Part shown: in pieces, positions 1 to 52,690 of the stretch
Layout of the letters: the number at the start of each line of letters is the position of its first letter
Position numbering within the stretch: the first letter of the stretch is position 1
IMG/VR virus record: IMGVR_UViG_3300048023_000625
Coordinates: 1 to 52,690 of that record
DNA length: 52,690 nt
Origin: a virus
Strand: one strand, 5' to 3'
The notes under the pieces: model-generated
Databases searched by the model: none
What the model was told of the DNA's origin: nothing
The model's input: only the letters and a program-made list of their open reading frames with translations
Position numbers and translations under genes: made by a program

Positions 1-255
1 TAAAGTTACTAGGTCAAATGGTTTAAGAATAGACGGAATACAACTTTGTATATTTTTTGCAGTTGCTTGCCCGTTTATCAAAGCATCTGGTGTTCTATAA
101 AGTATTTCATCATTGGCAGTCATACTAAAAACTGCTAAATTTGAATACGAATCTTCATATAACACACTATCGCTATAGTATTTGCCTTTGCTTGGCAAAT
201 CTATATAGATTTTTGGCTGTCTTGTATATTTTTTGAGAGGGCTTTCGTTTTCCAT
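1..255 (-). CDS. Baseplate hub protein, gp26/gp51-like (partial, C-terminus missing)
   Basis: The first 85 codons are visible, starting at the ATG whose complement is at 253-255; the rest lies outside the window. The N-terminus carries RQPKIYIDLPSKGKYY, then FSMTANDEILYRTPDALING and a QSCIP segment. I associate this order with the T4_baseplate family (gp26/gp51-type hub assembly proteins) of marine T4-like phages; that is from memory, not a search. These proteins help build the central baseplate hub. The gene is divergent from the tape-measure gene, which also belongs to hub/tail-length assembly. An exact T4-type late octamer lies about 30 nt upstream on the same strand. The family call is moderately sure; which T4 gene it corresponds to is not. 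Confidence 0.6.
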   Translation of the reverse strand, partial: MENESPLKKYTRQPKIYIDLPSKGKYYSDSVLYEDSYSNLAVFSMTANDEILYRTPDALINGQATAKNIQSCIPSILKPFDLVTL

Positions 256-267
256 AATTATTCCCTA

Positions 268-275
268 GGTAAATA
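268..275 (+). promoter_or_regulatory. Late-promoter-like octamer before the tape-measure gene
   Basis: The sequence is GGTAAATA followed by C. The same GTAAATAC form recurs at 9074-9081, and GATAAATAC at 9598, 44305 and 45034. A start about 6 nt downstream would give a leader of roughly 40 nt for the tape-measure gene. It is weaker than the exact octamer on the opposite strand. Confidence 0.45.
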
Positions 276-286
276 CTAGTATAGAA

Positions 287-294
287 TATTTATA
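287..294 (-). promoter_or_regulatory. T4-type late promoter octamer for the hub gene
   Basis: The minus strand reads TATAAATA, an exact match to the T4 late (-10) consensus recognised by the gp55 sigma factor. It ends 31 nt before the hub-gene ATG. It is back-to-back with a weaker plus-strand copy at 268-275, making a divergent late control region. Confidence 0.65.
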
Positions 295-320
295 AACAAA
301 AAAATGCAGGAGTATGTCTT

Positions 321-2438
321 TTGGCTTCGGAAATAGACGAATTTTTAACTGGTAGTGGCAACGCCTTAAGTTTCTTAGGTAGAGAAGCAAAGGGCGCAGC
401 AAATTCAGTTGTTGGTTTAGCTGGTAACTTGTTATCAGGTAGTATGAAACTATCTGACTACAGTAAAGCATTAGATAAAAATACAAAAATATTAGGTAAC
501 CTTGGTAAAGTTGTAAATGCTTTAACAATGTTCGCTGAAAACAGTTTAGCAGAATATCAAAGTTTAACAGGAATTGGTGCAAGCTTTGGCAAGCAAATGA
601 CAGAGATAAAAATTGCTGCTGCTGAATTTGGTATGACTGTTGAAGATATGACCAAGATGTTAAAAGACAACACAGAAGGGTTGAGCGCATTTGGTGGTAC
701 AACTGATCAAGCAATCAGTAGGTTTAGACAATTTAGTACCAGTGTGTTACAAAGTGATGTAGGTACTAATTTACGTAGATTAGGATTTACTGTTGAAGAC
801 ATAAATGAAAACTTGTTAACATATGCAGAAATTGCTGAACAAGACAATCAATTAGAACGCAGTGTAGGTAGAGATAGAAATGCAAGTGCATTAGAGTTTG
901 CAAAAGAGTTAGATGCACTTAGTAAACTTACAGGTAAGCAACGTGAGGATCTTGCTGACCAAATGAAAGAGGCAAGACGTCAAGGCGATGTGCAAGCATT
1001 CTTAACTGGACAAAGTGCTGATGCAAGCGAAGCACTTAGTACAGGACTAACAAAAATTGGTTCTACTATGGGGCCACAATTTTCTGAATTGTTTAAAGAC
1101 TTGTTAATACGTGGTGCTCCTACTACAGACGAAACTAGACAGGCATTTGTTGCATTAGGCGATAGTGCTGATGAATTTCAAGCACAAGTAGATGCATTTA
1201 GATCGGGTATGAATACAAATAACTTTGATGCATTTGATCAAAGTATATCACAAACACAAGCAGCATTTACAGATTATCTAGGAACCGAAGAAGCTAGACA
1301 AATCGGTATGTTAGGCAACCTGACAGGTATAAGCCAAGCACAGAATCAATTAAGAGAAGATTCATATGTGTTTGCAAACAGACTAAATGCAGCAGGAGCA
1401 GCAGCAGAAGACACTCTTGTAAAATTGCAAAGAATTACTGCTGAAATAGAACGTCAACAAGAAATCCAAATGGGTGCCGAAGATACAAAAAATCTCATAG
1501 ATGAAACTATTAAATTAAACGAAGCCACTCAAAAAATGGTGCTTGCAACACAACAAACTGCACTTAAAAACTTAGAAGAAATGGGTGTTACTGCATTACA
1601 AAAAGTACAAGCTGCAATGCCAAGTGCAGGAGAGATTACAACACAACTTGGCGGAGTTGTTGATAATTTATTTAGAGCATCAGAAAACGTTGCAGGAGTA
1701 TACGAAAAGGGACGTTTTGCAATCGAGAATTTGCCTAATATGGAAGTCGGTGATGTTGAAAATATGACAGTAAATGATTTAGGTGTACCTGAACTAGCAA
1801 CAGACGAAAATGCAAATACAAATGCTGAAACATTATCAGAAGAATTAAGCGATGCAAGAGCACAAGTTGCAGAAACTGAACAAAAAATTGCGCAGCTTAG
1901 TGCAAGACAAACTGAAGCAATGCTTACAGGACAAACACAACAAGCAGATAGTATCGGTGCAGAAATAGATAAAATGAAATCCGAACTTTCGACTGCTATA
2001 CAAAAGACAGGACAAGCATTTACAAATAGTAGACTTGCTGACTATAAAAGGAGTGGATTTACCGGAAGAGGGTTTGCATCAGGAGGATATATTAGATCAG
2101 GCGAAGTAGGAGTTACAGGAGAAATGGGTCCTGAACTTATTACCGGGCCAGGAAATGTTTTAAGCACTGAAAATACTCGTAATTTACTTACTATGATGCG
2201 AGGATTGCGATCACAGATTGACAATAATGCCACTTCGTCGTATAATAATGATACAGATACGATAAGTAATAGTATTACAGAAACAATGGTCTCTATGCTT
2301 GAAGGAAAATTAAACACACAAAATTCGCTATTAGAAAGTTTACTAAGAGTAGAAAGTGGTGCAGCTGATACAGGTAAGAGACAATTTAGAGCTACTAAAG
2401 GGTTAAGCGGCAATATGCTAAAAGGAATAGGCACGTGA
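321..2438 (+). CDS. Tail tape measure / tail length determinator (gp29-like)
   Basis: A 705-aa protein with long helical, Ala/Gln-rich segments (roughly residues 60-560) and a C-terminal GFASGGYIRSGEVGVTGEMG-PEL region near residues 580-610. That Gly-rich GGxxxxGExGPEL signature is typical of phage tape measures. It fits T4 gp29 (about 590 aa), which sets tail length inside the tube and is part of the hub. The start is taken as TTG at 321 because AGGAG at 308-312 lies 8 nt upstream; ATG 314 is only 1 nt from that site and is closed after 13 codons. The last 4 nt overlap the portal start (GTGA), implying translational coupling. A late-like octamer lies upstream at 268-275. Confidence 0.75.
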   Translation: MASEIDEFLTGSGNALSFLGREAKGAANSVVGLAGNLLSGSMKLSDYSKALDKNTKILGNLGKVVNALTMFAENSLAEYQSLTGIGASFGKQMTEIKIAAAEFGMTVEDMTKMLKDNTEGLSAFGGTTDQAISRFRQFSTSVLQSDVGTNLRRLGFTVEDINENLLTYAEIAEQDNQLERSVGRDRNASALEFAKELDALSKLTGKQREDLADQMKEARRQGDVQAFLTGQSADASEALSTGLTKIGSTMGPQFSELFKDLLIRGAPTTDETRQAFVALGDSADEFQAQVDAFRSGMNTNNFDAFDQSISQTQAAFTDYLGTEEARQIGMLGNLTGISQAQNQLREDSYVFANRLNAAGAAAEDTLVKLQRITAEIERQQEIQMGAEDTKNLIDETIKLNEATQKMVLATQQTALKNLEEMGVTALQKVQAAMPSAGEITTQLGGVVDNLFRASENVAGVYEKGRFAIENLPNMEVGDVENMTVNDLGVPELATDENANTNAETLSEELSDARAQVAETEQKIAQLSARQTEAMLTGQTQQADSIGAEIDKMKSELSTAIQKTGQAFTNSRLADYKRSGFTGRGFASGGYIRSGEVGVTGEMGPELITGPGNVLSTENTRNLLTMMRGLRSQIDNNATSSYNNDTDTISNSITETMVSMLEGKLNTQNSLLESLLRVESGAADTGKRQFRATKGLSGNMLKGIGT

Positions 2439-4174
2439 GTTGGAAGAAATTTTTTACACCAGTCCCAACAAGTAATAATTCAAATGGAAGTTATAGTCCA
2501 TTTACTATGAAAGGACAAGCAGGTCCGGGACCAGCTGCTTCTAATTACAGTTCCCATTTACCTGATGTTTATGTAGGTTCGCCTAACCGTATCGAAAGAT
2601 ACAATCAATATAATACAATGGATAGTGACAGCGAAGTGAATGCAGCATTAGATATTCTTGCTGAGTTTTGTTCACAAAAAGCTTCTGACAACGATACACA
2701 TTTTAATATAAATTTTAAAAAACAAGCTAATAATTCAGAGGTAAAAATATTAGGAGAGTATCTAAAACAATGGTGTAAAATTCAACAGTTTGATACTCGT
2801 ATGTTCCGTATTATACGTAATTCTTTTAAATACGGAGACCAATTTTTTATCAGAGATCCTGAATCACAAAAATGGTTCCACGTTGATCCTAGCCAAGTAA
2901 CAAAGATTATTGTAAACGAAAGTGAAGGAAAACGTCCTGAACAATATGTTGTAAAGAATTTAAATTTTGCATTTGGTGCTTTAGAAGCAACACCTTTAAA
3001 TCAGCAAAACAGCTACGGTCCAGGCGGAACATCGGGCTACCAGACTGTTAGTCAAAAAGCAGCTACAGGATCAGCAACACCTCCATCTGGAACAAGTAGA
3101 TGGCAAACAGACCAAAGCGAAACATTTGTTGATGCAAATAATGTAGTTCACTTATCGATGAGTGAAGGATTGGATCAAAACTTTCCTTTTGGTAATAGTT
3201 TACTTGAAAGTATTTTTAAAGTATACAAACAAAAAGAATTACTCGAAGATGCTATTATTATCTATCGAGTACAACGTGCGCCGGAGCGCAGAGTATTCTA
3301 CGTTGATGTGGGCAATATGCCTTCGCACCTTGCTATGCAGTTTGTGGAGCGTGTAAAAACGGAAATACATCAAAGACGCATCCCATCCAAGACAGGTGGC
3401 GGAACAAATGTCATAGACAGCTCATACAATCCACTGTCAATCAACGAAGATTACTTTTTCCCTCAAACTGCTGAAGGACGTGGATCAAAAGTTGAAACAC
3501 TACCAGGCGGTACAAACCTAGGAGAGATTGATGACCTTAGATACTTTACTAACAAATTGGTTCGCGGATTGCGTATTCCTAGCAGTTACTTACCCACAGG
3601 CGCAGACGATGGGGCAAGTCAATACAACGATGGGCGAGTAGGTACAGCATACATTCAAGAGCTAAGATTTAACAAATATTGCGAACGTTTACAAGGAATG
3701 CTTGAAGAAGTTTTTAACTTAGAATTTAAATTATATCTTAAAAACAAAGGTGTTAATGTTGATTATTCAATGTTTGATTTAGATCTAACACCACCTCAAA
3801 ACTTTGCTGCATATAGACAAGCTGAACTTGATAACAATAGAATCAGCACCTTTAGTACTATCCAATCAGTGCCATTTATGTCAAATAGATTTGCATTAAA
3901 ACGCTTTTTAGGTATGAGCGATGAAGAAATAGCAGAAAATGAACGTCTATGGCAAGAAGAAAATCAAGACAACTTAGATGCAGCAGCACAGCAGCCCGAA
4001 ATGGGTGCAGCAGGATTATCAGGCGCAGGTATTACCGACGACTTTGGAGGCTTAGAAACTGAGCTTGGCGACGAAGGTGATGCAATAGATGCAGGAGAAG
4101 GCACTCCGCCTGAGACTGCAACAGGTGACGATATCGGAGGAGCAGAGGCAGCACCAACTGACCAAACTGTATAA
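2435..4174 (+). CDS. gp20: Portal vertex protein gp20
   Basis: A 579-aa T4-type portal protein, slightly longer than T4 gp20 (524 aa). It forms the dodecameric DNA-entry ring on which the prohead is built and to which terminase and neck attach. Recognisable blocks include NRIERYNQYNTMDSDSEVNA and LDILAEFCSQKA at residues 50-90, DPSQVTKII near 150, QRAPERRVFYVDVGNMP near 280, and LPGGTNLGEIDDLRYF-NKLVRGLRIPSSYLPTG near 355-390. The C-terminal 70 residues are acidic and Gly/Ala-rich low complexity. It starts with GTG in a GTGA overlap with the tape-measure stop. An upstream ribosome site is not obvious, so coupling is likely. Confidence 0.95.
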   Translation: MSWKKFFTPVPTSNNSNGSYSPFTMKGQAGPGPAASNYSSHLPDVYVGSPNRIERYNQYNTMDSDSEVNAALDILAEFCSQKASDNDTHFNINFKKQANNSEVKILGEYLKQWCKIQQFDTRMFRIIRNSFKYGDQFFIRDPESQKWFHVDPSQVTKIIVNESEGKRPEQYVVKNLNFAFGALEATPLNQQNSYGPGGTSGYQTVSQKAATGSATPPSGTSRWQTDQSETFVDANNVVHLSMSEGLDQNFPFGNSLLESIFKVYKQKELLEDAIIIYRVQRAPERRVFYVDVGNMPSHLAMQFVERVKTEIHQRRIPSKTGGGTNVIDSSYNPLSINEDYFFPQTAEGRGSKVETLPGGTNLGEIDDLRYFTNKLVRGLRIPSSYLPTGADDGASQYNDGRVGTAYIQELRFNKYCERLQGMLEEVFNLEFKLYLKNKGVNVDYSMFDLDLTPPQNFAAYRQAELDNNRISTFSTIQSVPFMSNRFALKRFLGMSDEEIAENERLWQEENQDNLDAAAQQPEMGAAGLSGAGITDDFGGLETELGDEGDAIDAGEGTPPETATGDDIGGAEAAPTDQTV

Positions 4175-4177
4175 ATA
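4170..4177 (+). promoter_or_regulatory. Exact T4-type late octamer overlapping the portal stop codon
   Basis: TATAAATA spans the end of the portal gene. It ends 5 nt before the ATG at 4183. With T4 spacing the transcript would begin at about that ATG, and no Shine-Dalgarno sequence lies upstream. Confidence 0.5.
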
Positions 4178-4182
4178 AAACT

Positions 4183-4428
4183 ATGATACTTAGAGAACTT
4201 TTTTACTTTGACAAAGACAACCTAGAACCAATTGAAGACCTTACTTATAGTCCGGCTGATGATACCAGTGTGATGAAAGTTGATGATTCAAGGAAAACAA
4301 GACTTTCTTTAAAAGATATCAACAAGGCACGTAAAGCCTCAGAAAATCACCAAAAAGAAACTACAAAAGAGTTAGAATTTGTTAAACAAATGTACGGACT
4401 GGCCGCACAAGCACAAGCCGCAGTTTAA
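4183..4428 (+). CDS. Small head-operon protein in the gp67 position (prohead core candidate)
   Basis: An 81-aa soluble protein with an acidic first half and a basic/helical second half (SRKTRLSLKDINKARKA). T4 has the 80-aa prohead core protein gp67 just after the portal gene, so position and size suggest an equivalent. I do not see enough sequence identity to be sure. The ATG sits 5 nt after a perfect late octamer and has no Shine-Dalgarno sequence, so it may be read from a leaderless late mRNA or by reinitiation after the portal gene, which stops 8 nt earlier. Confidence 0.6.
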   Translation: MILRELFYFDKDNLEPIEDLTYSPADDTSVMKVDDSRKTRLSLKDINKARKASENHQKETTKELEFVKQMYGLAAQAQAAV

Positions 4429-4441
4429 CAAAAGGTGACAA

Positions 4442-5056
4442 ATGTCAAGCAAAAAAGTAGCGTTTGTGCTAGGAAATGGCATAAGTCGTAAAAAAGTTAA
4501 TCCATTTGATTTAAAACAACACGGAACAATATATGGTTGCAATGCACTATATAGAACGTTTGCACCAGATTATCTTGTTGCTGTTGACACAAAAATGATA
4601 ATGGAAATACAAAAAACAAACTATCATCATAAGCACCAAGTTTGGAGTAATCCAAACAAACTAACCAAGCAAGATCCTAATATCAATAAATTTAATCCTA
4701 ATAAAGGATGGAGTAGCGGACCCACTGCATTGCATATGGCCAGTATGCACGATAATGCAGAAATATATATTTTAGGGTTTGATTATACCGGGCTTGGTGA
4801 AAAACAAGAGTATGTAAACAACATATATGCCGGCACCCAAAATTATAAAAATACACAAGATAGAGCTACATACTACGGTAATTGGCAGAGGCAAACAATG
4901 ACTTGTATAAATCAGTTTGTCCGTACTAAATACGTTAGAGTTACGGCAAATGAGGAAAGCTATATACCGGACACATTAAAAGATTGTAATAATTTAAAAC
5001 ACATCACAATTGATAATTTTATTGATTTTTTTGGTTTAACCCCAATGAAATCCTAA
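4442..5056 (+). CDS. Rossmann-like protein resembling MptE/DUF115 or GT29 sugar transferases
   Basis: A 204-aa protein. Visible motifs are AFVLGNGISRKKVNPFDL at residues 7-24 (a nucleotide-type GNGxSR loop), GTIYGCNALYRTFAPDYLVA near 29-48 followed by VDTK, and GWSSGPTALHMA-(x)-IYILGFDY near 91-120. The GCNALYR/VAVDTK and SxGxxAL...YxLGFDY pattern resembles MptE-like (DUF115) and GT29 sialyltransferase folds. Substrate and activity are unknown. It lies inside the head operon between the gp67-position gene and the core protein, with its own ribosome site (AAGGTGACAA then ATG). T4 has no equivalent here. It could alternatively be a nucleotide-binding virion protein without transferase activity. 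Confidence 0.55.
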   Translation: MSSKKVAFVLGNGISRKKVNPFDLKQHGTIYGCNALYRTFAPDYLVAVDTKMIMEIQKTNYHHKHQVWSNPNKLTKQDPNINKFNPNKGWSSGPTALHMASMHDNAEIYILGFDYTGLGEKQEYVNNIYAGTQNYKNTQDRATYYGNWQRQTMTCINQFVRTKYVRVTANEESYIPDTLKDCNNLKHITIDNFIDFFGLTPMKS

Positions 5057-5067
5057 AATACGCTGTT

Positions 5068-5096
5068 TTGACCCCATTTTAAGCGTATATTTTATA
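5068..5096 (+). promoter_or_regulatory. Possible sigma70-type promoter before the acidic core gene
   Basis: TTGACC, a 17-nt spacer, then TTTATA. The -10 is imperfect, and a late-like GTAAATA also occurs at 5103-5109, so the two signals may overlap. It is the weakest of the TTGACN promoters in the window. AAGGAG at 5136-5141 serves the downstream gene. Confidence 0.35.
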
Positions 5097-5148
5097 TAAA
5101 GTGTAAATATAATAGACAGCCTTGTAAAGATAACTAAAGGAGATAACA

Positions 5149-6111
5149 ATGACTGACAGCAATAAGTTTGAAGAAATGCTTGAGCATCTTGTTAATGAAG
5201 ATCGCGAAAAAGCAGCAGAACTTTTCCACGAAATTGTAGTGGAAAAATCAAGAGATATTTACGAATCATTACTCGAAGATGAAGAAGAAGTAGATGAAAC
5301 AACTGACGAAGAAGTTGATGAAGCTACTGACGAAGAAGTCGATGAATCAGATGACGAAGATTTAGACGAAGCAACTGATGAAGAAGTTGACGAAGCTACT
5401 GACGAAGAAGTTGATGAAGCTACTGATGAAGAAGTTGAAGAAGGATTCTTTGATGAACCAGCAGTAGAAGCTGACCCAGCAGACGCTATGATAGGCGACA
5501 TCGAAATGCCAGATATGGATATGGACGCCGGCGACGATGAAGCAGGCGACGAAATGGGTATGGACGATGCCGACGGCGACATCGAAGATCGTGTAATGGA
5601 TCTAGAAGATGAATTAGAAGCATTAAAAGCAGAATTTGAATCTATGATGGACGATGAAGCACCAGCAGACGATGAAGCAGGTGACGAAATGCCAATGGAT
5701 ATGGATTCCGAAGAAGGCGACGACGACGATGCTGAAGAAGAAGCATTTGCATACGAAGCAACTGATGAAGAAGTTGATGAAGCAAGTGACGAAGAAGTAG
5801 AAGAGTCAAAAGTTGCCAAGTCAAACACAGAAGTGATGCGTGAATATACTGATAAAGTAACAGCATCAATGGGTGACAACGGTGCTAATGCAAAATCAGT
5901 AGTTGCTGGTGCAAATAATATGGGCGGATCATCTGCAAATATTGCAAAAGGTGGATCAGCTGATGAAAAAGGTACTGGCGCAAGCGCACCAAAAACAGAT
6001 ACCGCTGGTAACGTAAACGTTCCTGGTGGAAAAGCTGGGAAAATGAACTCAGCAAAAGCCCCTGCAAAGGGAGACAACGGCGCTAATACTAAATCAACAA
6101 TTGGCGCTTAA
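5149..6111 (+). CDS. Acidic prohead core protein (gp67/gp68 position) with octapeptide repeats
   Basis: A 320-aa, extremely acidic protein. Residues 1-45 form a helical head (FEEMLEHLVNEDREKAAELF). Seven tandem octapeptides of the type EEVDEATD follow at residues 46-99, then Asp/Met-rich low complexity, a coiled-coil-like DRVMDLEDELEALKAEFESM near 150, two more octapeptides near 202-217, and a Gly/Ala/Asn-rich tail with GDNGANAKS/GDNGANTKS repeated. The place between portal and protease, and the helical head, fit a T4-type prohead core protein that is degraded by gp21 during maturation. There is no clear sequence match to T4 gp67 or gp68. The ribosome site is AAGGAGATAACA. The tail may be a separate virion segment. 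Confidence 0.6.
   Translation: MTDSNKFEEMLEHLVNEDREKAAELFHEIVVEKSRDIYESLLEDEEEVDETTDEEVDEATDEEVDESDDEDLDEATDEEVDEATDEEVDEATDEEVEEGFFDEPAVEADPADAMIGDIEMPDMDMDAGDDEAGDEMGMDDADGDIEDRVMDLEDELEALKAEFESMMDDEAPADDEAGDEMPMDMDSEEGDDDDAEEEAFAYEATDEEVDEASDEEVEESKVAKSNTEVMREYTDKVTASMGDNGANAKSVVAGANNMGGSSANIAKGGSADEKGTGASAPKTDTAGNVNVPGGKAGKMNSAKAPAKGDNGANTKSTIGA
5284..5445 (+). repeat. 24-nt coding tandem repeat (acidic octapeptide array)
   Basis: Seven consecutive 24-nt units encode EEVDEATD variants, with a further two at about 5758-5806. Synonymous differences (GAC/GAT, GTT/GTC/GTA) show partly diverged copies. The array probably varies in copy number. Confidence 0.85.
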
Positions 6112-6121
6112 GGACTAAAAG

Positions 6122-6739
6122 ATGAAACACTTAAACGAACATTTGAGTTTCGACCAGGCTAAGATTGTAGTTGAGTCTGCTAATGACGGCAAAGACCTTT
6201 TTATGAAAGGCATTTGTATTCAAGGCGGAGTCAAAAACGCAAATCAGCGTGTTTATCCCGTAAATGAGATTAGCAGGGCTGTCACCACACTCAACGAACA
6301 AATTAGTGGCGGCTACTCAGTGTTAGGCGAAGTAGATCATCCTGAAGGACTTAATATTAACCTAGACCGTGTTAGCCATATGATTAATGAAATGTGGATG
6401 GACGGACCTAATGGTTACGGAAAACTTAAAGTACTACCAACTCCGATGGGACAACTAGTAAAGACAATGCTTGAAAGCGGCGTCAAACTTGGTGTTTCAT
6501 CGAGAGGTAGTGGCGAAGTAGACGGCGGCGGAGAAGTCGCCGGATTCGAAATAATAACTGTGGACGTTGTGGCTCAGCCCAGCGCCCCCGGTGCGTATCC
6601 AACACCAATTTACGAACATTTAATGAACGAAAGAGGCGGATACAAGGCATTTTTAAATTCAAGAGAAGTACAAGGCGACAAAAAGGCACAAAAGTATTTA
6701 AAAGAGAGTCTATTGAATATAATAGACAGGCTCCAATAA
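6122..6739 (+). CDS. gp21: Prohead core protease gp21
   Basis: A 205-aa serine protease of the T4 gp21 type (Peptidase S77; T4 protein 212 aa). It sits in the prohead core, cleaves scaffold, core and capsid proteins after (I/L)-x-E sites, and destroys itself. Visible catalytic blocks are GEVDHPEG with His73 and GVSSRGSGEVDG with Ser126/Ser127, followed by TVDVVAQPSAPGAYPTPIYE at 146-165, which is conserved across the family. The ribosome site is AAGGACT before the ATG. It lies directly before gp22 and gp23, as in T4. Predicted substrates in this window include gp23 (LAE at residues 39-41). Confidence 0.93.
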   Translation: MKHLNEHLSFDQAKIVVESANDGKDLFMKGICIQGGVKNANQRVYPVNEISRAVTTLNEQISGGYSVLGEVDHPEGLNINLDRVSHMINEMWMDGPNGYGKLKVLPTPMGQLVKTMLESGVKLGVSSRGSGEVDGGGEVAGFEIITVDVVAQPSAPGAYPTPIYEHLMNERGGYKAFLNSREVQGDKKAQKYLKESLLNIIDRLQ

Positions 6740-6752
6740 CGAGGAGAAATTA

Positions 6753-7844
6753 ATGTTAGATGCACTCAAAAATCTCTTCGAAAATGACGCACTATCAGAA
6801 GAAGTACGTTCTGAATTAGAGGAAGCGTGGAACGCAAAAGTTAAAGAAAATCGACTTGAAGTTACTAGTGAACTACGCGAAGAATTTGCTAAAAAGTATG
6901 AACACGATAAAACTACAATGGTAGAAGCCATTGATAGTCTTGTTACAGAAAAACTAGCAGAAGAAATCGCAGAATTCCAAGACGATCGTAAACAACTAGC
7001 AGAAGCAAAAGCAAAATTTGCTGTTGCTCAGCGTAAAAATGCTAATCTAATGAAATCTTTTGTTTCTGAGCAACTTGCTACAGAAATTAAAGAACTGCAC
7101 TCCGATCAAAAAGCAATGGCAGATAAATTTGTTGCTCTAGAAGAGTTTGTAGTAGAATCACTTGCGAAAGAACTTGCAGAATTTTACGAAGACAAAAAAG
7201 ACTTGGCCGAAACAAAAGTACGTTTAGTACGTGAAGCCAAAGAACATCTTAGTAGCGTTAAGTCAACGTTTATTAAGAAAAGTGCAGCGTTGGTATCAGA
7301 AACAGTATCAAAGGGTCTCACAAAAGAGATTTCTTCACTGAAAGAAGATATTGAAGCAGCACGTGAAAATGATTTTGGACGTAAATTATTCGAAGCATTT
7401 GCTAACGAATATCAACACTCATATCTTAACGAGAAGAGTGAAACTTCTAAACTACTAAGGGTTGTAGGTACTAAAGACCAACAGCTTGCAGAAGCAAAAG
7501 AAGCAGCGTCTAAAGCAATCAAACTTGCAGAAGCACAGGCAGCAGAGAACAAAAAGATCACTGAATCTGTGTCACGCAAAGAAAGTATTGATGGTTTAGT
7601 AGCTCCGTTGAGCATTGACCAGAAAGAAATAATGATGGACTTGTTAGAATCAGTTCAAACAGGAAAATTACAATCACAGTTTGAGAAATACTTACCGGCA
7701 GTTATCGACGGCAAGAGTCCAACGAAGAAGGCAGTTTTAGCAGAGGCAAAAGAAGTAACAGGCAACAGAACAGAAACAACTGATATAACAGCAAAGGCTG
7801 ATAGCAACGTAGTTGATATCAAGCGTTTAGCTGGTTTGAATTAA
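6753..7844 (+). CDS. gp22: Prohead scaffold protein gp22
   Basis: A 363-aa, almost wholly helical, Glu/Lys/Ala-rich protein between gp21 and gp23. It is the main internal scaffold that shapes the prohead and is degraded by gp21. Long coiled-coil stretches cover roughly residues 1-280, with repeated segments such as VTEKLAEEIAEFQDD, SEQLATEIKELHSD and VESLAKELAEFYEDKKDLAE spaced about 35 residues apart. Many L-x-E sites suit gp21 cleavage. The C-terminal third (SIDGLVAPLSIDQKEIMMDL, then FEKYLPAVI) resembles conserved gp22 ends. T4 gp22 is about 269 aa, so this one is longer. The ribosome site is GAGGAG. The function is assigned by position and composition as much as sequence. Confidence 0.88.
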   Translation: MLDALKNLFENDALSEEVRSELEEAWNAKVKENRLEVTSELREEFAKKYEHDKTTMVEAIDSLVTEKLAEEIAEFQDDRKQLAEAKAKFAVAQRKNANLMKSFVSEQLATEIKELHSDQKAMADKFVALEEFVVESLAKELAEFYEDKKDLAETKVRLVREAKEHLSSVKSTFIKKSAALVSETVSKGLTKEISSLKEDIEAARENDFGRKLFEAFANEYQHSYLNEKSETSKLLRVVGTKDQQLAEAKEAASKAIKLAEAQAAENKKITESVSRKESIDGLVAPLSIDQKEIMMDLLESVQTGKLQSQFEKYLPAVIDGKSPTKKAVLAEAKEVTGNRTETTDITAKADSNVVDIKRLAGLN

Positions 7845-7854
7845 GGAGATAACA

Positions 7855-9024
7855 ATGTCAGAACTATTAGAAAGTCGCTGGCAAGAGACTAAAACAGCAC
7901 TTCTTGAAGGCCTAAATGGCAATAAGAAAGCAGTTATGGCGTCAACACTTGAGAATACACGCAAGTATTTGGCTGAGACTGCAGGTGCTGGAGCTACCTC
8001 TGCCGGCAATATCGCAACACTTAACCGTGTGATCCTACCAGTGATCAGACGTGTTATGCCAACAGTGATTGCAAACGAAATCGTTGGTGTTCAGCCAATG
8101 ACAGGTCCAGTGGGTCAAATCCACACATTGAGAGTACGTTACTCTGATACAGCAGGCTCAGGCGCAAGCGGAGCAACAGCTGGAGAAGAAGCACTTTCAC
8201 CATTCAAAATTGCTGAAGCATATTCTGGTGCAACCAGTGGTAAAGCAGCAGCAACAGCAGCTCTAGAAGGTGCAGCTGGTAATAAACTTAGCATTCAGAT
8301 CTTGAAACAGACTGTTGAAGCTAAATCACGTAAGTTATCAGCACGTTGGACATTTGAAGCGGCACAAGACGCTCAAAGCCAGCACGGTATCGATGTAGAA
8401 GCAGAAATTATGGCAGCACTTGCTCAAGAAATTACTGCAGAAATCGATCAAGAGGTCCTAGGATCACTTGCTTCTTTAGCAGGAACAGGTACAGACACTT
8501 ATAACCAAGCAGCAGTATCTGGTACAGCTACATTTGTTGGCGACGAACACGCAGCTTTAGCAGTTCTAGTTAACAGAGCAGCAAACAGAATTGCACAGAG
8601 AACACGTAGAGGCGCAGGTAACTGGGCTGTTGTTTCTCCAGCAATTTTGACTGTACTTCAGTCAGCAACAACTTCAGCGTTCGCAAGAACAACTGAAGGT
8701 ACTTTTGAAGCACCAACAAATACTAAAATGGTTGGTACTTTGAACGGTGCAATGAAAATCTACGTAAACACATATGCAGCAGATGATGATGTATTAGTTG
8801 GATACAAAGGTTCTTCAGAATCAGACGCAGCAGCGTTCTACTGCCCATACATTCCGTTAATGAGTAGTGGCGTTGTACTTGACCCAACATCATTTGAGCC
8901 AGTCGTATCATTTATGACTCGTTATGGATATGTTGAGTTGTCAAACACAGCTTCGTCTCTTGGTAACGCAGCTGACTACGTAGAGAAAGTTGAAGTGAAC
9001 ACAGGTAACTTGAGTTTCTCATAA
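7855..9024 (+). CDS. gp23: Major capsid protein gp23
   Basis: A 389-aa HK97-fold capsid protein of the T4 gp23 family. The N-terminal region contains NTRKYLAE at residues 34-41; the LAE matches the gp21 rule, predicting cleavage after Glu41 (T4 gp23 is cut after residue 65). Downstream are LNRVILPVIRRVMPTVIANE and GVQPMTGPVGQIHTLRVRYS near 55-98, LSARWTFEAAQDAQSQHGID near 160, and the C-terminal YCPYIPLMSSGVVLDPTSFE near 328-347 with FMTRYGY. It is much shorter than T4 gp23 (521 aa), mainly in the insertion regions, as is usual for marine relatives. AAGGAG precedes the ATG, and a strong terminator follows at 9043-9069. gp24 is not in this window. Confidence 0.96.
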   Translation: MSELLESRWQETKTALLEGLNGNKKAVMASTLENTRKYLAETAGAGATSAGNIATLNRVILPVIRRVMPTVIANEIVGVQPMTGPVGQIHTLRVRYSDTAGSGASGATAGEEALSPFKIAEAYSGATSGKAAATAALEGAAGNKLSIQILKQTVEAKSRKLSARWTFEAAQDAQSQHGIDVEAEIMAALAQEITAEIDQEVLGSLASLAGTGTDTYNQAAVSGTATFVGDEHAALAVLVNRAANRIAQRTRRGAGNWAVVSPAILTVLQSATTSAFARTTEGTFEAPTNTKMVGTLNGAMKIYVNTYAADDDVLVGYKGSSESDAAAFYCPYIPLMSSGVVLDPTSFEPVVSFMTRYGYVELSNTASSLGNAADYVEKVEVNTGNLSFS

Positions 9025-9042
9025 GCTAAACTTTACAAGTTC

Positions 9043-9069
9043 AAAATAGGCCCTACGGGGCCTATTTTT
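9043..9069 (+). terminator. Rho-independent terminator after gp23
   Basis: An 11-bp perfect stem (AAAATAGGCCC with GGGCCTATTTT), loop TACG, then a T run. It closes the head operon. Confidence 0.9.
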
Positions 9070-9072
9070 ATG

Positions 9073-9080
9073 AGTAAATA
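9073..9080 (+). promoter_or_regulatory. Late-promoter-like octamer
   Basis: AGTAAATA followed by C, immediately after the gp23 terminator and 18 nt before the ATG of the cold-shock-like gene. Same GTAAATAC form as at 269-276. Moderate support from recurrence and position only. Confidence 0.4.
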
Positions 9081-9098
9081 CCCACAAGGAGTAATATA

Positions 9099-9293
9099 AT
9101 GATATACAAAGGTCAGGTTTATAAGTTTACAGGTAAATGGGGTGTTGTACGTCCAGATGCATTTGGTCAAGTACGTGTTGACGTACTGTTTGATAAAAAT
9201 CAACATAAACTAATTATTGGTGATCGTGTTGAATATGAACAAATTGAAAAAAATAATAGAAGATATGCAGAAAATATTGTAAAAATAGGTTGA
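9099..9293 (+). CDS. Small cold-shock-like (OB-fold) protein
   Basis: A 64-aa protein whose order MIYKGQVYKFTGKWGVVRPD-x-VRVDVLF-x-LIIGDRVEYEQIE-x-RRYAENIVKIG follows the cold-shock domain plan (GxVxxFxxxxGFGFI, DVFxH, LxxGxxVxFExxxxxGxxAxNV). The aromatic RNP residues usual in CspA are only partly kept: Trp21 replaces the GFGF patch and LFDKN replaces VFVH. Nucleic-acid binding is therefore plausible but weakened. The ribosome site is AAGGAG. Its stop codon overlaps the -35 box of the promoter for the RNA gene that follows, so a functional link is possible but unproven. Confidence 0.55.
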   Translation: MIYKGQVYKFTGKWGVVRPDAFGQVRVDVLFDKNQHKLIIGDRVEYEQIEKNNRRYAENIVKIG

Positions 9294-9317
9294 CTTTTAT
9301 TTTGTATATGCTATATT
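9290..9317 (+). promoter_or_regulatory. Sigma70-type extended -10 promoter for the ncRNA
   Basis: TTGACT at 9290-9295, a 16-nt spacer, and TATATT at 9312-9317, preceded by TGC so that an extended -10 (TGnTATATT) is present. The expected start is about 9323-9325. Followed by no good ribosome site or long reading frame. Confidence 0.75.
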
Positions 9318-9321
9318 AAGT

Positions 9322-9568
9322 ACATAACAAAGACGACGGTCCTAGTTAGATAGTGCAAGGAAGAGAGATAGCAGGTCTCAAACTTGGCTAGTAGTTGTAG
9401 TGACAGCGTATGAGCGTGGAGACACGAAGATGCGACTTTAAACGTAACTGTTTGATACTAGGCTCTTGGTGATTTAGCAGAACAGACTGCAAAGCCGGGT
9501 TGTTGGTATTCTGAAGTCCAACCTATCAACATTATAGAAAAAGGTCTACTTCGGTGGGCCTTTTTTTA
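9322..9568 (+). ncRNA. Candidate stand-alone structured phage RNA, about 240 nt
   Basis: The segment lies between a strong promoter and a strong intrinsic terminator and has no credible gene: the longest ATG frame is 20 codons at 9410-9472 without a ribosome site. It is more GC-rich than its surroundings. Visible pairings are CCTAGT (9341-9346) with ACTAGG (about 9457-9462), enclosing GTCTC (9375-9379) with GAGAC (9419-9423) and the AAAC-GTAACT-GTTT hairpin (9440-9453). Beyond these are GCAG-AACAGA-CTGC (9477-9490) and GTTGG...CCAAC (9502-9522). It does not look like tRNA, tmRNA, 6S RNA, RNase P RNA or a riboswitch known to me. The function is unknown; regulation in trans or action through the neighbouring small protein are guesses. 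Confidence 0.65.
9538..9567 (+). terminator. Intrinsic terminator of the ncRNA
   Basis: A 12-bp stem (AAAAAGGTCTAC with GTGGGCCTTTTT, two G-U pairs) capped by a C(UUCG)G tetraloop and followed by more T residues. Confidence 0.9.
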
Positions 9569-9597
9569 CGAACATTATAACCCATTTTTTCGAAAAG

Positions 9598-9605
9598 GAT
9601 AAATA
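9598..9605 (+). promoter_or_regulatory. Late promoter octamer of the fibre block
   Basis: GATAAATA followed by CTA, about 95 nt before the first fibre-block ATG. The expected start is about 9611, giving an unusually long leader. It follows the ncRNA terminator directly. Confidence 0.65.
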
Positions 9606-9694
9606 CTATTGTCAGATAGTATGCCGCAAGGCGGACTTATGCTGTACCCGCAGCGTAGCTCATAGAACGGGCATCGGACTTCTAAACAGGAGAA
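9603..9694 (+). other. Structured 5' leader of the fibre block
   Basis: Locally GC-rich (about half G+C in 9623-9677). Visible helices are ATACTAT with ATAGTAT (9603-9609/9616-9622; only possible in read-through RNA because it overlaps the late promoter), CCGC-AAG-GCGG (9624-9634), and a bulged ATG/CAT plus CCCG/CGGG stem (9639-9674) enclosing AGC-GTA-GCT. The ribosome site AGGAG at 9688-9692 stays unpaired in this model. It may stabilise the RNA or control translation. Confidence 0.5.
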
Positions 9695-9699
9695 AACAA

Positions 9700-10050
9700 A
9701 TGGGAAGACCTATTAATAAAAGAAACTTTGGCGCTACTGGAGCCACCACACCAACAATACCAGTTAGATATCACAACGGATCATCAAGTGTAGAAGGTTA
9801 CATTGTGAATCAAAAAGGTACAAACAAATTTACAGTAACAACTAACGGTTCTGATACATTCGTATGCAGACTTGTTAATGAAGTTGCTCCAAATGCAGCA
9901 GCAGAAATGTCATTAGTTGGCTTAGCAGGCAGTCCTGTTATTCTGAAGAAACTATTCAACAGAACAGCAGTTGATTGGGACGGTAACCGTTATACTTGGA
10001 CTACTGAGGACGACTCTACCGAATCATTGTTAAGACTGACAGCCATTTAA
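9700..10050 (+). CDS. Conserved marine T4-like virion protein (MGRPINKRNFG family)
   Basis: A 116-aa, predicted beta-rich protein beginning MGRPINKRNFGATG and containing RYHNGSSSVEGYIVNQKGTN near residues 23-42. Small proteins starting MGRPxNKRxFG with a GYIVxQKG block recur upstream of fibre genes in marine T4-like phages, where they are annotated as structural. That recognition is from memory. It opens the adhesin block, is preceded by AGGAG and the structured leader, and is 11 nt before the next gene, so all are probably co-transcribed. The exact role in fibre or virion assembly is unknown. Confidence 0.6.
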   Translation: MGRPINKRNFGATGATTPTIPVRYHNGSSSVEGYIVNQKGTNKFTVTTNGSDTFVCRLVNEVAPNAAAEMSLVGLAGSPVILKKLFNRTAVDWDGNRYTWTTEDDSTESLLRLTAI

Positions 10051-10061
10051 GGAGTTTCTAA

Positions 10062-11081
10062 ATGGCTCAACGTATCAATAGAATCGGCGCAGATTCTTAT
10101 GTAATCAAAGTAGATAATGGCGGAAGCATTGAATTAGATGTAGGACCAGCAGGTGCTGTCACAGTAACCGGTGATCTTGCAGTTCAAGGTGAAAGCACAT
10201 CTATTGGATCTAGTGATCTTGTAGTTGAAGATAATACTATTACTGTCAACGCAGGTGAAACAGGCAGCGGAGTTACATTAAACACAGCCGGTTTAATTGT
10301 TGAGCGTGGAATCGCAAATGATGCTTACTTCTTCTGGGACGAAAGAGTACAAAGTATTAGTGGCGGAATAGCTCGTCAAGGTAGTTGGATATTACAAGAC
10401 TCAACTAATGCTATTAACGGATTAGTTGCATCTAGTATTAGACCAGATACTATAGGAAGTAACAATTTAACTTTACTAGCTGAAGGTACAGGTATTGTTA
10501 CAGTTACAGGTACCACTGATTACGAAAAGCAAGTGTATGACTACACAGGCGATGACATTACTACTAATGCCAGTAATCCAACAAAATTAGTTTTACCAAA
10601 CGACGATGACGCATTAGTATCGGCTAGATTACTTGAAGACTTTGTAAGAGGATACACAACACAAAACTTACAAACAGGTATTTCAAAAGGCGATACTACA
10701 CCTACTAGTGTAAAAACTTTTGACTTTGAAGTTGATTCATCAACAAGTAGAATTGAATTTAAAATCGATGACAATTTGTTAGCAACAATGTTTGAGAATC
10801 GCTTAGAAATTGGCAATATTAAAATTACTGCTAATTCTATTACATCTAGCGATGTTAATGGCGATGTTGTTCTTGCAGGAGCAGGTACTGGCGGTGTTAG
10901 ATTAGATACTGCTACTACTATCAAAAAATTAGCAGACCCAGTTGTACCAACTGATGGAGTTTCGTTATATAGTAAACCATTAGCAGATGGAGGAACAGGT
11001 ATATTTTTTGTAAATGAAGATACAACTCAAGACGAACTAGCAAGTCGGAACAAAGCACTACTTTTCAGTATAATATTTTAA
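10062..11081 (+). CDS. Fibre-block structural protein with beta-helix-type repeats
   Basis: A 339-aa, Thr/Gly/Asn-rich protein. Residues 25-70 (GAVTVTGDLAVQGESTSIGS then DLVVEDNTITVNAG) match the VTGDLxVxG / STELTVDDKTITI repeats found in the giant fibre gene downstream (residues near 2620-2650 there). The middle (FFWDERVQSISGG, ARLLEDFVRGYTTQ) and the end (SLYSKPLADGGTGIFFVNED) look like modules of phage fibre proteins. It is probably a fibre component or adaptor attaching a fibre to the virion. The ribosome site is AAGGAG; the next gene starts 10 nt later. Confidence 0.6.
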   Translation: MAQRINRIGADSYVIKVDNGGSIELDVGPAGAVTVTGDLAVQGESTSIGSSDLVVEDNTITVNAGETGSGVTLNTAGLIVERGIANDAYFFWDERVQSISGGIARQGSWILQDSTNAINGLVASSIRPDTIGSNNLTLLAEGTGIVTVTGTTDYEKQVYDYTGDDITTNASNPTKLVLPNDDDALVSARLLEDFVRGYTTQNLQTGISKGDTTPTSVKTFDFEVDSSTSRIEFKIDDNLLATMFENRLEIGNIKITANSITSSDVNGDVVLAGAGTGGVRLDTATTIKKLADPVVPTDGVSLYSKPLADGGTGIFFVNEDTTQDELASRNKALLFSIIF

Positions 11082-11091
11082 AGGAACAGAA

Positions 11092-11424
11092 ATGGCAATA
11101 GTAAACGCACAAATAGCAAGCACAGATACAATATTAATTACTGTCCCAGCAGCTAAGAAATATGCTATAACTACAGTTCTAGTGTGTAACAACCAGTTTG
11201 ATGACTCTAGTGGTGCAAATGATACAACATTTGATATGCACGTTATACCAGCTGGTCAAAGTAAAACACTTAGAAATTTAGTTTTAAATGACTTAAAAGT
11301 TGCAGCGGCAGATACATTTACATTTAATGTAGAAAGATTGATTTTAGAGGCAGATGACAGATTAGTGTTTGTAGGTGCTAACCCACAAAATTTAAGTGTT
11401 ACAGTAAGTTATTTGGAAGTATAA
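11092..11424 (+). CDS. Small beta-rich virion-type protein
   Basis: A 110-aa protein with alternating hydrophobic strands (TDTILITVPAAKKYAITTVL, then CNNQFDDSSG and FDMHVIPAGQSKTL) and no transmembrane segment. The pattern resembles small beta-sandwich proteins in marine phage fibre operons, which are of unknown function. It is preceded by AAAGGAAC and ends with a TAA directly abutting the ATG of the 2830-aa fibre gene, so the two are likely coupled in translation and perhaps in assembly. Confidence 0.55.
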   Translation: MAIVNAQIASTDTILITVPAAKKYAITTVLVCNNQFDDSSGANDTTFDMHVIPAGQSKTLRNLVLNDLKVAAADTFTFNVERLILEADDRLVFVGANPQNLSVTVSYLEV

Positions 11425-14400
11425 ATGGATTATTTTAAGAGACAGTCGTTACATAGCAGGTTAATAGGAGACACTAGTGTAACATTAACAGCAGATGGCG
11501 AAGTCTTAATCGAACCAAGCGGTCGCAAGGTTACGATTGACGGCGACTTAGTTGTTACAGGAAACGCAAGCGGTTCTGAAGTTACTGACATACTTTATGT
11601 TACCCAAGACGGTAATGATTTAAATGACGGTAAAAGTTTAGGACCAGACGGAGCGAAAGCAACAATTAAAAGTGCTGTCGCTTCATCAAGCCCGGGTACT
11701 ACAATTCTTGTAGGACCAGGAGATTTCTATGAATCAAATCCAATAACTCTACCAGATTTTGTTACTATTAGAGGTACTGGTGATTTAAGAAATACTAGAA
11801 TTTTCCCAAGAAATAATACGCAAACTATTTTCTATATGGGAAATGGTTGTTACTTACACGAACTTACTATGAGAGGGTTAAGATATCCAGGATGGTGTGC
11901 TGAAATACGAGAAGGCGCACTTGTAACAACATCACCATATATACAAAACTGTACAAATATGAATGGTCCTTGGTTGAATGACGGCACAGAATTTATTCCA
12001 TTCGAAACAGTGCAGATACCAGGAATTGAACCTGGTGCTAAACCATTAATGGTTGAAGATTATCCTGCTTTACCTTCTGGCAAACAAGTTAATGACACAG
12101 GCGGCGGTGGCGGCCTATATGTTGACGGTAATCAATATGATCCTGCATCACTTGTGTTTAGTTTTGTTGCAGATGCATTTACACAAATTGCACAAGGCGG
12201 AGTTGGCTTTTGGATTGATAATTTTGGTTACACACAAATTGTTAGTTGTTTCTCAGTATTCTGTAGTGTTGGTTTTAAAACCACACGAGGCGGCTATCTA
12301 TCTATTTCAAACTCTGTAAGTGACTTTGGATTAAAAGGTATTGAAGCAGACGGATTCTATCCACAAGCATATACAACTGCCAGACCACAGCAAGATTATT
12401 TTAGTACTGTTGCAAGTGTTACAATTAATACACCTGGTGCAAATTATACTTCTGCTCCTACTGTTGTAATAGAAGGACCATCAAAAGTTGGAGGCGTAAC
12501 AGCGACTGCCACTGCATCAATAGACACTACTTCAGGAAAACTAGCTGCTGTTACAATACAACAAGCAGGTAGCGGTTATACTAGTGTCCCTTTAATTTCA
12601 TTTAGTGGAGGCGGAGCAACTGCTCAAGCCACAGGCACAATTAATCTTGCCTCTAATGTCACAGTAACCCTAAACAGTTTAAGAGACAAACCACAAACAG
12701 GTAGTATAATTAAATTTGAAGGTGACCCTCTTTATTATTATATTACTGGAACTAATCAAATTAATCCACCTTTTGTTTATGATGAGGTAGTATGTAGAAG
12801 AGATTTACGTAGGATTATTGACGCTGTCACTGCTGATATTGTTTTAGGCACAAGTTATCAATCACAAGCAGCAGCAACAAGTTACTTGAGAGCAACATCA
12901 AGTAAAGTATTATCAGATCAATTGGCACCAACTGTTTTTGGTATTGAATCGGCTAGAGACGGAATGAAGGCCGAAACTACTAATCTAGCAATGGAAGAGC
13001 AAATTGATTATTTGTTTAACATAATTACAAGCACAATTAATGAAGGGGACAGTAGTGTACAGCCCGATAATCAAAATGATATTGCTAATACACTAAACGA
13101 TCTGAATACTATCGACCCTGCAAGAATTGCTGCAAAAAATAATGTTTTAGAAAATAGAGAGTTTATAGTAGAAGAAGTTGCAGCATATGTTAATGATCAG
13201 TTTACTGAACTAAGTTATAACCAAGCTGATTATACTAGTGATATGACAACACTTATTAATGGTATTCAAATGTTTGCAGCGTTAGAAAGTAACCAGCAAA
13301 TTATTAGACTTGCTCAAGAATACGAAGTACGCACTAGATTCAAACCAATGTTGTTGTCTAGTTTTAGATTCCTAAGCGAAAAATTTGAAGCACTAGCCGA
13401 AGTACAAGCAAGTACAATTGCATTAACAAATGTTAAAGAAGGCTTCAACCAGTTTATGAATATTATTGATGATGGTGATAGTTCGGCAAATGTAATTGTA
13501 TTTCCTGAACACGCAGGAGTTGATAGCAATAGAGCAGATGCTAAAGATCAATTACAAGCAAACAAAAACTTTTTGACAACAGAATTTACAACTTTTCTAG
13601 CAGCAGAAGCTCCAGGATTTAGTTTTGATGTGGATAATTACAAATTAGATTTTGAAAGAATAATCGATGCTATGACCTTTGACGTCCTGTACAACGGTAA
13701 TAGTAGTACAGTTTTAGAAGCTAGATATTATTTTGATAATGGTGCAGACGGAACTTTATTTTCAGATTTAACACCTAATGATAGAAATGCTATCGTACAA
13801 TCATATGCACGTATGAGATTTGTAATAGGTAGAGTAGCTAGAGGTTTAGCTGTAACAGCTACAACCGGTAATGGCGTTAGTCAAGATTTTACAAGCAACA
13901 ATGCAACACAGAGTGAAGCTGATTTTCTAGATACATTATTGTTTAACATTGAAGATATGATAGATAATGTAACACTAGATAGATTGCCTTCAACTTTAAC
14001 ATATCCAACATACGGGGACGAACCTGCGTTACAGGTAGATGCTGCAAATATTATTGAAGCTAGACGTAACGGTTTTATTACTGATGCTATATCATATAAT
14101 TTAGCAAATAATCCAACACTTACATACAATCAAGATAAATGTAAAAGAGATATCGGTTACTTGGTTGATGGAATTAATCGTGACATACTATTAGGTACTA
14201 ATCATAATAGTATACAGGCAGCTACAGCATATAAACGTGCAAATGTTGCATATCTAAATTCAGAACAAAAACCAGCTACAATTCTTTCATTAAAATATGC
14301 AAAAACATTAGGAATAGCAGCAGTTACAACTAATGATTTAATCAGAGACGATGTTTCAGCAAAATGGGATATAATTCTTGATATTATAGAATTTGATCAA

Positions 14401-17400
14401 TTACCTAGTGTAGGTATTGAATACCCGGATCCTGGTCCTGCAAGTAATGAACTAATTTATGGAGTTGATCAAGTTCTTGCAAATAAAGCATTTTTACAAG
14501 AAGAAACTGTACAATTTATTAACAATCAATATTTTGTATACAATAGTGCTAAGTGTGAAAGAGATACCGGACTTATTATTGATGCAGCAGCATATGACAC
14601 ATTGCTTGGTACAAACTACAATGCAGTTACAGCAGGATTATCATATCAAAGAGCAAACAGTGCATATGTTTTAAGTGATCAAAATACAGAAACAATCGGC
14701 GGTATTAATTTTGCAAAAAGTAGATCCAGTGATGCAACAACACATTCGCCCTCGCAATCAGATGTTGAAGCAGCATTTGACGAAGTAATTGATATTATAC
14801 AAAACGGTGCAGTAAGCACACCGCAGGCTGCTGATCCACTTACATTTACAGATCCATCAACTGCATCAACAGCCGAAATAAACACAAAATCTCAATTACA
14901 AAATAATAGAAATTTTATTGCTGCTGAAACAGTTGCTTACATAAATGAGAATTACGTTAATTTTACATATGACAGTTCAAAATGTGAAAGAGATATTGGA
15001 TTAATATTAGATGCAATATCAAAAGATGTTGCACTAGGAACAAACTATAATACTGTAACAGCAGGATTAGCCTACTCAAGAGCCACCGCTGCAACTAACA
15101 AAGCAGCACAAGGTTTACAAACACTCGAATCATTTAAGTTTGCACGTAAAGAAACAATCGAAAAAGGATTAAGTGATACTGGAGAAGCAAGGGCATTAGC
15201 ATCGTGGAATGAAGTTATAGATATATTTGAAAATGGCGTTGTTAGTACAGATACCGCAGCCGATGCTATAACATTTACTACTCCGGTTGGTGCAAGCCAA
15301 GATCTAGAAGATGCAAAAGATCAATTACAAGCAAATAGAGATTTTATTGCAGCTGAGATTGTTGCATATGTAAATGATAACACACCGCCGGCAGGTTATA
15401 ATCAAACTAAATGCAATCGTGATGTAAAATATATTGTAGATGGTTTATCACACGATATACTTTATGGTGGTAACTCAGCAACTAGACTAGTAGCAGCTAG
15501 TTATTTTGAAGGTGCAGTAGCACAACTTCCTGTAAACCAGCTAACACCAACTACTAATGCCTATACACACTTAAAAGATACTGTGATTCCAGCAATTATC
15601 ACAAATACTCCACTAACACCTACAACTGGCAACACTGAAACTCAAGACACCACAAACGGTGCAGCAACCGCAACAGAAAGTGCAGCACTTGAATTATTGG
15701 TAGATATTATTATTGATCACATAAATGGCTACGATAATGTTAATCCGTTAGGTGACGAAGTATTACCAAGTGTTACTTGGTCTACATCAGAACTGCAACA
15801 AGATTACAGCACTATTGTTGCACAGAAGTCAAGTATACAAAGTTTGACAACACAGTTTATTGCAGACACTTTTACTGGATTCAACTTTAATAGCACAAAA
15901 TGCGATAGAGATACAAAGTATATTGTTGATGCATTAACATATGATATATTATACGGTGGCAATAGTGCTACGCTTAATGCTGCACGTAGCTATTGGGTAG
16001 GTACACAAACACAAGTTGAAGGACAAAAAGCAGAAACTGCAACAGCGTTAGAATATACAGCAACTATATTAAATAAAATTATACAAGATCAAGCAGTTGA
16101 TTATACTTGGCAATCAAGTGAAGCACAAGATACAACTGCTGGTGCAGGAACTACAACAGAAGCAGCAACCGCAGCTAACTTGTTGCAAATTATACAAGAT
16201 GTTATAACTGACGGTCTAGATAATTTGCCTACAGAAGTCAAGCCAGATTATGCAACATTTGCAAATGCAGATGTGATTGCTGGAGTTAATAATTTATTAA
16301 CAGAAAAAGATACTATTGTAGCAGATACAATTACCTATATTAACACAACTTATAATGGATTTAGCTATGATCAAGAAGTATGTAAAAGAGACACAGGCTA
16401 TATTATTGATGCTATTGTACACGATGCTTTCTACGAAGCAAACATTAGCACACTAATAGCAACTCGTGCATACTTCCTAGGTAGTACACAATACTTGCCA
16501 AATGAACAAGTTGCTCCTACAGTAGCAGCATACAACCATTTACAAAGTGTAATTGATGATACTATTCAAGGTGTAGCAGTTATTCCACAGTCAGGAAATA
16601 GTCTATCACAAGTATTGAGCGGCAATTACGGAAATGCAGCAGTAGGAACAACATTTACAAATTTGATTGGTATATTAAAAACAGCAATAACTAATCAAAC
16701 TTTAATTGGAACACCGGCTGAAATTGAACCTAATTATACCTGGATTAACCAAGCAACTAGAGACGCAGCAGAATCATTTTTTGTACAAAAATCGTATTAT
16801 GAAACAGAAACAATCAAATACATTGAACAAAATATTTTAGGATTCTCATATAATATTGATAAGTGTAAAAGAGATACAGGTTATATTATTGATGCAGCAA
16901 TATACGATATGATGTATGGTGGTGATAAACAATCTCGTCGAGCAGCATTAGCATATTATAATGGTGCGATACTTACTGGTATAACAGGCGATTATGGAGA
17001 TCAAACGGGTATCACAGCATATGCAAATAAGTATCTTGCTTCAATTGTAAACAAAGTTTCAAAAAATGAAACAGTTACAAAAAGTTTTGGTAACCCAGCA
17101 ACACAACTACTAACCATACCAGATGGAAGTACATTATTAGAAACTGGTGAACTTCCTGGAGCCGAACTAGAATTATTAATTGCTAGGGTTGCTGATGCAA
17201 TTGAAGCAAAAACAATGGGCGATTGGTTTGAAAGAGAGCACAATTTAACATTAGGTAATTCAATATTTTTACAAGAACGAAATGCAATACTTGATGCTGA
17301 AGACGATATTGTTGATAATGCCATTAGTTCATTAAACTTAGTATACGGTGGTATTTTTGATATCAACGTATTCCCTGGTGTTATTAGTGTAACCACAGAT

Positions 17401-19917
17401 AAACTTGCAGATTTAAATAATGTTAGTACTGTTAGTACAAGTGGACACGCATTTGAGTATGTCGGTGCTGGTATAACCTACAATGCACTTCCATTCTTTG
17501 GCGGTACAGCAATACCTGAAACTGAGATTGTAGAATCAAATCAAGGTAAAATATTTGCTGGTGGTACAGTTGACCAAATTGGTAACTTTAGAGTTGGTAA
17601 CTTCTTTGCTGTTAATGCACTTACAGGTGGTATCAGCTTAAATGCTAATGAAATTGACCTAGAAGGTTTGACAAGTGTTGGTCCGTTTATTAGAAACGGT
17701 ATTCCAGTTGGTGTTGAATTAAAAGAGGTTAGTGACAACGAAGCATTGTTATCAAGTTTAGGCACACAAGATTTCCAAACAGCACCTACACAAAGAGCTG
17801 TTTCAAATTATGTTGAAGCAAGATACTTGAACAAAACAACAGGCGGTGATATTGTTGGCGATGTAAGTATGACAGGAGACTTAGCAGTCAACGGTGATGC
17901 AATTACAAGTACAAATACAAGTTTTGAATTCCTTAATACAGGTGTACAAAGCATAGATATGTTAGCTGCGGCAACCACTATTAATATTGGTGCTGCAACA
18001 GGTACTGTTACAATTAATCCAGATGTTACAATAGAAGGTGTTCTAACTGTTAACGGAAACTTAGTATTTGACGGTGATGTTAATATTAGTATACCAGATG
18101 AAACATTACAAGCATATAGTATTACTGAAGGCACTGAAGATTATATAAGCATCAATACTAGAGAAGGTGAAGAAGCAATTACATTTGGTGAGCAGCCAAG
18201 TGTTATTATTGCCAACCAAACAATATCAACAAGCAAAGACACTGGTGCATTAGTTGTAGACGGCGGTGTTGGTGTTGAAGGCAGTGTGTTTATAAACACT
18301 GATTTAACTGTTACTGCAAACGCAAACCTAGGTGCAGATAGAACTACATCCGAACATACTGTTTCAGGTAAAATAGATATCGATATTCCAGATGATAGTA
18401 TTAATAATTTTAGAATACACGAAAACATCAGTGAATATGTAAACATCTATACTACAGATGGTGATGAACAAATTCTTTTAGGTAGTACACCTAAATTAAT
18501 TATTCTAAACAACACAAACGCTACAGATAACACAACTGGTGCTGTACAAGTCACTGGTGGTATAAGTGCTCAACAAAATATACATTCGGGTATTGACGTT
18601 GTAGCAGATCGTGATTTGATTGCTGATAGAAATGCTAAAATTAACGGTAGTAATATCACAACCGATTCTACCTCATTTGATGTAATAAACACAGTAGCAA
18701 CAACTGTAAATGCGTTTGGTGATGCTACTACACTTAACATAGGTGGTGCTACTGGCACAATGACAATTGGCAATGAAGTTGTTATTATAGATAGTGTAGC
18801 AGGTTTACAGATTCCGGTAGGTACTACTTCCGATCGTCCAACTAATGTTACAGGTAGAATCAGATTTAACACTAGTTTAAATGCATTTGAAGGTTATGAT
18901 GGTATAGCTTGGAATACTTTAGGCGGAGTAATTGATGTAGATCAAGATACGAAAATTGTTGCCGAAGATAATCCTGGTGCAGACAATGACGAACTAGACT
19001 TCTTTACTGGAGGTGTACTTAGAGCTACATTGAGCAGTACATCTTTTGATATTGCAGCAACAAACACTTTAAGTATCGCAAATGTTACAGAAAGCGAATC
19101 AACAACAACAGGTGCATTAACAGTAGCAGGTGGTGTAGGCATTAGTAAAAACTTGCACGTAAATGGATACATTAACGGCAACACAAATGGTATACTAACA
19201 ATTGGTAACTTAGGTAGTGATAAAATCATTATCAAAGGCGAAACAATCGAAACACCTGATACTATAAAACTTATTGCTAATGCTCCTGACAGTGCAGCTG
19301 ACGACATTGTATATCCGATGACATTTGCACATCATACAATAAGTGGTGCTATTGTTGCAGGGTCTGGTACAGGTATTAAGTTTGAATTAGAAACAACAAA
19401 TGACAATTTTGAAATCGGCGGCCAAATTGAAATAGTATCTCAAGACATTACAGGGTCACAAGAAGACTTTGATATGGTGTTTAGAACAATGGATGCTGGT
19501 AGTACAGGTGTAGAAAAACTACGTTTGAGTGAAACTACAAGTACATTTAGTACAAACGTTCAAGTTGATCAAAACTTATTTGTAACTGGTATACTTGATG
19601 CAGCAGGATTTAGAGGTAGTATATTTGCAGATGATAGTACCGAAATGCTTGATGCAATTAACAACAAAATTACTGTAACTGATATAGCTGCTGGTACACT
19701 TTCACTTACTACTGATTTAGAAGTTATACACGGTGGTACAGGCGTAAGTACACTTACCGAAGATGGTATTATGTATGGTGCAGGAACAGGAACAGTGCAA
19801 GTTACAGCAGCAGCTGGTACAGCAGATGCTTCAGAAACATTCCAAGTACTTACTGTAACAAGCGATTCAGATGCGACTCCAATTTGGTCTGACACTATAG
19901 ATGGTGGTAGCTTCTAA
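11425..19917 (+). CDS. Giant fibre/adhesin protein 1 (2830 aa)
   Basis: Domains in order. Residues 1-45 form a beta-strand head. About 48-300 is a pectate-lyase-like right-handed beta-helix (ILYVTQDGNDLNDGKS, VGPGDFYESNPITLPDFVTI, TSPYIQNCTN, then QIVSCFSVFCSVGF with RGGYLSISN). About 449-1855 holds nine or ten copies of a 135-165-residue module with CxRDxxxIxDAxxxDxxxGxN. Near 2010 is a FEYVGAGITYNALPFFGGTA block. About 2130-2830 has collagen-free beta repeats (VNAFGDATTLNIGGATGTMT). The protein is surely surface-exposed and adhesive or structural; the receptor is unknown. Architecture is shared with the gene at 20025. The start follows the previous stop directly, with GGAAG upstream. T4 has no direct homologue. 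Confidence 0.8.
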   Translation: MDYFKRQSLHSRLIGDTSVTLTADGEVLIEPSGRKVTIDGDLVVTGNASGSEVTDILYVTQDGNDLNDGKSLGPDGAKATIKSAVASSSPGTTILVGPGDFYESNPITLPDFVTIRGTGDLRNTRIFPRNNTQTIFYMGNGCYLHELTMRGLRYPGWCAEIREGALVTTSPYIQNCTNMNGPWLNDGTEFIPFETVQIPGIEPGAKPLMVEDYPALPSGKQVNDTGGGGGLYVDGNQYDPASLVFSFVADAFTQIAQGGVGFWIDNFGYTQIVSCFSVFCSVGFKTTRGGYLSISNSVSDFGLKGIEADGFYPQAYTTARPQQDYFSTVASVTINTPGANYTSAPTVVIEGPSKVGGVTATATASIDTTSGKLAAVTIQQAGSGYTSVPLISFSGGGATAQATGTINLASNVTVTLNSLRDKPQTGSIIKFEGDPLYYYITGTNQINPPFVYDEVVCRRDLRRIIDAVTADIVLGTSYQSQAAATSYLRATSSKVLSDQLAPTVFGIESARDGMKAETTNLAMEEQIDYLFNIITSTINEGDSSVQPDNQNDIANTLNDLNTIDPARIAAKNNVLENREFIVEEVAAYVNDQFTELSYNQADYTSDMTTLINGIQMFAALESNQQIIRLAQEYEVRTRFKPMLLSSFRFLSEKFEALAEVQASTIALTNVKEGFNQFMNIIDDGDSSANVIVFPEHAGVDSNRADAKDQLQANKNFLTTEFTTFLAAEAPGFSFDVDNYKLDFERIIDAMTFDVLYNGNSSTVLEARYYFDNGADGTLFSDLTPNDRNAIVQSYARMRFVIGRVARGLAVTATTGNGVSQDFTSNNATQSEADFLDTLLFNIEDMIDNVTLDRLPSTLTYPTYGDEPALQVDAANIIEARRNGFITDAISYNLANNPTLTYNQDKCKRDIGYLVDGINRDILLGTNHNSIQAATAYKRANVAYLNSEQKPATILSLKYAKTLGIAAVTTNDLIRDDVSAKWDIILDIIEFDQLPSVGIEYPDPGPASNELIYGVDQVLANKAFLQEETVQFINNQYFVYNSAKCERDTGLIIDAAAYDTLLGTNYNAVTAGLSYQRANSAYVLSDQNTETIGGINFAKSRSSDATTHSPSQSDVEAAFDEVIDIIQNGAVSTPQAADPLTFTDPSTASTAEINTKSQLQNNRNFIAAETVAYINENYVNFTYDSSKCERDIGLILDAISKDVALGTNYNTVTAGLAYSRATAATNKAAQGLQTLESFKFARKETIEKGLSDTGEARALASWNEVIDIFENGVVSTDTAADAITFTTPVGASQDLEDAKDQLQANRDFIAAEIVAYVNDNTPPAGYNQTKCNRDVKYIVDGLSHDILYGGNSATRLVAASYFEGAVAQLPVNQLTPTTNAYTHLKDTVIPAIITNTPLTPTTGNTETQDTTNGAATATESAALELLVDIIIDHINGYDNVNPLGDEVLPSVTWSTSELQQDYSTIVAQKSSIQSLTTQFIADTFTGFNFNSTKCDRDTKYIVDALTYDILYGGNSATLNAARSYWVGTQTQVEGQKAETATALEYTATILNKIIQDQAVDYTWQSSEAQDTTAGAGTTTEAATAANLLQIIQDVITDGLDNLPTEVKPDYATFANADVIAGVNNLLTEKDTIVADTITYINTTYNGFSYDQEVCKRDTGYIIDAIVHDAFYEANISTLIATRAYFLGSTQYLPNEQVAPTVAAYNHLQSVIDDTIQGVAVIPQSGNSLSQVLSGNYGNAAVGTTFTNLIGILKTAITNQTLIGTPAEIEPNYTWINQATRDAAESFFVQKSYYETETIKYIEQNILGFSYNIDKCKRDTGYIIDAAIYDMMYGGDKQSRRAALAYYNGAILTGITGDYGDQTGITAYANKYLASIVNKVSKNETVTKSFGNPATQLLTIPDGSTLLETGELPGAELELLIARVADAIEAKTMGDWFEREHNLTLGNSIFLQERNAILDAEDDIVDNAISSLNLVYGGIFDINVFPGVISVTTDKLADLNNVSTVSTSGHAFEYVGAGITYNALPFFGGTAIPETEIVESNQGKIFAGGTVDQIGNFRVGNFFAVNALTGGISLNANEIDLEGLTSVGPFIRNGIPVGVELKEVSDNEALLSSLGTQDFQTAPTQRAVSNYVEARYLNKTTGGDIVGDVSMTGDLAVNGDAITSTNTSFEFLNTGVQSIDMLAAATTINIGAATGTVTINPDVTIEGVLTVNGNLVFDGDVNISIPDETLQAYSITEGTEDYISINTREGEEAITFGEQPSVIIANQTISTSKDTGALVVDGGVGVEGSVFINTDLTVTANANLGADRTTSEHTVSGKIDIDIPDDSINNFRIHENISEYVNIYTTDGDEQILLGSTPKLIILNNTNATDNTTGAVQVTGGISAQQNIHSGIDVVADRDLIADRNAKINGSNITTDSTSFDVINTVATTVNAFGDATTLNIGGATGTMTIGNEVVIIDSVAGLQIPVGTTSDRPTNVTGRIRFNTSLNAFEGYDGIAWNTLGGVIDVDQDTKIVAEDNPGADNDELDFFTGGVLRATLSSTSFDIAATNTLSIANVTESESTTTGALTVAGGVGISKNLHVNGYINGNTNGILTIGNLGSDKIIIKGETIETPDTIKLIANAPDSAADDIVYPMTFAHHTISGAIVAGSGTGIKFELETTNDNFEIGGQIEIVSQDITGSQEDFDMVFRTMDAGSTGVEKLRLSETTSTFSTNVQVDQNLFVTGILDAAGFRGSIFADDSTEMLDAINNKITVTDIAAGTLSLTTDLEVIHGGTGVSTLTEDGIMYGAGTGTVQVTAAAGTADASETFQVLTVTSDSDATPIWSDTIDGGSF
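12772..16980 (+). repeat. Tandem coding modules with CxRDxxxIxDA core
   Basis: Copies start near 12772, 13615, 14120, 14530, 14964, 15400, 15880, 16363 and 16846, with a degenerate one near 13215. Each encodes the pattern [FY]-x-[YF]-[ND]-x3-C-x-R-D-x4-[IL]-[IVL]-D-[AG], then DI-type and G-x-N segments and A-x2-Y. Three more copies are in the next gene near 21556, 22312 and 22810. Confidence 0.85.
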
Positions 19918-19920
19918 TAA

Positions 19921-20020
19921 AGCTGCCACTTTTACTCCTATCATAAATAACAATAGAACGATTTATATCGTGTTACTGGGCGTCTTTATAGACTTGACCC
20001 GTACCTAAATAGGAGGCAGC
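19921..20020 (+). promoter_or_regulatory. Possible long-range helix hiding the ribosome site of giant fibre 2
   Basis: The 12-nt ATAGGAGGCAGC at 20009-20020, which contains the AGGAGG Shine-Dalgarno sequence, is fully complementary to two upstream segments: TCCTAT (19936-19941) and GCTGCC (19922-19927), separated by an 8-nt bulge. Internal hairpins ACGAT-TTAT-ATCGT (19958-19971) and GTC-TTTATA-GAC (19983-19994, inside GGG/CCC) would close the loop. Both upstream arms precede the late promoter at 19942, so only read-through RNA could form the helix. Confidence 0.5.
19942..19949 (+). promoter_or_regulatory. Late promoter octamer for giant fibre 2
   Basis: CATAAATA followed by ACAATAG; expected start about 19955, giving a leader of about 70 nt with free AGGAGG. 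Confidence 0.6.
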
Positions 20021-20024
20021 CTTT

Positions 20025-23000
20025 ATGGCAACAAAGATTAGACACAAGCGTAGTGCGGTGGCTGGTAAACAGCCGTTAGTTTCTCAATTAGAATCAGGTG
20101 AATTAGCAATCAACACAGCAGATGGTAAAGTATACCTATTGCGTGATGATAACACTGTACAAGATATTACAAGAAGAGTATTTGAAGGAAATACACAATT
20201 AGAAGTAGATGACTTAGGTGATAGTACATCAGCTGCAATTACTGCAACTGTTAACAACGACTTAAAAATGTCAGTTACTGATAATGGTATATTTTTAAAC
20301 GATGATATTAGTATTAATAATGCAAATACATTAACGTTCAAAGAACTTACAGGTTCTGGTGCTGATGGTATTTCATTAAAATCTCCGGATACGCTTGACG
20401 CAGGGTACAACCTTACATTGCCTCCACAAGTAGGTACTACTGGTCAGCTTATAGCTACAGACGCACAAGGAAATTTATTCTTCCAAGATGCAGATATTTT
20501 CGGCGGTAACGTTGTTTATGTTAGTGCCGAACAAGGCGATGATGCAAACGATGGTCAAAGTGCTCCAGTTAAAACTGTAAAACGTGCGTGTCAAATTGCT
20601 TCAGGTTTGATTTACAATGCCGATGGCACTACTAATGGTACACGAGTAAACGTAAAAGTTGCAGTTGGTGACTATACCGAGGACAACCCTATTATTGTTC
20701 CAGATAACACAGTTATCAAAGGTGACGGTTTGCGTGGTTGTATTATTCGTCCTGCAAACGCTAACAGAGATATTTTACGTGTTAGAAATGCTTGTTACTT
20801 TGGTGAATTTACATTCCGTGATGGCGTCGACGAAAATCAAGTTCCTTTAATTACTGCTGATTATGCTGTGGCATTTGATGATCCGTTTGATGCTAATATT
20901 ACTGATCGTGCTGATTATACAAACTTGCCTGACACAAGACCTTTTATTACTACTTCACCTTATATTCAAAATGCTTCAATTTTGTCCTTCTTAGGTATGA
21001 ATGGTGCAAAAATTGATGGTAGCAAAGTTACTTCACCGAACATTGGTTTTATTCCACAAGAGCAAGAAAATCCAGTAGTTGGCGCAATACCTGAGCAAGG
21101 TAAATCAATGGTTGCCAACGCCTTTACTATTCTATCATTTGGTGGTACAGCGTGGCGACTAACCAACGATGCTTATGCACAGATCGTGTCTTGTTTTGAA
21201 ATCTTCCTACTAAATGGTGTTTATTGTCAGTCAGGTGGTTATTGTTCCATTACTAACTCCGCTACAAACTTTGGATTGTATGCGTTGAGATCTAGTGGTT
21301 ATTCACCAAAAGCATTTGAATTTGACCGTGCATTTGTTACAGGTACAGGTGCTTTTGAAGGTTTACAGACAGTTAGTATTGTAGGTATCAACAGAGATAC
21401 ACCAGTTGAAGAATTTGTTTTACGCTTCAGAGAAGCCGATTATAAAACAGCATACGAAAGATTGCTAGTTGAAAAAGATCAAATTGCAGCAGATACTGTT
21501 ACTTGGATCAATCAACAAATAGCAGCAGCATCGCCAAGTATATGGGCATCATTTGAGTATGATCAAACAAAATGTGCTAGAGATGTAGGATTGTTAGTAG
21601 ATGCTATCAGGTGGGATGCTGCATTTGATACTAATTATAGATCAGTTAGTTCTGCACTTACATATTTTAACGGTAGATTTCCTTCTGCCTTGTTTGCTGC
21701 ACAAAAAGCACAACACATAGAAGCATTTACACAAGCAAAATCGTTTACAACTAATATTACACAACAATCTACATATGACTCTCGTGTTAACGCACTTTGG
21801 GACGAAATTATTGAAATTTTAGATAATGACAAAACATTTACACCAACTACAGGAACAACATACGATCCTAACACAGGAATATTAGTTGCTAATATCGGTG
21901 CACACAATCTGACCGTAGGTACATCGATAATTATTGCTGATAATAGTTTGACGTTTACTTGTGCATCAGATGGCAACACTGCTCAAGTAACATATCCAAG
22001 ATCAACTGATCCGGCATCAAAAACAGCATTGACAATTTCTGCTGTGACATCTGATACCATTACTGTAAACGTTGGAACAAGTAGCGAAACATCTGCACAT
22101 ACATTTATAACATCAGCTGCTAATAGTGTTACTATTGAAGGTGTCGGTGTTACTGGACTTACTGATCCAACTGGATATAATAGTAGCTACCTGGCAGGTT
22201 ACGGAGATGCCAGAACGCAATTAGAAAGCAACAGAAATTTTCTTATAAAAGAAATTACTGCCTGGATTGCTGTACAAGTTGCTGGAGAAATATCACCATT
22301 TGTATCTACGTTTTCATACGATGTTGCTCAGTGCGAAAATGATATAGGATTAATTTTAGATGCATTGAGATATGATCTAACATACGGTGGTAATTTACAA
22401 ACTTTTGATGCAGCAATACAATATTTTGTTGGTACAACAAAACAACTTGCTGATGGTCAAAAAGATGCAACATTAGCTTCTTACGCAAGATTAAAAGAAA
22501 TTATCGGTCAAGTTATTCTTGAACAAGCGGTAACAGTATCCGCTGGTAATGCTTTGACTCAAGACACATCCGGAACAGCAGGTAGCAGCGATGCGTCTAA
22601 TGCTGCAAAAGATAGAATACAAGAAATTATTGATTATGTTGATAGCGATGGTGCAACTCCTCCAACTAAAATTGAACCAGGTACAACTTGGGTTTCAGCC
22701 GCACTTGTAGAAGATAAAGATAGACTATATCCTGAAGCACAAAAAAATATTGGACAAAATGTTAACGCATACATTGAAACACAAGTAGATGCTGCACAGT
22801 GGTATAACTTTACATACGATAATTCAAAATGTTTACGTGATACAAAACTGATTGTTGAAGCTGTTGCAAAAGATGCTTGGGATACAGGTAACAGATATTC
22901 ACGTAGTGCTGGTTTATCTTACTACAATAAAAACATTGGCGATAGTTCGCAGATTAGTATTAGTGGACAAGAAAGACAAACTATAAGTGCTATTAATCAA

Positions 23001-26000
23001 GCCAAGGCATTAACATTAGCAGAAATTACAAGTCTGTCATTAGCATCACGAAATTTTGTAGGTAGTAGATTTGACATAGTAACAACTATTATTAATGATG
23101 GTGATGATTTACCAGATGCACAAGATGTAAGTTCAGAAGGCGATATTACAAACGATTTTAAAACCAATGCTACCGAAAGTACATTTAATGGTTCAACGGA
23201 TGTAAACGTAAATGTTGATGTATTTACAATTGTAGATCACGGATTTACTAACGGACAAAAAGTAATTTATGATCCAGATAACAATCCAGTCATACAAGGA
23301 CTAGATGCAGAACAAACATATTATATTAAAATTATTAATGATGACGAATTTAGTTTAACATTTGACGAATCGGGCGATTTTGATGTTAATGTTCTTGCTA
23401 CAAGTACCGGTACACATAAATTTTTATCAGGTGTTATTGAATTCTTTGTAAATGAGATTACTGATTCGCATACAACTTATCAAACATTAGAATTAGAATC
23501 GGGTTCTGAGAGTTATGAGTTTGTACCGGGTAGACAGATTACCGGTGTTACAGGTACAAGTAATAATGCTGCTATTGTGTTTAGTTGGAAGCCTGCCATA
23601 AGAGAACTTATAGTTAGTATAGAACAAGTAGCAGTTGGTCAAAGTTTGTTGCGTATCCAATTCGACGAAACTAGTACTATTACAGCAGATCACGCTGGCA
23701 CACCAAATACCACTATTGGTGTAAATGCTGCGCAATCTAAATTAGGACTTGGTACTGCAACTTTTGCTATTAAAGCAACTGACGGTAGTAGTTCTTTAAG
23801 TAACCTATCAGCCTTACCAGAAAATCAGGTTTGGTTCCACAGACCAAGTATTGTTAACTCATCATCACACACTTGGGAATATGCAGGTTCAGGTACAGAC
23901 TATAACGCATTACCACAAAACGGCGGTAACACAAAAAGTGAATTTGAACAGTTTGAAGAACTACCCGGTCGTGTTTACTCTTCAGGTACAAACGAACTTG
24001 GTGACTTTAAAGTTGGTGACTTTATTACAGCGTTTAACAGAACAGGTAATATCACATTTAGAAACAAAGTTCAGGTTGATGAACTTGATGCTTTGAGACT
24101 AAGTTTGTCAGATGTTGCAATTGAAGAAATTTCAACAAGTGTAAACTTAGGCGATGACGAGCTAGGTGGTGCAAGTAATGCAAGACTTTCAACTCAGTTA
24201 GCTGTTAGAGCATTTATTAGTAATAGATTAGGAGGCTTTGTTGACAAAACTGTGTCAACTGCTGCTGTTCCGGGTGCCATTGTTCAATTAAACACAAATG
24301 GACAACTTAATGGAGACTTAATTCCAGCAACACGTCAGTTTACAAATACCAACACACAAGGTTATCAATCAAGACTTGAACAAGTTGATAATATACCACC
24401 TGTTGATTTGAAAGCTGGTGACATTGCTACAGAAAATTATGAACAAGTAGAACTTACTCTAAGTGGAAATATTAGTGCTGCTGACGGAGCTATTATTACA
24501 CAACCTACTGCATTTGGCGCAACTGGTTATGCCAAAGGACTATATGGTAACAGCGGTAACATTCTTGTAGCAAGTATTGGCGGTGAATGGATTGTTGGAG
24601 ACGATAGTACAGGCTCACAATTCCAAACTGGTGTTGGAAACAACATTTTTGTTGACGGTGTTGACAGTGGTGTATATCCTACAGGTATTGGTCTATCAAG
24701 TCAAGTTATTGACAACTTCTTTTTAAGAAGTTCTAATTCAAGTCAATTCCTGATACTAGATCCAACAGATGATTATACATTTACTACAAATACAATTACA
24801 AACTTAGAACGTACTTCAAATGTTACAACTGCTACAACAAGCGGTGCTCACAATCTCTTAATTGGTAATCAAATCAGTATTACCTGTTCTGATAATGAAA
24901 CTTTTGAAACAAATGGACAAGTTATTAGTACGCCAACAAGTACAACATTTACATATTCAAATGTAGATCCGGATGACGTTGCAAGTTTTGCTGTATCTGA
25001 CGGTTTTGTTGGCAGTGTTGTAAGAAGTGCTGACGGTAATGCTCAGGGTAGAGTAACTGAATTGAGAGAAGGTGTGTTATCAGGTATTGATAATTCTAAT
25101 ATTACAGGCGGTACTTTATACACTCCAACAGTAGGAAACCAAACATATCTCGATGTAGTATTAACAAATGTAACAGGAAGTGGTACGGGTGCTACAGCAG
25201 ATATTACAGTCACAGCGGGACAAGTTACCGATGTTGATATTAAAACAGGCGGCACAGGTTATGCGATTGGAGATTTATTAAGTGCAGCTTCTAGTAGTGT
25301 AGGAAACACAGGAAGTGGATTCCAGATAGAAGTTACTGCTTTTGAAAAACGTGCTTACATTGACATTATTGGCGGCGAACTTTTTGTTGCAAGTAGTTCA
25401 AGTGTTGACTTTGTAGAAGATAACACTGCTGTACAAACGGCACGAGACATAAACTTAGATGATTTTATCACACATAACTTCTTAGCAGGTTCTTCCGGCG
25501 CAGGCGGTGCTGTTGACTATACCAACTTTAGAATTACCATACCAAATCACGGATACTCAAATGGTGATCCATTAAAATACGATACATTAGGTAATGCTCC
25601 AATCGGTGGTATTTTGAACGGACAAGTTGTTTATGCAAAATTCATAGACAATAATACAATTGAATTGTACGAAGGATTTGCACTACTTAACAAAATAGAA
25701 TTTGCAAGTACTCCTGCTAACAACAATCATAATTTGACAAGAAGTACAGTTAACATAACTGACAACAGCGTTATTATCGAGAATCACGGATACACAACAG
25801 CCGATGCTGTTAGATTAAACACACTATCAGACGGTAGTTCAAGTAATGCATTACCTATAGTTGATGGTGCCGATCCTATTCCAGACGGTTCTAGATTCTT
25901 TGTTGGTTCTGTAACTACTAACTCATTTACACTACACGTTCTACGCAGTGATGCTCTAAGCAGTATTAATGATCTTGTAACAAATCCAGAAGATTTAACA

Positions 26001-29000
26001 AGTGTAGGAATTGGTACTGCTAGAAGTACACGAAGTAATGCTCAAGTTACAGGTCAAATTAATACATCAAGTAGATTAAAGAAAAATTGGAATACACTCG
26101 CTGTTACAAATATTGATGCTGAAAATATTATTTCAGGTATTATATCACCAAGTAGACTTGGCGGTAGCGGTGTTCCAAATAGTGACACATTCCTAAGAGG
26201 TGATAGTGCATATTCTGTTGTTGTACAAAAACTTAAAAAGGCAAGTACAACTGAAAACCCAATTACACTTGTAGGCAATAGCGTAAGTCAAGAGTTTTAC
26301 GGCACTGTTAGTATTGGTGTCAATAATGTTGACCTTGATCCGGGCGGAACATTCTCTACACTAGGTGTTTCAAAATTTTTACAATCACAATTTGATGTAA
26401 ACGCAAATGCTAGTGGCGAAGTATTCCTTAAAGATGGTGTTGTTGATGCTGGTACACTGGATTCATTAGATAGTGCATACTTTCTTAATCCTGCAAACTT
26501 AACAAGTCCTGTTCCTGTAAACAGAGGAGGGACAAACATTACTTCTTATGCTAGAGGCGATTTGCTTTATGCAGAAACAACTGGTACACTTAATCCATTA
26601 TCTATAGGTAGAAACAATGCTATCTTAAAATCAAACGGTGAAACACCTGAATGGGGCACAGCACTTGATCTTGCAGAAGGATTAGACGTTGGTGCTGCTG
26701 CACTTACTTCTGCAAGCACAGGTAGTGGTACTGTATATAATGATAATGTTACAAGTTTAAATATTGGCGGCGATGCAACTAATATCGATATAGGTAGTAC
26801 AGAAGGTACAAGAAACTTATTTCCATTTTTAGACGGATATGATGCTAGTGCAAGTCAAAATGTTGTAGGTAATTTAAAAAGCATAACTGCTACCACAAAT
26901 GATCCAACTGACAACGGATTAAACGAAATTCCATTAGATGATACATCTAGTGTACTTGCAGGAATGATTGTAACTGGAAGTGGTAGTATCCCTGCAAACA
27001 CAACAGTAAGCGGTGTTACAGGTGATTACATTTATTTAAGCAACAATACAACTGGTACTATTTTAAGTGGAGCAACATTAACATTTACATACACACCAAA
27101 AACACTTGGTATCGATGTAGGTGATACAATTAATATTGGCTCAAGTACAAAAACTAATCTAGACGGTACTTGGCCAATAATTGGTGCTACATCTAATGCT
27201 ACATCGTTTACATTCCAGACTGATGCAAATGTTACATCAAATCCAGTTGATGTTCCTGCAGGCCAATTAACTATAAACGCAAACTTCGTTGTAAAAAATC
27301 CTAATATGTTTATCGGTAATGCGCAAAACTCTACTGCTCCTGTAAGTGGTATTATAGCTGGTACAAGTGCAATAGGCATAGACACAGAAGGTGGTGATTT
27401 AACACTACAAGCTGGTTTAGGTACAGGTAATGCAACAGGTGGTGACTTTATTATTAGAACCGGTGAAGCGTTAACTACAAGCGATATTCAACATATTGCA
27501 ACAACACGTATGACCATTGATACTGCTGGTAAAGCAGCATTTACCGGCGAAGTTGAAGTAAATGACACAATCAGTACAACAGAAACTACTGTTGGGTTGT
27601 TAGACGATACTGCTACTACAATTAATATGGGCGGTGATGCAACCACAGTTGAAATTGGTGCTGCAACAGGCACAACAACTGTACATAACAATTTAGATGT
27701 TGATTTAGATCTTAATGTAGATGGCGGTGATATCACTACTAACCAAACTACAATGAATGTGATAAATGCTAATGCAACAACAGTAAATGCATTTGGTGCA
27801 GCTACAACTATTAATTTAGGTACCGGCGGTGACGGCGGCGGCACAACTACTATTGGACACGACCTAGTAGTAAGCGGAGATCTTACTGTAAACGGAGATA
27901 CGACAACTATTAATTCGACAGAATTAACTGTTGATGATAAAACTATTACAATAGCAAGCGGAGCAGCAGATGGGTCAGCAGCCAACGGAGCTGGTATACT
28001 TGTTGATGGCGCAAATGCAAGTCTACTTTGGGATAATGCTAATACAAGTTGGGATAGTACTGAAGATTTTAACTTAGCAAGTGGTAAACAGTACTATATA
28101 AACGATGCTAGTGTTCTTAGCAGTACAACACTAGGTGGTGCTGTTGTAAACAGTAGTTTACAAACATTAGGTACAATTGGTACTGGTGTGTGGCAAGGCA
28201 CAATAATTTCTCCAACATACGGCGGAACTGGTGTAAACAATGGCACTAAAACAATAACACTAGGCGGCAATCTTACGCACAGTGGAGCGCATACATTAAC
28301 ACTGACTACAACAAATAACACAAATATTACTTTACCAACAAGTGGCACATTATCGATAACAGGTAATCCATTAAGTCAATTCGCATCAACAACTAGTGCG
28401 CAACTAGCAGGTGTGATAAGCGACGAAACAGGTACTGGTAATTTGGTGTACAACAACAATCCAAACTTTACAAACAGTGTAACCACATCTAGTGCAACTT
28501 TTGCAGCATTTAACACAAATGCAACAACCGTTAATGCATTTGGTGCAGCAACAGCATTAGGATTAGGTGCTACATCGGGTACAACTACTGTAAACAACGG
28601 ATTAGCTGTTTTAGGTAATTTGAGTATTGGTGGATTAAGTGATCTTACTGTTAGTGGTGGTACATTTAGTCTTGCAAATACAGGTGCAACAACAGTCAAT
28701 GCATTTGGTGCAGCTACAACTATTAATATGGGTGCAAGCACTGGTACAATGAACTTGAACAATGCTAACGTTGTAGTTGCAGGTGATTTAGCAGTAAATG
28801 GTAACACAATTGATACAGACGAAACAGGTACATTTAACTTACTAAAAGATAATGCAACTGCTATTGCGTTTGGACAAGCTGCTACAGCAATTGTAATTGG
28901 TGAAACTTCAGGTACAAGTACATTTAGACATAATGTAACAATCGATCAAGATCTAACAATTACAGGCAACTTGGTTATTGGTGCTATTGACAATGTGCCA

Positions 29001-31100
29001 ATTGGACAAACTACACCAGCTGCTGGTGGATTTACAACATTAAGTGCAAACAACTTTGTAACATTTACAGATGCTACAAATGCAACAGGTGATTTTGCAA
29101 CTGGTAGTGCTTCGGTAAAAATTACAGGTGGTTTACACGTTGCTAAGGACATTAAAGCAGATAACTTTATTGGTGATTCTAGTGCTAATGATTTAACAAG
29201 CGGCACTATACCAGATGCAAGAGTTCCATCTAGTGCAATCACACAACACCAAACAGATATTACTGCAACTGGTATTTTAAATGGTGGTAGTATTACATCA
29301 GGATTTGGTAACATTGATATTGGTACAAGCACATTCAGTGGTAATGGTAGCGGACTTACAACTTTGTCAGCAACACAGTTAACTACTGGAACAATACCAG
29401 ATGCAAGAATACAATCAAGCGGCGTTACTCAACACCAAGGAGATATTTCAGGAGTAGGAACACTTGCTTCAGGTAGTATTTCAAGTGGCTTTGGTAATAT
29501 TGATATTGGAACAAACAGTATTACAGCAACTGGTGCAGCAAGCTTAGGTTCAACAAACTTTAATGATAATAACCTAACAAATGTTGGAAACATAGCACTA
29601 GACAGTTTAAGTGCAGATAATGGTGCGTCTATAAGTGTAAATGCTAATGCAATTGTTACAATATTGAATACAAGTAGTGCTACAAGTACAACAAGTGGAG
29701 CATTACGTGTAAGTGGCGGACTTGGTGTTGCTGGAAATATTTACGGCGGAGCAATTTACACAGCAAACGGTGCAAATATACAATCATTAAATGCAAGTAA
29801 CTTATCAAGTGGTACAGTTCCAAACACTAGAATTGATGGAACATATAGTAACTTAACAGGCACTGGTGCATTAGACGCAGGTGAAATTACTTCTAACTTT
29901 GGTAATATTAATATTGGCACAAGTACATTTACTGGTAATGGTAGTGGACTTACTAATGTAGATGCAGACACATTAGATGGTATTAACGGAGCAAGTTTGT
30001 TACGTAGTGACGAAGCTGATACAATGGCAGGATTGTTGACTATGAGTCACGCAGGTGACGAAATGATCAGACTGGCTGACACAAGTTCAACAGGTAATCC
30101 ATATATCAGTTGGTATCAAGCTGGCACACGTAGAGCTTATATGCAATATGTTGATAGCGGCGATAGAGTATATATTGCTAACGAAGGCGGAAGTACTGCT
30201 ATTAATTTAGATGGCGGAACTAGCGGACTTGAATTTATTGAAGGTTCAAATACATATACAGTTTGGCACAGTGGTAATGACGGTGCTGGTAGTGGACTAA
30301 ATGCTGATACACTAGATGGTGTAAGTTCAGGTAGTTTCTTACGCAGCGATGCTAACGATAGTTTCTCAGGAACAATTAGTGGTGCAGGAGATATTAGCAT
30401 ATCAGGTAACATTACCGCTGCTACATTTACAGGTGATGGTAGTGGACTAACAGGTGTTACTGCTACAAACGCAAGTACACTAGACAACTTAGATAGTACA
30501 GAGTTCTTGCGCAGTAATGCTAGTGATGCGTTTACTTCTGGTACACTTACAATTAACGATGATTTAGCATTACAATTGGGCTCTAGCACTTCAAACGCAT
30601 TTCAATGGAGATTTGAAGATGCAAATGGTAAACTACAAGGGCGTTTTTATGGAAGTGCTACTTTTATTGCCTTGTCAGATTATAGCTCAGGAAGTTTTGG
30701 CGGCGAAAAGATATTATTAAGGAGAAACGGTAATATTGACGCATCAGGTGAAATTACAGCATATTACTCAGATGCAAGATTAAAAGATTTCCAAGGTACA
30801 ATACCAAATGCACTAGACAAAATTATGAGTCTAAATGGATACTATTTCACTGAAAATGATAAAGCCAAAGAACTTGGATACTCAAATGATAAAATGCAAA
30901 TTGGTGTTAGTGCCCAAGAAGTACAGGCAGTATTACCAGAAATAGTAAAACTAGCACCTATATCTCAAAACGAAGGAGTTGATGATTATTATACTGTGTC
31001 TTATGAAAAGTTAACTCCTGTGTTAATTGAAGCAATAAAAGAACAGCAAACTCAAATCGATGAACTCAAAGAAATGGTACAAAAACTACTAGATAAATAA
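20025..31100 (+). CDS. Giant tail fibre protein 2 (3691 aa) with S74 intramolecular chaperone
   Basis: The N-terminus MATKIRHKRSAVAGKQPLVS then LESGELAINTADGKVY is a common phage fibre attachment head. About residues 165-440 form a beta-helix paralogous to that of giant fibre 1 (VYVSAEQGDDANDGQSAPVK; AQIVSCFEIFLLNGVYCQSG). Three CxRD-type modules start near 511, 763 and 929. A TWEYAGSGTDYNALPQNGG block is near 1281, followed by about 2000 residues of beta repeats (ATTVNAFGAATTIN three times; SGFGNIDIGTS several times; NADTLDG). The last 110 residues are a Peptidase_S74 chaperone: YYSDARLKDF with Ser3582-Asp3583, then GVSAQEVQAVLPEIV, YTVSYEKLTPVLIEAIKEQQ, and a coiled coil. Such domains trimerise the fibre and cut themselves off. 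It is the likely main receptor-binding fibre. AGGAGG lies 8 nt before the ATG. Confidence 0.88.
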   Translation: MATKIRHKRSAVAGKQPLVSQLESGELAINTADGKVYLLRDDNTVQDITRRVFEGNTQLEVDDLGDSTSAAITATVNNDLKMSVTDNGIFLNDDISINNANTLTFKELTGSGADGISLKSPDTLDAGYNLTLPPQVGTTGQLIATDAQGNLFFQDADIFGGNVVYVSAEQGDDANDGQSAPVKTVKRACQIASGLIYNADGTTNGTRVNVKVAVGDYTEDNPIIVPDNTVIKGDGLRGCIIRPANANRDILRVRNACYFGEFTFRDGVDENQVPLITADYAVAFDDPFDANITDRADYTNLPDTRPFITTSPYIQNASILSFLGMNGAKIDGSKVTSPNIGFIPQEQENPVVGAIPEQGKSMVANAFTILSFGGTAWRLTNDAYAQIVSCFEIFLLNGVYCQSGGYCSITNSATNFGLYALRSSGYSPKAFEFDRAFVTGTGAFEGLQTVSIVGINRDTPVEEFVLRFREADYKTAYERLLVEKDQIAADTVTWINQQIAAASPSIWASFEYDQTKCARDVGLLVDAIRWDAAFDTNYRSVSSALTYFNGRFPSALFAAQKAQHIEAFTQAKSFTTNITQQSTYDSRVNALWDEIIEILDNDKTFTPTTGTTYDPNTGILVANIGAHNLTVGTSIIIADNSLTFTCASDGNTAQVTYPRSTDPASKTALTISAVTSDTITVNVGTSSETSAHTFITSAANSVTIEGVGVTGLTDPTGYNSSYLAGYGDARTQLESNRNFLIKEITAWIAVQVAGEISPFVSTFSYDVAQCENDIGLILDALRYDLTYGGNLQTFDAAIQYFVGTTKQLADGQKDATLASYARLKEIIGQVILEQAVTVSAGNALTQDTSGTAGSSDASNAAKDRIQEIIDYVDSDGATPPTKIEPGTTWVSAALVEDKDRLYPEAQKNIGQNVNAYIETQVDAAQWYNFTYDNSKCLRDTKLIVEAVAKDAWDTGNRYSRSAGLSYYNKNIGDSSQISISGQERQTISAINQAKALTLAEITSLSLASRNFVGSRFDIVTTIINDGDDLPDAQDVSSEGDITNDFKTNATESTFNGSTDVNVNVDVFTIVDHGFTNGQKVIYDPDNNPVIQGLDAEQTYYIKIINDDEFSLTFDESGDFDVNVLATSTGTHKFLSGVIEFFVNEITDSHTTYQTLELESGSESYEFVPGRQITGVTGTSNNAAIVFSWKPAIRELIVSIEQVAVGQSLLRIQFDETSTITADHAGTPNTTIGVNAAQSKLGLGTATFAIKATDGSSSLSNLSALPENQVWFHRPSIVNSSSHTWEYAGSGTDYNALPQNGGNTKSEFEQFEELPGRVYSSGTNELGDFKVGDFITAFNRTGNITFRNKVQVDELDALRLSLSDVAIEEISTSVNLGDDELGGASNARLSTQLAVRAFISNRLGGFVDKTVSTAAVPGAIVQLNTNGQLNGDLIPATRQFTNTNTQGYQSRLEQVDNIPPVDLKAGDIATENYEQVELTLSGNISAADGAIITQPTAFGATGYAKGLYGNSGNILVASIGGEWIVGDDSTGSQFQTGVGNNIFVDGVDSGVYPTGIGLSSQVIDNFFLRSSNSSQFLILDPTDDYTFTTNTITNLERTSNVTTATTSGAHNLLIGNQISITCSDNETFETNGQVISTPTSTTFTYSNVDPDDVASFAVSDGFVGSVVRSADGNAQGRVTELREGVLSGIDNSNITGGTLYTPTVGNQTYLDVVLTNVTGSGTGATADITVTAGQVTDVDIKTGGTGYAIGDLLSAASSSVGNTGSGFQIEVTAFEKRAYIDIIGGELFVASSSSVDFVEDNTAVQTARDINLDDFITHNFLAGSSGAGGAVDYTNFRITIPNHGYSNGDPLKYDTLGNAPIGGILNGQVVYAKFIDNNTIELYEGFALLNKIEFASTPANNNHNLTRSTVNITDNSVIIENHGYTTADAVRLNTLSDGSSSNALPIVDGADPIPDGSRFFVGSVTTNSFTLHVLRSDALSSINDLVTNPEDLTSVGIGTARSTRSNAQVTGQINTSSRLKKNWNTLAVTNIDAENIISGIISPSRLGGSGVPNSDTFLRGDSAYSVVVQKLKKASTTENPITLVGNSVSQEFYGTVSIGVNNVDLDPGGTFSTLGVSKFLQSQFDVNANASGEVFLKDGVVDAGTLDSLDSAYFLNPANLTSPVPVNRGGTNITSYARGDLLYAETTGTLNPLSIGRNNAILKSNGETPEWGTALDLAEGLDVGAAALTSASTGSGTVYNDNVTSLNIGGDATNIDIGSTEGTRNLFPFLDGYDASASQNVVGNLKSITATTNDPTDNGLNEIPLDDTSSVLAGMIVTGSGSIPANTTVSGVTGDYIYLSNNTTGTILSGATLTFTYTPKTLGIDVGDTINIGSSTKTNLDGTWPIIGATSNATSFTFQTDANVTSNPVDVPAGQLTINANFVVKNPNMFIGNAQNSTAPVSGIIAGTSAIGIDTEGGDLTLQAGLGTGNATGGDFIIRTGEALTTSDIQHIATTRMTIDTAGKAAFTGEVEVNDTISTTETTVGLLDDTATTINMGGDATTVEIGAATGTTTVHNNLDVDLDLNVDGGDITTNQTTMNVINANATTVNAFGAATTINLGTGGDGGGTTTIGHDLVVSGDLTVNGDTTTINSTELTVDDKTITIASGAADGSAANGAGILVDGANASLLWDNANTSWDSTEDFNLASGKQYYINDASVLSSTTLGGAVVNSSLQTLGTIGTGVWQGTIISPTYGGTGVNNGTKTITLGGNLTHSGAHTLTLTTTNNTNITLPTSGTLSITGNPLSQFASTTSAQLAGVISDETGTGNLVYNNNPNFTNSVTTSSATFAAFNTNATTVNAFGAATALGLGATSGTTTVNNGLAVLGNLSIGGLSDLTVSGGTFSLANTGATTVNAFGAATTINMGASTGTMNLNNANVVVAGDLAVNGNTIDTDETGTFNLLKDNATAIAFGQAATAIVIGETSGTSTFRHNVTIDQDLTITGNLVIGAIDNVPIGQTTPAAGGFTTLSANNFVTFTDATNATGDFATGSASVKITGGLHVAKDIKADNFIGDSSANDLTSGTIPDARVPSSAITQHQTDITATGILNGGSITSGFGNIDIGTSTFSGNGSGLTTLSATQLTTGTIPDARIQSSGVTQHQGDISGVGTLASGSISSGFGNIDIGTNSITATGAASLGSTNFNDNNLTNVGNIALDSLSADNGASISVNANAIVTILNTSSATSTTSGALRVSGGLGVAGNIYGGAIYTANGANIQSLNASNLSSGTVPNTRIDGTYSNLTGTGALDAGEITSNFGNINIGTSTFTGNGSGLTNVDADTLDGINGASLLRSDEADTMAGLLTMSHAGDEMIRLADTSSTGNPYISWYQAGTRRAYMQYVDSGDRVYIANEGGSTAINLDGGTSGLEFIEGSNTYTVWHSGNDGAGSGLNADTLDGVSSGSFLRSDANDSFSGTISGAGDISISGNITAATFTGDGSGLTGVTATNASTLDNLDSTEFLRSNASDAFTSGTLTINDDLALQLGSSTSNAFQWRFEDANGKLQGRFYGSATFIALSDYSSGSFGGEKILLRRNGNIDASGEITAYYSDARLKDFQGTIPNALDKIMSLNGYYFTENDKAKELGYSNDKMQIGVSAQEVQAVLPEIVKLAPISQNEGVDDYYTVSYEKLTPVLIEAIKEQQTQIDELKEMVQKLLDK

Positions 31101-31107
31101 TATTAAG

Positions 31108-31135
31108 GTATCCAGTTTTATCTGGATACTTTATT
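31108..31135 (+). terminator. Intrinsic terminator of the fibre block
   Basis: An 8-bp stem GTATCCAG / CTGGATAC with loop TTTTAT, followed by TTTATT, starting 7 nt after the fibre stop. Confidence 0.8.
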
Positions 31136-31162
31136 GACAAAAATTAAATATAATGTTATTAT
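31134..31162 (+). promoter_or_regulatory. Consensus sigma70-type promoter for the 56-aa gene
   Basis: TTGACA at 31134-31139, exactly 17 nt, then TATTAT at 31157-31162. The expected start is about 31169. It follows the fibre terminator immediately. One of the best host-type promoters in the window. Confidence 0.85.
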
Positions 31163-31189
31163 AGCAAGATAACAAACTAGGAAACAAGT

Positions 31190-31360
31190 ATGGCACTACC
31201 AAATACGGGAAGCACAATTACAATGAGCCAGATATCCAACTACTTTAGTGGGCCATCTAGCAACATTAGCATAGGTGCTGATTTAGGTCCATACATAGGT
31301 ATATCAAATGGCACTACAATTTCTATGAGTAGTTCATTTGGCGGATACTACTTTCCTTAA
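31190..31360 (+). CDS. 56-aa virion-type protein (MALPNTG.. family)
   Basis: A short gene with its own promoter and an AGGAAAC ribosome site. The product starts MALPNTGSTITMSQISNYF and ends SSFGGYYFP, rich in Ser, Gly, Ile and Asn. Marine phages carry small structural proteins beginning MALPxSGxIxxSQI and ending in a GGTISMSDxYG-like segment; this looks like a short member (NGTTISMSSSFGGYY near residues 40-54). Family recognition is from memory. Driven by a host-type promoter rather than a late octamer, it may be made earlier or more strongly than its structural neighbours. Role unknown. Confidence 0.6.
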   Translation: MALPNTGSTITMSQISNYFSGPSSNISIGADLGPYIGISNGTTISMSSSFGGYYFP

Positions 31361-31376
31361 ACACACAGGAGAAGTT

Positions 31377-31751
31377 ATGAAAACATTATATGAAGTAATG
31401 AATATTGATCTAGCTGATGAATATACAAAAACAAGAAAAGTTGCTAAAGGTGCAACACTAGGGTTAGATGAAAAATTAGCTGATAAGGTTTCGGCTGCTA
31501 TCGACGAACTTGATATTCCACAAGACGACGAACGTCATCATTGGATCCAAAAGCTTGGTAAAGCAGCTGGTGTAGACTTACTTACATTAGGTAAAGTACA
31601 ACCTGAAAATATGTTAGCAATGGCAGGATTAGGTGATGATTTCCAAGAAGCAGTAAAAGTTGCAACAAGCACAGCAAGGAAATTAAATCAAAAAACAATC
31701 GATGCTGAAAAAGACTTGAACGAAGAATTGATACCGACTAACACATTATGA
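31377..31751 (+). CDS. Conserved hypothetical protein
   Basis: A 124-aa soluble, helical protein. ATG 31377 is preferred over an upstream in-frame TTG at 31338, because AGGAGA at 31367-31372 precedes it and 31338 lies inside the 56-aa gene. Visible segments are MKTLYEVMNIDLADEYTKTR at 1-20, and DERHHWIQKLGKAAGVDLLT near 53-72. No family is recognised. It overlaps the next ATG by 4 nt (ATGA), so it is coupled to the glycosyltransferase gene, and it is probably expressed from the sigma70-type promoter at 31134. Confidence 0.6.
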   Translation: MKTLYEVMNIDLADEYTKTRKVAKGATLGLDEKLADKVSAAIDELDIPQDDERHHWIQKLGKAAGVDLLTLGKVQPENMLAMAGLGDDFQEAVKVATSTARKLNQKTIDAEKDLNEELIPTNTL

Positions 31752-32332
31752 AATTAAGTATCTGTGTGCCTTGTAGAGATCAAGTGCATACACTGTTTAC
31801 TCAAAGTTTAGTTAATTTAACTAATAGGCTTACACGCAAACAAATAGAGTTTGAACTACATCTATTTGCTGGTAGTGTAATCTGTGAATCACGTACACGT
31901 CTTGTTGAAGAAGCACTATCTGTAAACAGTGATAAAATATTATTCTTAGACAGTGATATACAATTTCCATCAAATATGATAGATAAATTGTATTCTCATA
32001 ACAAAGATATTGTGGCGGCTAACTACAGCACAAGGTACCCAATTTATCAAAGTGTTGCATTTACCGATCCAGAAAATATTACAGCAAGATTAGACGCAAC
32101 ACAAGGTCTGCATAAGATCTGGGCAGTCGGAATGGGATGTATGCTTATTGATATAGATGTTTTTCATACATTGCCTAAGCCTTGGTTTGTACACGAATAT
32201 AATAAAATAGACGATACGTTCAGCGGCGAAGATATATACTTTTGCAATCAAGCAATGCATCACGGCATTGATGTTTGGGTAGACTCTGATATAAAATTAG
32301 GGCATATAGGAACAAAGGCTTACACACTATGA
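31748..32332 (+). CDS. GT-A (family 2-like) glycosyltransferase
   Basis: A 194-aa protein with the GT-A plan: MKLSICVPCRDQVHTLF strand at the N-terminus, SRTRLVEEAL near 48-57, ILFLDSDIQFP with the metal-binding Asp68-Ser-Asp70, GMGCMLIDIDVF near 128-139, and GEDIYFCNQA near 160-169 with a candidate catalytic Glu161/Asp162, plus His186 near the end. It would transfer a sugar from a nucleotide sugar; acceptor unknown. It is smaller than cellular GT2 enzymes but of normal size for phage ones. It shares ATGA overlaps with both neighbours, so it is in one coupled unit with the 1103-aa glycosyltransferase-like/SCP2 protein. Virion or host-surface glycans are possible targets. Confidence 0.75.
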   Translation: MKLSICVPCRDQVHTLFTQSLVNLTNRLTRKQIEFELHLFAGSVICESRTRLVEEALSVNSDKILFLDSDIQFPSNMIDKLYSHNKDIVAANYSTRYPIYQSVAFTDPENITARLDATQGLHKIWAVGMGCMLIDIDVFHTLPKPWFVHEYNKIDDTFSGEDIYFCNQAMHHGIDVWVDSDIKLGHIGTKAYTL

Positions 32333-35300
32333 GAGCAATAGATAGATTTGAAAAATTTTCTAAGCCGTTACACAACGGTCAAGATCAATTAAAAAATTTA
32401 ATATTTGATAGATATCCAGTTTTGAAAATGGACGATTATTGCAACTTAGATAAAGCTTTGGCAGCCGCTTCAAATTTTGATAGCGATTATGTTTGGATTG
32501 TAGACACAAATATAAGAGTATATGATAGCTTTCCTTGGTGGTTCAAACCACGAGCAATTGACGAAGTACAAATACACGAATTTCCTTATGTATATAAAGA
32601 AAGTAGAAAAGTAAAATCTTGGGATAAAGTTAGATTAGTACCAACAAAAAAAGTAGATACTGAGCCAAGACAACATATACACATATGCGGTGAATACGAT
32701 GTATATAAAGGAAACGACAAATTTGATGCATTTTACATAGGAAGCAATCAAGAAGATATTGATAAACTTACACAAAAAGTTCCACATTTACAAACTGTTG
32801 AGAACTGGTATGAAGCACAGGCTAAATCATACACAGGTATGTTTTGGGTAGTGTGGGAAGATATTGATGTTAGAGATACATTTAAATTTAGTTATAAACC
32901 AGATGAGTGGAGTCACGATAATGTACACGTTTTTGGTAACGGAGATATAGATACATTAGATGGCGTTGCTTTGTTTCCTAAAAACTATAAAATCACAGAC
33001 AAAGAACTTGAACACAGATTTTATGTTAACAAAAAAGAAGTAAGGATAATGGCAAGTACGCCTAAGCCTTACAATAAGTTTTCTATAAACAGCTACAAAG
33101 AATATGAATATGCACTGCAAAATTCTGAAACAGATTTATTTTGGGGTGTTCCAGACGATATAGAAATTACTGATAATAATATTTTTAATTTTTATATTGA
33201 TCATCATAATCAATCTTTAAAAAACAAAAATCACGTCTGGCTTAACAATAACAAATACAACGGATTGGTTTTGTTTAGTAAGAATAGTATTGTTACAAAT
33301 AAAGAAATCGAATATAGATTTATTGCTGATAGAATAGAACACGATACGATTGTTAGTAAATCAAAACCTTTTAATGTTTTTGTTATCAACAATTATAAAG
33401 ATTATTTAAATGCATTAGATAAAACCGAAACACAGATGTTTTTAGGTGTGCCAAGCGATGTGATATTAAATGATTTTGATATAAATGAATATTTTTATGA
33501 TTTAGATGAACTTGATACTGGAACTACACATTTATTTTTAAATGGAGAAAACTTTGACGGAGTTGCTTTGTACAGCAAAAGTAATTCTGTAACTGAAAAA
33601 GAAGTTGAGCACAGATTTTATACAAATAAAAAAGAACACAATATCGTTGTAAGTAATCCACGTGCATATGAAAAATTTGTTATTAATAATTATAACGATT
33701 ATCTAAATGCACTAAAAGAAACAAAATCAGATATGTTTTGGGGAGTACCTTCTGATGTAGATGTGTGTGAAGATTTTGATTTTGATTTATATTTTAGTCA
33801 TCATAATAAATTTGATAGAGAAATAAATCACGTTTTTTTAAATAAAGAATTTTATGACGGTATTGTTCTTTTTAGTAAAAAATCTATTTGTACAGAAAAA
33901 GAAGTTGAAGCACGTTTTTATGTCAATAAAAAAGAACATAAAATAGTAGCAAGTAATCCAAAAAAATACGAAAAGTTTATTATTTCAAGTTATGATGATT
34001 ATTTACGAGCAAGAGATCAATCAAAAACAGATTTATTTTATATTGTTTATAACGACATAGAAATTTTGGATACTTTTGACTTTGATGTTTATATTTCACA
34101 TCATAATCAATACGAAAGAAAAATTAATCACGTATGGAAAAATGGAAATTTTTACGACGGAGTAGCATTGACTACAAAATCTATTATGCTCACAAAGCAC
34201 GAAATTGATTATAGATTTTTTGCAGTAAAGAAAGAATATAAAGAAGTTGCTAGTATTCCAGATTCATTTGAAGTAGTGTTTATTAGTAATGGCGAAATAA
34301 ATGCTGATAAAAATTACAATAAATTATTACTAGAATATCCTAATGCAAAGCGTGTAGATAAGGTTAAAGGTATTCACCAAGCTCATATTGCTGCTGCAAA
34401 ATTAGTTGACACAAAAATGTTTTGGGTTGTTGACGGAGATGCAGAAGTACTAGAAGATTTTGAGTTTGATCATCAAATTGCACACTACGATATAGATGGT
34501 TATAAAACAGTTTTTGTATGGCGAAGCTTAAATCCTGTAAATAATTTAATTTACGGATATGGAGGTGTAAAACTTTTACCAACTGAACTTACTTTGAATA
34601 TGGATGTAGAAACTGCTGATATGACTACAAGTATTAGTAAAAACTTCAAAGGTGTAAACAGAATGAGCAATGTTACTGCATTTAACACTGATGCCTTTAG
34701 TGCGTGGCGAAGTGGATTTAGAGAGTGTGTAAAACTTGCAAGTAAAGCTATAGATAGACAAGTCGAAGATGAAACTACCTTTAGATTAAAAGCCTGGTGT
34801 TCAAGAGGAGCAGACAACCCTTTTGGGCTAGAAACTATTGCTGGAGCGTATGAAGGAGCAAAGTACGGTTTAGCATTTAAAAACAACAAGGATGCACTAA
34901 GAAAAATTAATGATTTTAAGTGGCTAAACGATAAATTTAAAAATACATTTGATCCCAATGTAAAAGAGTATGATTTAAATTTTTTAGACGAATCAGAAGA
35001 ACAAGCAATGCTTAGATTTAATCCTATTACAAAATCAATTTTTCAACAAATAGAAAAAAAATTAGGAAAAAATTATAGATATAAATCAGGTACGGTCAAG
35101 TTTGTGATTGAAAATGTAGGAGATATTTATTTTGATAGTAAAGGTGTAAGAATAAGTAAAGCCTATGCTGATGCTGAAATAATTGTTGATTTAAAAACTG
35201 CACTAAAAGCTCTTGCTGGAGAAGCCGATACATTGGCTTTGTATAAAGCAGGCACTATAGTAATCGAAGGCGATGCTGATCTTGCTCAGCATTTTTTTGC

Positions 35301-35640
35301 AGACTTACGTAAAAATATTGAAGCTGGTATCCAAACAGATATTTCCTTATATATTATCGAACTCAACAATTTTTTAATTGAAACAGCACATTTAAATATA
35401 TCATTTGAAATTGAAGATGTTGGCAATATATCTATAAACGGAACTGGTATAAAAGAATCTGCGGAAACATTAGAAACTAATGTTAAGTTAGTAGAAGATA
35501 ATTGGAAAAAATTGCTAGATGGCGAATTAACAATAGTAGATCTTATTCAAGAAAAGATGGCAATTTTTACTGGCGATATACTTCAAATTATAGAACTTAA
35601 TCAACTATTTCATTATCGAAAAAAACATCAATTAGTTTAA
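32329..35640 (+). CDS. Multi-repeat glycosyltransferase-like protein fused to two SCP2-like lipid-binding domains
   Basis: An 1103-aa protein. Residues 1-160 are a divergent first unit (YVWIVDTNIRVYDSFPWWF). Repeats of about 100 residues follow with cores near 170, 269, 369, 467 and 567 (for example DMFWGVPSDVDV, then HVFLN.xxYDGIVLFSK, EVEARFYVNKKEHKIVASNP). A GT-A-like unit is near 640-880 (KMFWVVDGDAEVLEDFEFD, YGYGGVKLLP, VTAFNTDAFSAWRSGFREC). Residues about 900-1000 match the SCP2 sterol-carrier plan (SIFQQIEKKLGKNYRYKSGT; ADAEIIVDLKTALKALAGEA; YKAGTIVIEGDADLAQHFF), and 1010-1103 is a weaker second copy (VKLVEDNWKKLLDGEL; IFTGDILQIIELNQLF). The repeat family occurs in marine phages as unknown or glycosyltransferase-like proteins. 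The lipid-binding end is unexpected. Its 3' end overlaps the Nudix gene on the other strand. Confidence 0.7.
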   Translation: MRAIDRFEKFSKPLHNGQDQLKNLIFDRYPVLKMDDYCNLDKALAAASNFDSDYVWIVDTNIRVYDSFPWWFKPRAIDEVQIHEFPYVYKESRKVKSWDKVRLVPTKKVDTEPRQHIHICGEYDVYKGNDKFDAFYIGSNQEDIDKLTQKVPHLQTVENWYEAQAKSYTGMFWVVWEDIDVRDTFKFSYKPDEWSHDNVHVFGNGDIDTLDGVALFPKNYKITDKELEHRFYVNKKEVRIMASTPKPYNKFSINSYKEYEYALQNSETDLFWGVPDDIEITDNNIFNFYIDHHNQSLKNKNHVWLNNNKYNGLVLFSKNSIVTNKEIEYRFIADRIEHDTIVSKSKPFNVFVINNYKDYLNALDKTETQMFLGVPSDVILNDFDINEYFYDLDELDTGTTHLFLNGENFDGVALYSKSNSVTEKEVEHRFYTNKKEHNIVVSNPRAYEKFVINNYNDYLNALKETKSDMFWGVPSDVDVCEDFDFDLYFSHHNKFDREINHVFLNKEFYDGIVLFSKKSICTEKEVEARFYVNKKEHKIVASNPKKYEKFIISSYDDYLRARDQSKTDLFYIVYNDIEILDTFDFDVYISHHNQYERKINHVWKNGNFYDGVALTTKSIMLTKHEIDYRFFAVKKEYKEVASIPDSFEVVFISNGEINADKNYNKLLLEYPNAKRVDKVKGIHQAHIAAAKLVDTKMFWVVDGDAEVLEDFEFDHQIAHYDIDGYKTVFVWRSLNPVNNLIYGYGGVKLLPTELTLNMDVETADMTTSISKNFKGVNRMSNVTAFNTDAFSAWRSGFRECVKLASKAIDRQVEDETTFRLKAWCSRGADNPFGLETIAGAYEGAKYGLAFKNNKDALRKINDFKWLNDKFKNTFDPNVKEYDLNFLDESEEQAMLRFNPITKSIFQQIEKKLGKNYRYKSGTVKFVIENVGDIYFDSKGVRISKAYADAEIIVDLKTALKALAGEADTLALYKAGTIVIEGDADLAQHFFADLRKNIEAGIQTDISLYIIELNNFLIETAHLNISFEIEDVGNISINGTGIKESAETLETNVKLVEDNWKKLLDGELTIVDLIQEKMAIFTGDILQIIELNQLFHYRKKHQLV

Positions 35641-36049
35641 TTGTAGTTTCCAGCTTTGTGGCGTTTATTTTTTTACGCAGTGTATTAGCAAGTCCGTTGT
35701 GCAGCGGCTTAGGCCATTTACCAAAACTTACCCACGCATAGCCATCGTGTTCGTTATTCAATAAAGGCAAAAATTCTTTGTCAACTACACAAAGATATGT
35801 ATGAAAATAAAAATGTTGGTCATTAGATATAAAACTTTCCAAAGGAACAACTTTTTTTATATCTGTTATTGTACCAATTTCTTCTTTTATTTCTCGTTGT
35901 AATGCTTCCCAAGGAGATTCTGAACTTTCGTTAGTACCGCCTACAAGTCCCCACTGATTTTTTGTTTTACTTTGTGTACGATGTAATAGCAAAAAACGTT
36001 TGGTACTTAAAGAATAAAATAAAGCACCACTACAAATTATCTGGTTCAT
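35597..36049 (-). CDS. Nudix hydrolase (MutT-like)
   Basis: A 150-aa protein with a full Nudix box GGTNESSESPWEALQREIKE-EIG at residues 37-59: Gly38, Glu44, Arg52, Glu53, Glu56, Glu57 and Gly59 are all in place. It should hydrolyse a nucleoside diphosphate linked to another group, such as oxidised dNTPs, NDP-sugars or capped RNA; the substrate cannot be read from sequence. It is last in a minus-strand unit after gp15, 12 nt downstream of that stop. It converges with, and overlaps by 44 nt, the end of the 1103-aa gene. Given nearby glycosyltransferases, an NDP-sugar substrate is possible but unsupported. Confidence 0.88.
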   Translation of the reverse strand: MNQIICSGALFYSLSTKRFLLLHRTQSKTKNQWGLVGGTNESSESPWEALQREIKEEIGTITDIKKVVPLESFISNDQHFYFHTYLCVVDKEFLPLLNNEHDGYAWVSFGKWPKPLHNGLANTLRKKINATKLETTIKLIDVFFDNEIVD

Positions 36050-36061
36050 ATAGTAATTATT

Positions 36062-37795
36062 TTATATAATTAAATCCCAAGCGCCTCTTGGATATAATCC
36101 GTCAATTGCATATTGCCAATAATATTGATTGTAGTAAAATTGTTGATCTGTATTTAAGTTTGTAATATAAACTGGATTAGTAGATTCACTAGCATCAAAT
36201 ATTATATTCCACTGAGATCCGTCCCATTCCACTATGTCGTGTGTATCAGCAATAAAGTCTCTGCTACTTGTGCTCTTCCAAGCATCGGCACCGTCTTCAT
36301 TTATATATAAAACATATCTTACTTCATCACCGGGTCTAGGAGCGTCTGATAATCTAATTACCAACGATCCGTCAATTGTTTCTTGTGTAGCAGCATCTGT
36401 AACTCTAGTATTTTCTACAAATACATCAAAATCATAAACTACATCTGCATCTACTTCGGTTTCTATTCTTGTTGTGCTACCTGTAACTGTATAAATTCTT
36501 TCAATTGCACCACCAATGGGTTGTAATAATAAAAGCCTTATACCGTCTGCTTTTACAACATTTGGATTAAAATCACGTGGATTTATAATATAATCAATTG
36601 TACCTCTACTTGTTACACCAGTTATTACAGTATCACTTGGTTTTGTGTCAATGTCATAATTTAAAACTAATTCCTGTGAGTTATTTCCATTTATTTGAAA
36701 TGTTGCTACAATAGGTGTAAGCAGTTCGCCTCTTTTTAATCTTATCTGACTTATACCTGGTTGATACTTAGCAGGGGCTTCTGCTTCTATTACATTGTAC
36801 CAATTTATTTCTCCAATACGTGCAGCATTTTTTCCTAGTTTAACAATATCACCTTCAACAATAATATCAAAATTCCTATAACTTGCAGTGTTTACATTTG
36901 CAACATTTAAGTTACCATCTGGAGAAGTTTTAATTATGGTTGCACGAGTGTCATCAGGGGTAAGTTTTTTATAATTAATTTGTCCGTTGTCGTCGACTAC
37001 TGCACCTGGAGGAGTAGAAGGTTGTTGTGTTATTACAGTACCATCTGGCATTACAACTGTTCCTGTTGCTGCTTTTGTTGTATCTCCTGTGTCAGGATTA
37101 AATCCTTCTAATTCTATAGTACCAGCATCAAAGTTTAGAACGCTGTTGATTATTTCTGTAATTACACCAAGTTTCTTAACTTTTGTTGGTGGTGAAATAT
37201 ACACAGGAGCTATAAAGCTTAATGTTGCGATATCTATTTCAGATTCTGTTCCAGTAGGAATACTTCTACTACTAAAGTTAATATTTTCTAATTGCAAAAC
37301 ACTTAAACTTGTCCAGTCAACATAATTATCATTAGTTTGGAATTCTAAGTCAGGATTAAATAACATAAAAATTTGTTCTAGTATTTGTAATTTTTGTTCA
37401 GTATTCGTACTCCAAATATCAACATTTACACTTAATGTATATGGAGTAGGATGTAATCTTTCAACAGTATAACCTTTTCCTTGTTGATTTTTGTATTCTT
37501 GCGCAGAAGTATCAAAATCTCTTTCTTTTACATTTATTTTACTAACAAAACTACTATCACTTAATCTAGCTCTATCCATTTGCATACTAGTAATGTATAC
37601 ACTCATTCTAGGAGCACTTGGTAATTTATTTTCGCTGTTTTCTCTAATTATATTTGAAACTTGACGTGTCAAATCTCCATATGTTACAGGTACTACACGC
37701 AAATCTCCGTCGCCGTCTTTATAACTAAAATTACTAAAAGCTCTAATAATTTGTGTAAGATATCTACGTATCTGTCCGTCATAAAAATATTGCAT
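36062..37795 (-). CDS. gp15: Tail sheath terminator/stabiliser gp15
   Basis: A 577-aa protein whose first half matches T4 gp15 (272 aa): FYDGQIRRYLTQIIRAFSNF at residues 4-23, RVVPVTYGDLTRQVSNIIRE near 33-52, SAPRMSVYITSMQMDRARLS near 60-79, and HPTPYTLSVNVDIWSTNTEQ then LQILEQIFMLFNPDL near 115-150, followed by DIATLSFIAPVYISPPTKVKK. gp15 caps the finished tail and joins it to the neck. The second half (from about residue 235) is an extra, beta-rich segment absent from T4 gp15. The ATG overlaps the gp14 stop by one nt (TAATG), giving a coupled gp14-gp15-Nudix unit. Confidence 0.85.
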   Translation of the reverse strand: MQYFYDGQIRRYLTQIIRAFSNFSYKDGDGDLRVVPVTYGDLTRQVSNIIRENSENKLPSAPRMSVYITSMQMDRARLSDSSFVSKINVKERDFDTSAQEYKNQQGKGYTVERLHPTPYTLSVNVDIWSTNTEQKLQILEQIFMLFNPDLEFQTNDNYVDWTSLSVLQLENINFSSRSIPTGTESEIDIATLSFIAPVYISPPTKVKKLGVITEIINSVLNFDAGTIELEGFNPDTGDTTKAATGTVVMPDGTVITQQPSTPPGAVVDDNGQINYKKLTPDDTRATIIKTSPDGNLNVANVNTASYRNFDIIVEGDIVKLGKNAARIGEINWYNVIEAEAPAKYQPGISQIRLKRGELLTPIVATFQINGNNSQELVLNYDIDTKPSDTVITGVTSRGTIDYIINPRDFNPNVVKADGIRLLLLQPIGGAIERIYTVTGSTTRIETEVDADVVYDFDVFVENTRVTDAATQETIDGSLVIRLSDAPRPGDEVRYVLYINEDGADAWKSTSSRDFIADTHDIVEWDGSQWNIIFDASESTNPVYITNLNTDQQFYYNQYYWQYAIDGLYPRGAWDLII

Positions 37796-38952
37796 TAATT
37801 GTCCGCCTTAGGTTTTAGTGCCTTACTTAAACTTTGTCTTTCGATAACTTCTTCTCCAGCAATGTTATTTACAGCAGTGTTGTTAATAAATGTTCCTTTT
37901 AGAGTATTACGTTCTATATTAGGTGTAAGTGTAGTGCGTACTTTGTCTTCTACCTTGCGCCAGCTATTTCCATCATATCGAAACAAACGATTAGGAATAA
38001 AATCCGTTCTTAAAAAATAATCACCTAATGCTGAATTACTAGGAAATCCTACACCACTTCCTAGTGGAGCACCATTTGGCGGTAGCCCGTCGCCTACTAA
38101 GTAACCAGGATATCCCGATCTTGGAGGATTTTCTACAAGTTGACTAACATCAACTTCTTGATCTACTAGGAACTCCTCATCTGCTGTAACCAAATTAACT
38201 TCGCCATTTGCTAATACGCTAATAGTATAAAAATGGCTGGTATCATATCCTGATGCTGGAGTATTCTCTTCTGCTTGAGCAATTACAGCATTATTGATTT
38301 GCATTTCTTTTTCATATGTTGACATCAACTCACGTAGCGTTGTATTAGGATTCTCTTCATCGCCTGCTGGTAAATCAAGTATATCTTTGTATTCTTGACT
38401 ATCATAAATTTGTTTTAACTTTAATCTATACAGGTGAGGATACCAAGTTTGACTGAATCCTTCAGCTGCACGATTTACATCTTCTACAACATAGAATCTT
38501 TTTAACGATACACTTAAATCATTTAACGCATATTCATCATTTAAATGCGGTAATTCAATAACATCTCCGCTTATAATTTTTCTGCCTAAAGTTTTAACAC
38601 TACTATTTAAATGTATTGTTAAGAACAATGTATCGTTTTGTAAAAACAAACCAAATTGACTTAAATCAAAATCTTGATCTTGTACATTGTAATGTCCACG
38701 CAGTGTGTAAATATCTTCGTCGTATTTTCTATCTCTATTTTCTAAGAAAAGTAAATCTTGTATGTTTGTTACATCTTGTTCAGCGTATTGCGGCTGTTCT
38801 TTTGTAATATTGTCACCTGTAGGATTTTTTGTTCCAATGTATTTGTGAATAAAAAGATCTGTACCGCCTACAGTAAATTGTTCATAGATAATTTTATCTA
38901 GGAAATCGTAATCGTGACTTTTTTCTGGTCTGTATAAACTTAAACGTGGCAT
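37795..38952 (-). CDS. gp14: Neck protein gp14
   Basis: A 385-aa protein (T4 gp14 is 256 aa) starting MPRLSLYRPEKSHDYDFLDK, followed by FTVGGTDLFIHKYIG, typical of gp14 in marine T4-like phages. It forms the neck with gp13 and closes the filled head so the tail can attach. The start at 38952 is chosen because conserved sequence begins there and a CATAAATA octamer on the same strand ends just upstream; longer in-frame extensions run into the gp13 gene on the other strand. Residues about 240-385, including an ALGDYFLRTDFIPNRLFRYD segment, are an insertion relative to T4. It is divergent from gp13. Confidence 0.8.
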   Translation of the reverse strand: MPRLSLYRPEKSHDYDFLDKIIYEQFTVGGTDLFIHKYIGTKNPTGDNITKEQPQYAEQDVTNIQDLLFLENRDRKYDEDIYTLRGHYNVQDQDFDLSQFGLFLQNDTLFLTIHLNSSVKTLGRKIISGDVIELPHLNDEYALNDLSVSLKRFYVVEDVNRAAEGFSQTWYPHLYRLKLKQIYDSQEYKDILDLPAGDEENPNTTLRELMSTYEKEMQINNAVIAQAEENTPASGYDTSHFYTISVLANGEVNLVTADEEFLVDQEVDVSQLVENPPRSGYPGYLVGDGLPPNGAPLGSGVGFPSNSALGDYFLRTDFIPNRLFRYDGNSWRKVEDKVRTTLTPNIERNTLKGTFINNTAVNNIAGEEVIERQSLSKALKPKADN

Positions 38953-38957
38953 AGTTA

Positions 38958-38965
38958 TATTTATG
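38958..38965 (-). promoter_or_regulatory. Late octamer for gp14-gp15-Nudix
   Basis: The minus strand reads CATAAATA, ending 5 nt before the gp14 ATG. With T4 spacing transcription would start at the ATG itself; there is no ribosome site between. Confidence 0.55.
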
Positions 38966-38966
38966 C

Positions 38967-38974
38967 GATAAATA
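38967..38974 (+). promoter_or_regulatory. Late octamer for gp13
   Basis: GATAAATA, one base away from the divergent minus-strand octamer. It is 16 nt before the gp13 ATG and is followed by the ribosome site TGGAGA. Confidence 0.6.
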
Positions 38975-38990
38975 TATATGGAGAACTTCA

Positions 38991-39758
38991 ATGGCAGATA
39001 GCAATTTAGTAACACAAAAACAACAAGTATTTGATTATGTAAACGCATTTTTAGGCGGAGGTATGGTCGATGTTGAACTTGATCCGATGCATTATGAAGC
39101 TGCATTGTTAAAATCATTAACAAAGTATAGGCAACGTAGTGAAAATGCTGTAGAAGAAAGTTATATCACTGTAAAACTAGCACAAGATCAAAATACTTAT
39201 ACCCTTCCTCAAGAAGTTATAGAAGTAAGAAAAATATATAGGCGTAGTGTTGGCAGCAGATTAGGCGGAAGTGCTGACGGCGGAAGTTTATTTGAACCAT
39301 TTAACTTAGCCTATACAAATACATATTTGTTAGCAGGTTCCGGAATTGGAGGCCTTGCTACATATGATTTGTTTGCTCAACAACAAGAACTAGTAGGAAG
39401 AATGTTTGGTAGCTTTATGGAGTTTAAATGGAATCCTGCTACCTCTGTGCTAACTATTTTACAAAGACCAAGAGCTGACGAAGAAGTTTTACTTTTTGCA
39501 TACAATTATCGTCCTGATATGCAACTATTGAAAGATTACAAAGCAATACAATGGTTGAAAGATTATACATTAGCAAGTTGTAAACATATGCTTGGTGAAG
39601 CAAGAAGTAAATTTTCAACTATTGCCGGTCCAGGCGGGGGCACCACTCTTAATGGAGATAGTCTAAAAGCAGAAGCGCAGGCCGAAATGGAAAAACTTGA
39701 AATGGATCTTTCAATGGCTGTTGCTGGTGGCACAGGTTATGGCTTTCTAATTGGATGA
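38991..39758 (+). CDS. gp13: Neck protein gp13
   Basis: A 255-aa protein (T4 gp13 is 309 aa). Recognisable blocks are QVFDYVNAFLGGGMVDVELD at residues 12-31 followed by PMHYEAALLKSLTKYRQRSE, then VEESYITVKLAQDQNTYTLP and EVIEVRKIYRRSVG near 65-88, and YNYRPDMQLLKDYKAIQWLK near 165-184 with YTLASCKHMLGEARSKFSTI. This is the head-closure/neck protein that works with gp14 after DNA packaging. The ribosome site is GGAGA. The last 8 nt overlap the TTG start of the SGNH hydrolase. Confidence 0.85.
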   Translation: MADSNLVTQKQQVFDYVNAFLGGGMVDVELDPMHYEAALLKSLTKYRQRSENAVEESYITVKLAQDQNTYTLPQEVIEVRKIYRRSVGSRLGGSADGGSLFEPFNLAYTNTYLLAGSGIGGLATYDLFAQQQELVGRMFGSFMEFKWNPATSVLTILQRPRADEEVLLFAYNYRPDMQLLKDYKAIQWLKDYTLASCKHMLGEARSKFSTIAGPGGGTTLNGDSLKAEAQAEMEKLEMDLSMAVAGGTGYGFLIG

Positions 39759-40578
39759 CATAAAAAAAGTTGTTGCAGGTGGATGTAGTTTTACAGCTGG
39801 AGCAGAATTAGCTGATCATAGTCCTATTTGGCCTTTTTCAGGATGTATAAGATTTAAAGGTGAATCTACTTGGGCACATTGGGTGCAAAGAAAATTATAT
39901 ACAAATGCAGTAGTTGATAATGTAGCTATGCCAGGAAGTGATTTTGGTAGTTGTGTTAGAAGAGTAGTATTCCACATAGACAATTTATTAAAATCATACC
40001 AACCACAAGAAATTGTTGTTGTAGTAATGTGGACTAGTTTTTTGCGTAGAGAATATCTTCGTATTTTACCAAAAGATAAAATTCCATTTTTTGAAGATGA
40101 CGAAGATAAATTTTGGTGTTCTTTACCCTCGGATGCAGAAGGTTATCTTAACTGGAAATCTGAAACAGTAAAACAACGTAAAGATTTAATAAATGACGAA
40201 CATCTCAAAAGAACAGTGCTAGATTTTTATAGGAAACGTGCTGATAATACAAACATAATATATTATCCTTTACAACAAATAGAATACTTGATGAGTTATT
40301 TAAATTTACAAGGTGTAAAATTTTACTTTACAAGTGCTTTTGACGATTTCAACAGGTATGTAAATTACGAAAGAGAATCTAATATTTTTATAGATAGTAT
40401 GGTAAAACGTTTGAATCTAGATAACATAATACACACAGAGGACAATTTAGGCTTTAATGATTGGTCAGTAAAAAGGGGATATAAATGTGGTCCGCGATCT
40501 CATCCACTAGAGGCAGCACATAAACATTGGGCAGATAGATTTTGTACGTTTATTGAGAATCAAAGGTCGTTGTCGTGA
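39751..40578 (+). CDS. SGNH/GDSL-type hydrolase
   Basis: A 275-aa protein with VVAGGCSFTAGAE at residues 7-19 (block I, nucleophile Ser13), NVAMPGSDFGSCVRRVVFHI near 57-76 (block II-like Gly), VVVVMWTSFLRREYL near 88-102 (in the block III position, with no clear Asn), and RSHPLEAAHKHWADRF near 252-267 (block V, catalytic His with SHP). These enzymes remove acyl or acetyl groups from sugars and lipids. The start is TTG 39751, overlapping gp13 by 8 nt; the next in-frame ATG would delete the catalytic serine. Acting on host glycan acetyl groups or on virion glycans are both possible. It converges with the DUF3310-like gene, overlapping by 19 nt. Confidence 0.7.
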   Translation: MDDIKKVVAGGCSFTAGAELADHSPIWPFSGCIRFKGESTWAHWVQRKLYTNAVVDNVAMPGSDFGSCVRRVVFHIDNLLKSYQPQEIVVVVMWTSFLRREYLRILPKDKIPFFEDDEDKFWCSLPSDAEGYLNWKSETVKQRKDLINDEHLKRTVLDFYRKRADNTNIIYYPLQQIEYLMSYLNLQGVKFYFTSAFDDFNRYVNYERESNIFIDSMVKRLNLDNIIHTEDNLGFNDWSVKRGYKCGPRSHPLEAAHKHWADRFCTFIENQRSLS

Positions 40579-40835
40579 ACGTATAATTGAATTAAAGCAT
40601 AATGTAAAATTTTCATTAAGTCTTTTCTGGCATCGTCTTTTGTGCCTTTTTTACCATATCTATTTGCATACTTGTCAACATTGCCCATACAAAATCCTGT
40701 GCCGTGTCCTCTATCAATTATAACCTCAGTTGACTGAAACTTATTTGTACTATAATGTCCGTTATACGTTTTATCAATGTACTTCGAGAATTCTTCAATA
40801 TATTTGTTTTCGTCAAATTTGTAGTTTATATCCAT
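40560..40835 (-). CDS. DUF3310-like protein
   Basis: A 91-aa protein with HYSTNKFQSTEVIIDRGHGT and GFCMGNVDKYANRYGKKG-TKDDARKDLMKILHYA. The GFCxGNVxKYxxRYxKKG...DLxKIxxYA arrangement is that of DUF3310 (SaV-like), small phage proteins linked to nucleotide metabolism genes, with function unproven. ATG 40835 is chosen because AAGGA precedes it and the family begins near there; upstream in-frame starts run into the promoter. It has its own sigma70-type promoter and points against the surrounding late genes, so it is likely an early gene embedded in the structural region. Confidence 0.7.
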   Translation of the reverse strand: MDINYKFDENKYIEEFSKYIDKTYNGHYSTNKFQSTEVIIDRGHGTGFCMGNVDKYANRYGKKGTKDDARKDLMKILHYALIQLYVHDNDL

Positions 40836-40854
40836 AAGCAATCCTTTTCTTTTT

Positions 40855-40883
40855 ATAATAGTGTATTTTTTAAAAAAAGTCAA
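40855..40883 (-). promoter_or_regulatory. Sigma70-type promoter for the DUF3310-like gene
   Basis: On the minus strand: TTGACT (complement of 40878-40883), a 17-nt spacer consisting of a T run and an A run, then TATTAT (complement of 40855-40860). The start is expected near 40848, about 13 nt before the ATG. Confidence 0.8.
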
Positions 40884-40935
40884 CAGAAAAATGCGTGTAT
40901 TACTTGTTATAAACCTTAGAATTTCACCAAATCAG

Positions 40936-40943
40936 CTAAATAA
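40936..40943 (+). promoter_or_regulatory. Late-like octamer before gp18
   Basis: CTAAATAA, then TAGTAATAAAG. The same CTAAATAATAGTA form occurs at 47811 before gp16. It is 35 nt before the sheath ATG. Confidence 0.5.
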
Positions 40944-40978
40944 TAGTAATAAAGAAATTGACCCATAGGAGAATTAAA

Positions 40979-43900
40979 ATGGCTTTAACATCACCAGGTG
41001 TACAGGTTAGCGTAATTGACGAGAGTTTCTATACTCCAGCTGAACCAGGCACAACACCTATTATCTTTGTAGCAACTGCTCAAGACAAATTAAATGGAGC
41101 AGGAACCGGTATTGCCCCAGGTACAACAAAAGCAAATGCTGGTAAAGTGTATTTGATGACATCTCAAAGAGATTTGGTAGAAACGTTTGGGGATCCATCG
41201 TTTTACACTGATTCAAATAATAATCCAATACACGGTGGCGAACAAAACGAATACGGTTTACAAGCTGCTTACTCGTATTTAGGTGTAAGTAACAGAGCAT
41301 ATATCGTAAGAGGTGATGTTGACTTATCAAATATATCAGCAAGTGCAACTCCAACTACTGCAAATCCAGCAGATGGAACTTGGTGGTTGGATACACAAAC
41401 ATCGTTGTTTGGTATTCAAGAATGGAATTCATCAGCAATTACAACTACAGGTGGACAAACGTTTGGAAATAAAACACCTATTGTAATTACAGATGTTACG
41501 CAGCTAGTAGGCGGAAGCGCAACAGGCGCACCAAAAGGGTCAGTTGGTGTAGTTGGTGATTATGCGGTTAGAGCTACAAGCACAACATTAAAAACATATT
41601 ACAAAAATAAAAGCGGAGCGTGGGTAGAAGTAGGTAGTGCAGCTTGGAAGAAAAGTTGGCCATCAGTTACAAGTACAGCCGGGGGCACAACTGGCACAGG
41701 TGAAACACTTACTATTGATATAAGTGGAGTACCTGTTACTATTACAACCTCAGGTACAACACTTACATCTTTGGCATCTGATATTACCGGTGCAGGTATT
41801 ACAGGCATTACAGCAGCAGTTGTTGATAACAAACTAGAAATTTACAACGACGGTAGTGGAAGAGACTATATAGTAATTGCAGACGGTACAGGTACTCCAT
41901 TAGCAGATGTAGGCGTAACAGCAGCTACATATTATACCACTGCATTAACTATTGCACCGCATACAAGTGTTCCAGAATACAAGTCAGGAGATACAAATCC
42001 TAGACCAACAGGAAGCTTGTGGGTTAAAACTACAGAACCAAATTTAGGAGCAAATTGGAAAGTACGTAGATGGAATGGTTCTACAGAAACTTGGGATTTA
42101 ACATCTTCACCAATTTATACTGATAATGCAACAGCTATACAAAAGCTAGATAATTCAGGTGGTGGTGCAAATTTAGCATCTAATTCATTGTATGTAAAAT
42201 ATAATGCTGCTAATGATACTCCAGAATTAGCATCATATTATGTATATTATAGAGCCTCATCTGGTGCAACAAATGTTACATCAGAAAAAATTATCGGAAC
42301 TACATTTGGCTCAGGTGCAAAAACATTTACTGTAAGTGAATCATTAAAAGGCAATGCTACAATGACTGCGCCTGTAACAGCAACGTTTACAGCAACAGGT
42401 GCAATTGGAGATGCAGATTTAATGGCAGAAGCAGTAAACAACTTAGGTTTAGTTAATGTTTCAGCAACTGTAGATAGTCAAAATAGAGTTACTATTACAC
42501 ATAGACTAGGTGGAGAAGTAAACTTAGTAGATACAGATAATGCGCTTTCTGATGCAGGATTTGTAGCAGGAACCACTGCTAACTTATACTGGCAACCGGG
42601 CGAAGATGGTAGTAATCCAGAAAAACTTACTGCATCGTTATGGAAAGGCCTATCATATACAGCAAGTAGCACTGCACCAACTGCACTAGCAGCAGATGGA
42701 GCACTATGGTACAGTAGTGTAATTGATGAAATTGATATTATGATTCACGATGGTACAAAATGGGCAGGATATCTAAATGCTGATTCTCCAGTGTATAACG
42801 CAACTCCTGCAAATGCACCTAGTGCAGCAGGACCAATTGTAAGTGCAGCAGAACCAGATAACTCAAGTCGTCCAGATGGTAATAACTTAGTAACTGGCGA
42901 TGTTTGGATTAGCACATCAGATTTAGAAAACTTTCCAAAAATATACGTGTACAATAGTGCGTTAACAGGTAATAAATGGGTATTGTTAGACAATACTGAT
43001 CAAACTACCGAAAATGGTGTACTATTTGCAGATGCACGTTGGAGTACAAATGGTGGTACAGCAACAACGCATACCGAAGGTGAAATTGCTGATCTGATTG
43101 TAAGCAACTTTGTAGACACAGATTGTCCAGATCCAGCACTATATCCAAAAGGTATGTTATTATGGAACACACGTAAGAGCGGATTTAACGTTAAGCGTTT
43201 TGTACGTAATTATGTAGACGTATCAGGTGTAAATGTGCGTATGGGAGAAGCAAGCCAAGCAACTTATTATCCACATAGATGGGTAACCGAGTCAGCAAAC
43301 AATGCAGATGGTTCGGGTGCATTTGGTAGAATTGCACAGCGAAAAGTTGTTGTACAAGCATTGCAAGCAATGATTAACAGTAACGATGATATTAGAGATG
43401 ACGAATCACGTATCTTTAACTTAATTGCAACACCAGGATATCCTGAATTAATCGGAGAAATGATAAGCTTAAATGCAGACAGAGGATTGACAGGATTTGT
43501 TATAGGTGATTCACCAATGCGTTTAACACCAGATGCAACTTCATTGAATAACTGGGCAACTAATCAAGCATTGGCACCAGAAGATAACGATGACGGCTTA
43601 GTAACACGTGATGAATACTTAGGTGTTTACTATCCAAGTGGGTTTACAAGTGACAATGCAGGTAATAATGTAGTTGTTCCTCCAAGTCATATGGTGCTAC
43701 GTACAATGGCACTAAATGATCAAGTTGCTTATCCTTGGTTTGCACCAGCAGGCACAAGACGTGGCGGTGTAAACAATGCAACAGCAACAGGATATATCAA
43801 TGCTGAAGGCGAATTTGTAAGTATTGCACTTAATGAAGGTCAAAGAGATACATTGTATCAAAACAATGTTAACCCAATTACATTCTTAACAGGTGCAGGA

Positions 43901-44266
43901 CTAGTTGTATTTGGACAAAAAACTCGTGCTAGAGCTGCAAGTGCCTTAGATAGAGTAAATGTAGCGAGACTTACTGTTTACTTACGTAGTCAGCTAAATC
44001 AGCTTGCTAAACCATACTTGTTTGAACCAAACGATAAAATCACACGTGACGAAATCAAGCAACAAGTTGAAAGTTTAATGATCGAACTAGTAGGACTTAG
44101 AGCTCTTTATGACTTCTTAGTAGTTTGTGATGAAACAAACAACACACCAGCAAGAATTGATAGAAACGAATTGTATGTAGATATTGCTGTAGAACCAGTA
44201 AAAGCAGTAGAATTTATTTACATTCCGCTACGTTTGAAAAACACAGGAGAAATAGCAGGATTATAA
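40979..44266 (+). CDS. gp18: Tail sheath protein gp18 (enlarged)
   Basis: A 1095-aa contractile sheath protein, against 659 aa in T4. ATG 40979 follows AGGAGAATTAAA and gives the conserved start MALTSPGVQVSVIDESFYTP; an upstream in-frame start at 40958 lacks this. The sheath core is in the N-terminal 115 residues (QAAYSYLGVSNRAYIVRGDV) and from about 720 to the end (GMLLWNTRKSGFNVKRFVRN, ETNNTPARIDRNELYVDIAV). Between them, about residues 125-715, sits a Thr/Ala/Gly-rich insertion with repeated W-rich units (DGTWWLDTQTSLFGIQEWN; TGSLWVKTTEPNLGANWKVR; ALWYSSVIDEIDIMI; GDVWISTSDLENFPKIYVYN), probably exposed on the outside of the sheath. Confidence 0.93.
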   Translation: MALTSPGVQVSVIDESFYTPAEPGTTPIIFVATAQDKLNGAGTGIAPGTTKANAGKVYLMTSQRDLVETFGDPSFYTDSNNNPIHGGEQNEYGLQAAYSYLGVSNRAYIVRGDVDLSNISASATPTTANPADGTWWLDTQTSLFGIQEWNSSAITTTGGQTFGNKTPIVITDVTQLVGGSATGAPKGSVGVVGDYAVRATSTTLKTYYKNKSGAWVEVGSAAWKKSWPSVTSTAGGTTGTGETLTIDISGVPVTITTSGTTLTSLASDITGAGITGITAAVVDNKLEIYNDGSGRDYIVIADGTGTPLADVGVTAATYYTTALTIAPHTSVPEYKSGDTNPRPTGSLWVKTTEPNLGANWKVRRWNGSTETWDLTSSPIYTDNATAIQKLDNSGGGANLASNSLYVKYNAANDTPELASYYVYYRASSGATNVTSEKIIGTTFGSGAKTFTVSESLKGNATMTAPVTATFTATGAIGDADLMAEAVNNLGLVNVSATVDSQNRVTITHRLGGEVNLVDTDNALSDAGFVAGTTANLYWQPGEDGSNPEKLTASLWKGLSYTASSTAPTALAADGALWYSSVIDEIDIMIHDGTKWAGYLNADSPVYNATPANAPSAAGPIVSAAEPDNSSRPDGNNLVTGDVWISTSDLENFPKIYVYNSALTGNKWVLLDNTDQTTENGVLFADARWSTNGGTATTHTEGEIADLIVSNFVDTDCPDPALYPKGMLLWNTRKSGFNVKRFVRNYVDVSGVNVRMGEASQATYYPHRWVTESANNADGSGAFGRIAQRKVVVQALQAMINSNDDIRDDESRIFNLIATPGYPELIGEMISLNADRGLTGFVIGDSPMRLTPDATSLNNWATNQALAPEDNDDGLVTRDEYLGVYYPSGFTSDNAGNNVVVPPSHMVLRTMALNDQVAYPWFAPAGTRRGGVNNATATGYINAEGEFVSIALNEGQRDTLYQNNVNPITFLTGAGLVVFGQKTRARAASALDRVNVARLTVYLRSQLNQLAKPYLFEPNDKITRDEIKQQVESLMIELVGLRALYDFLVVCDETNNTPARIDRNELYVDIAVEPVKAVEFIYIPLRLKNTGEIAGL

Positions 44267-44273
44267 TCATTAA

Positions 44274-44301
44274 GTAGGGTGTTATTAATTTAACATCCTA
44301 C
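44274..44301 (+). other. Hairpin between gp18 and gp19 without U tract
   Basis: GTAGGGTGTTA pairs with TAACATCCTAC (11 bp, one G-U), loop TTAATT. No T run follows, so it is not a standard terminator; it may mark an RNA processing site, protect the 3' end, or partly attenuate. Confidence 0.55.
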
Positions 44302-44304
44302 AAT

Positions 44305-44312
44305 GATAAATA
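44305..44312 (+). promoter_or_regulatory. Late promoter octamer for gp19
   Basis: GATAAATA followed by C, 20 nt before the gp19 ATG, with AGGAG between. Confidence 0.65.
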
Positions 44313-44332
44313 CTTGTAGATAGGAGTTATAT

Positions 44333-44959
44333 ATGGCAATCTCAACACTCACAAATATTACAGTGCCTTTGGCAAATGATACAAGCGCAACCAACCAAGG
44401 TTTGCTTATGCCAAAGTTACAATATCGTTTCCGTGTTACACTAGAAAATTTTGGTGTATCAAATGAAACACAGGAACTTACAAAACAAGTTATAGATGCA
44501 AGTCGTCCAACAATTAGTTTTGAAAATCAAGAACTACACGTTTACAACAGTAAAGTAAACATTGCTGGTAAGCACAGCTGGAATGAAATTACTGTCAACT
44601 TGCGAGATGATGTAAACGGAAATGTTACTAAGCTAGTCGGCGAGCAACTACAGAAGCAATTTGATTTCTTCGAACAAGCAAGTGCTGCATCAGGTATTGA
44701 TTACAAGTTCACACAGCGTTTAGAAATACTAGATGGTGGTAACGGTGTAAATGCTCCAAATGTTTTAGAAACTTGGGAAATTTACGGTGCATACCTAACA
44801 TCAGTCGATTATGGGTCAGTTGCTTATGCAAGTAGTGATCCAGTAACAGTTGCACTTACAATTATGTACGATAACGCAATCCAAACACCAGTCGGAACAG
44901 GCGTAGGTAGTACAGTAGCAAGAAATGTAAGCAGCCTTTCAACAGGTGGCGGCAGCTAA
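44333..44959 (+). CDS. gp19: Tail tube protein gp19
   Basis: A 208-aa protein (T4 gp19 is 163 aa) stacked as hexameric rings forming the inner tail tube. Recognised by LMPKLQYRFRVTLENFGVSN near residues 25-44, TKQVIDASRPTISFENQELH with VYNSKVNIAGKHSWNEITVN near 50-88, and FKFTQRLEILDGG-like and LETWEIYGAYLTSVDYGSVA near 145-165. The segment SSDPVTVALTIMYDNAIQ is typical of the family. The C-terminal 25 residues are Gly/Ser/Thr-rich. It is monocistronic: own late octamer and ribosome site upstream, strong terminator at 44981-45007 downstream, consistent with high-level late expression. Confidence 0.9.
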   Translation: MAISTLTNITVPLANDTSATNQGLLMPKLQYRFRVTLENFGVSNETQELTKQVIDASRPTISFENQELHVYNSKVNIAGKHSWNEITVNLRDDVNGNVTKLVGEQLQKQFDFFEQASAASGIDYKFTQRLEILDGGNGVNAPNVLETWEIYGAYLTSVDYGSVAYASSDPVTVALTIMYDNAIQTPVGTGVGSTVARNVSSLSTGGGS

Positions 44960-44980
44960 CACATAACATAGAGATTGCAC

Positions 44981-45007
44981 AAAAAGGAGTCTTTATGGCT
45001 CCTTTTT
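44981..45007 (+). terminator. Intrinsic terminator after gp19
   Basis: AAAAAGGAGTC pairs with GGCTCCTTTTT (11 bp, one G-U), loop TTTAT, followed by further T residues. The GGAG inside the stem is not a ribosome site. Confidence 0.88.
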
Positions 45008-45033
45008 TTATTATGTACGTGTTTTTGTAAAAT

Positions 45034-45041
45034 GATAAATA
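45034..45041 (+). promoter_or_regulatory. Late promoter octamer abutting the tube-cap ATG
   Basis: GATAAATA, then CGTT, then ATG at 45046. Only 4 nt separate octamer and start codon, and no Shine-Dalgarno sequence is present. Confidence 0.6.
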
Positions 45042-45045
45042 CGTT

Positions 45046-46377
45046 ATGAGTAAGTTTAATGGATTCTTTGATAATTTTACTAGTTCTTTAGGAAATCCTA
45101 AAGGCAATATGGGCGACTATGCTCACGCTAGTGCATTGTATGTGCGCAATAATTTACGCCTTGCACCTAACTTCAAATTTTTATATCACGTTGTATTTGA
45201 TATAAATCAAGTTGCCCTAGCATCATTGGGAAACTCAGTAGGACAATTACTAAACAAAAAAGAATTTAATCTATTAGTATCATCAGCAGATTTGCCTAGT
45301 TACACTTTACAAACTGATACAAAGAATCAATACAATAGGAAAAAACTTATACAAACAGGATTGAGATATGATCCTGTAAGTCTTACATTCCACGATGATA
45401 ATGCAGGTTTAACAACATTACTATGGGAAACATATTTTAGATATTACTACCAAGATCCAAATTATGCAAGAAAAAATGCTGCAGGACAACCTGATACAAC
45501 GGTACCGTTACCTTATATTAACAATCCTGATAATATATACGGAAGTGACATTAGGAACAGTTACAGATATGGCTTGGACAAAACTAGACCATCAGCACCT
45601 TTCTTTAATAGTATTACAATAAATCAATTGCACGGTAATAGTGGACAAAGTACATTTACTAGTTATACAATGGTAAATCCTTTGATAACTAGTTTAAGAC
45701 ACGATAATCTCGAACAAGGGTCAAATAGTTTTACAAAAAACGAAATGCAAGTTGAGTATGAATCTGTTATGTATGGCAGAGGGTTGACTACACAAGACAA
45801 TCCAGCAGGCTTTGCTGATCCATCACATTACGATGTTACACCTAGTCCATTATCTATAGAAGGTGGAGGCTCAACTAATTTATTCGGAGACGGTGGTATT
45901 TTAAGTGGTATTACATCTGTGTTTAAAGATATAGAAAATGGTAATAGTAATATAGGCACTGTATTAACTGGTATAAACACGATTAGGAATATTAATAATT
46001 TATCAAATGCTGATCTAAATGCAGAAAAAGATTCTATTTTAAATGGTGCATTAGCTATATTTGCAACTTCTGCTATAAACGGATTGAACAACGCAGTATT
46101 TCCTTCTGGAAATACTGCTGCACAAACACAATCATTACAACTTGCAGATAATAATAATAGTATCTTCAGCTTACCACGTAATGATGCTTTGAATGTTTTA
46201 AATAATAATCAACAAGCCAAAGACGACTTTGCATTTAGAAATCTTTACTTTAATTCACAACAATCGGGAAATTTAAACGATAGAAAAGAAAGTTGGAATA
46301 GTTTAAGTAGATCACAAAAAGATGCGTTTGGACAAGTTGCAATAGATAATTTTGATAATATAAGGAATGCGCAATGA
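45046..46377 (+). CDS. Baseplate tail-tube cap/initiator protein (gp48/gp54-like)
   Basis: A 443-aa protein. The first 190 residues have tube-protein character: APNFKFLYHVVFDINQVALA near 40-59, NKKEFNLLVSSADLPSYTLQ near 70-89 with NRKKLIQTGLRYDPVSLTFH, then LLWETYFRYYYQDPNYARKN. The same strand order occurs in gp19 and in T4 gp48/gp54, which sit on the baseplate and start tube growth. Which of the two it is cannot be settled from sequence alone. The rest is Asn/Ser-rich, with a helical segment near 300-345. The ATG is 4 nt after a late octamer with no ribosome site; the gene overlaps the next by ATGA. Confidence 0.65.
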   Translation: MSKFNGFFDNFTSSLGNPKGNMGDYAHASALYVRNNLRLAPNFKFLYHVVFDINQVALASLGNSVGQLLNKKEFNLLVSSADLPSYTLQTDTKNQYNRKKLIQTGLRYDPVSLTFHDDNAGLTTLLWETYFRYYYQDPNYARKNAAGQPDTTVPLPYINNPDNIYGSDIRNSYRYGLDKTRPSAPFFNSITINQLHGNSGQSTFTSYTMVNPLITSLRHDNLEQGSNSFTKNEMQVEYESVMYGRGLTTQDNPAGFADPSHYDVTPSPLSIEGGGSTNLFGDGGILSGITSVFKDIENGNSNIGTVLTGINTIRNINNLSNADLNAEKDSILNGALAIFATSAINGLNNAVFPSGNTAAQTQSLQLADNNNSIFSLPRNDALNVLNNNQQAKDDFAFRNLYFNSQQSGNLNDRKESWNSLSRSQKDAFGQVAIDNFDNIRNAQ

Positions 46378-46754
46378 GTAATAATTACACAGATATAGCA
46401 GGTATATCAAAAAATCAAGATAGTGCAGGAGAAGTAAAAGAATTCTTTAACAAATATTTTACCAAACAAATTAATTTTACATCTAATCAAGTAGATAGTG
46501 TTGTTGGTTTTTTTGAAAAAAGAGGTTTTGAAAAACAAAGTGCTATTGCTGTATCTACTGTAATATTACAGCAAGCTGAATTAGAAAAGACACCTGTGTA
46601 TAGTATTTTAGATACTTTAAAAGGATTAACCGAAGTACAAATTAGTAAATTAGTTACCACAATTATTAATGTAAACAGAAGTAAATCAAGTGCATTAGGT
46701 TATCAAGTGTTACCATTGGTACAAAGTAGAGAAGCTAGAAATATTGTGTTGTAA
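46374..46754 (+). CDS. Small conserved protein of the tail/head completion cluster
   Basis: A 126-aa helical protein with KYFTKQINFTSNQVDSVVGF near residues 28-47, FFEKRGFEKQSAIAVSTVIL near 47-66, and ILDTLKGLTEVQISKLVTTI then NVNRSKSSALGYQ near 78-115. I have an impression of similar unnamed proteins next to tube-cap genes in marine T4-like phages, but I cannot name the family. It is coupled on both sides (ATGA upstream; TAATG downstream). It is probably a minor virion or assembly protein. No transmembrane segment or catalytic motif is visible. Confidence 0.6.
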   Translation: MSNNYTDIAGISKNQDSAGEVKEFFNKYFTKQINFTSNQVDSVVGFFEKRGFEKQSAIAVSTVILQQAELEKTPVYSILDTLKGLTEVQISKLVTTIINVNRSKSSALGYQVLPLVQSREARNIVL

Positions 46755-47191
46755 TGGCTCGTTTTGCTCAAGGAAAGTATGCGCTTAAAAATCCTAGCAA
46801 ATATATAGGAGGCAGAACGCCAACATATAGAAGTAGTTGGGAATACGCTTTTATGCGTATGTGTGATACAAATGAAAATATAACAAAATGGGCAAGTGAA
46901 GCAGTAAAAATACCCTACAGAAACCCACTAAGTGGAAAGTACACAATTTATGTTCCTGACTTTTTTATGGTTTATGTTGATCGTACAGGTAAACAAAAAG
47001 TTGAACTGGTTGAAGTAAAACCATCAAATCAAACTACATTAGAGAAAGCAGGCCGTAGTAGAACTAATCAATTGCACTACGCAGTGAATCAAGCAAAATG
47101 GTCAGCAGCTAGAGCCTATTGTAAACAAAAGGGTATGCTGTTTCGAGTTGTAAATGAAGGAGATATATTTCATCAAGGCAAACGTAGATGA
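46754..47191 (+). CDS. gp4: Head completion protein gp4 (TnsA-like nuclease fold)
   Basis: A 145-aa protein matching T4 gp4 (about 150 aa) in order and spacing: KYALKNPSKYIGGRTPTYRS at 8-27, SWEYAFMRMCDTNENITKWA with SE near 28-49, IPYRNPLSGKYTIYVPDFFM near 53-72, VELVEVKP near 82-89, and NQAKWSAARAYCKQKGMLFR near 112-131. The E...D...E-V-K arrangement (Glu30, Asp69, Glu86-Lys88) is that of a PD-(D/E)XK nuclease of the TnsA_N type. In T4 the protein finishes the DNA-filled head before tail joining. It is coupled to neighbours by TAATG upstream and ATGA downstream. Confidence 0.82.
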   Translation: MARFAQGKYALKNPSKYIGGRTPTYRSSWEYAFMRMCDTNENITKWASEAVKIPYRNPLSGKYTIYVPDFFMVYVDRTGKQKVELVEVKPSNQTTLEKAGRSRTNQLHYAVNQAKWSAARAYCKQKGMLFRVVNEGDIFHQGKRR

Positions 47192-47814
47192 TAATATATT
47201 GTGCAGCTGATCCTGTATACTTTAATCTTTACTTTGATTTATGGATTAAACAATTAAATAAATTTTATAACAATAAAAAAATAATTGCTTTGTATAAACC
47301 AAGCAACAGTATTATACAAAAATGTAAGAAATACAAAGTAGAAAGTGTAGATGTTACAAATTTATTTCCTACTAATCCTACAAGAGAACACTTTTATCTA
47401 CTACGTTGGCTTTGTTTACCTTATTACAAAAAAGAAAATATATTATGTACACAGATAAATTGTTTAGCAGTCAAAAAACAAAACTTTCCTAAAATTGATG
47501 TAGAACAATGGCGTATACAAAGACAAAAAAGAGGGTACTTAGGAGGAGTGTCAGCAAGTGTATTCACACCTAGTGCAGCACAAAAAGTTGTAGAACAAGC
47601 AAAAACAATGTTAAATAATCCACCTACAACAGATCATCCTATGAATATTTGGCAAATAGAAAATTTAGTACAGTATCAACATAAAAGCGAACAACAACTT
47701 AAGACAGAAAACAAACAAGAATTACAAGATTACACACATTGGATAACTGCTAGGACAAGTATAGTATGGACAGCACAACAAAAAATAAATGCACTAACCA
47801 ATAATATTGACTAA
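47188..47814 (+). CDS. Degenerate GT-A-like glycosyltransferase
   Basis: A 208-aa protein resembling small phage GT-A enzymes: an N-terminal strand with YCAADPVYFNLYFDLWIKQL, then KIIALYKPSN near 31-40, REHFYLLRWLCLPYYKKENI near 70-89, and LCTQINCLAVKKQ near 90-102. In active relatives the last block is usually (V/T)DxDCL, providing the metal-binding DxD; here it is TQIN, so both aspartates are missing. It may be inactive, metal-independent or a binding protein. The C-terminal half has HPMNIWQIENLVQYQ. It starts in an ATGA overlap with gp4 and stops at the octamer before gp16. Confidence 0.5.
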   Translation: MIIYCAADPVYFNLYFDLWIKQLNKFYNNKKIIALYKPSNSIIQKCKKYKVESVDVTNLFPTNPTREHFYLLRWLCLPYYKKENILCTQINCLAVKKQNFPKIDVEQWRIQRQKRGYLGGVSASVFTPSAAQKVVEQAKTMLNNPPTTDHPMNIWQIENLVQYQHKSEQQLKTENKQELQDYTHWITARTSIVWTAQQKINALTNNID

Positions 47815-47818
47815 ATAA
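47811..47818 (+). promoter_or_regulatory. Late-like octamer before gp16
   Basis: CTAAATAA then TAGTA, overlapping the previous stop. The same extended form occurs before gp18 at 40936. The expected start leaves about 20 nt of leader containing TGGAATAA. Confidence 0.45.
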
Positions 47819-47843
47819 TAGTAGCATATAATGGAATAATATT

Positions 47844-48332
47844 ATGACCAAAAAACTAGAAGATTTATTAAATATTGCACCTGATGATATCAAAGAAGAA
47901 AATAAAGAAAAAGCACAAAATGCTATTGTAGAACAAGAAGATACATTTAGAGATATTGCCGACTTTGATAAAATTGCAAGTGCTCTGCCTGCTGTTAAAG
48001 GCTTAGGAGATATGGCAGACAAAGAACTTAATGAAGTTGCAAACAAAGCTATGACTGCATACGATGATTTAATGGATTTAGGTATGAACGTAGAGTCAAG
48101 ATATTCCGGCAGAGTGTTTGAAGTAGCAGGAACAATGCTTAAAACATCATTAGATGCTAAAATTGCAAAACTAGATAAAAAATTAAAGATGGTAGACTTG
48201 CAACTTAAAAAAGAAAAAATGGACAAAGACGGCGGCGTAGCTCCTGATGGTATAGTCAATGGTGAAGGATATGTTGTCACTGACAGAAATAGTCTACTTG
48301 AACGCTTAAAAGGTCTAGATAAAGATAAATAG
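47844..48332 (+). CDS. gp16: Small terminase subunit gp16
   Basis: A 162-aa protein, nearly the length of T4 gp16 (164 aa), placed before gp17. It has an acidic N-terminal segment (LEDLLNIAPDDIKEENKEKA), a central helical domain (AVKGLGDMADKELNEVANKA; YDDLMDLGMN; RYSGRVFEVAGTMLKTSLDA) and a charged coiled coil (KLDKKLKMVDLQLKKEKMDK). The RxxEVAGxMLKT helix corresponds to the SPRAxEVxxxLxK segment of T4-type small terminases. These ring oligomers recognise phage DNA and stimulate gp17. Identification rests on this pattern, length and position. Confidence 0.78.
   Translation: MTKKLEDLLNIAPDDIKEENKEKAQNAIVEQEDTFRDIADFDKIASALPAVKGLGDMADKELNEVANKAMTAYDDLMDLGMNVESRYSGRVFEVAGTMLKTSLDAKIAKLDKKLKMVDLQLKKEKMDKDGGVAPDGIVNGEGYVVTDRNSLLERLKGLDKDK
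48324..48331 (+). promoter_or_regulatory. Late promoter octamer after gp16
   Basis: GATAAATA overlapping the gp16 stop; 21 nt before the next ATG, with AATAGGAA between. Confidence 0.55.
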
Positions 48333-48352
48333 TTTATAATAGGAATACAATT

Positions 48353-48907
48353 ATGAAAAGTTTTACAGAGTACTTAGCCGAATCCAAAAAAGTATATTCT
48401 TTTAAAGTAGGCGTGGCAGGTGAACTACCTGAACATTTTGAAGATCATATGGAAAGAGGATTGCAAAAATTTGGCGTTGGCAAAATGTCAACAGGCAAAA
48501 AAACACCAATTCAAGAACGCCCACTAGATTTTCCACAGTTGGAGAATACAGAAGTACACTACTATGAAGTGGATTTAATGTATCCAACAACTAGTAGAGT
48601 ATTACAAGAATACTTAGGAAGTGTTTGCAAAGTTCCACAAAGCCATATAATTGTACGTAACCCTAACGAACCACAAGAACTTTATCAGCAAGAAAAAGAC
48701 GACGAAGAATATATAGCAAAACTTACACAAGAAGAATTAGGTGGTGAATCAGCACAGGAAAATGCTGGAGCAAATAGAGTAATGGATTTATTAAAAGAAT
48801 TAGAAGCATCTCGCAAAGATCGCGAAGTTGATCCAATGGCAGAAGTGCCAACAGGTGAAAGCAAAGACATTGGCGATGTTGAAAATAGTAAGGCGGTATT
48901 ATCGTGA
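48353..48907 (+). CDS. Probable internal head protein with capsid-targeting N-terminus
   Basis: A 184-aa protein starting MKSFTEYLAESKKVYSFKVG. The first ten residues match the capsid-targeting sequence of T4 internal proteins (MKTYQEFIAE, from memory), and LAE at residues 8-10 is a gp21-type cleavage site. The middle has KKTPIQERPLDFPQLENTEV and HYYEVDLMYPTTSRVLQEYL, then VPQSHIIVRNPNEPQELYQQ near 95-115. The last 65 residues are acidic. The body may be a conserved marine T4-like protein of unknown function. It is in one coupled unit (GTGA overlap) with the peptidoglycan-binding-domain gene and lies between the two terminase genes. Confidence 0.6.
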   Translation: MKSFTEYLAESKKVYSFKVGVAGELPEHFEDHMERGLQKFGVGKMSTGKKTPIQERPLDFPQLENTEVHYYEVDLMYPTTSRVLQEYLGSVCKVPQSHIIVRNPNEPQELYQQEKDDEEYIAKLTQEELGGESAQENAGANRVMDLLKELEASRKDREVDPMAEVPTGESKDIGDVENSKAVLS

Positions 48908-49917
48908 GTAAAAAAGAACAAATAAATGAAGTAGCACCATTAGTGGCAGCGTTAATGGGCGCTCTAGTCGGTATGGGGCTAGAAAAAAATAAAGCAAAAA
49001 AAGCAGCACAGCAAGCAGTGAATAAAACACAAGGTGGATCACAAGGTGGTAGTACTTGGAATGATCCTGACAAAGCACCTAGAGTTCCACAAGGACGCGA
49101 TGATGCCGAGCAAGCAGGAGCAAGAGCTGCTCAAGCAGTTTATGACAAAAACAAAGCAGCACAAGCAGCACCTAAAGCTCCAGGCGGTGTATACTATAAC
49201 AAAAAAATGATTAGAACAGGCCCTATGGTAAAAGAATTACAAAAATTATTATATGGGCAAAACTCTAAAAAAGTAGACGGCAAATGGGGACCACAAACTT
49301 CAAAAGCTGTAATGACTTTCCAAAAAAATCAAGGACTCAAAGTTGATGGTATTGTAGGTCCTAATACTATGAAAAGATTAGAAAAACTAGCTGCACCTGA
49401 TAATAATAAAAATCAAAAAATTCAAAGCAAAAGTTTTGCACCTCCATCTAGAAATACACAAAGCGGTAATCCAAATGTACCAAGGAGTAACCAGATGGCA
49501 AGTACAAACAACACAAATACACCTATAAATGAAGATATAACTATTTCGGGTAGTGCAGAGGATTTAATTCGTATGATGCAACTAGCTGGAGCAGCAGATG
49601 CAAAAGCAGTTGATGCAAATGATATAAATCAAGATTCTTCTTGCGGTTGCGATTCAGAACCAGATATGGGCGATATGGTAAGAATGATTTCTGCTACAGA
49701 AGAAGATGATGGAGTAATGGGAGACGAATATGACGACGAACCAAGTGCTCCAGACGAAGTTTACAGCAACGATGTAAGTGCAAGTATACCACACGGTGAC
49801 GACTTACATAAGAAGAAAAAATCATATGCAAAAGTTGCTGGCGGCGATAATCCAATGGCACTAGAAGATACATTACGTGCGCAATTAAGTGCAGCTTTAC
49901 AAGAAAAGAAAAAATAA
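48904..49917 (+). CDS. Peptidoglycan-binding-domain virion protein
   Basis: A 337-aa protein. It starts at GTG 48904 in a GTGA overlap. Residues 1-35 contain MSKKEQINEVAPLVAALMGA followed by LVGMGL, with INE (7-9) fitting the gp21 rule and a short hydrophobic stretch after it. About 98-155 is a PG_binding_1 domain (GPMVKELQKLLYGQNSKKVD, KWGPQTSKAVMTFQKNQGLK, VDGIVGPNTMKRL). Gln/Asn-rich linkers follow, then an acidic region with DSSCGCDSEPD near 240, and a basic end (NPMALEDTLRAQLSAALQEK). No catalytic lysozyme domain is present. It probably binds cell wall during entry or lysis, or uses the domain structurally. A strong terminator follows. Confidence 0.7.
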   Translation: MSKKEQINEVAPLVAALMGALVGMGLEKNKAKKAAQQAVNKTQGGSQGGSTWNDPDKAPRVPQGRDDAEQAGARAAQAVYDKNKAAQAAPKAPGGVYYNKKMIRTGPMVKELQKLLYGQNSKKVDGKWGPQTSKAVMTFQKNQGLKVDGIVGPNTMKRLEKLAAPDNNKNQKIQSKSFAPPSRNTQSGNPNVPRSNQMASTNNTNTPINEDITISGSAEDLIRMMQLAGAADAKAVDANDINQDSSCGCDSEPDMGDMVRMISATEEDDGVMGDEYDDEPSAPDEVYSNDVSASIPHGDDLHKKKKSYAKVAGGDNPMALEDTLRAQLSAALQEKKK

Positions 49918-49937
49918 AGTAAATACCCCCAGAACTC

Positions 49938-49966
49938 AATAGCGCCTTCGGGCGCTATTTTTTTGA
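49938..49966 (+). terminator. Intrinsic terminator between the PG-binding gene and gp17
   Basis: AATAGCGCC pairs with GGCGCTATT around a UUCG loop, followed by a T run. Only about 12 nt separate it from the gp17 ATG. Confidence 0.92.
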
Positions 49967-49973
49967 TTAAATA
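49966..49973 (+). promoter_or_regulatory. Late-like octamer abutting the gp17 ATG
   Basis: ATTAAATA, then CAAT, then ATG at 49978. It directly follows the terminator T run. No ribosome site. Confidence 0.45.
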
Positions 49974-49977
49974 CAAT

Positions 49978-51558
49978 ATGTCTAAATCACTCGACGGTGT
50001 CCTTACCAAAAAAGCAAATAAACAGGAAACATATACAGAAGCGCAAATACAAGATTTAATGTCTTGTATGGATAAAGATATAGGCTATCTATATTTCGCA
50101 CGTAAGTTTGCACATATACAACATCCTGTTCAAGGTAAACTTATATTCGATCCTTTTGAATACCAATTAGGACTTATGCATAGTTACCATAATTATCGTT
50201 TCAACATTAATATGATGCCAAGACAAACAGGAAAAACAACTTGTGCAAGTATATATTTGGCTTGGTTTGCAATGTTTAATCCAGATCAAACCATCCTTAT
50301 TGCTGCACACAAATATACCGGTGCACAGGAGATTATGCAACGTATAAGATATGTTTATGAACTTTGTCCTGACCATATACGTGCAGGTGTTACTAGTTAT
50401 AATAAAGGTAGTATAGAGTTTGAAAATGGTTCACGGATTATCAGTCAAACAACAACAGGAACTACAGGACGTGGTCTTTCTATTTCTTTATTATACTGTG
50501 ACGAGTTTGCATTTGTGCAACCTAACATCGCAGAAGAGTTTTGGACATCAATATCACCTACACTAGCAACAGGTGGTCGTGCTATTATTACTAGTACACC
50601 TAATAGTGATGAAGACACATTTGCTACTATTTGGAAGCAAGCAGAACAAAAGTTTGATGAACACGGTAACGAACGTGAGGTAGGTATTAATGGATTTCAT
50701 TCATTTATTGCACATTGGAGCGAACATCCAGACAGAGATGAAGATTGGAAAATAGACGAAATAGGGCGCATCGGCGAAGAAAAGTTTCGTCGTGAATACG
50801 GCTGCGAGTTTTTGGTATTTGATGAAACATTAATTAATAGTCTTAAACTTGCAGTTATGGAAGGAAATAATCCAACATTAAATATGGGACAAGTGCGCTG
50901 GTATAAAACTCCGTCTTTAGACAAAAACTACACAGTTGCTTTAGATCCTGCAATGGGCACAGGTGGGGATAATGCTGCAATACAAGTTTTAGAACTACCA
51001 ACATACGAACAAGTAGCAGAATGGAAACATAATTTAACAGCAATACCTGGGCAGATTAGAGTAATGCGTGATATATGTAAATATATTTCTGATACAACAA
51101 AAAGTGAAGGTAGTAATATTTACTGGAGTGTTGAAAATAACGGTATAGGAGAAGCAGCACTTATTGTTATCCAAGACTTTGGCGAAGAGAATATACCAGG
51201 ATTGTTTATTAGTGAACCTATACGGAAAGGGCATATTAGGAAGTTCCGCAAAGGGTTCAACACAACACACGGTAGTAAAACTACAGCTTGTGCAAGATTA
51301 AAGACTATGATAGAAAATGATAAACTTGTAATAAGAAGCAAACCTTTAATTACAGAATTAAAAGGGTTTATTGCTACAGGAAGTAGTTTCCAAGCAAAAC
51401 CAGGAAACACTGACGATTTGGTTAGTGCGTTAATTTTAACATTGAGGATTATAAATGTTATGAAAGATTGGGATCCAACTGTTTATAATACGTTTACACA
51501 AGTAGATCACGAAGAGGATTACGAAATGCCAATGCCGATCTTTATAAGTAGCAATTAG
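49978..51558 (+). CDS. gp17: Large terminase subunit gp17
   Basis: A 526-aa packaging motor (T4 gp17 is 610 aa). The N-terminal ATPase has Walker A MPRQTGKTT (Lys86) and Walker B LLYCDEFAF (Asp175, Glu176). Coupling motif TSTPNSDEDT follows. The C-terminal RNase H-like nuclease has VALDPAMGTGGDNAA (Asp323), WSVENNGIGEAAL (Glu386) and GNTDDLVSALIL (Asp479/Asp480), which together form the metal site. It cuts concatemers and drives DNA through the portal. ATG 49978 is chosen over TTG 49963, which lies in the terminator T run. There is no Shine-Dalgarno sequence, and the ATG is 4 nt after a late-like octamer, suggesting leaderless translation. The small N-terminal extension of T4 gp17 is absent. 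Confidence 0.96.
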   Translation: MSKSLDGVLTKKANKQETYTEAQIQDLMSCMDKDIGYLYFARKFAHIQHPVQGKLIFDPFEYQLGLMHSYHNYRFNINMMPRQTGKTTCASIYLAWFAMFNPDQTILIAAHKYTGAQEIMQRIRYVYELCPDHIRAGVTSYNKGSIEFENGSRIISQTTTGTTGRGLSISLLYCDEFAFVQPNIAEEFWTSISPTLATGGRAIITSTPNSDEDTFATIWKQAEQKFDEHGNEREVGINGFHSFIAHWSEHPDRDEDWKIDEIGRIGEEKFRREYGCEFLVFDETLINSLKLAVMEGNNPTLNMGQVRWYKTPSLDKNYTVALDPAMGTGGDNAAIQVLELPTYEQVAEWKHNLTAIPGQIRVMRDICKYISDTTKSEGSNIYWSVENNGIGEAALIVIQDFGEENIPGLFISEPIRKGHIRKFRKGFNTTHGSKTTACARLKTMIENDKLVIRSKPLITELKGFIATGSSFQAKPGNTDDLVSALILTLRIINVMKDWDPTVYNTFTQVDHEEDYEMPMPIFISSN

Positions 51559-51565
51559 ATAAATA
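51558..51565 (+). promoter_or_regulatory. Late octamer abutting the LysM gene start
   Basis: GATAAATA, then ACAAGT, then ATG ATG at 51572. No ribosome site; overlaps the gp17 stop. Confidence 0.55.
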
Positions 51566-51571
51566 ACAAGT

Positions 51572-52690
51572 ATGATGAATTTAGATTTAATAGCAGAACA
51601 ACTGTTTAATTCAGTTAAAGGTCGCTTTGGCAATTTGACAATTGGCAATGATCAGGGCGATGTGACTAATGTTCCAAAAGAAGCAAGATTTTTTGATTTT
51701 GATTTTGGTCCACAGGCTAAACCCATTGGAAAAGTTAGTGTTAGCTTAGACGAAGAAAACGGAATTGTTATTATATACAACAAAGATATGATTGACGAAA
51801 ATTATGGTCAACATAAAAATGATTGGTTTACGTTCTTAAAAGATATGCGAATGTTTAGTAAAAGAAGATTACTTAAATTTGAAGTGAGAGATATCACACG
51901 TTCAAACCTACAGAAAAGAGATTACAAATTTTTAGCAACAAATCGTCCCGGAGATAATACAATGTCAGAATCAAAAATGTATGGAAATCATAAAACAAGT
52001 TTCCAAAAATTTGGAAGTGCCAAACTTTCTATTAAACACAATGGTACAATTGGTGAAGGTGAAAGTAGAACAAGTAAAATTGGTTCTTTGTTTATTGAAA
52101 CAGTAGATGGTGAAAAATTTAAATATCCATTTAAGCATTTGAGTGGCGCTAGAGCATTAGCAACACATATTGGTGAAGGTGGACACGCATATGACGACTT
52201 TGGTAAACATATTACAGGACTAAGTGAAGAATTATCAAAGTTAAGAAAATTTAATCAATACTTAAATCGTAGTAGTGTAATGGCAGAAACTTTATCTAAA
52301 TATACCGGCAATGTTAAAGAGCGTATGACTAGTATAAAAAAAGAAATTGCAAATTTACAAAAGCCATCTTATTACACCGAAGCAGTAAAAAATTATACAG
52401 TGCCGGTAATGGAAGAAGTGCCAAATGATGTTGCAGAAAATTGGATTGATCAATTAACCGTAAAGCAATTTAATGAAGAATTAAAAGATATATTTCCTTA
52501 CATATACAATTTAGTAAGTGAATCAACATTAGCAGAAACACTTACACCAGAAAGCTTTTTATCAGAACAGGATACATATCACAAAGTATCTCCTGGCGAA
52601 ACAATTACAAGTATAGCACAAAAGTATGCCGATCATTTTCCAGGTGGCGTACAACAAGGTGTTGAAGAAATTGTGGATGCAAATGGTATT
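51572..52690 (+). CDS. LysM-containing virion-type protein (partial, C-terminus missing)
   Basis: Open from ATG 51572 to the window end, 373 codons without a stop. The N-terminus MMNLDLIAEQLFNSVKGRF contains IAE, a gp21-type site, at residues 7-9. The middle is mixed alpha/beta, with KYPFKHLSGARALATHIGEG near 188-207 and a coiled-coil-like LSEELSKLRKFNQYLNRSSV near 220-240. From about 333 a LysM domain begins: DTYHKVSPGETITSIAQKYA, then EEIVDANGI, the usual YxVxxGDTLxxIAxxY...NxI order. LysM binds N-acetylglucosamine polymers such as peptidoglycan. The ATG follows a late octamer by 6 nt, with no ribosome site. Role in the virion unknown; possibly an internal or tail-associated wall-binding protein. 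Confidence 0.7.
   Translation, partial: MMNLDLIAEQLFNSVKGRFGNLTIGNDQGDVTNVPKEARFFDFDFGPQAKPIGKVSVSLDEENGIVIIYNKDMIDENYGQHKNDWFTFLKDMRMFSKRRLLKFEVRDITRSNLQKRDYKFLATNRPGDNTMSESKMYGNHKTSFQKFGSAKLSIKHNGTIGEGESRTSKIGSLFIETVDGEKFKYPFKHLSGARALATHIGEGGHAYDDFGKHITGLSEELSKLRKFNQYLNRSSVMAETLSKYTGNVKERMTSIKKEIANLQKPSYYTEAVKNYTVPVMEEVPNDVAENWIDQLTVKQFNEELKDIFPYIYNLVSESTLAETLTPESFLSEQDTYHKVSPGETITSIAQKYADHFPGGVQQGVEEIVDANGI

Follow-up and report, generated by a model that had tools for sequence, protein, structure and literature searches.

The DNA analysed here, from a T4-like aquatic virus (52,690 nucleotides, hereafter the window), carries, between positions 9290 and 9567, what is most likely a complete unit for one non-coding RNA that acts in trans. 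Judged by its sequence and predicted fold, this RNA falls into the manA lineage (RF01745), as a divergent member of a family typed by Rfam as cis-regulatory. The lineage is therefore a known one, whereas the window holds a divergent variant in an autonomous unit, and this gives grounds for revising the cis-regulatory label.

The window RNA has the marks of an independent gene: its own promoter, its own terminator and no reading frame (Table 1). The initial annotation had described a structured non-coding unit with a host-type promoter, a UUCG-capped terminator and about 240 nt without a credible reading frame. All of these parts are present, and the adjoining gene is preceded by a late-promoter-like motif. 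No reading frame of 60 aa or more lies between 9293 and 9700, and the frames inside the RNA are of 20-34 aa only. Host-type here denotes the sigma70-type consensus.

Table 1. Predicted parts of the manA-like RNA unit, in window coordinates
Feature	Position	Strand	Elements	Support
Sigma70-type promoter	9290-9317	+	TTGACT 9290-9295, 16-nt spacer ending in TGC, TATATT 9312-9317	
Predicted transcription start	near 9324	+		
Predicted divergent manA RNA, about 244 nt	9324-9567	+		manA alignment and R1 match
5' hairpin	9332-9341	+	GAC 9332-9334, loop GACG, GUC 9339-9341	sequence and fold
Closing helix of whole domain	9349-9527	+	GAUAG 9349-9353 with CUAUC 9523-9527	4/5 pairs covary, 91% paired
Branch P2	9356-9386	+	CAAG 9356-9359 with CUUG 9383-9386	100% paired
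Branch P3, three-hairpin junction	9388-9461	+	closed by CUAGUA 9388-9393 with UACUAG 9456-9461	
P3 hairpins		+	P3a 9394-9404, P3b 9415-9426 (GAGA loop), P3c 9440-9453	
Loop-loop contact P3a/P3c	9399-9449	+	AGU 9399-9401 with ACU 9447-9449	
Branch P4	9465-9499	+	outer CUUGG 9465-9469 with CCGGG 9495-9499	5/5 outer pairs covary
P4 inner stem		+	GCAG 9477-9480 with CUGC 9487-9490	sequence and fold
Branch P5	9502-9522	+	GUUGG 9502-9506 with CCAAC 9518-9522	100% paired, 2 pairs covary
Intrinsic terminator, UUCG-capped	9540-9567	+	AAAGGTCTAC-TTCG-GTGGGCCTTT 9540-9563, Ts 9561-9567	

A lone consensus match is unremarkable, since 8 promoter-like sites occur in 7500-11500 against 9.4 in shuffled sequences, and the fold energy of the window RNA is only modestly below that of shuffles (z = -1.67). 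The case therefore rests on relatives, which were collected via neighbouring genes and then, in much larger number, by a motif scan. The counts given for divergent and canonical viral contigs thus describe motif-selected samples among the matches listed, and not a census. It is conservation at the same position in these relatives that lifts the promoter beyond chance. Among the matches listed, a strong promoter (at least 10/12) lies just ahead of the RNA in 41 of 54 divergent members and in 82 of 97 canonical ones, as compared with 3% of shuffles, and a promoter is also present at all six cyanophage copies. An intrinsic terminator starting within 70 nt downstream follows 28 of the 54 divergent members (0.7 expected from shuffles) and 14 of 101 canonical ones (1.1 expected), again among the matches listed; in the same matches, about half of the divergent and most of the canonical members have no recognisable terminator. 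The terminator stems differ in sequence while pairing is kept, and they lie outside the conserved domain. A consensus scanner run over 7500-11500 did not list the window terminator, whose T-run is probably taken up into the stem, while separate scans find it.

The kinship with manA came to light with methods that take structure into account. Comparing the region with phage records by BLAST yielded chance fragments only, hence the need for a structure-aware search, and at the curated cut-off Rfam has no match at 9290-9568. A permissive Rfam search, however, aligns 9329-9532 with positions 1-192 of 192 of RF01745; the E value for the stretch is 9e-6 and the score 29.7 bits, which is below the curated gathering score of 55.2 bits. 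The relatives found at the same place through neighbouring genes match manA at 30-56 bits, one of them above the cut-off; relatives that pass it include L087 (56.4 bits), L200 (57.5), L217 (58.1) and the copy in pelagiphage Mosig (64). For every relative listed, as for the window, the match runs end to end (positions 1-192 of 192).

The reverse search gives a similar picture. A covariance model built from the 54 divergent relatives alone (R1) recovers the manA RNAs of six cyanophages and of seven out of eight canonical contigs with E values of 5e-15 to 7e-7, covering positions 1-185 of 185. The one canonical contig that R1 missed is L336, and five bacterial control loci that hold the motif by chance gave no match. 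On the window, R1 scores 9346-9529 at 124 bits, the window copy being part of its training set. RNAalifold, given no manA input, derives a closely matching architecture from the 54 divergent relatives and the same general architecture from canonical members. These reciprocal end-to-end matches argue that the window RNA belongs to the manA lineage, although it fails the curated score. The initial annotation had recognised no matching RNA family and had itself named a family hit as evidence against its reading; by that measure, the kinship counts against novelty. No GOLLD or ROOL match was found at 9100-9750, even with a permissive search. A scan of genome contigs with the canonical motif gave mostly chance matches, with the rest of the RNA kept at four loci (two Flavobacteria records, one Prochlorococcus and one gammaproteobacterial MAG), which are likely to be phage contigs inside bacterial assemblies.

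Covariation in the 54 divergent relatives bears out the predicted fold. Changes on both sides are seen in 30 of 37 pairs, and in 17 of the 18 pairs of the P3 helices (helices 3-6); 91% of cells pair. The pairs reach a covariation score of 0.626, compared with 0.179 for shuffles and no more than 0.144 for slid partners, in an alignment that was built without structure but from which the helices were also derived, somewhat favouring those helices. The nested helices noticed initially are thus real and strongly covarying, except for the proposed CCTAGT/ACTAGG closing pair (9341-9346/9457-9462), which is complementary yet not a covarying helix. The covarying partner of TACTAG at 9456-9461 is instead CTAGTA at 9388-9393, and this helix closes the three-hairpin junction.

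The divergent clade further provides covariation evidence that the loops of P3a and P3c are in contact, where five Watson-Crick types occur (GGU/ACC, AGU/ACU, UGU/ACA, UGC/GCA and UAU/AUA). The loops pair in 38 of the 54 sequences, compared with a mean of 18.9 and a maximum of 29 in permutations that keep relatedness. When only distinct loop pairs are counted, 19 pair against a permutation mean of 8.9 and a maximum of 15, a comparison in which relatedness remains. A pseudoknot in manA was marked as uncertain by Weinberg 2010 (PMC2864571), and we infer that it corresponds to this contact. An outer helix between the two ends of the RNA is evident in one subgroup but not across the whole set (own 5.70 versus 5.09), and in the window it would consist of just AUAA/UUAU; it is not claimed here.

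The same data make it highly improbable that the stretch is a chance or decaying spacer, that is, transcribed noise or a relic without a functional RNA in the window phage. The low manA score of the window copy and its modest fold energy would be expected of such a spacer. However, every helix that was tested is paired in the window copy, covariation is seen across the 54 relatives, the promoter and terminator are intact, and R1 scores this copy highly, albeit as one of its training sequences.

The genomic setting of the RNA bears on whether it acts in cis or in trans. Each positive record has one copy (17/17 and 7/7), while several related records lack the RNA, which suggests that it is dispensable in some phages. 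Its neighbours vary and include gp23, rubrerythrin, purL, psbA-region genes, tRNAs and genes for gp32-like, TalC-like and HAD-like proteins, the "-like" names being assigned from sequence alone. A shared downstream protein does occur: gp32-like at at least 27 loci and TalC-like at at least 7. In the window, the RNA is followed by a late-promoter-like motif at 9599-9606, and an ATAAATA motif of this type precedes the next gene in the window and in most near relatives, so the downstream gene seems independent of the promoter of the RNA. No enrichment of ATAAATAC was seen across the whole window. The window RNA does not occupy a cis-regulatory position before a regulated gene, as its terminator and the motif at 9599 intervene.

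Could the RNA nevertheless be a cis-acting leader or riboswitch, which senses a metabolite or protein and gates terminator read-through or translation initiation on the following gene? The Rfam type of manA is Cis-reg, Weinberg 2010 lists it as a possible riboswitch (PMC2864571), and a 2025 review still treats it as cis-acting (PMC12197685). Many members run into a gene 15-110 nt downstream without a terminator, and the gp32-like loci recall T4 gp32, which autoregulates through a leader pseudoknot (PMC3014915). Against this, terminator arms show no greater complementarity to the RNA that they follow than to other RNAs (6.86 versus 6.96), and no antiterminator pairing was found, so a riboswitch-type attenuator was not seen in this test. 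The terminators vary in sequence outside the conserved domain, the next gene in the window has its own promoter-like motif, and some members lie inside tRNA arrays or flush against a tRNA. The single copy, the varied neighbours, the tRNA arrays and the lack of a preference for the own RNA are together hard to fit to a next-gene switch. We therefore regard a leader as unlikely for the window RNA, although a leader role may exist in some phages, where members without a terminator may be cotranscribed with the following gene. As a label, "cis-regulatory, possible riboswitch" suits the evidence on manA poorly.

A related possibility is a leader that promotes processive antitermination or stabilises the transcript, whereby the nascent RNA would bind RNA polymerase or RNases and genes would be expressed past terminators. 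The put RNA of HK022 and EAR are analogues for an antitermination leader. The RNA stands at the 5' end of the predicted transcript in most members, often before a terminator, and varied downstream genes would suit a general expression element. However, the promoter-like motif of the next gene in the window speaks against such a role, and the array-embedded members come after many tRNAs and are followed by few genes that could be protected. This makes the antitermination reading very unlikely, and less likely than a next-gene leader.

The association with tRNAs is recurrent. Among the matches listed, a tRNA lies within 60 nt at 13 of 158 loci, with 1.5 expected. In S-SSM7, L304, L331 and L366, a tRNA abuts the 3' side of the RNA exactly, and an RNase P cut at such a tRNA would leave the RNA with its own 3' end. 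In S-SSM7 the abutting tRNA is tRNA-Gly, and this 3' end would lie at record position 151563. Six loci (L170, L171, L175, L182, L198 and L217) have the manA-like RNA within arrays of 6-28 tRNAs. These array-embedded members form a distinct subgroup, mostly without a promoter, and may be unrepresentative of the window.

Several other elements were observed near manA-like RNAs. In the window, a freshwater-2 RNA (RF02980, 68.1 bits) lies at 9599-9702; it starts just past the late-promoter-like ATAAATAC and, given this start, resembles a 5' leader belonging to a late mRNA. After gp23 and ahead of the manA-like RNA comes a 64-aa ORF (9099-9293), which is kept beside the RNA in near relatives. It has a weak cold-shock (OB-fold) likeness (Pfam CSD E 0.0045, under the Pfam cut-off), and six of eight members of the ORF set match Pfam CSD. 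In Mosig (MT647606.1), the unannotated manA RNA at 108164-108371 (minus strand) is directly upstream of the rubrerythrin gene, with a promoter present and a terminator absent; the annotation of this phage also includes SsrA. Another phage contig (L150, 9321-9583, minus strand) contains a tmRNA of alphaproteobacterial or permuted type. Many canonical manA RNAs (L328, L335, L341, L359, L387 and others) are followed by a recurring hairpin, GACCTAAGATGCAACT...GGGCAGATGGTC, often with Ts behind it; in L328 this hairpin has no Rfam match. Glutamine riboswitch aptamers flank the manA RNA on both sides in L361 (1194-1803, minus strand). In the 24-tRNA array of L198, the manA-like RNA (8700-8884) is beside a GOLLD RNA (9001-9447), both on the minus strand.

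The preferred reading is an autonomous RNA that acts in trans. According to this model, host RNA polymerase would start at the sigma70-type promoter, transcribe about 244 nt and stop at the intrinsic terminator. The RNA would then adopt a closed, branched fold in which two loops are in contact, and would act as a stable structural phage RNA by way of a protein, the ribosome or another part of the translation machinery, without controlling the adjoining genes. The initial annotation had proposed an abundant regulatory or host-targeting RNA, possibly produced early in infection. That the window RNA is transcribed, stable and trans-acting is what we infer from its predicted parts and relatives, and a link to translation is a guess from the place of some members in tRNA arrays. 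In the literature, we found no transcriptome covering this RNA. More broadly, many T4-like aquatic phages, among them the cultured pelagiphage Mosig and the six cyanophages examined, seem to carry manA as a free RNA gene. The question of manA function then becomes a direct one, about the RNA in infected cells and its partner.

Within the manA family itself, the window RNA shares the end-to-end architecture (closing helix, P2, three-hairpin P3 junction, P4 and P5) and the same promoter habit, and in P-RSM4 and S-SSM5 the RNA has the same place after gp23 as in the window. It differs in that its P2 is CAAG/CUUG and its closing helix GAUAG/CUAUC rather than GGGAG/CUCCC, and in that it scores under the curated cut-off and has its own terminator behind it, while Rfam types the family as cis-regulatory.

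The features of the lineage would be in keeping with a stable RNA of the same kind as GOLLD, ROOL or the T4 RNAs RNAC and RNAD, the last two of which are encoded in the T4 tRNA cluster. It is tempting to speculate, although we hold this to be possible rather than probable, that the manA lineage as a whole comprises autonomous phage stable RNAs like GOLLD and ROOL, some with 3' ends cut by RNase P from an abutting tRNA, and that these RNAs act on the translation apparatus of the aquatic bacteria which the phages infect. If so, the cis-regulatory annotation of the whole manA family would be mistaken. Like the manA RNAs, GOLLD and ROOL are structured phage-encoded RNAs of unknown function that are often found near tRNA islands (PMC12286853), but they are far larger and have another sequence and fold. 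RNAC and RNAD are likewise small phage RNAs of unknown function, seen on Northern blots, but unlike the RNA proposed here they are reported as late RNAs (PMC9697503).
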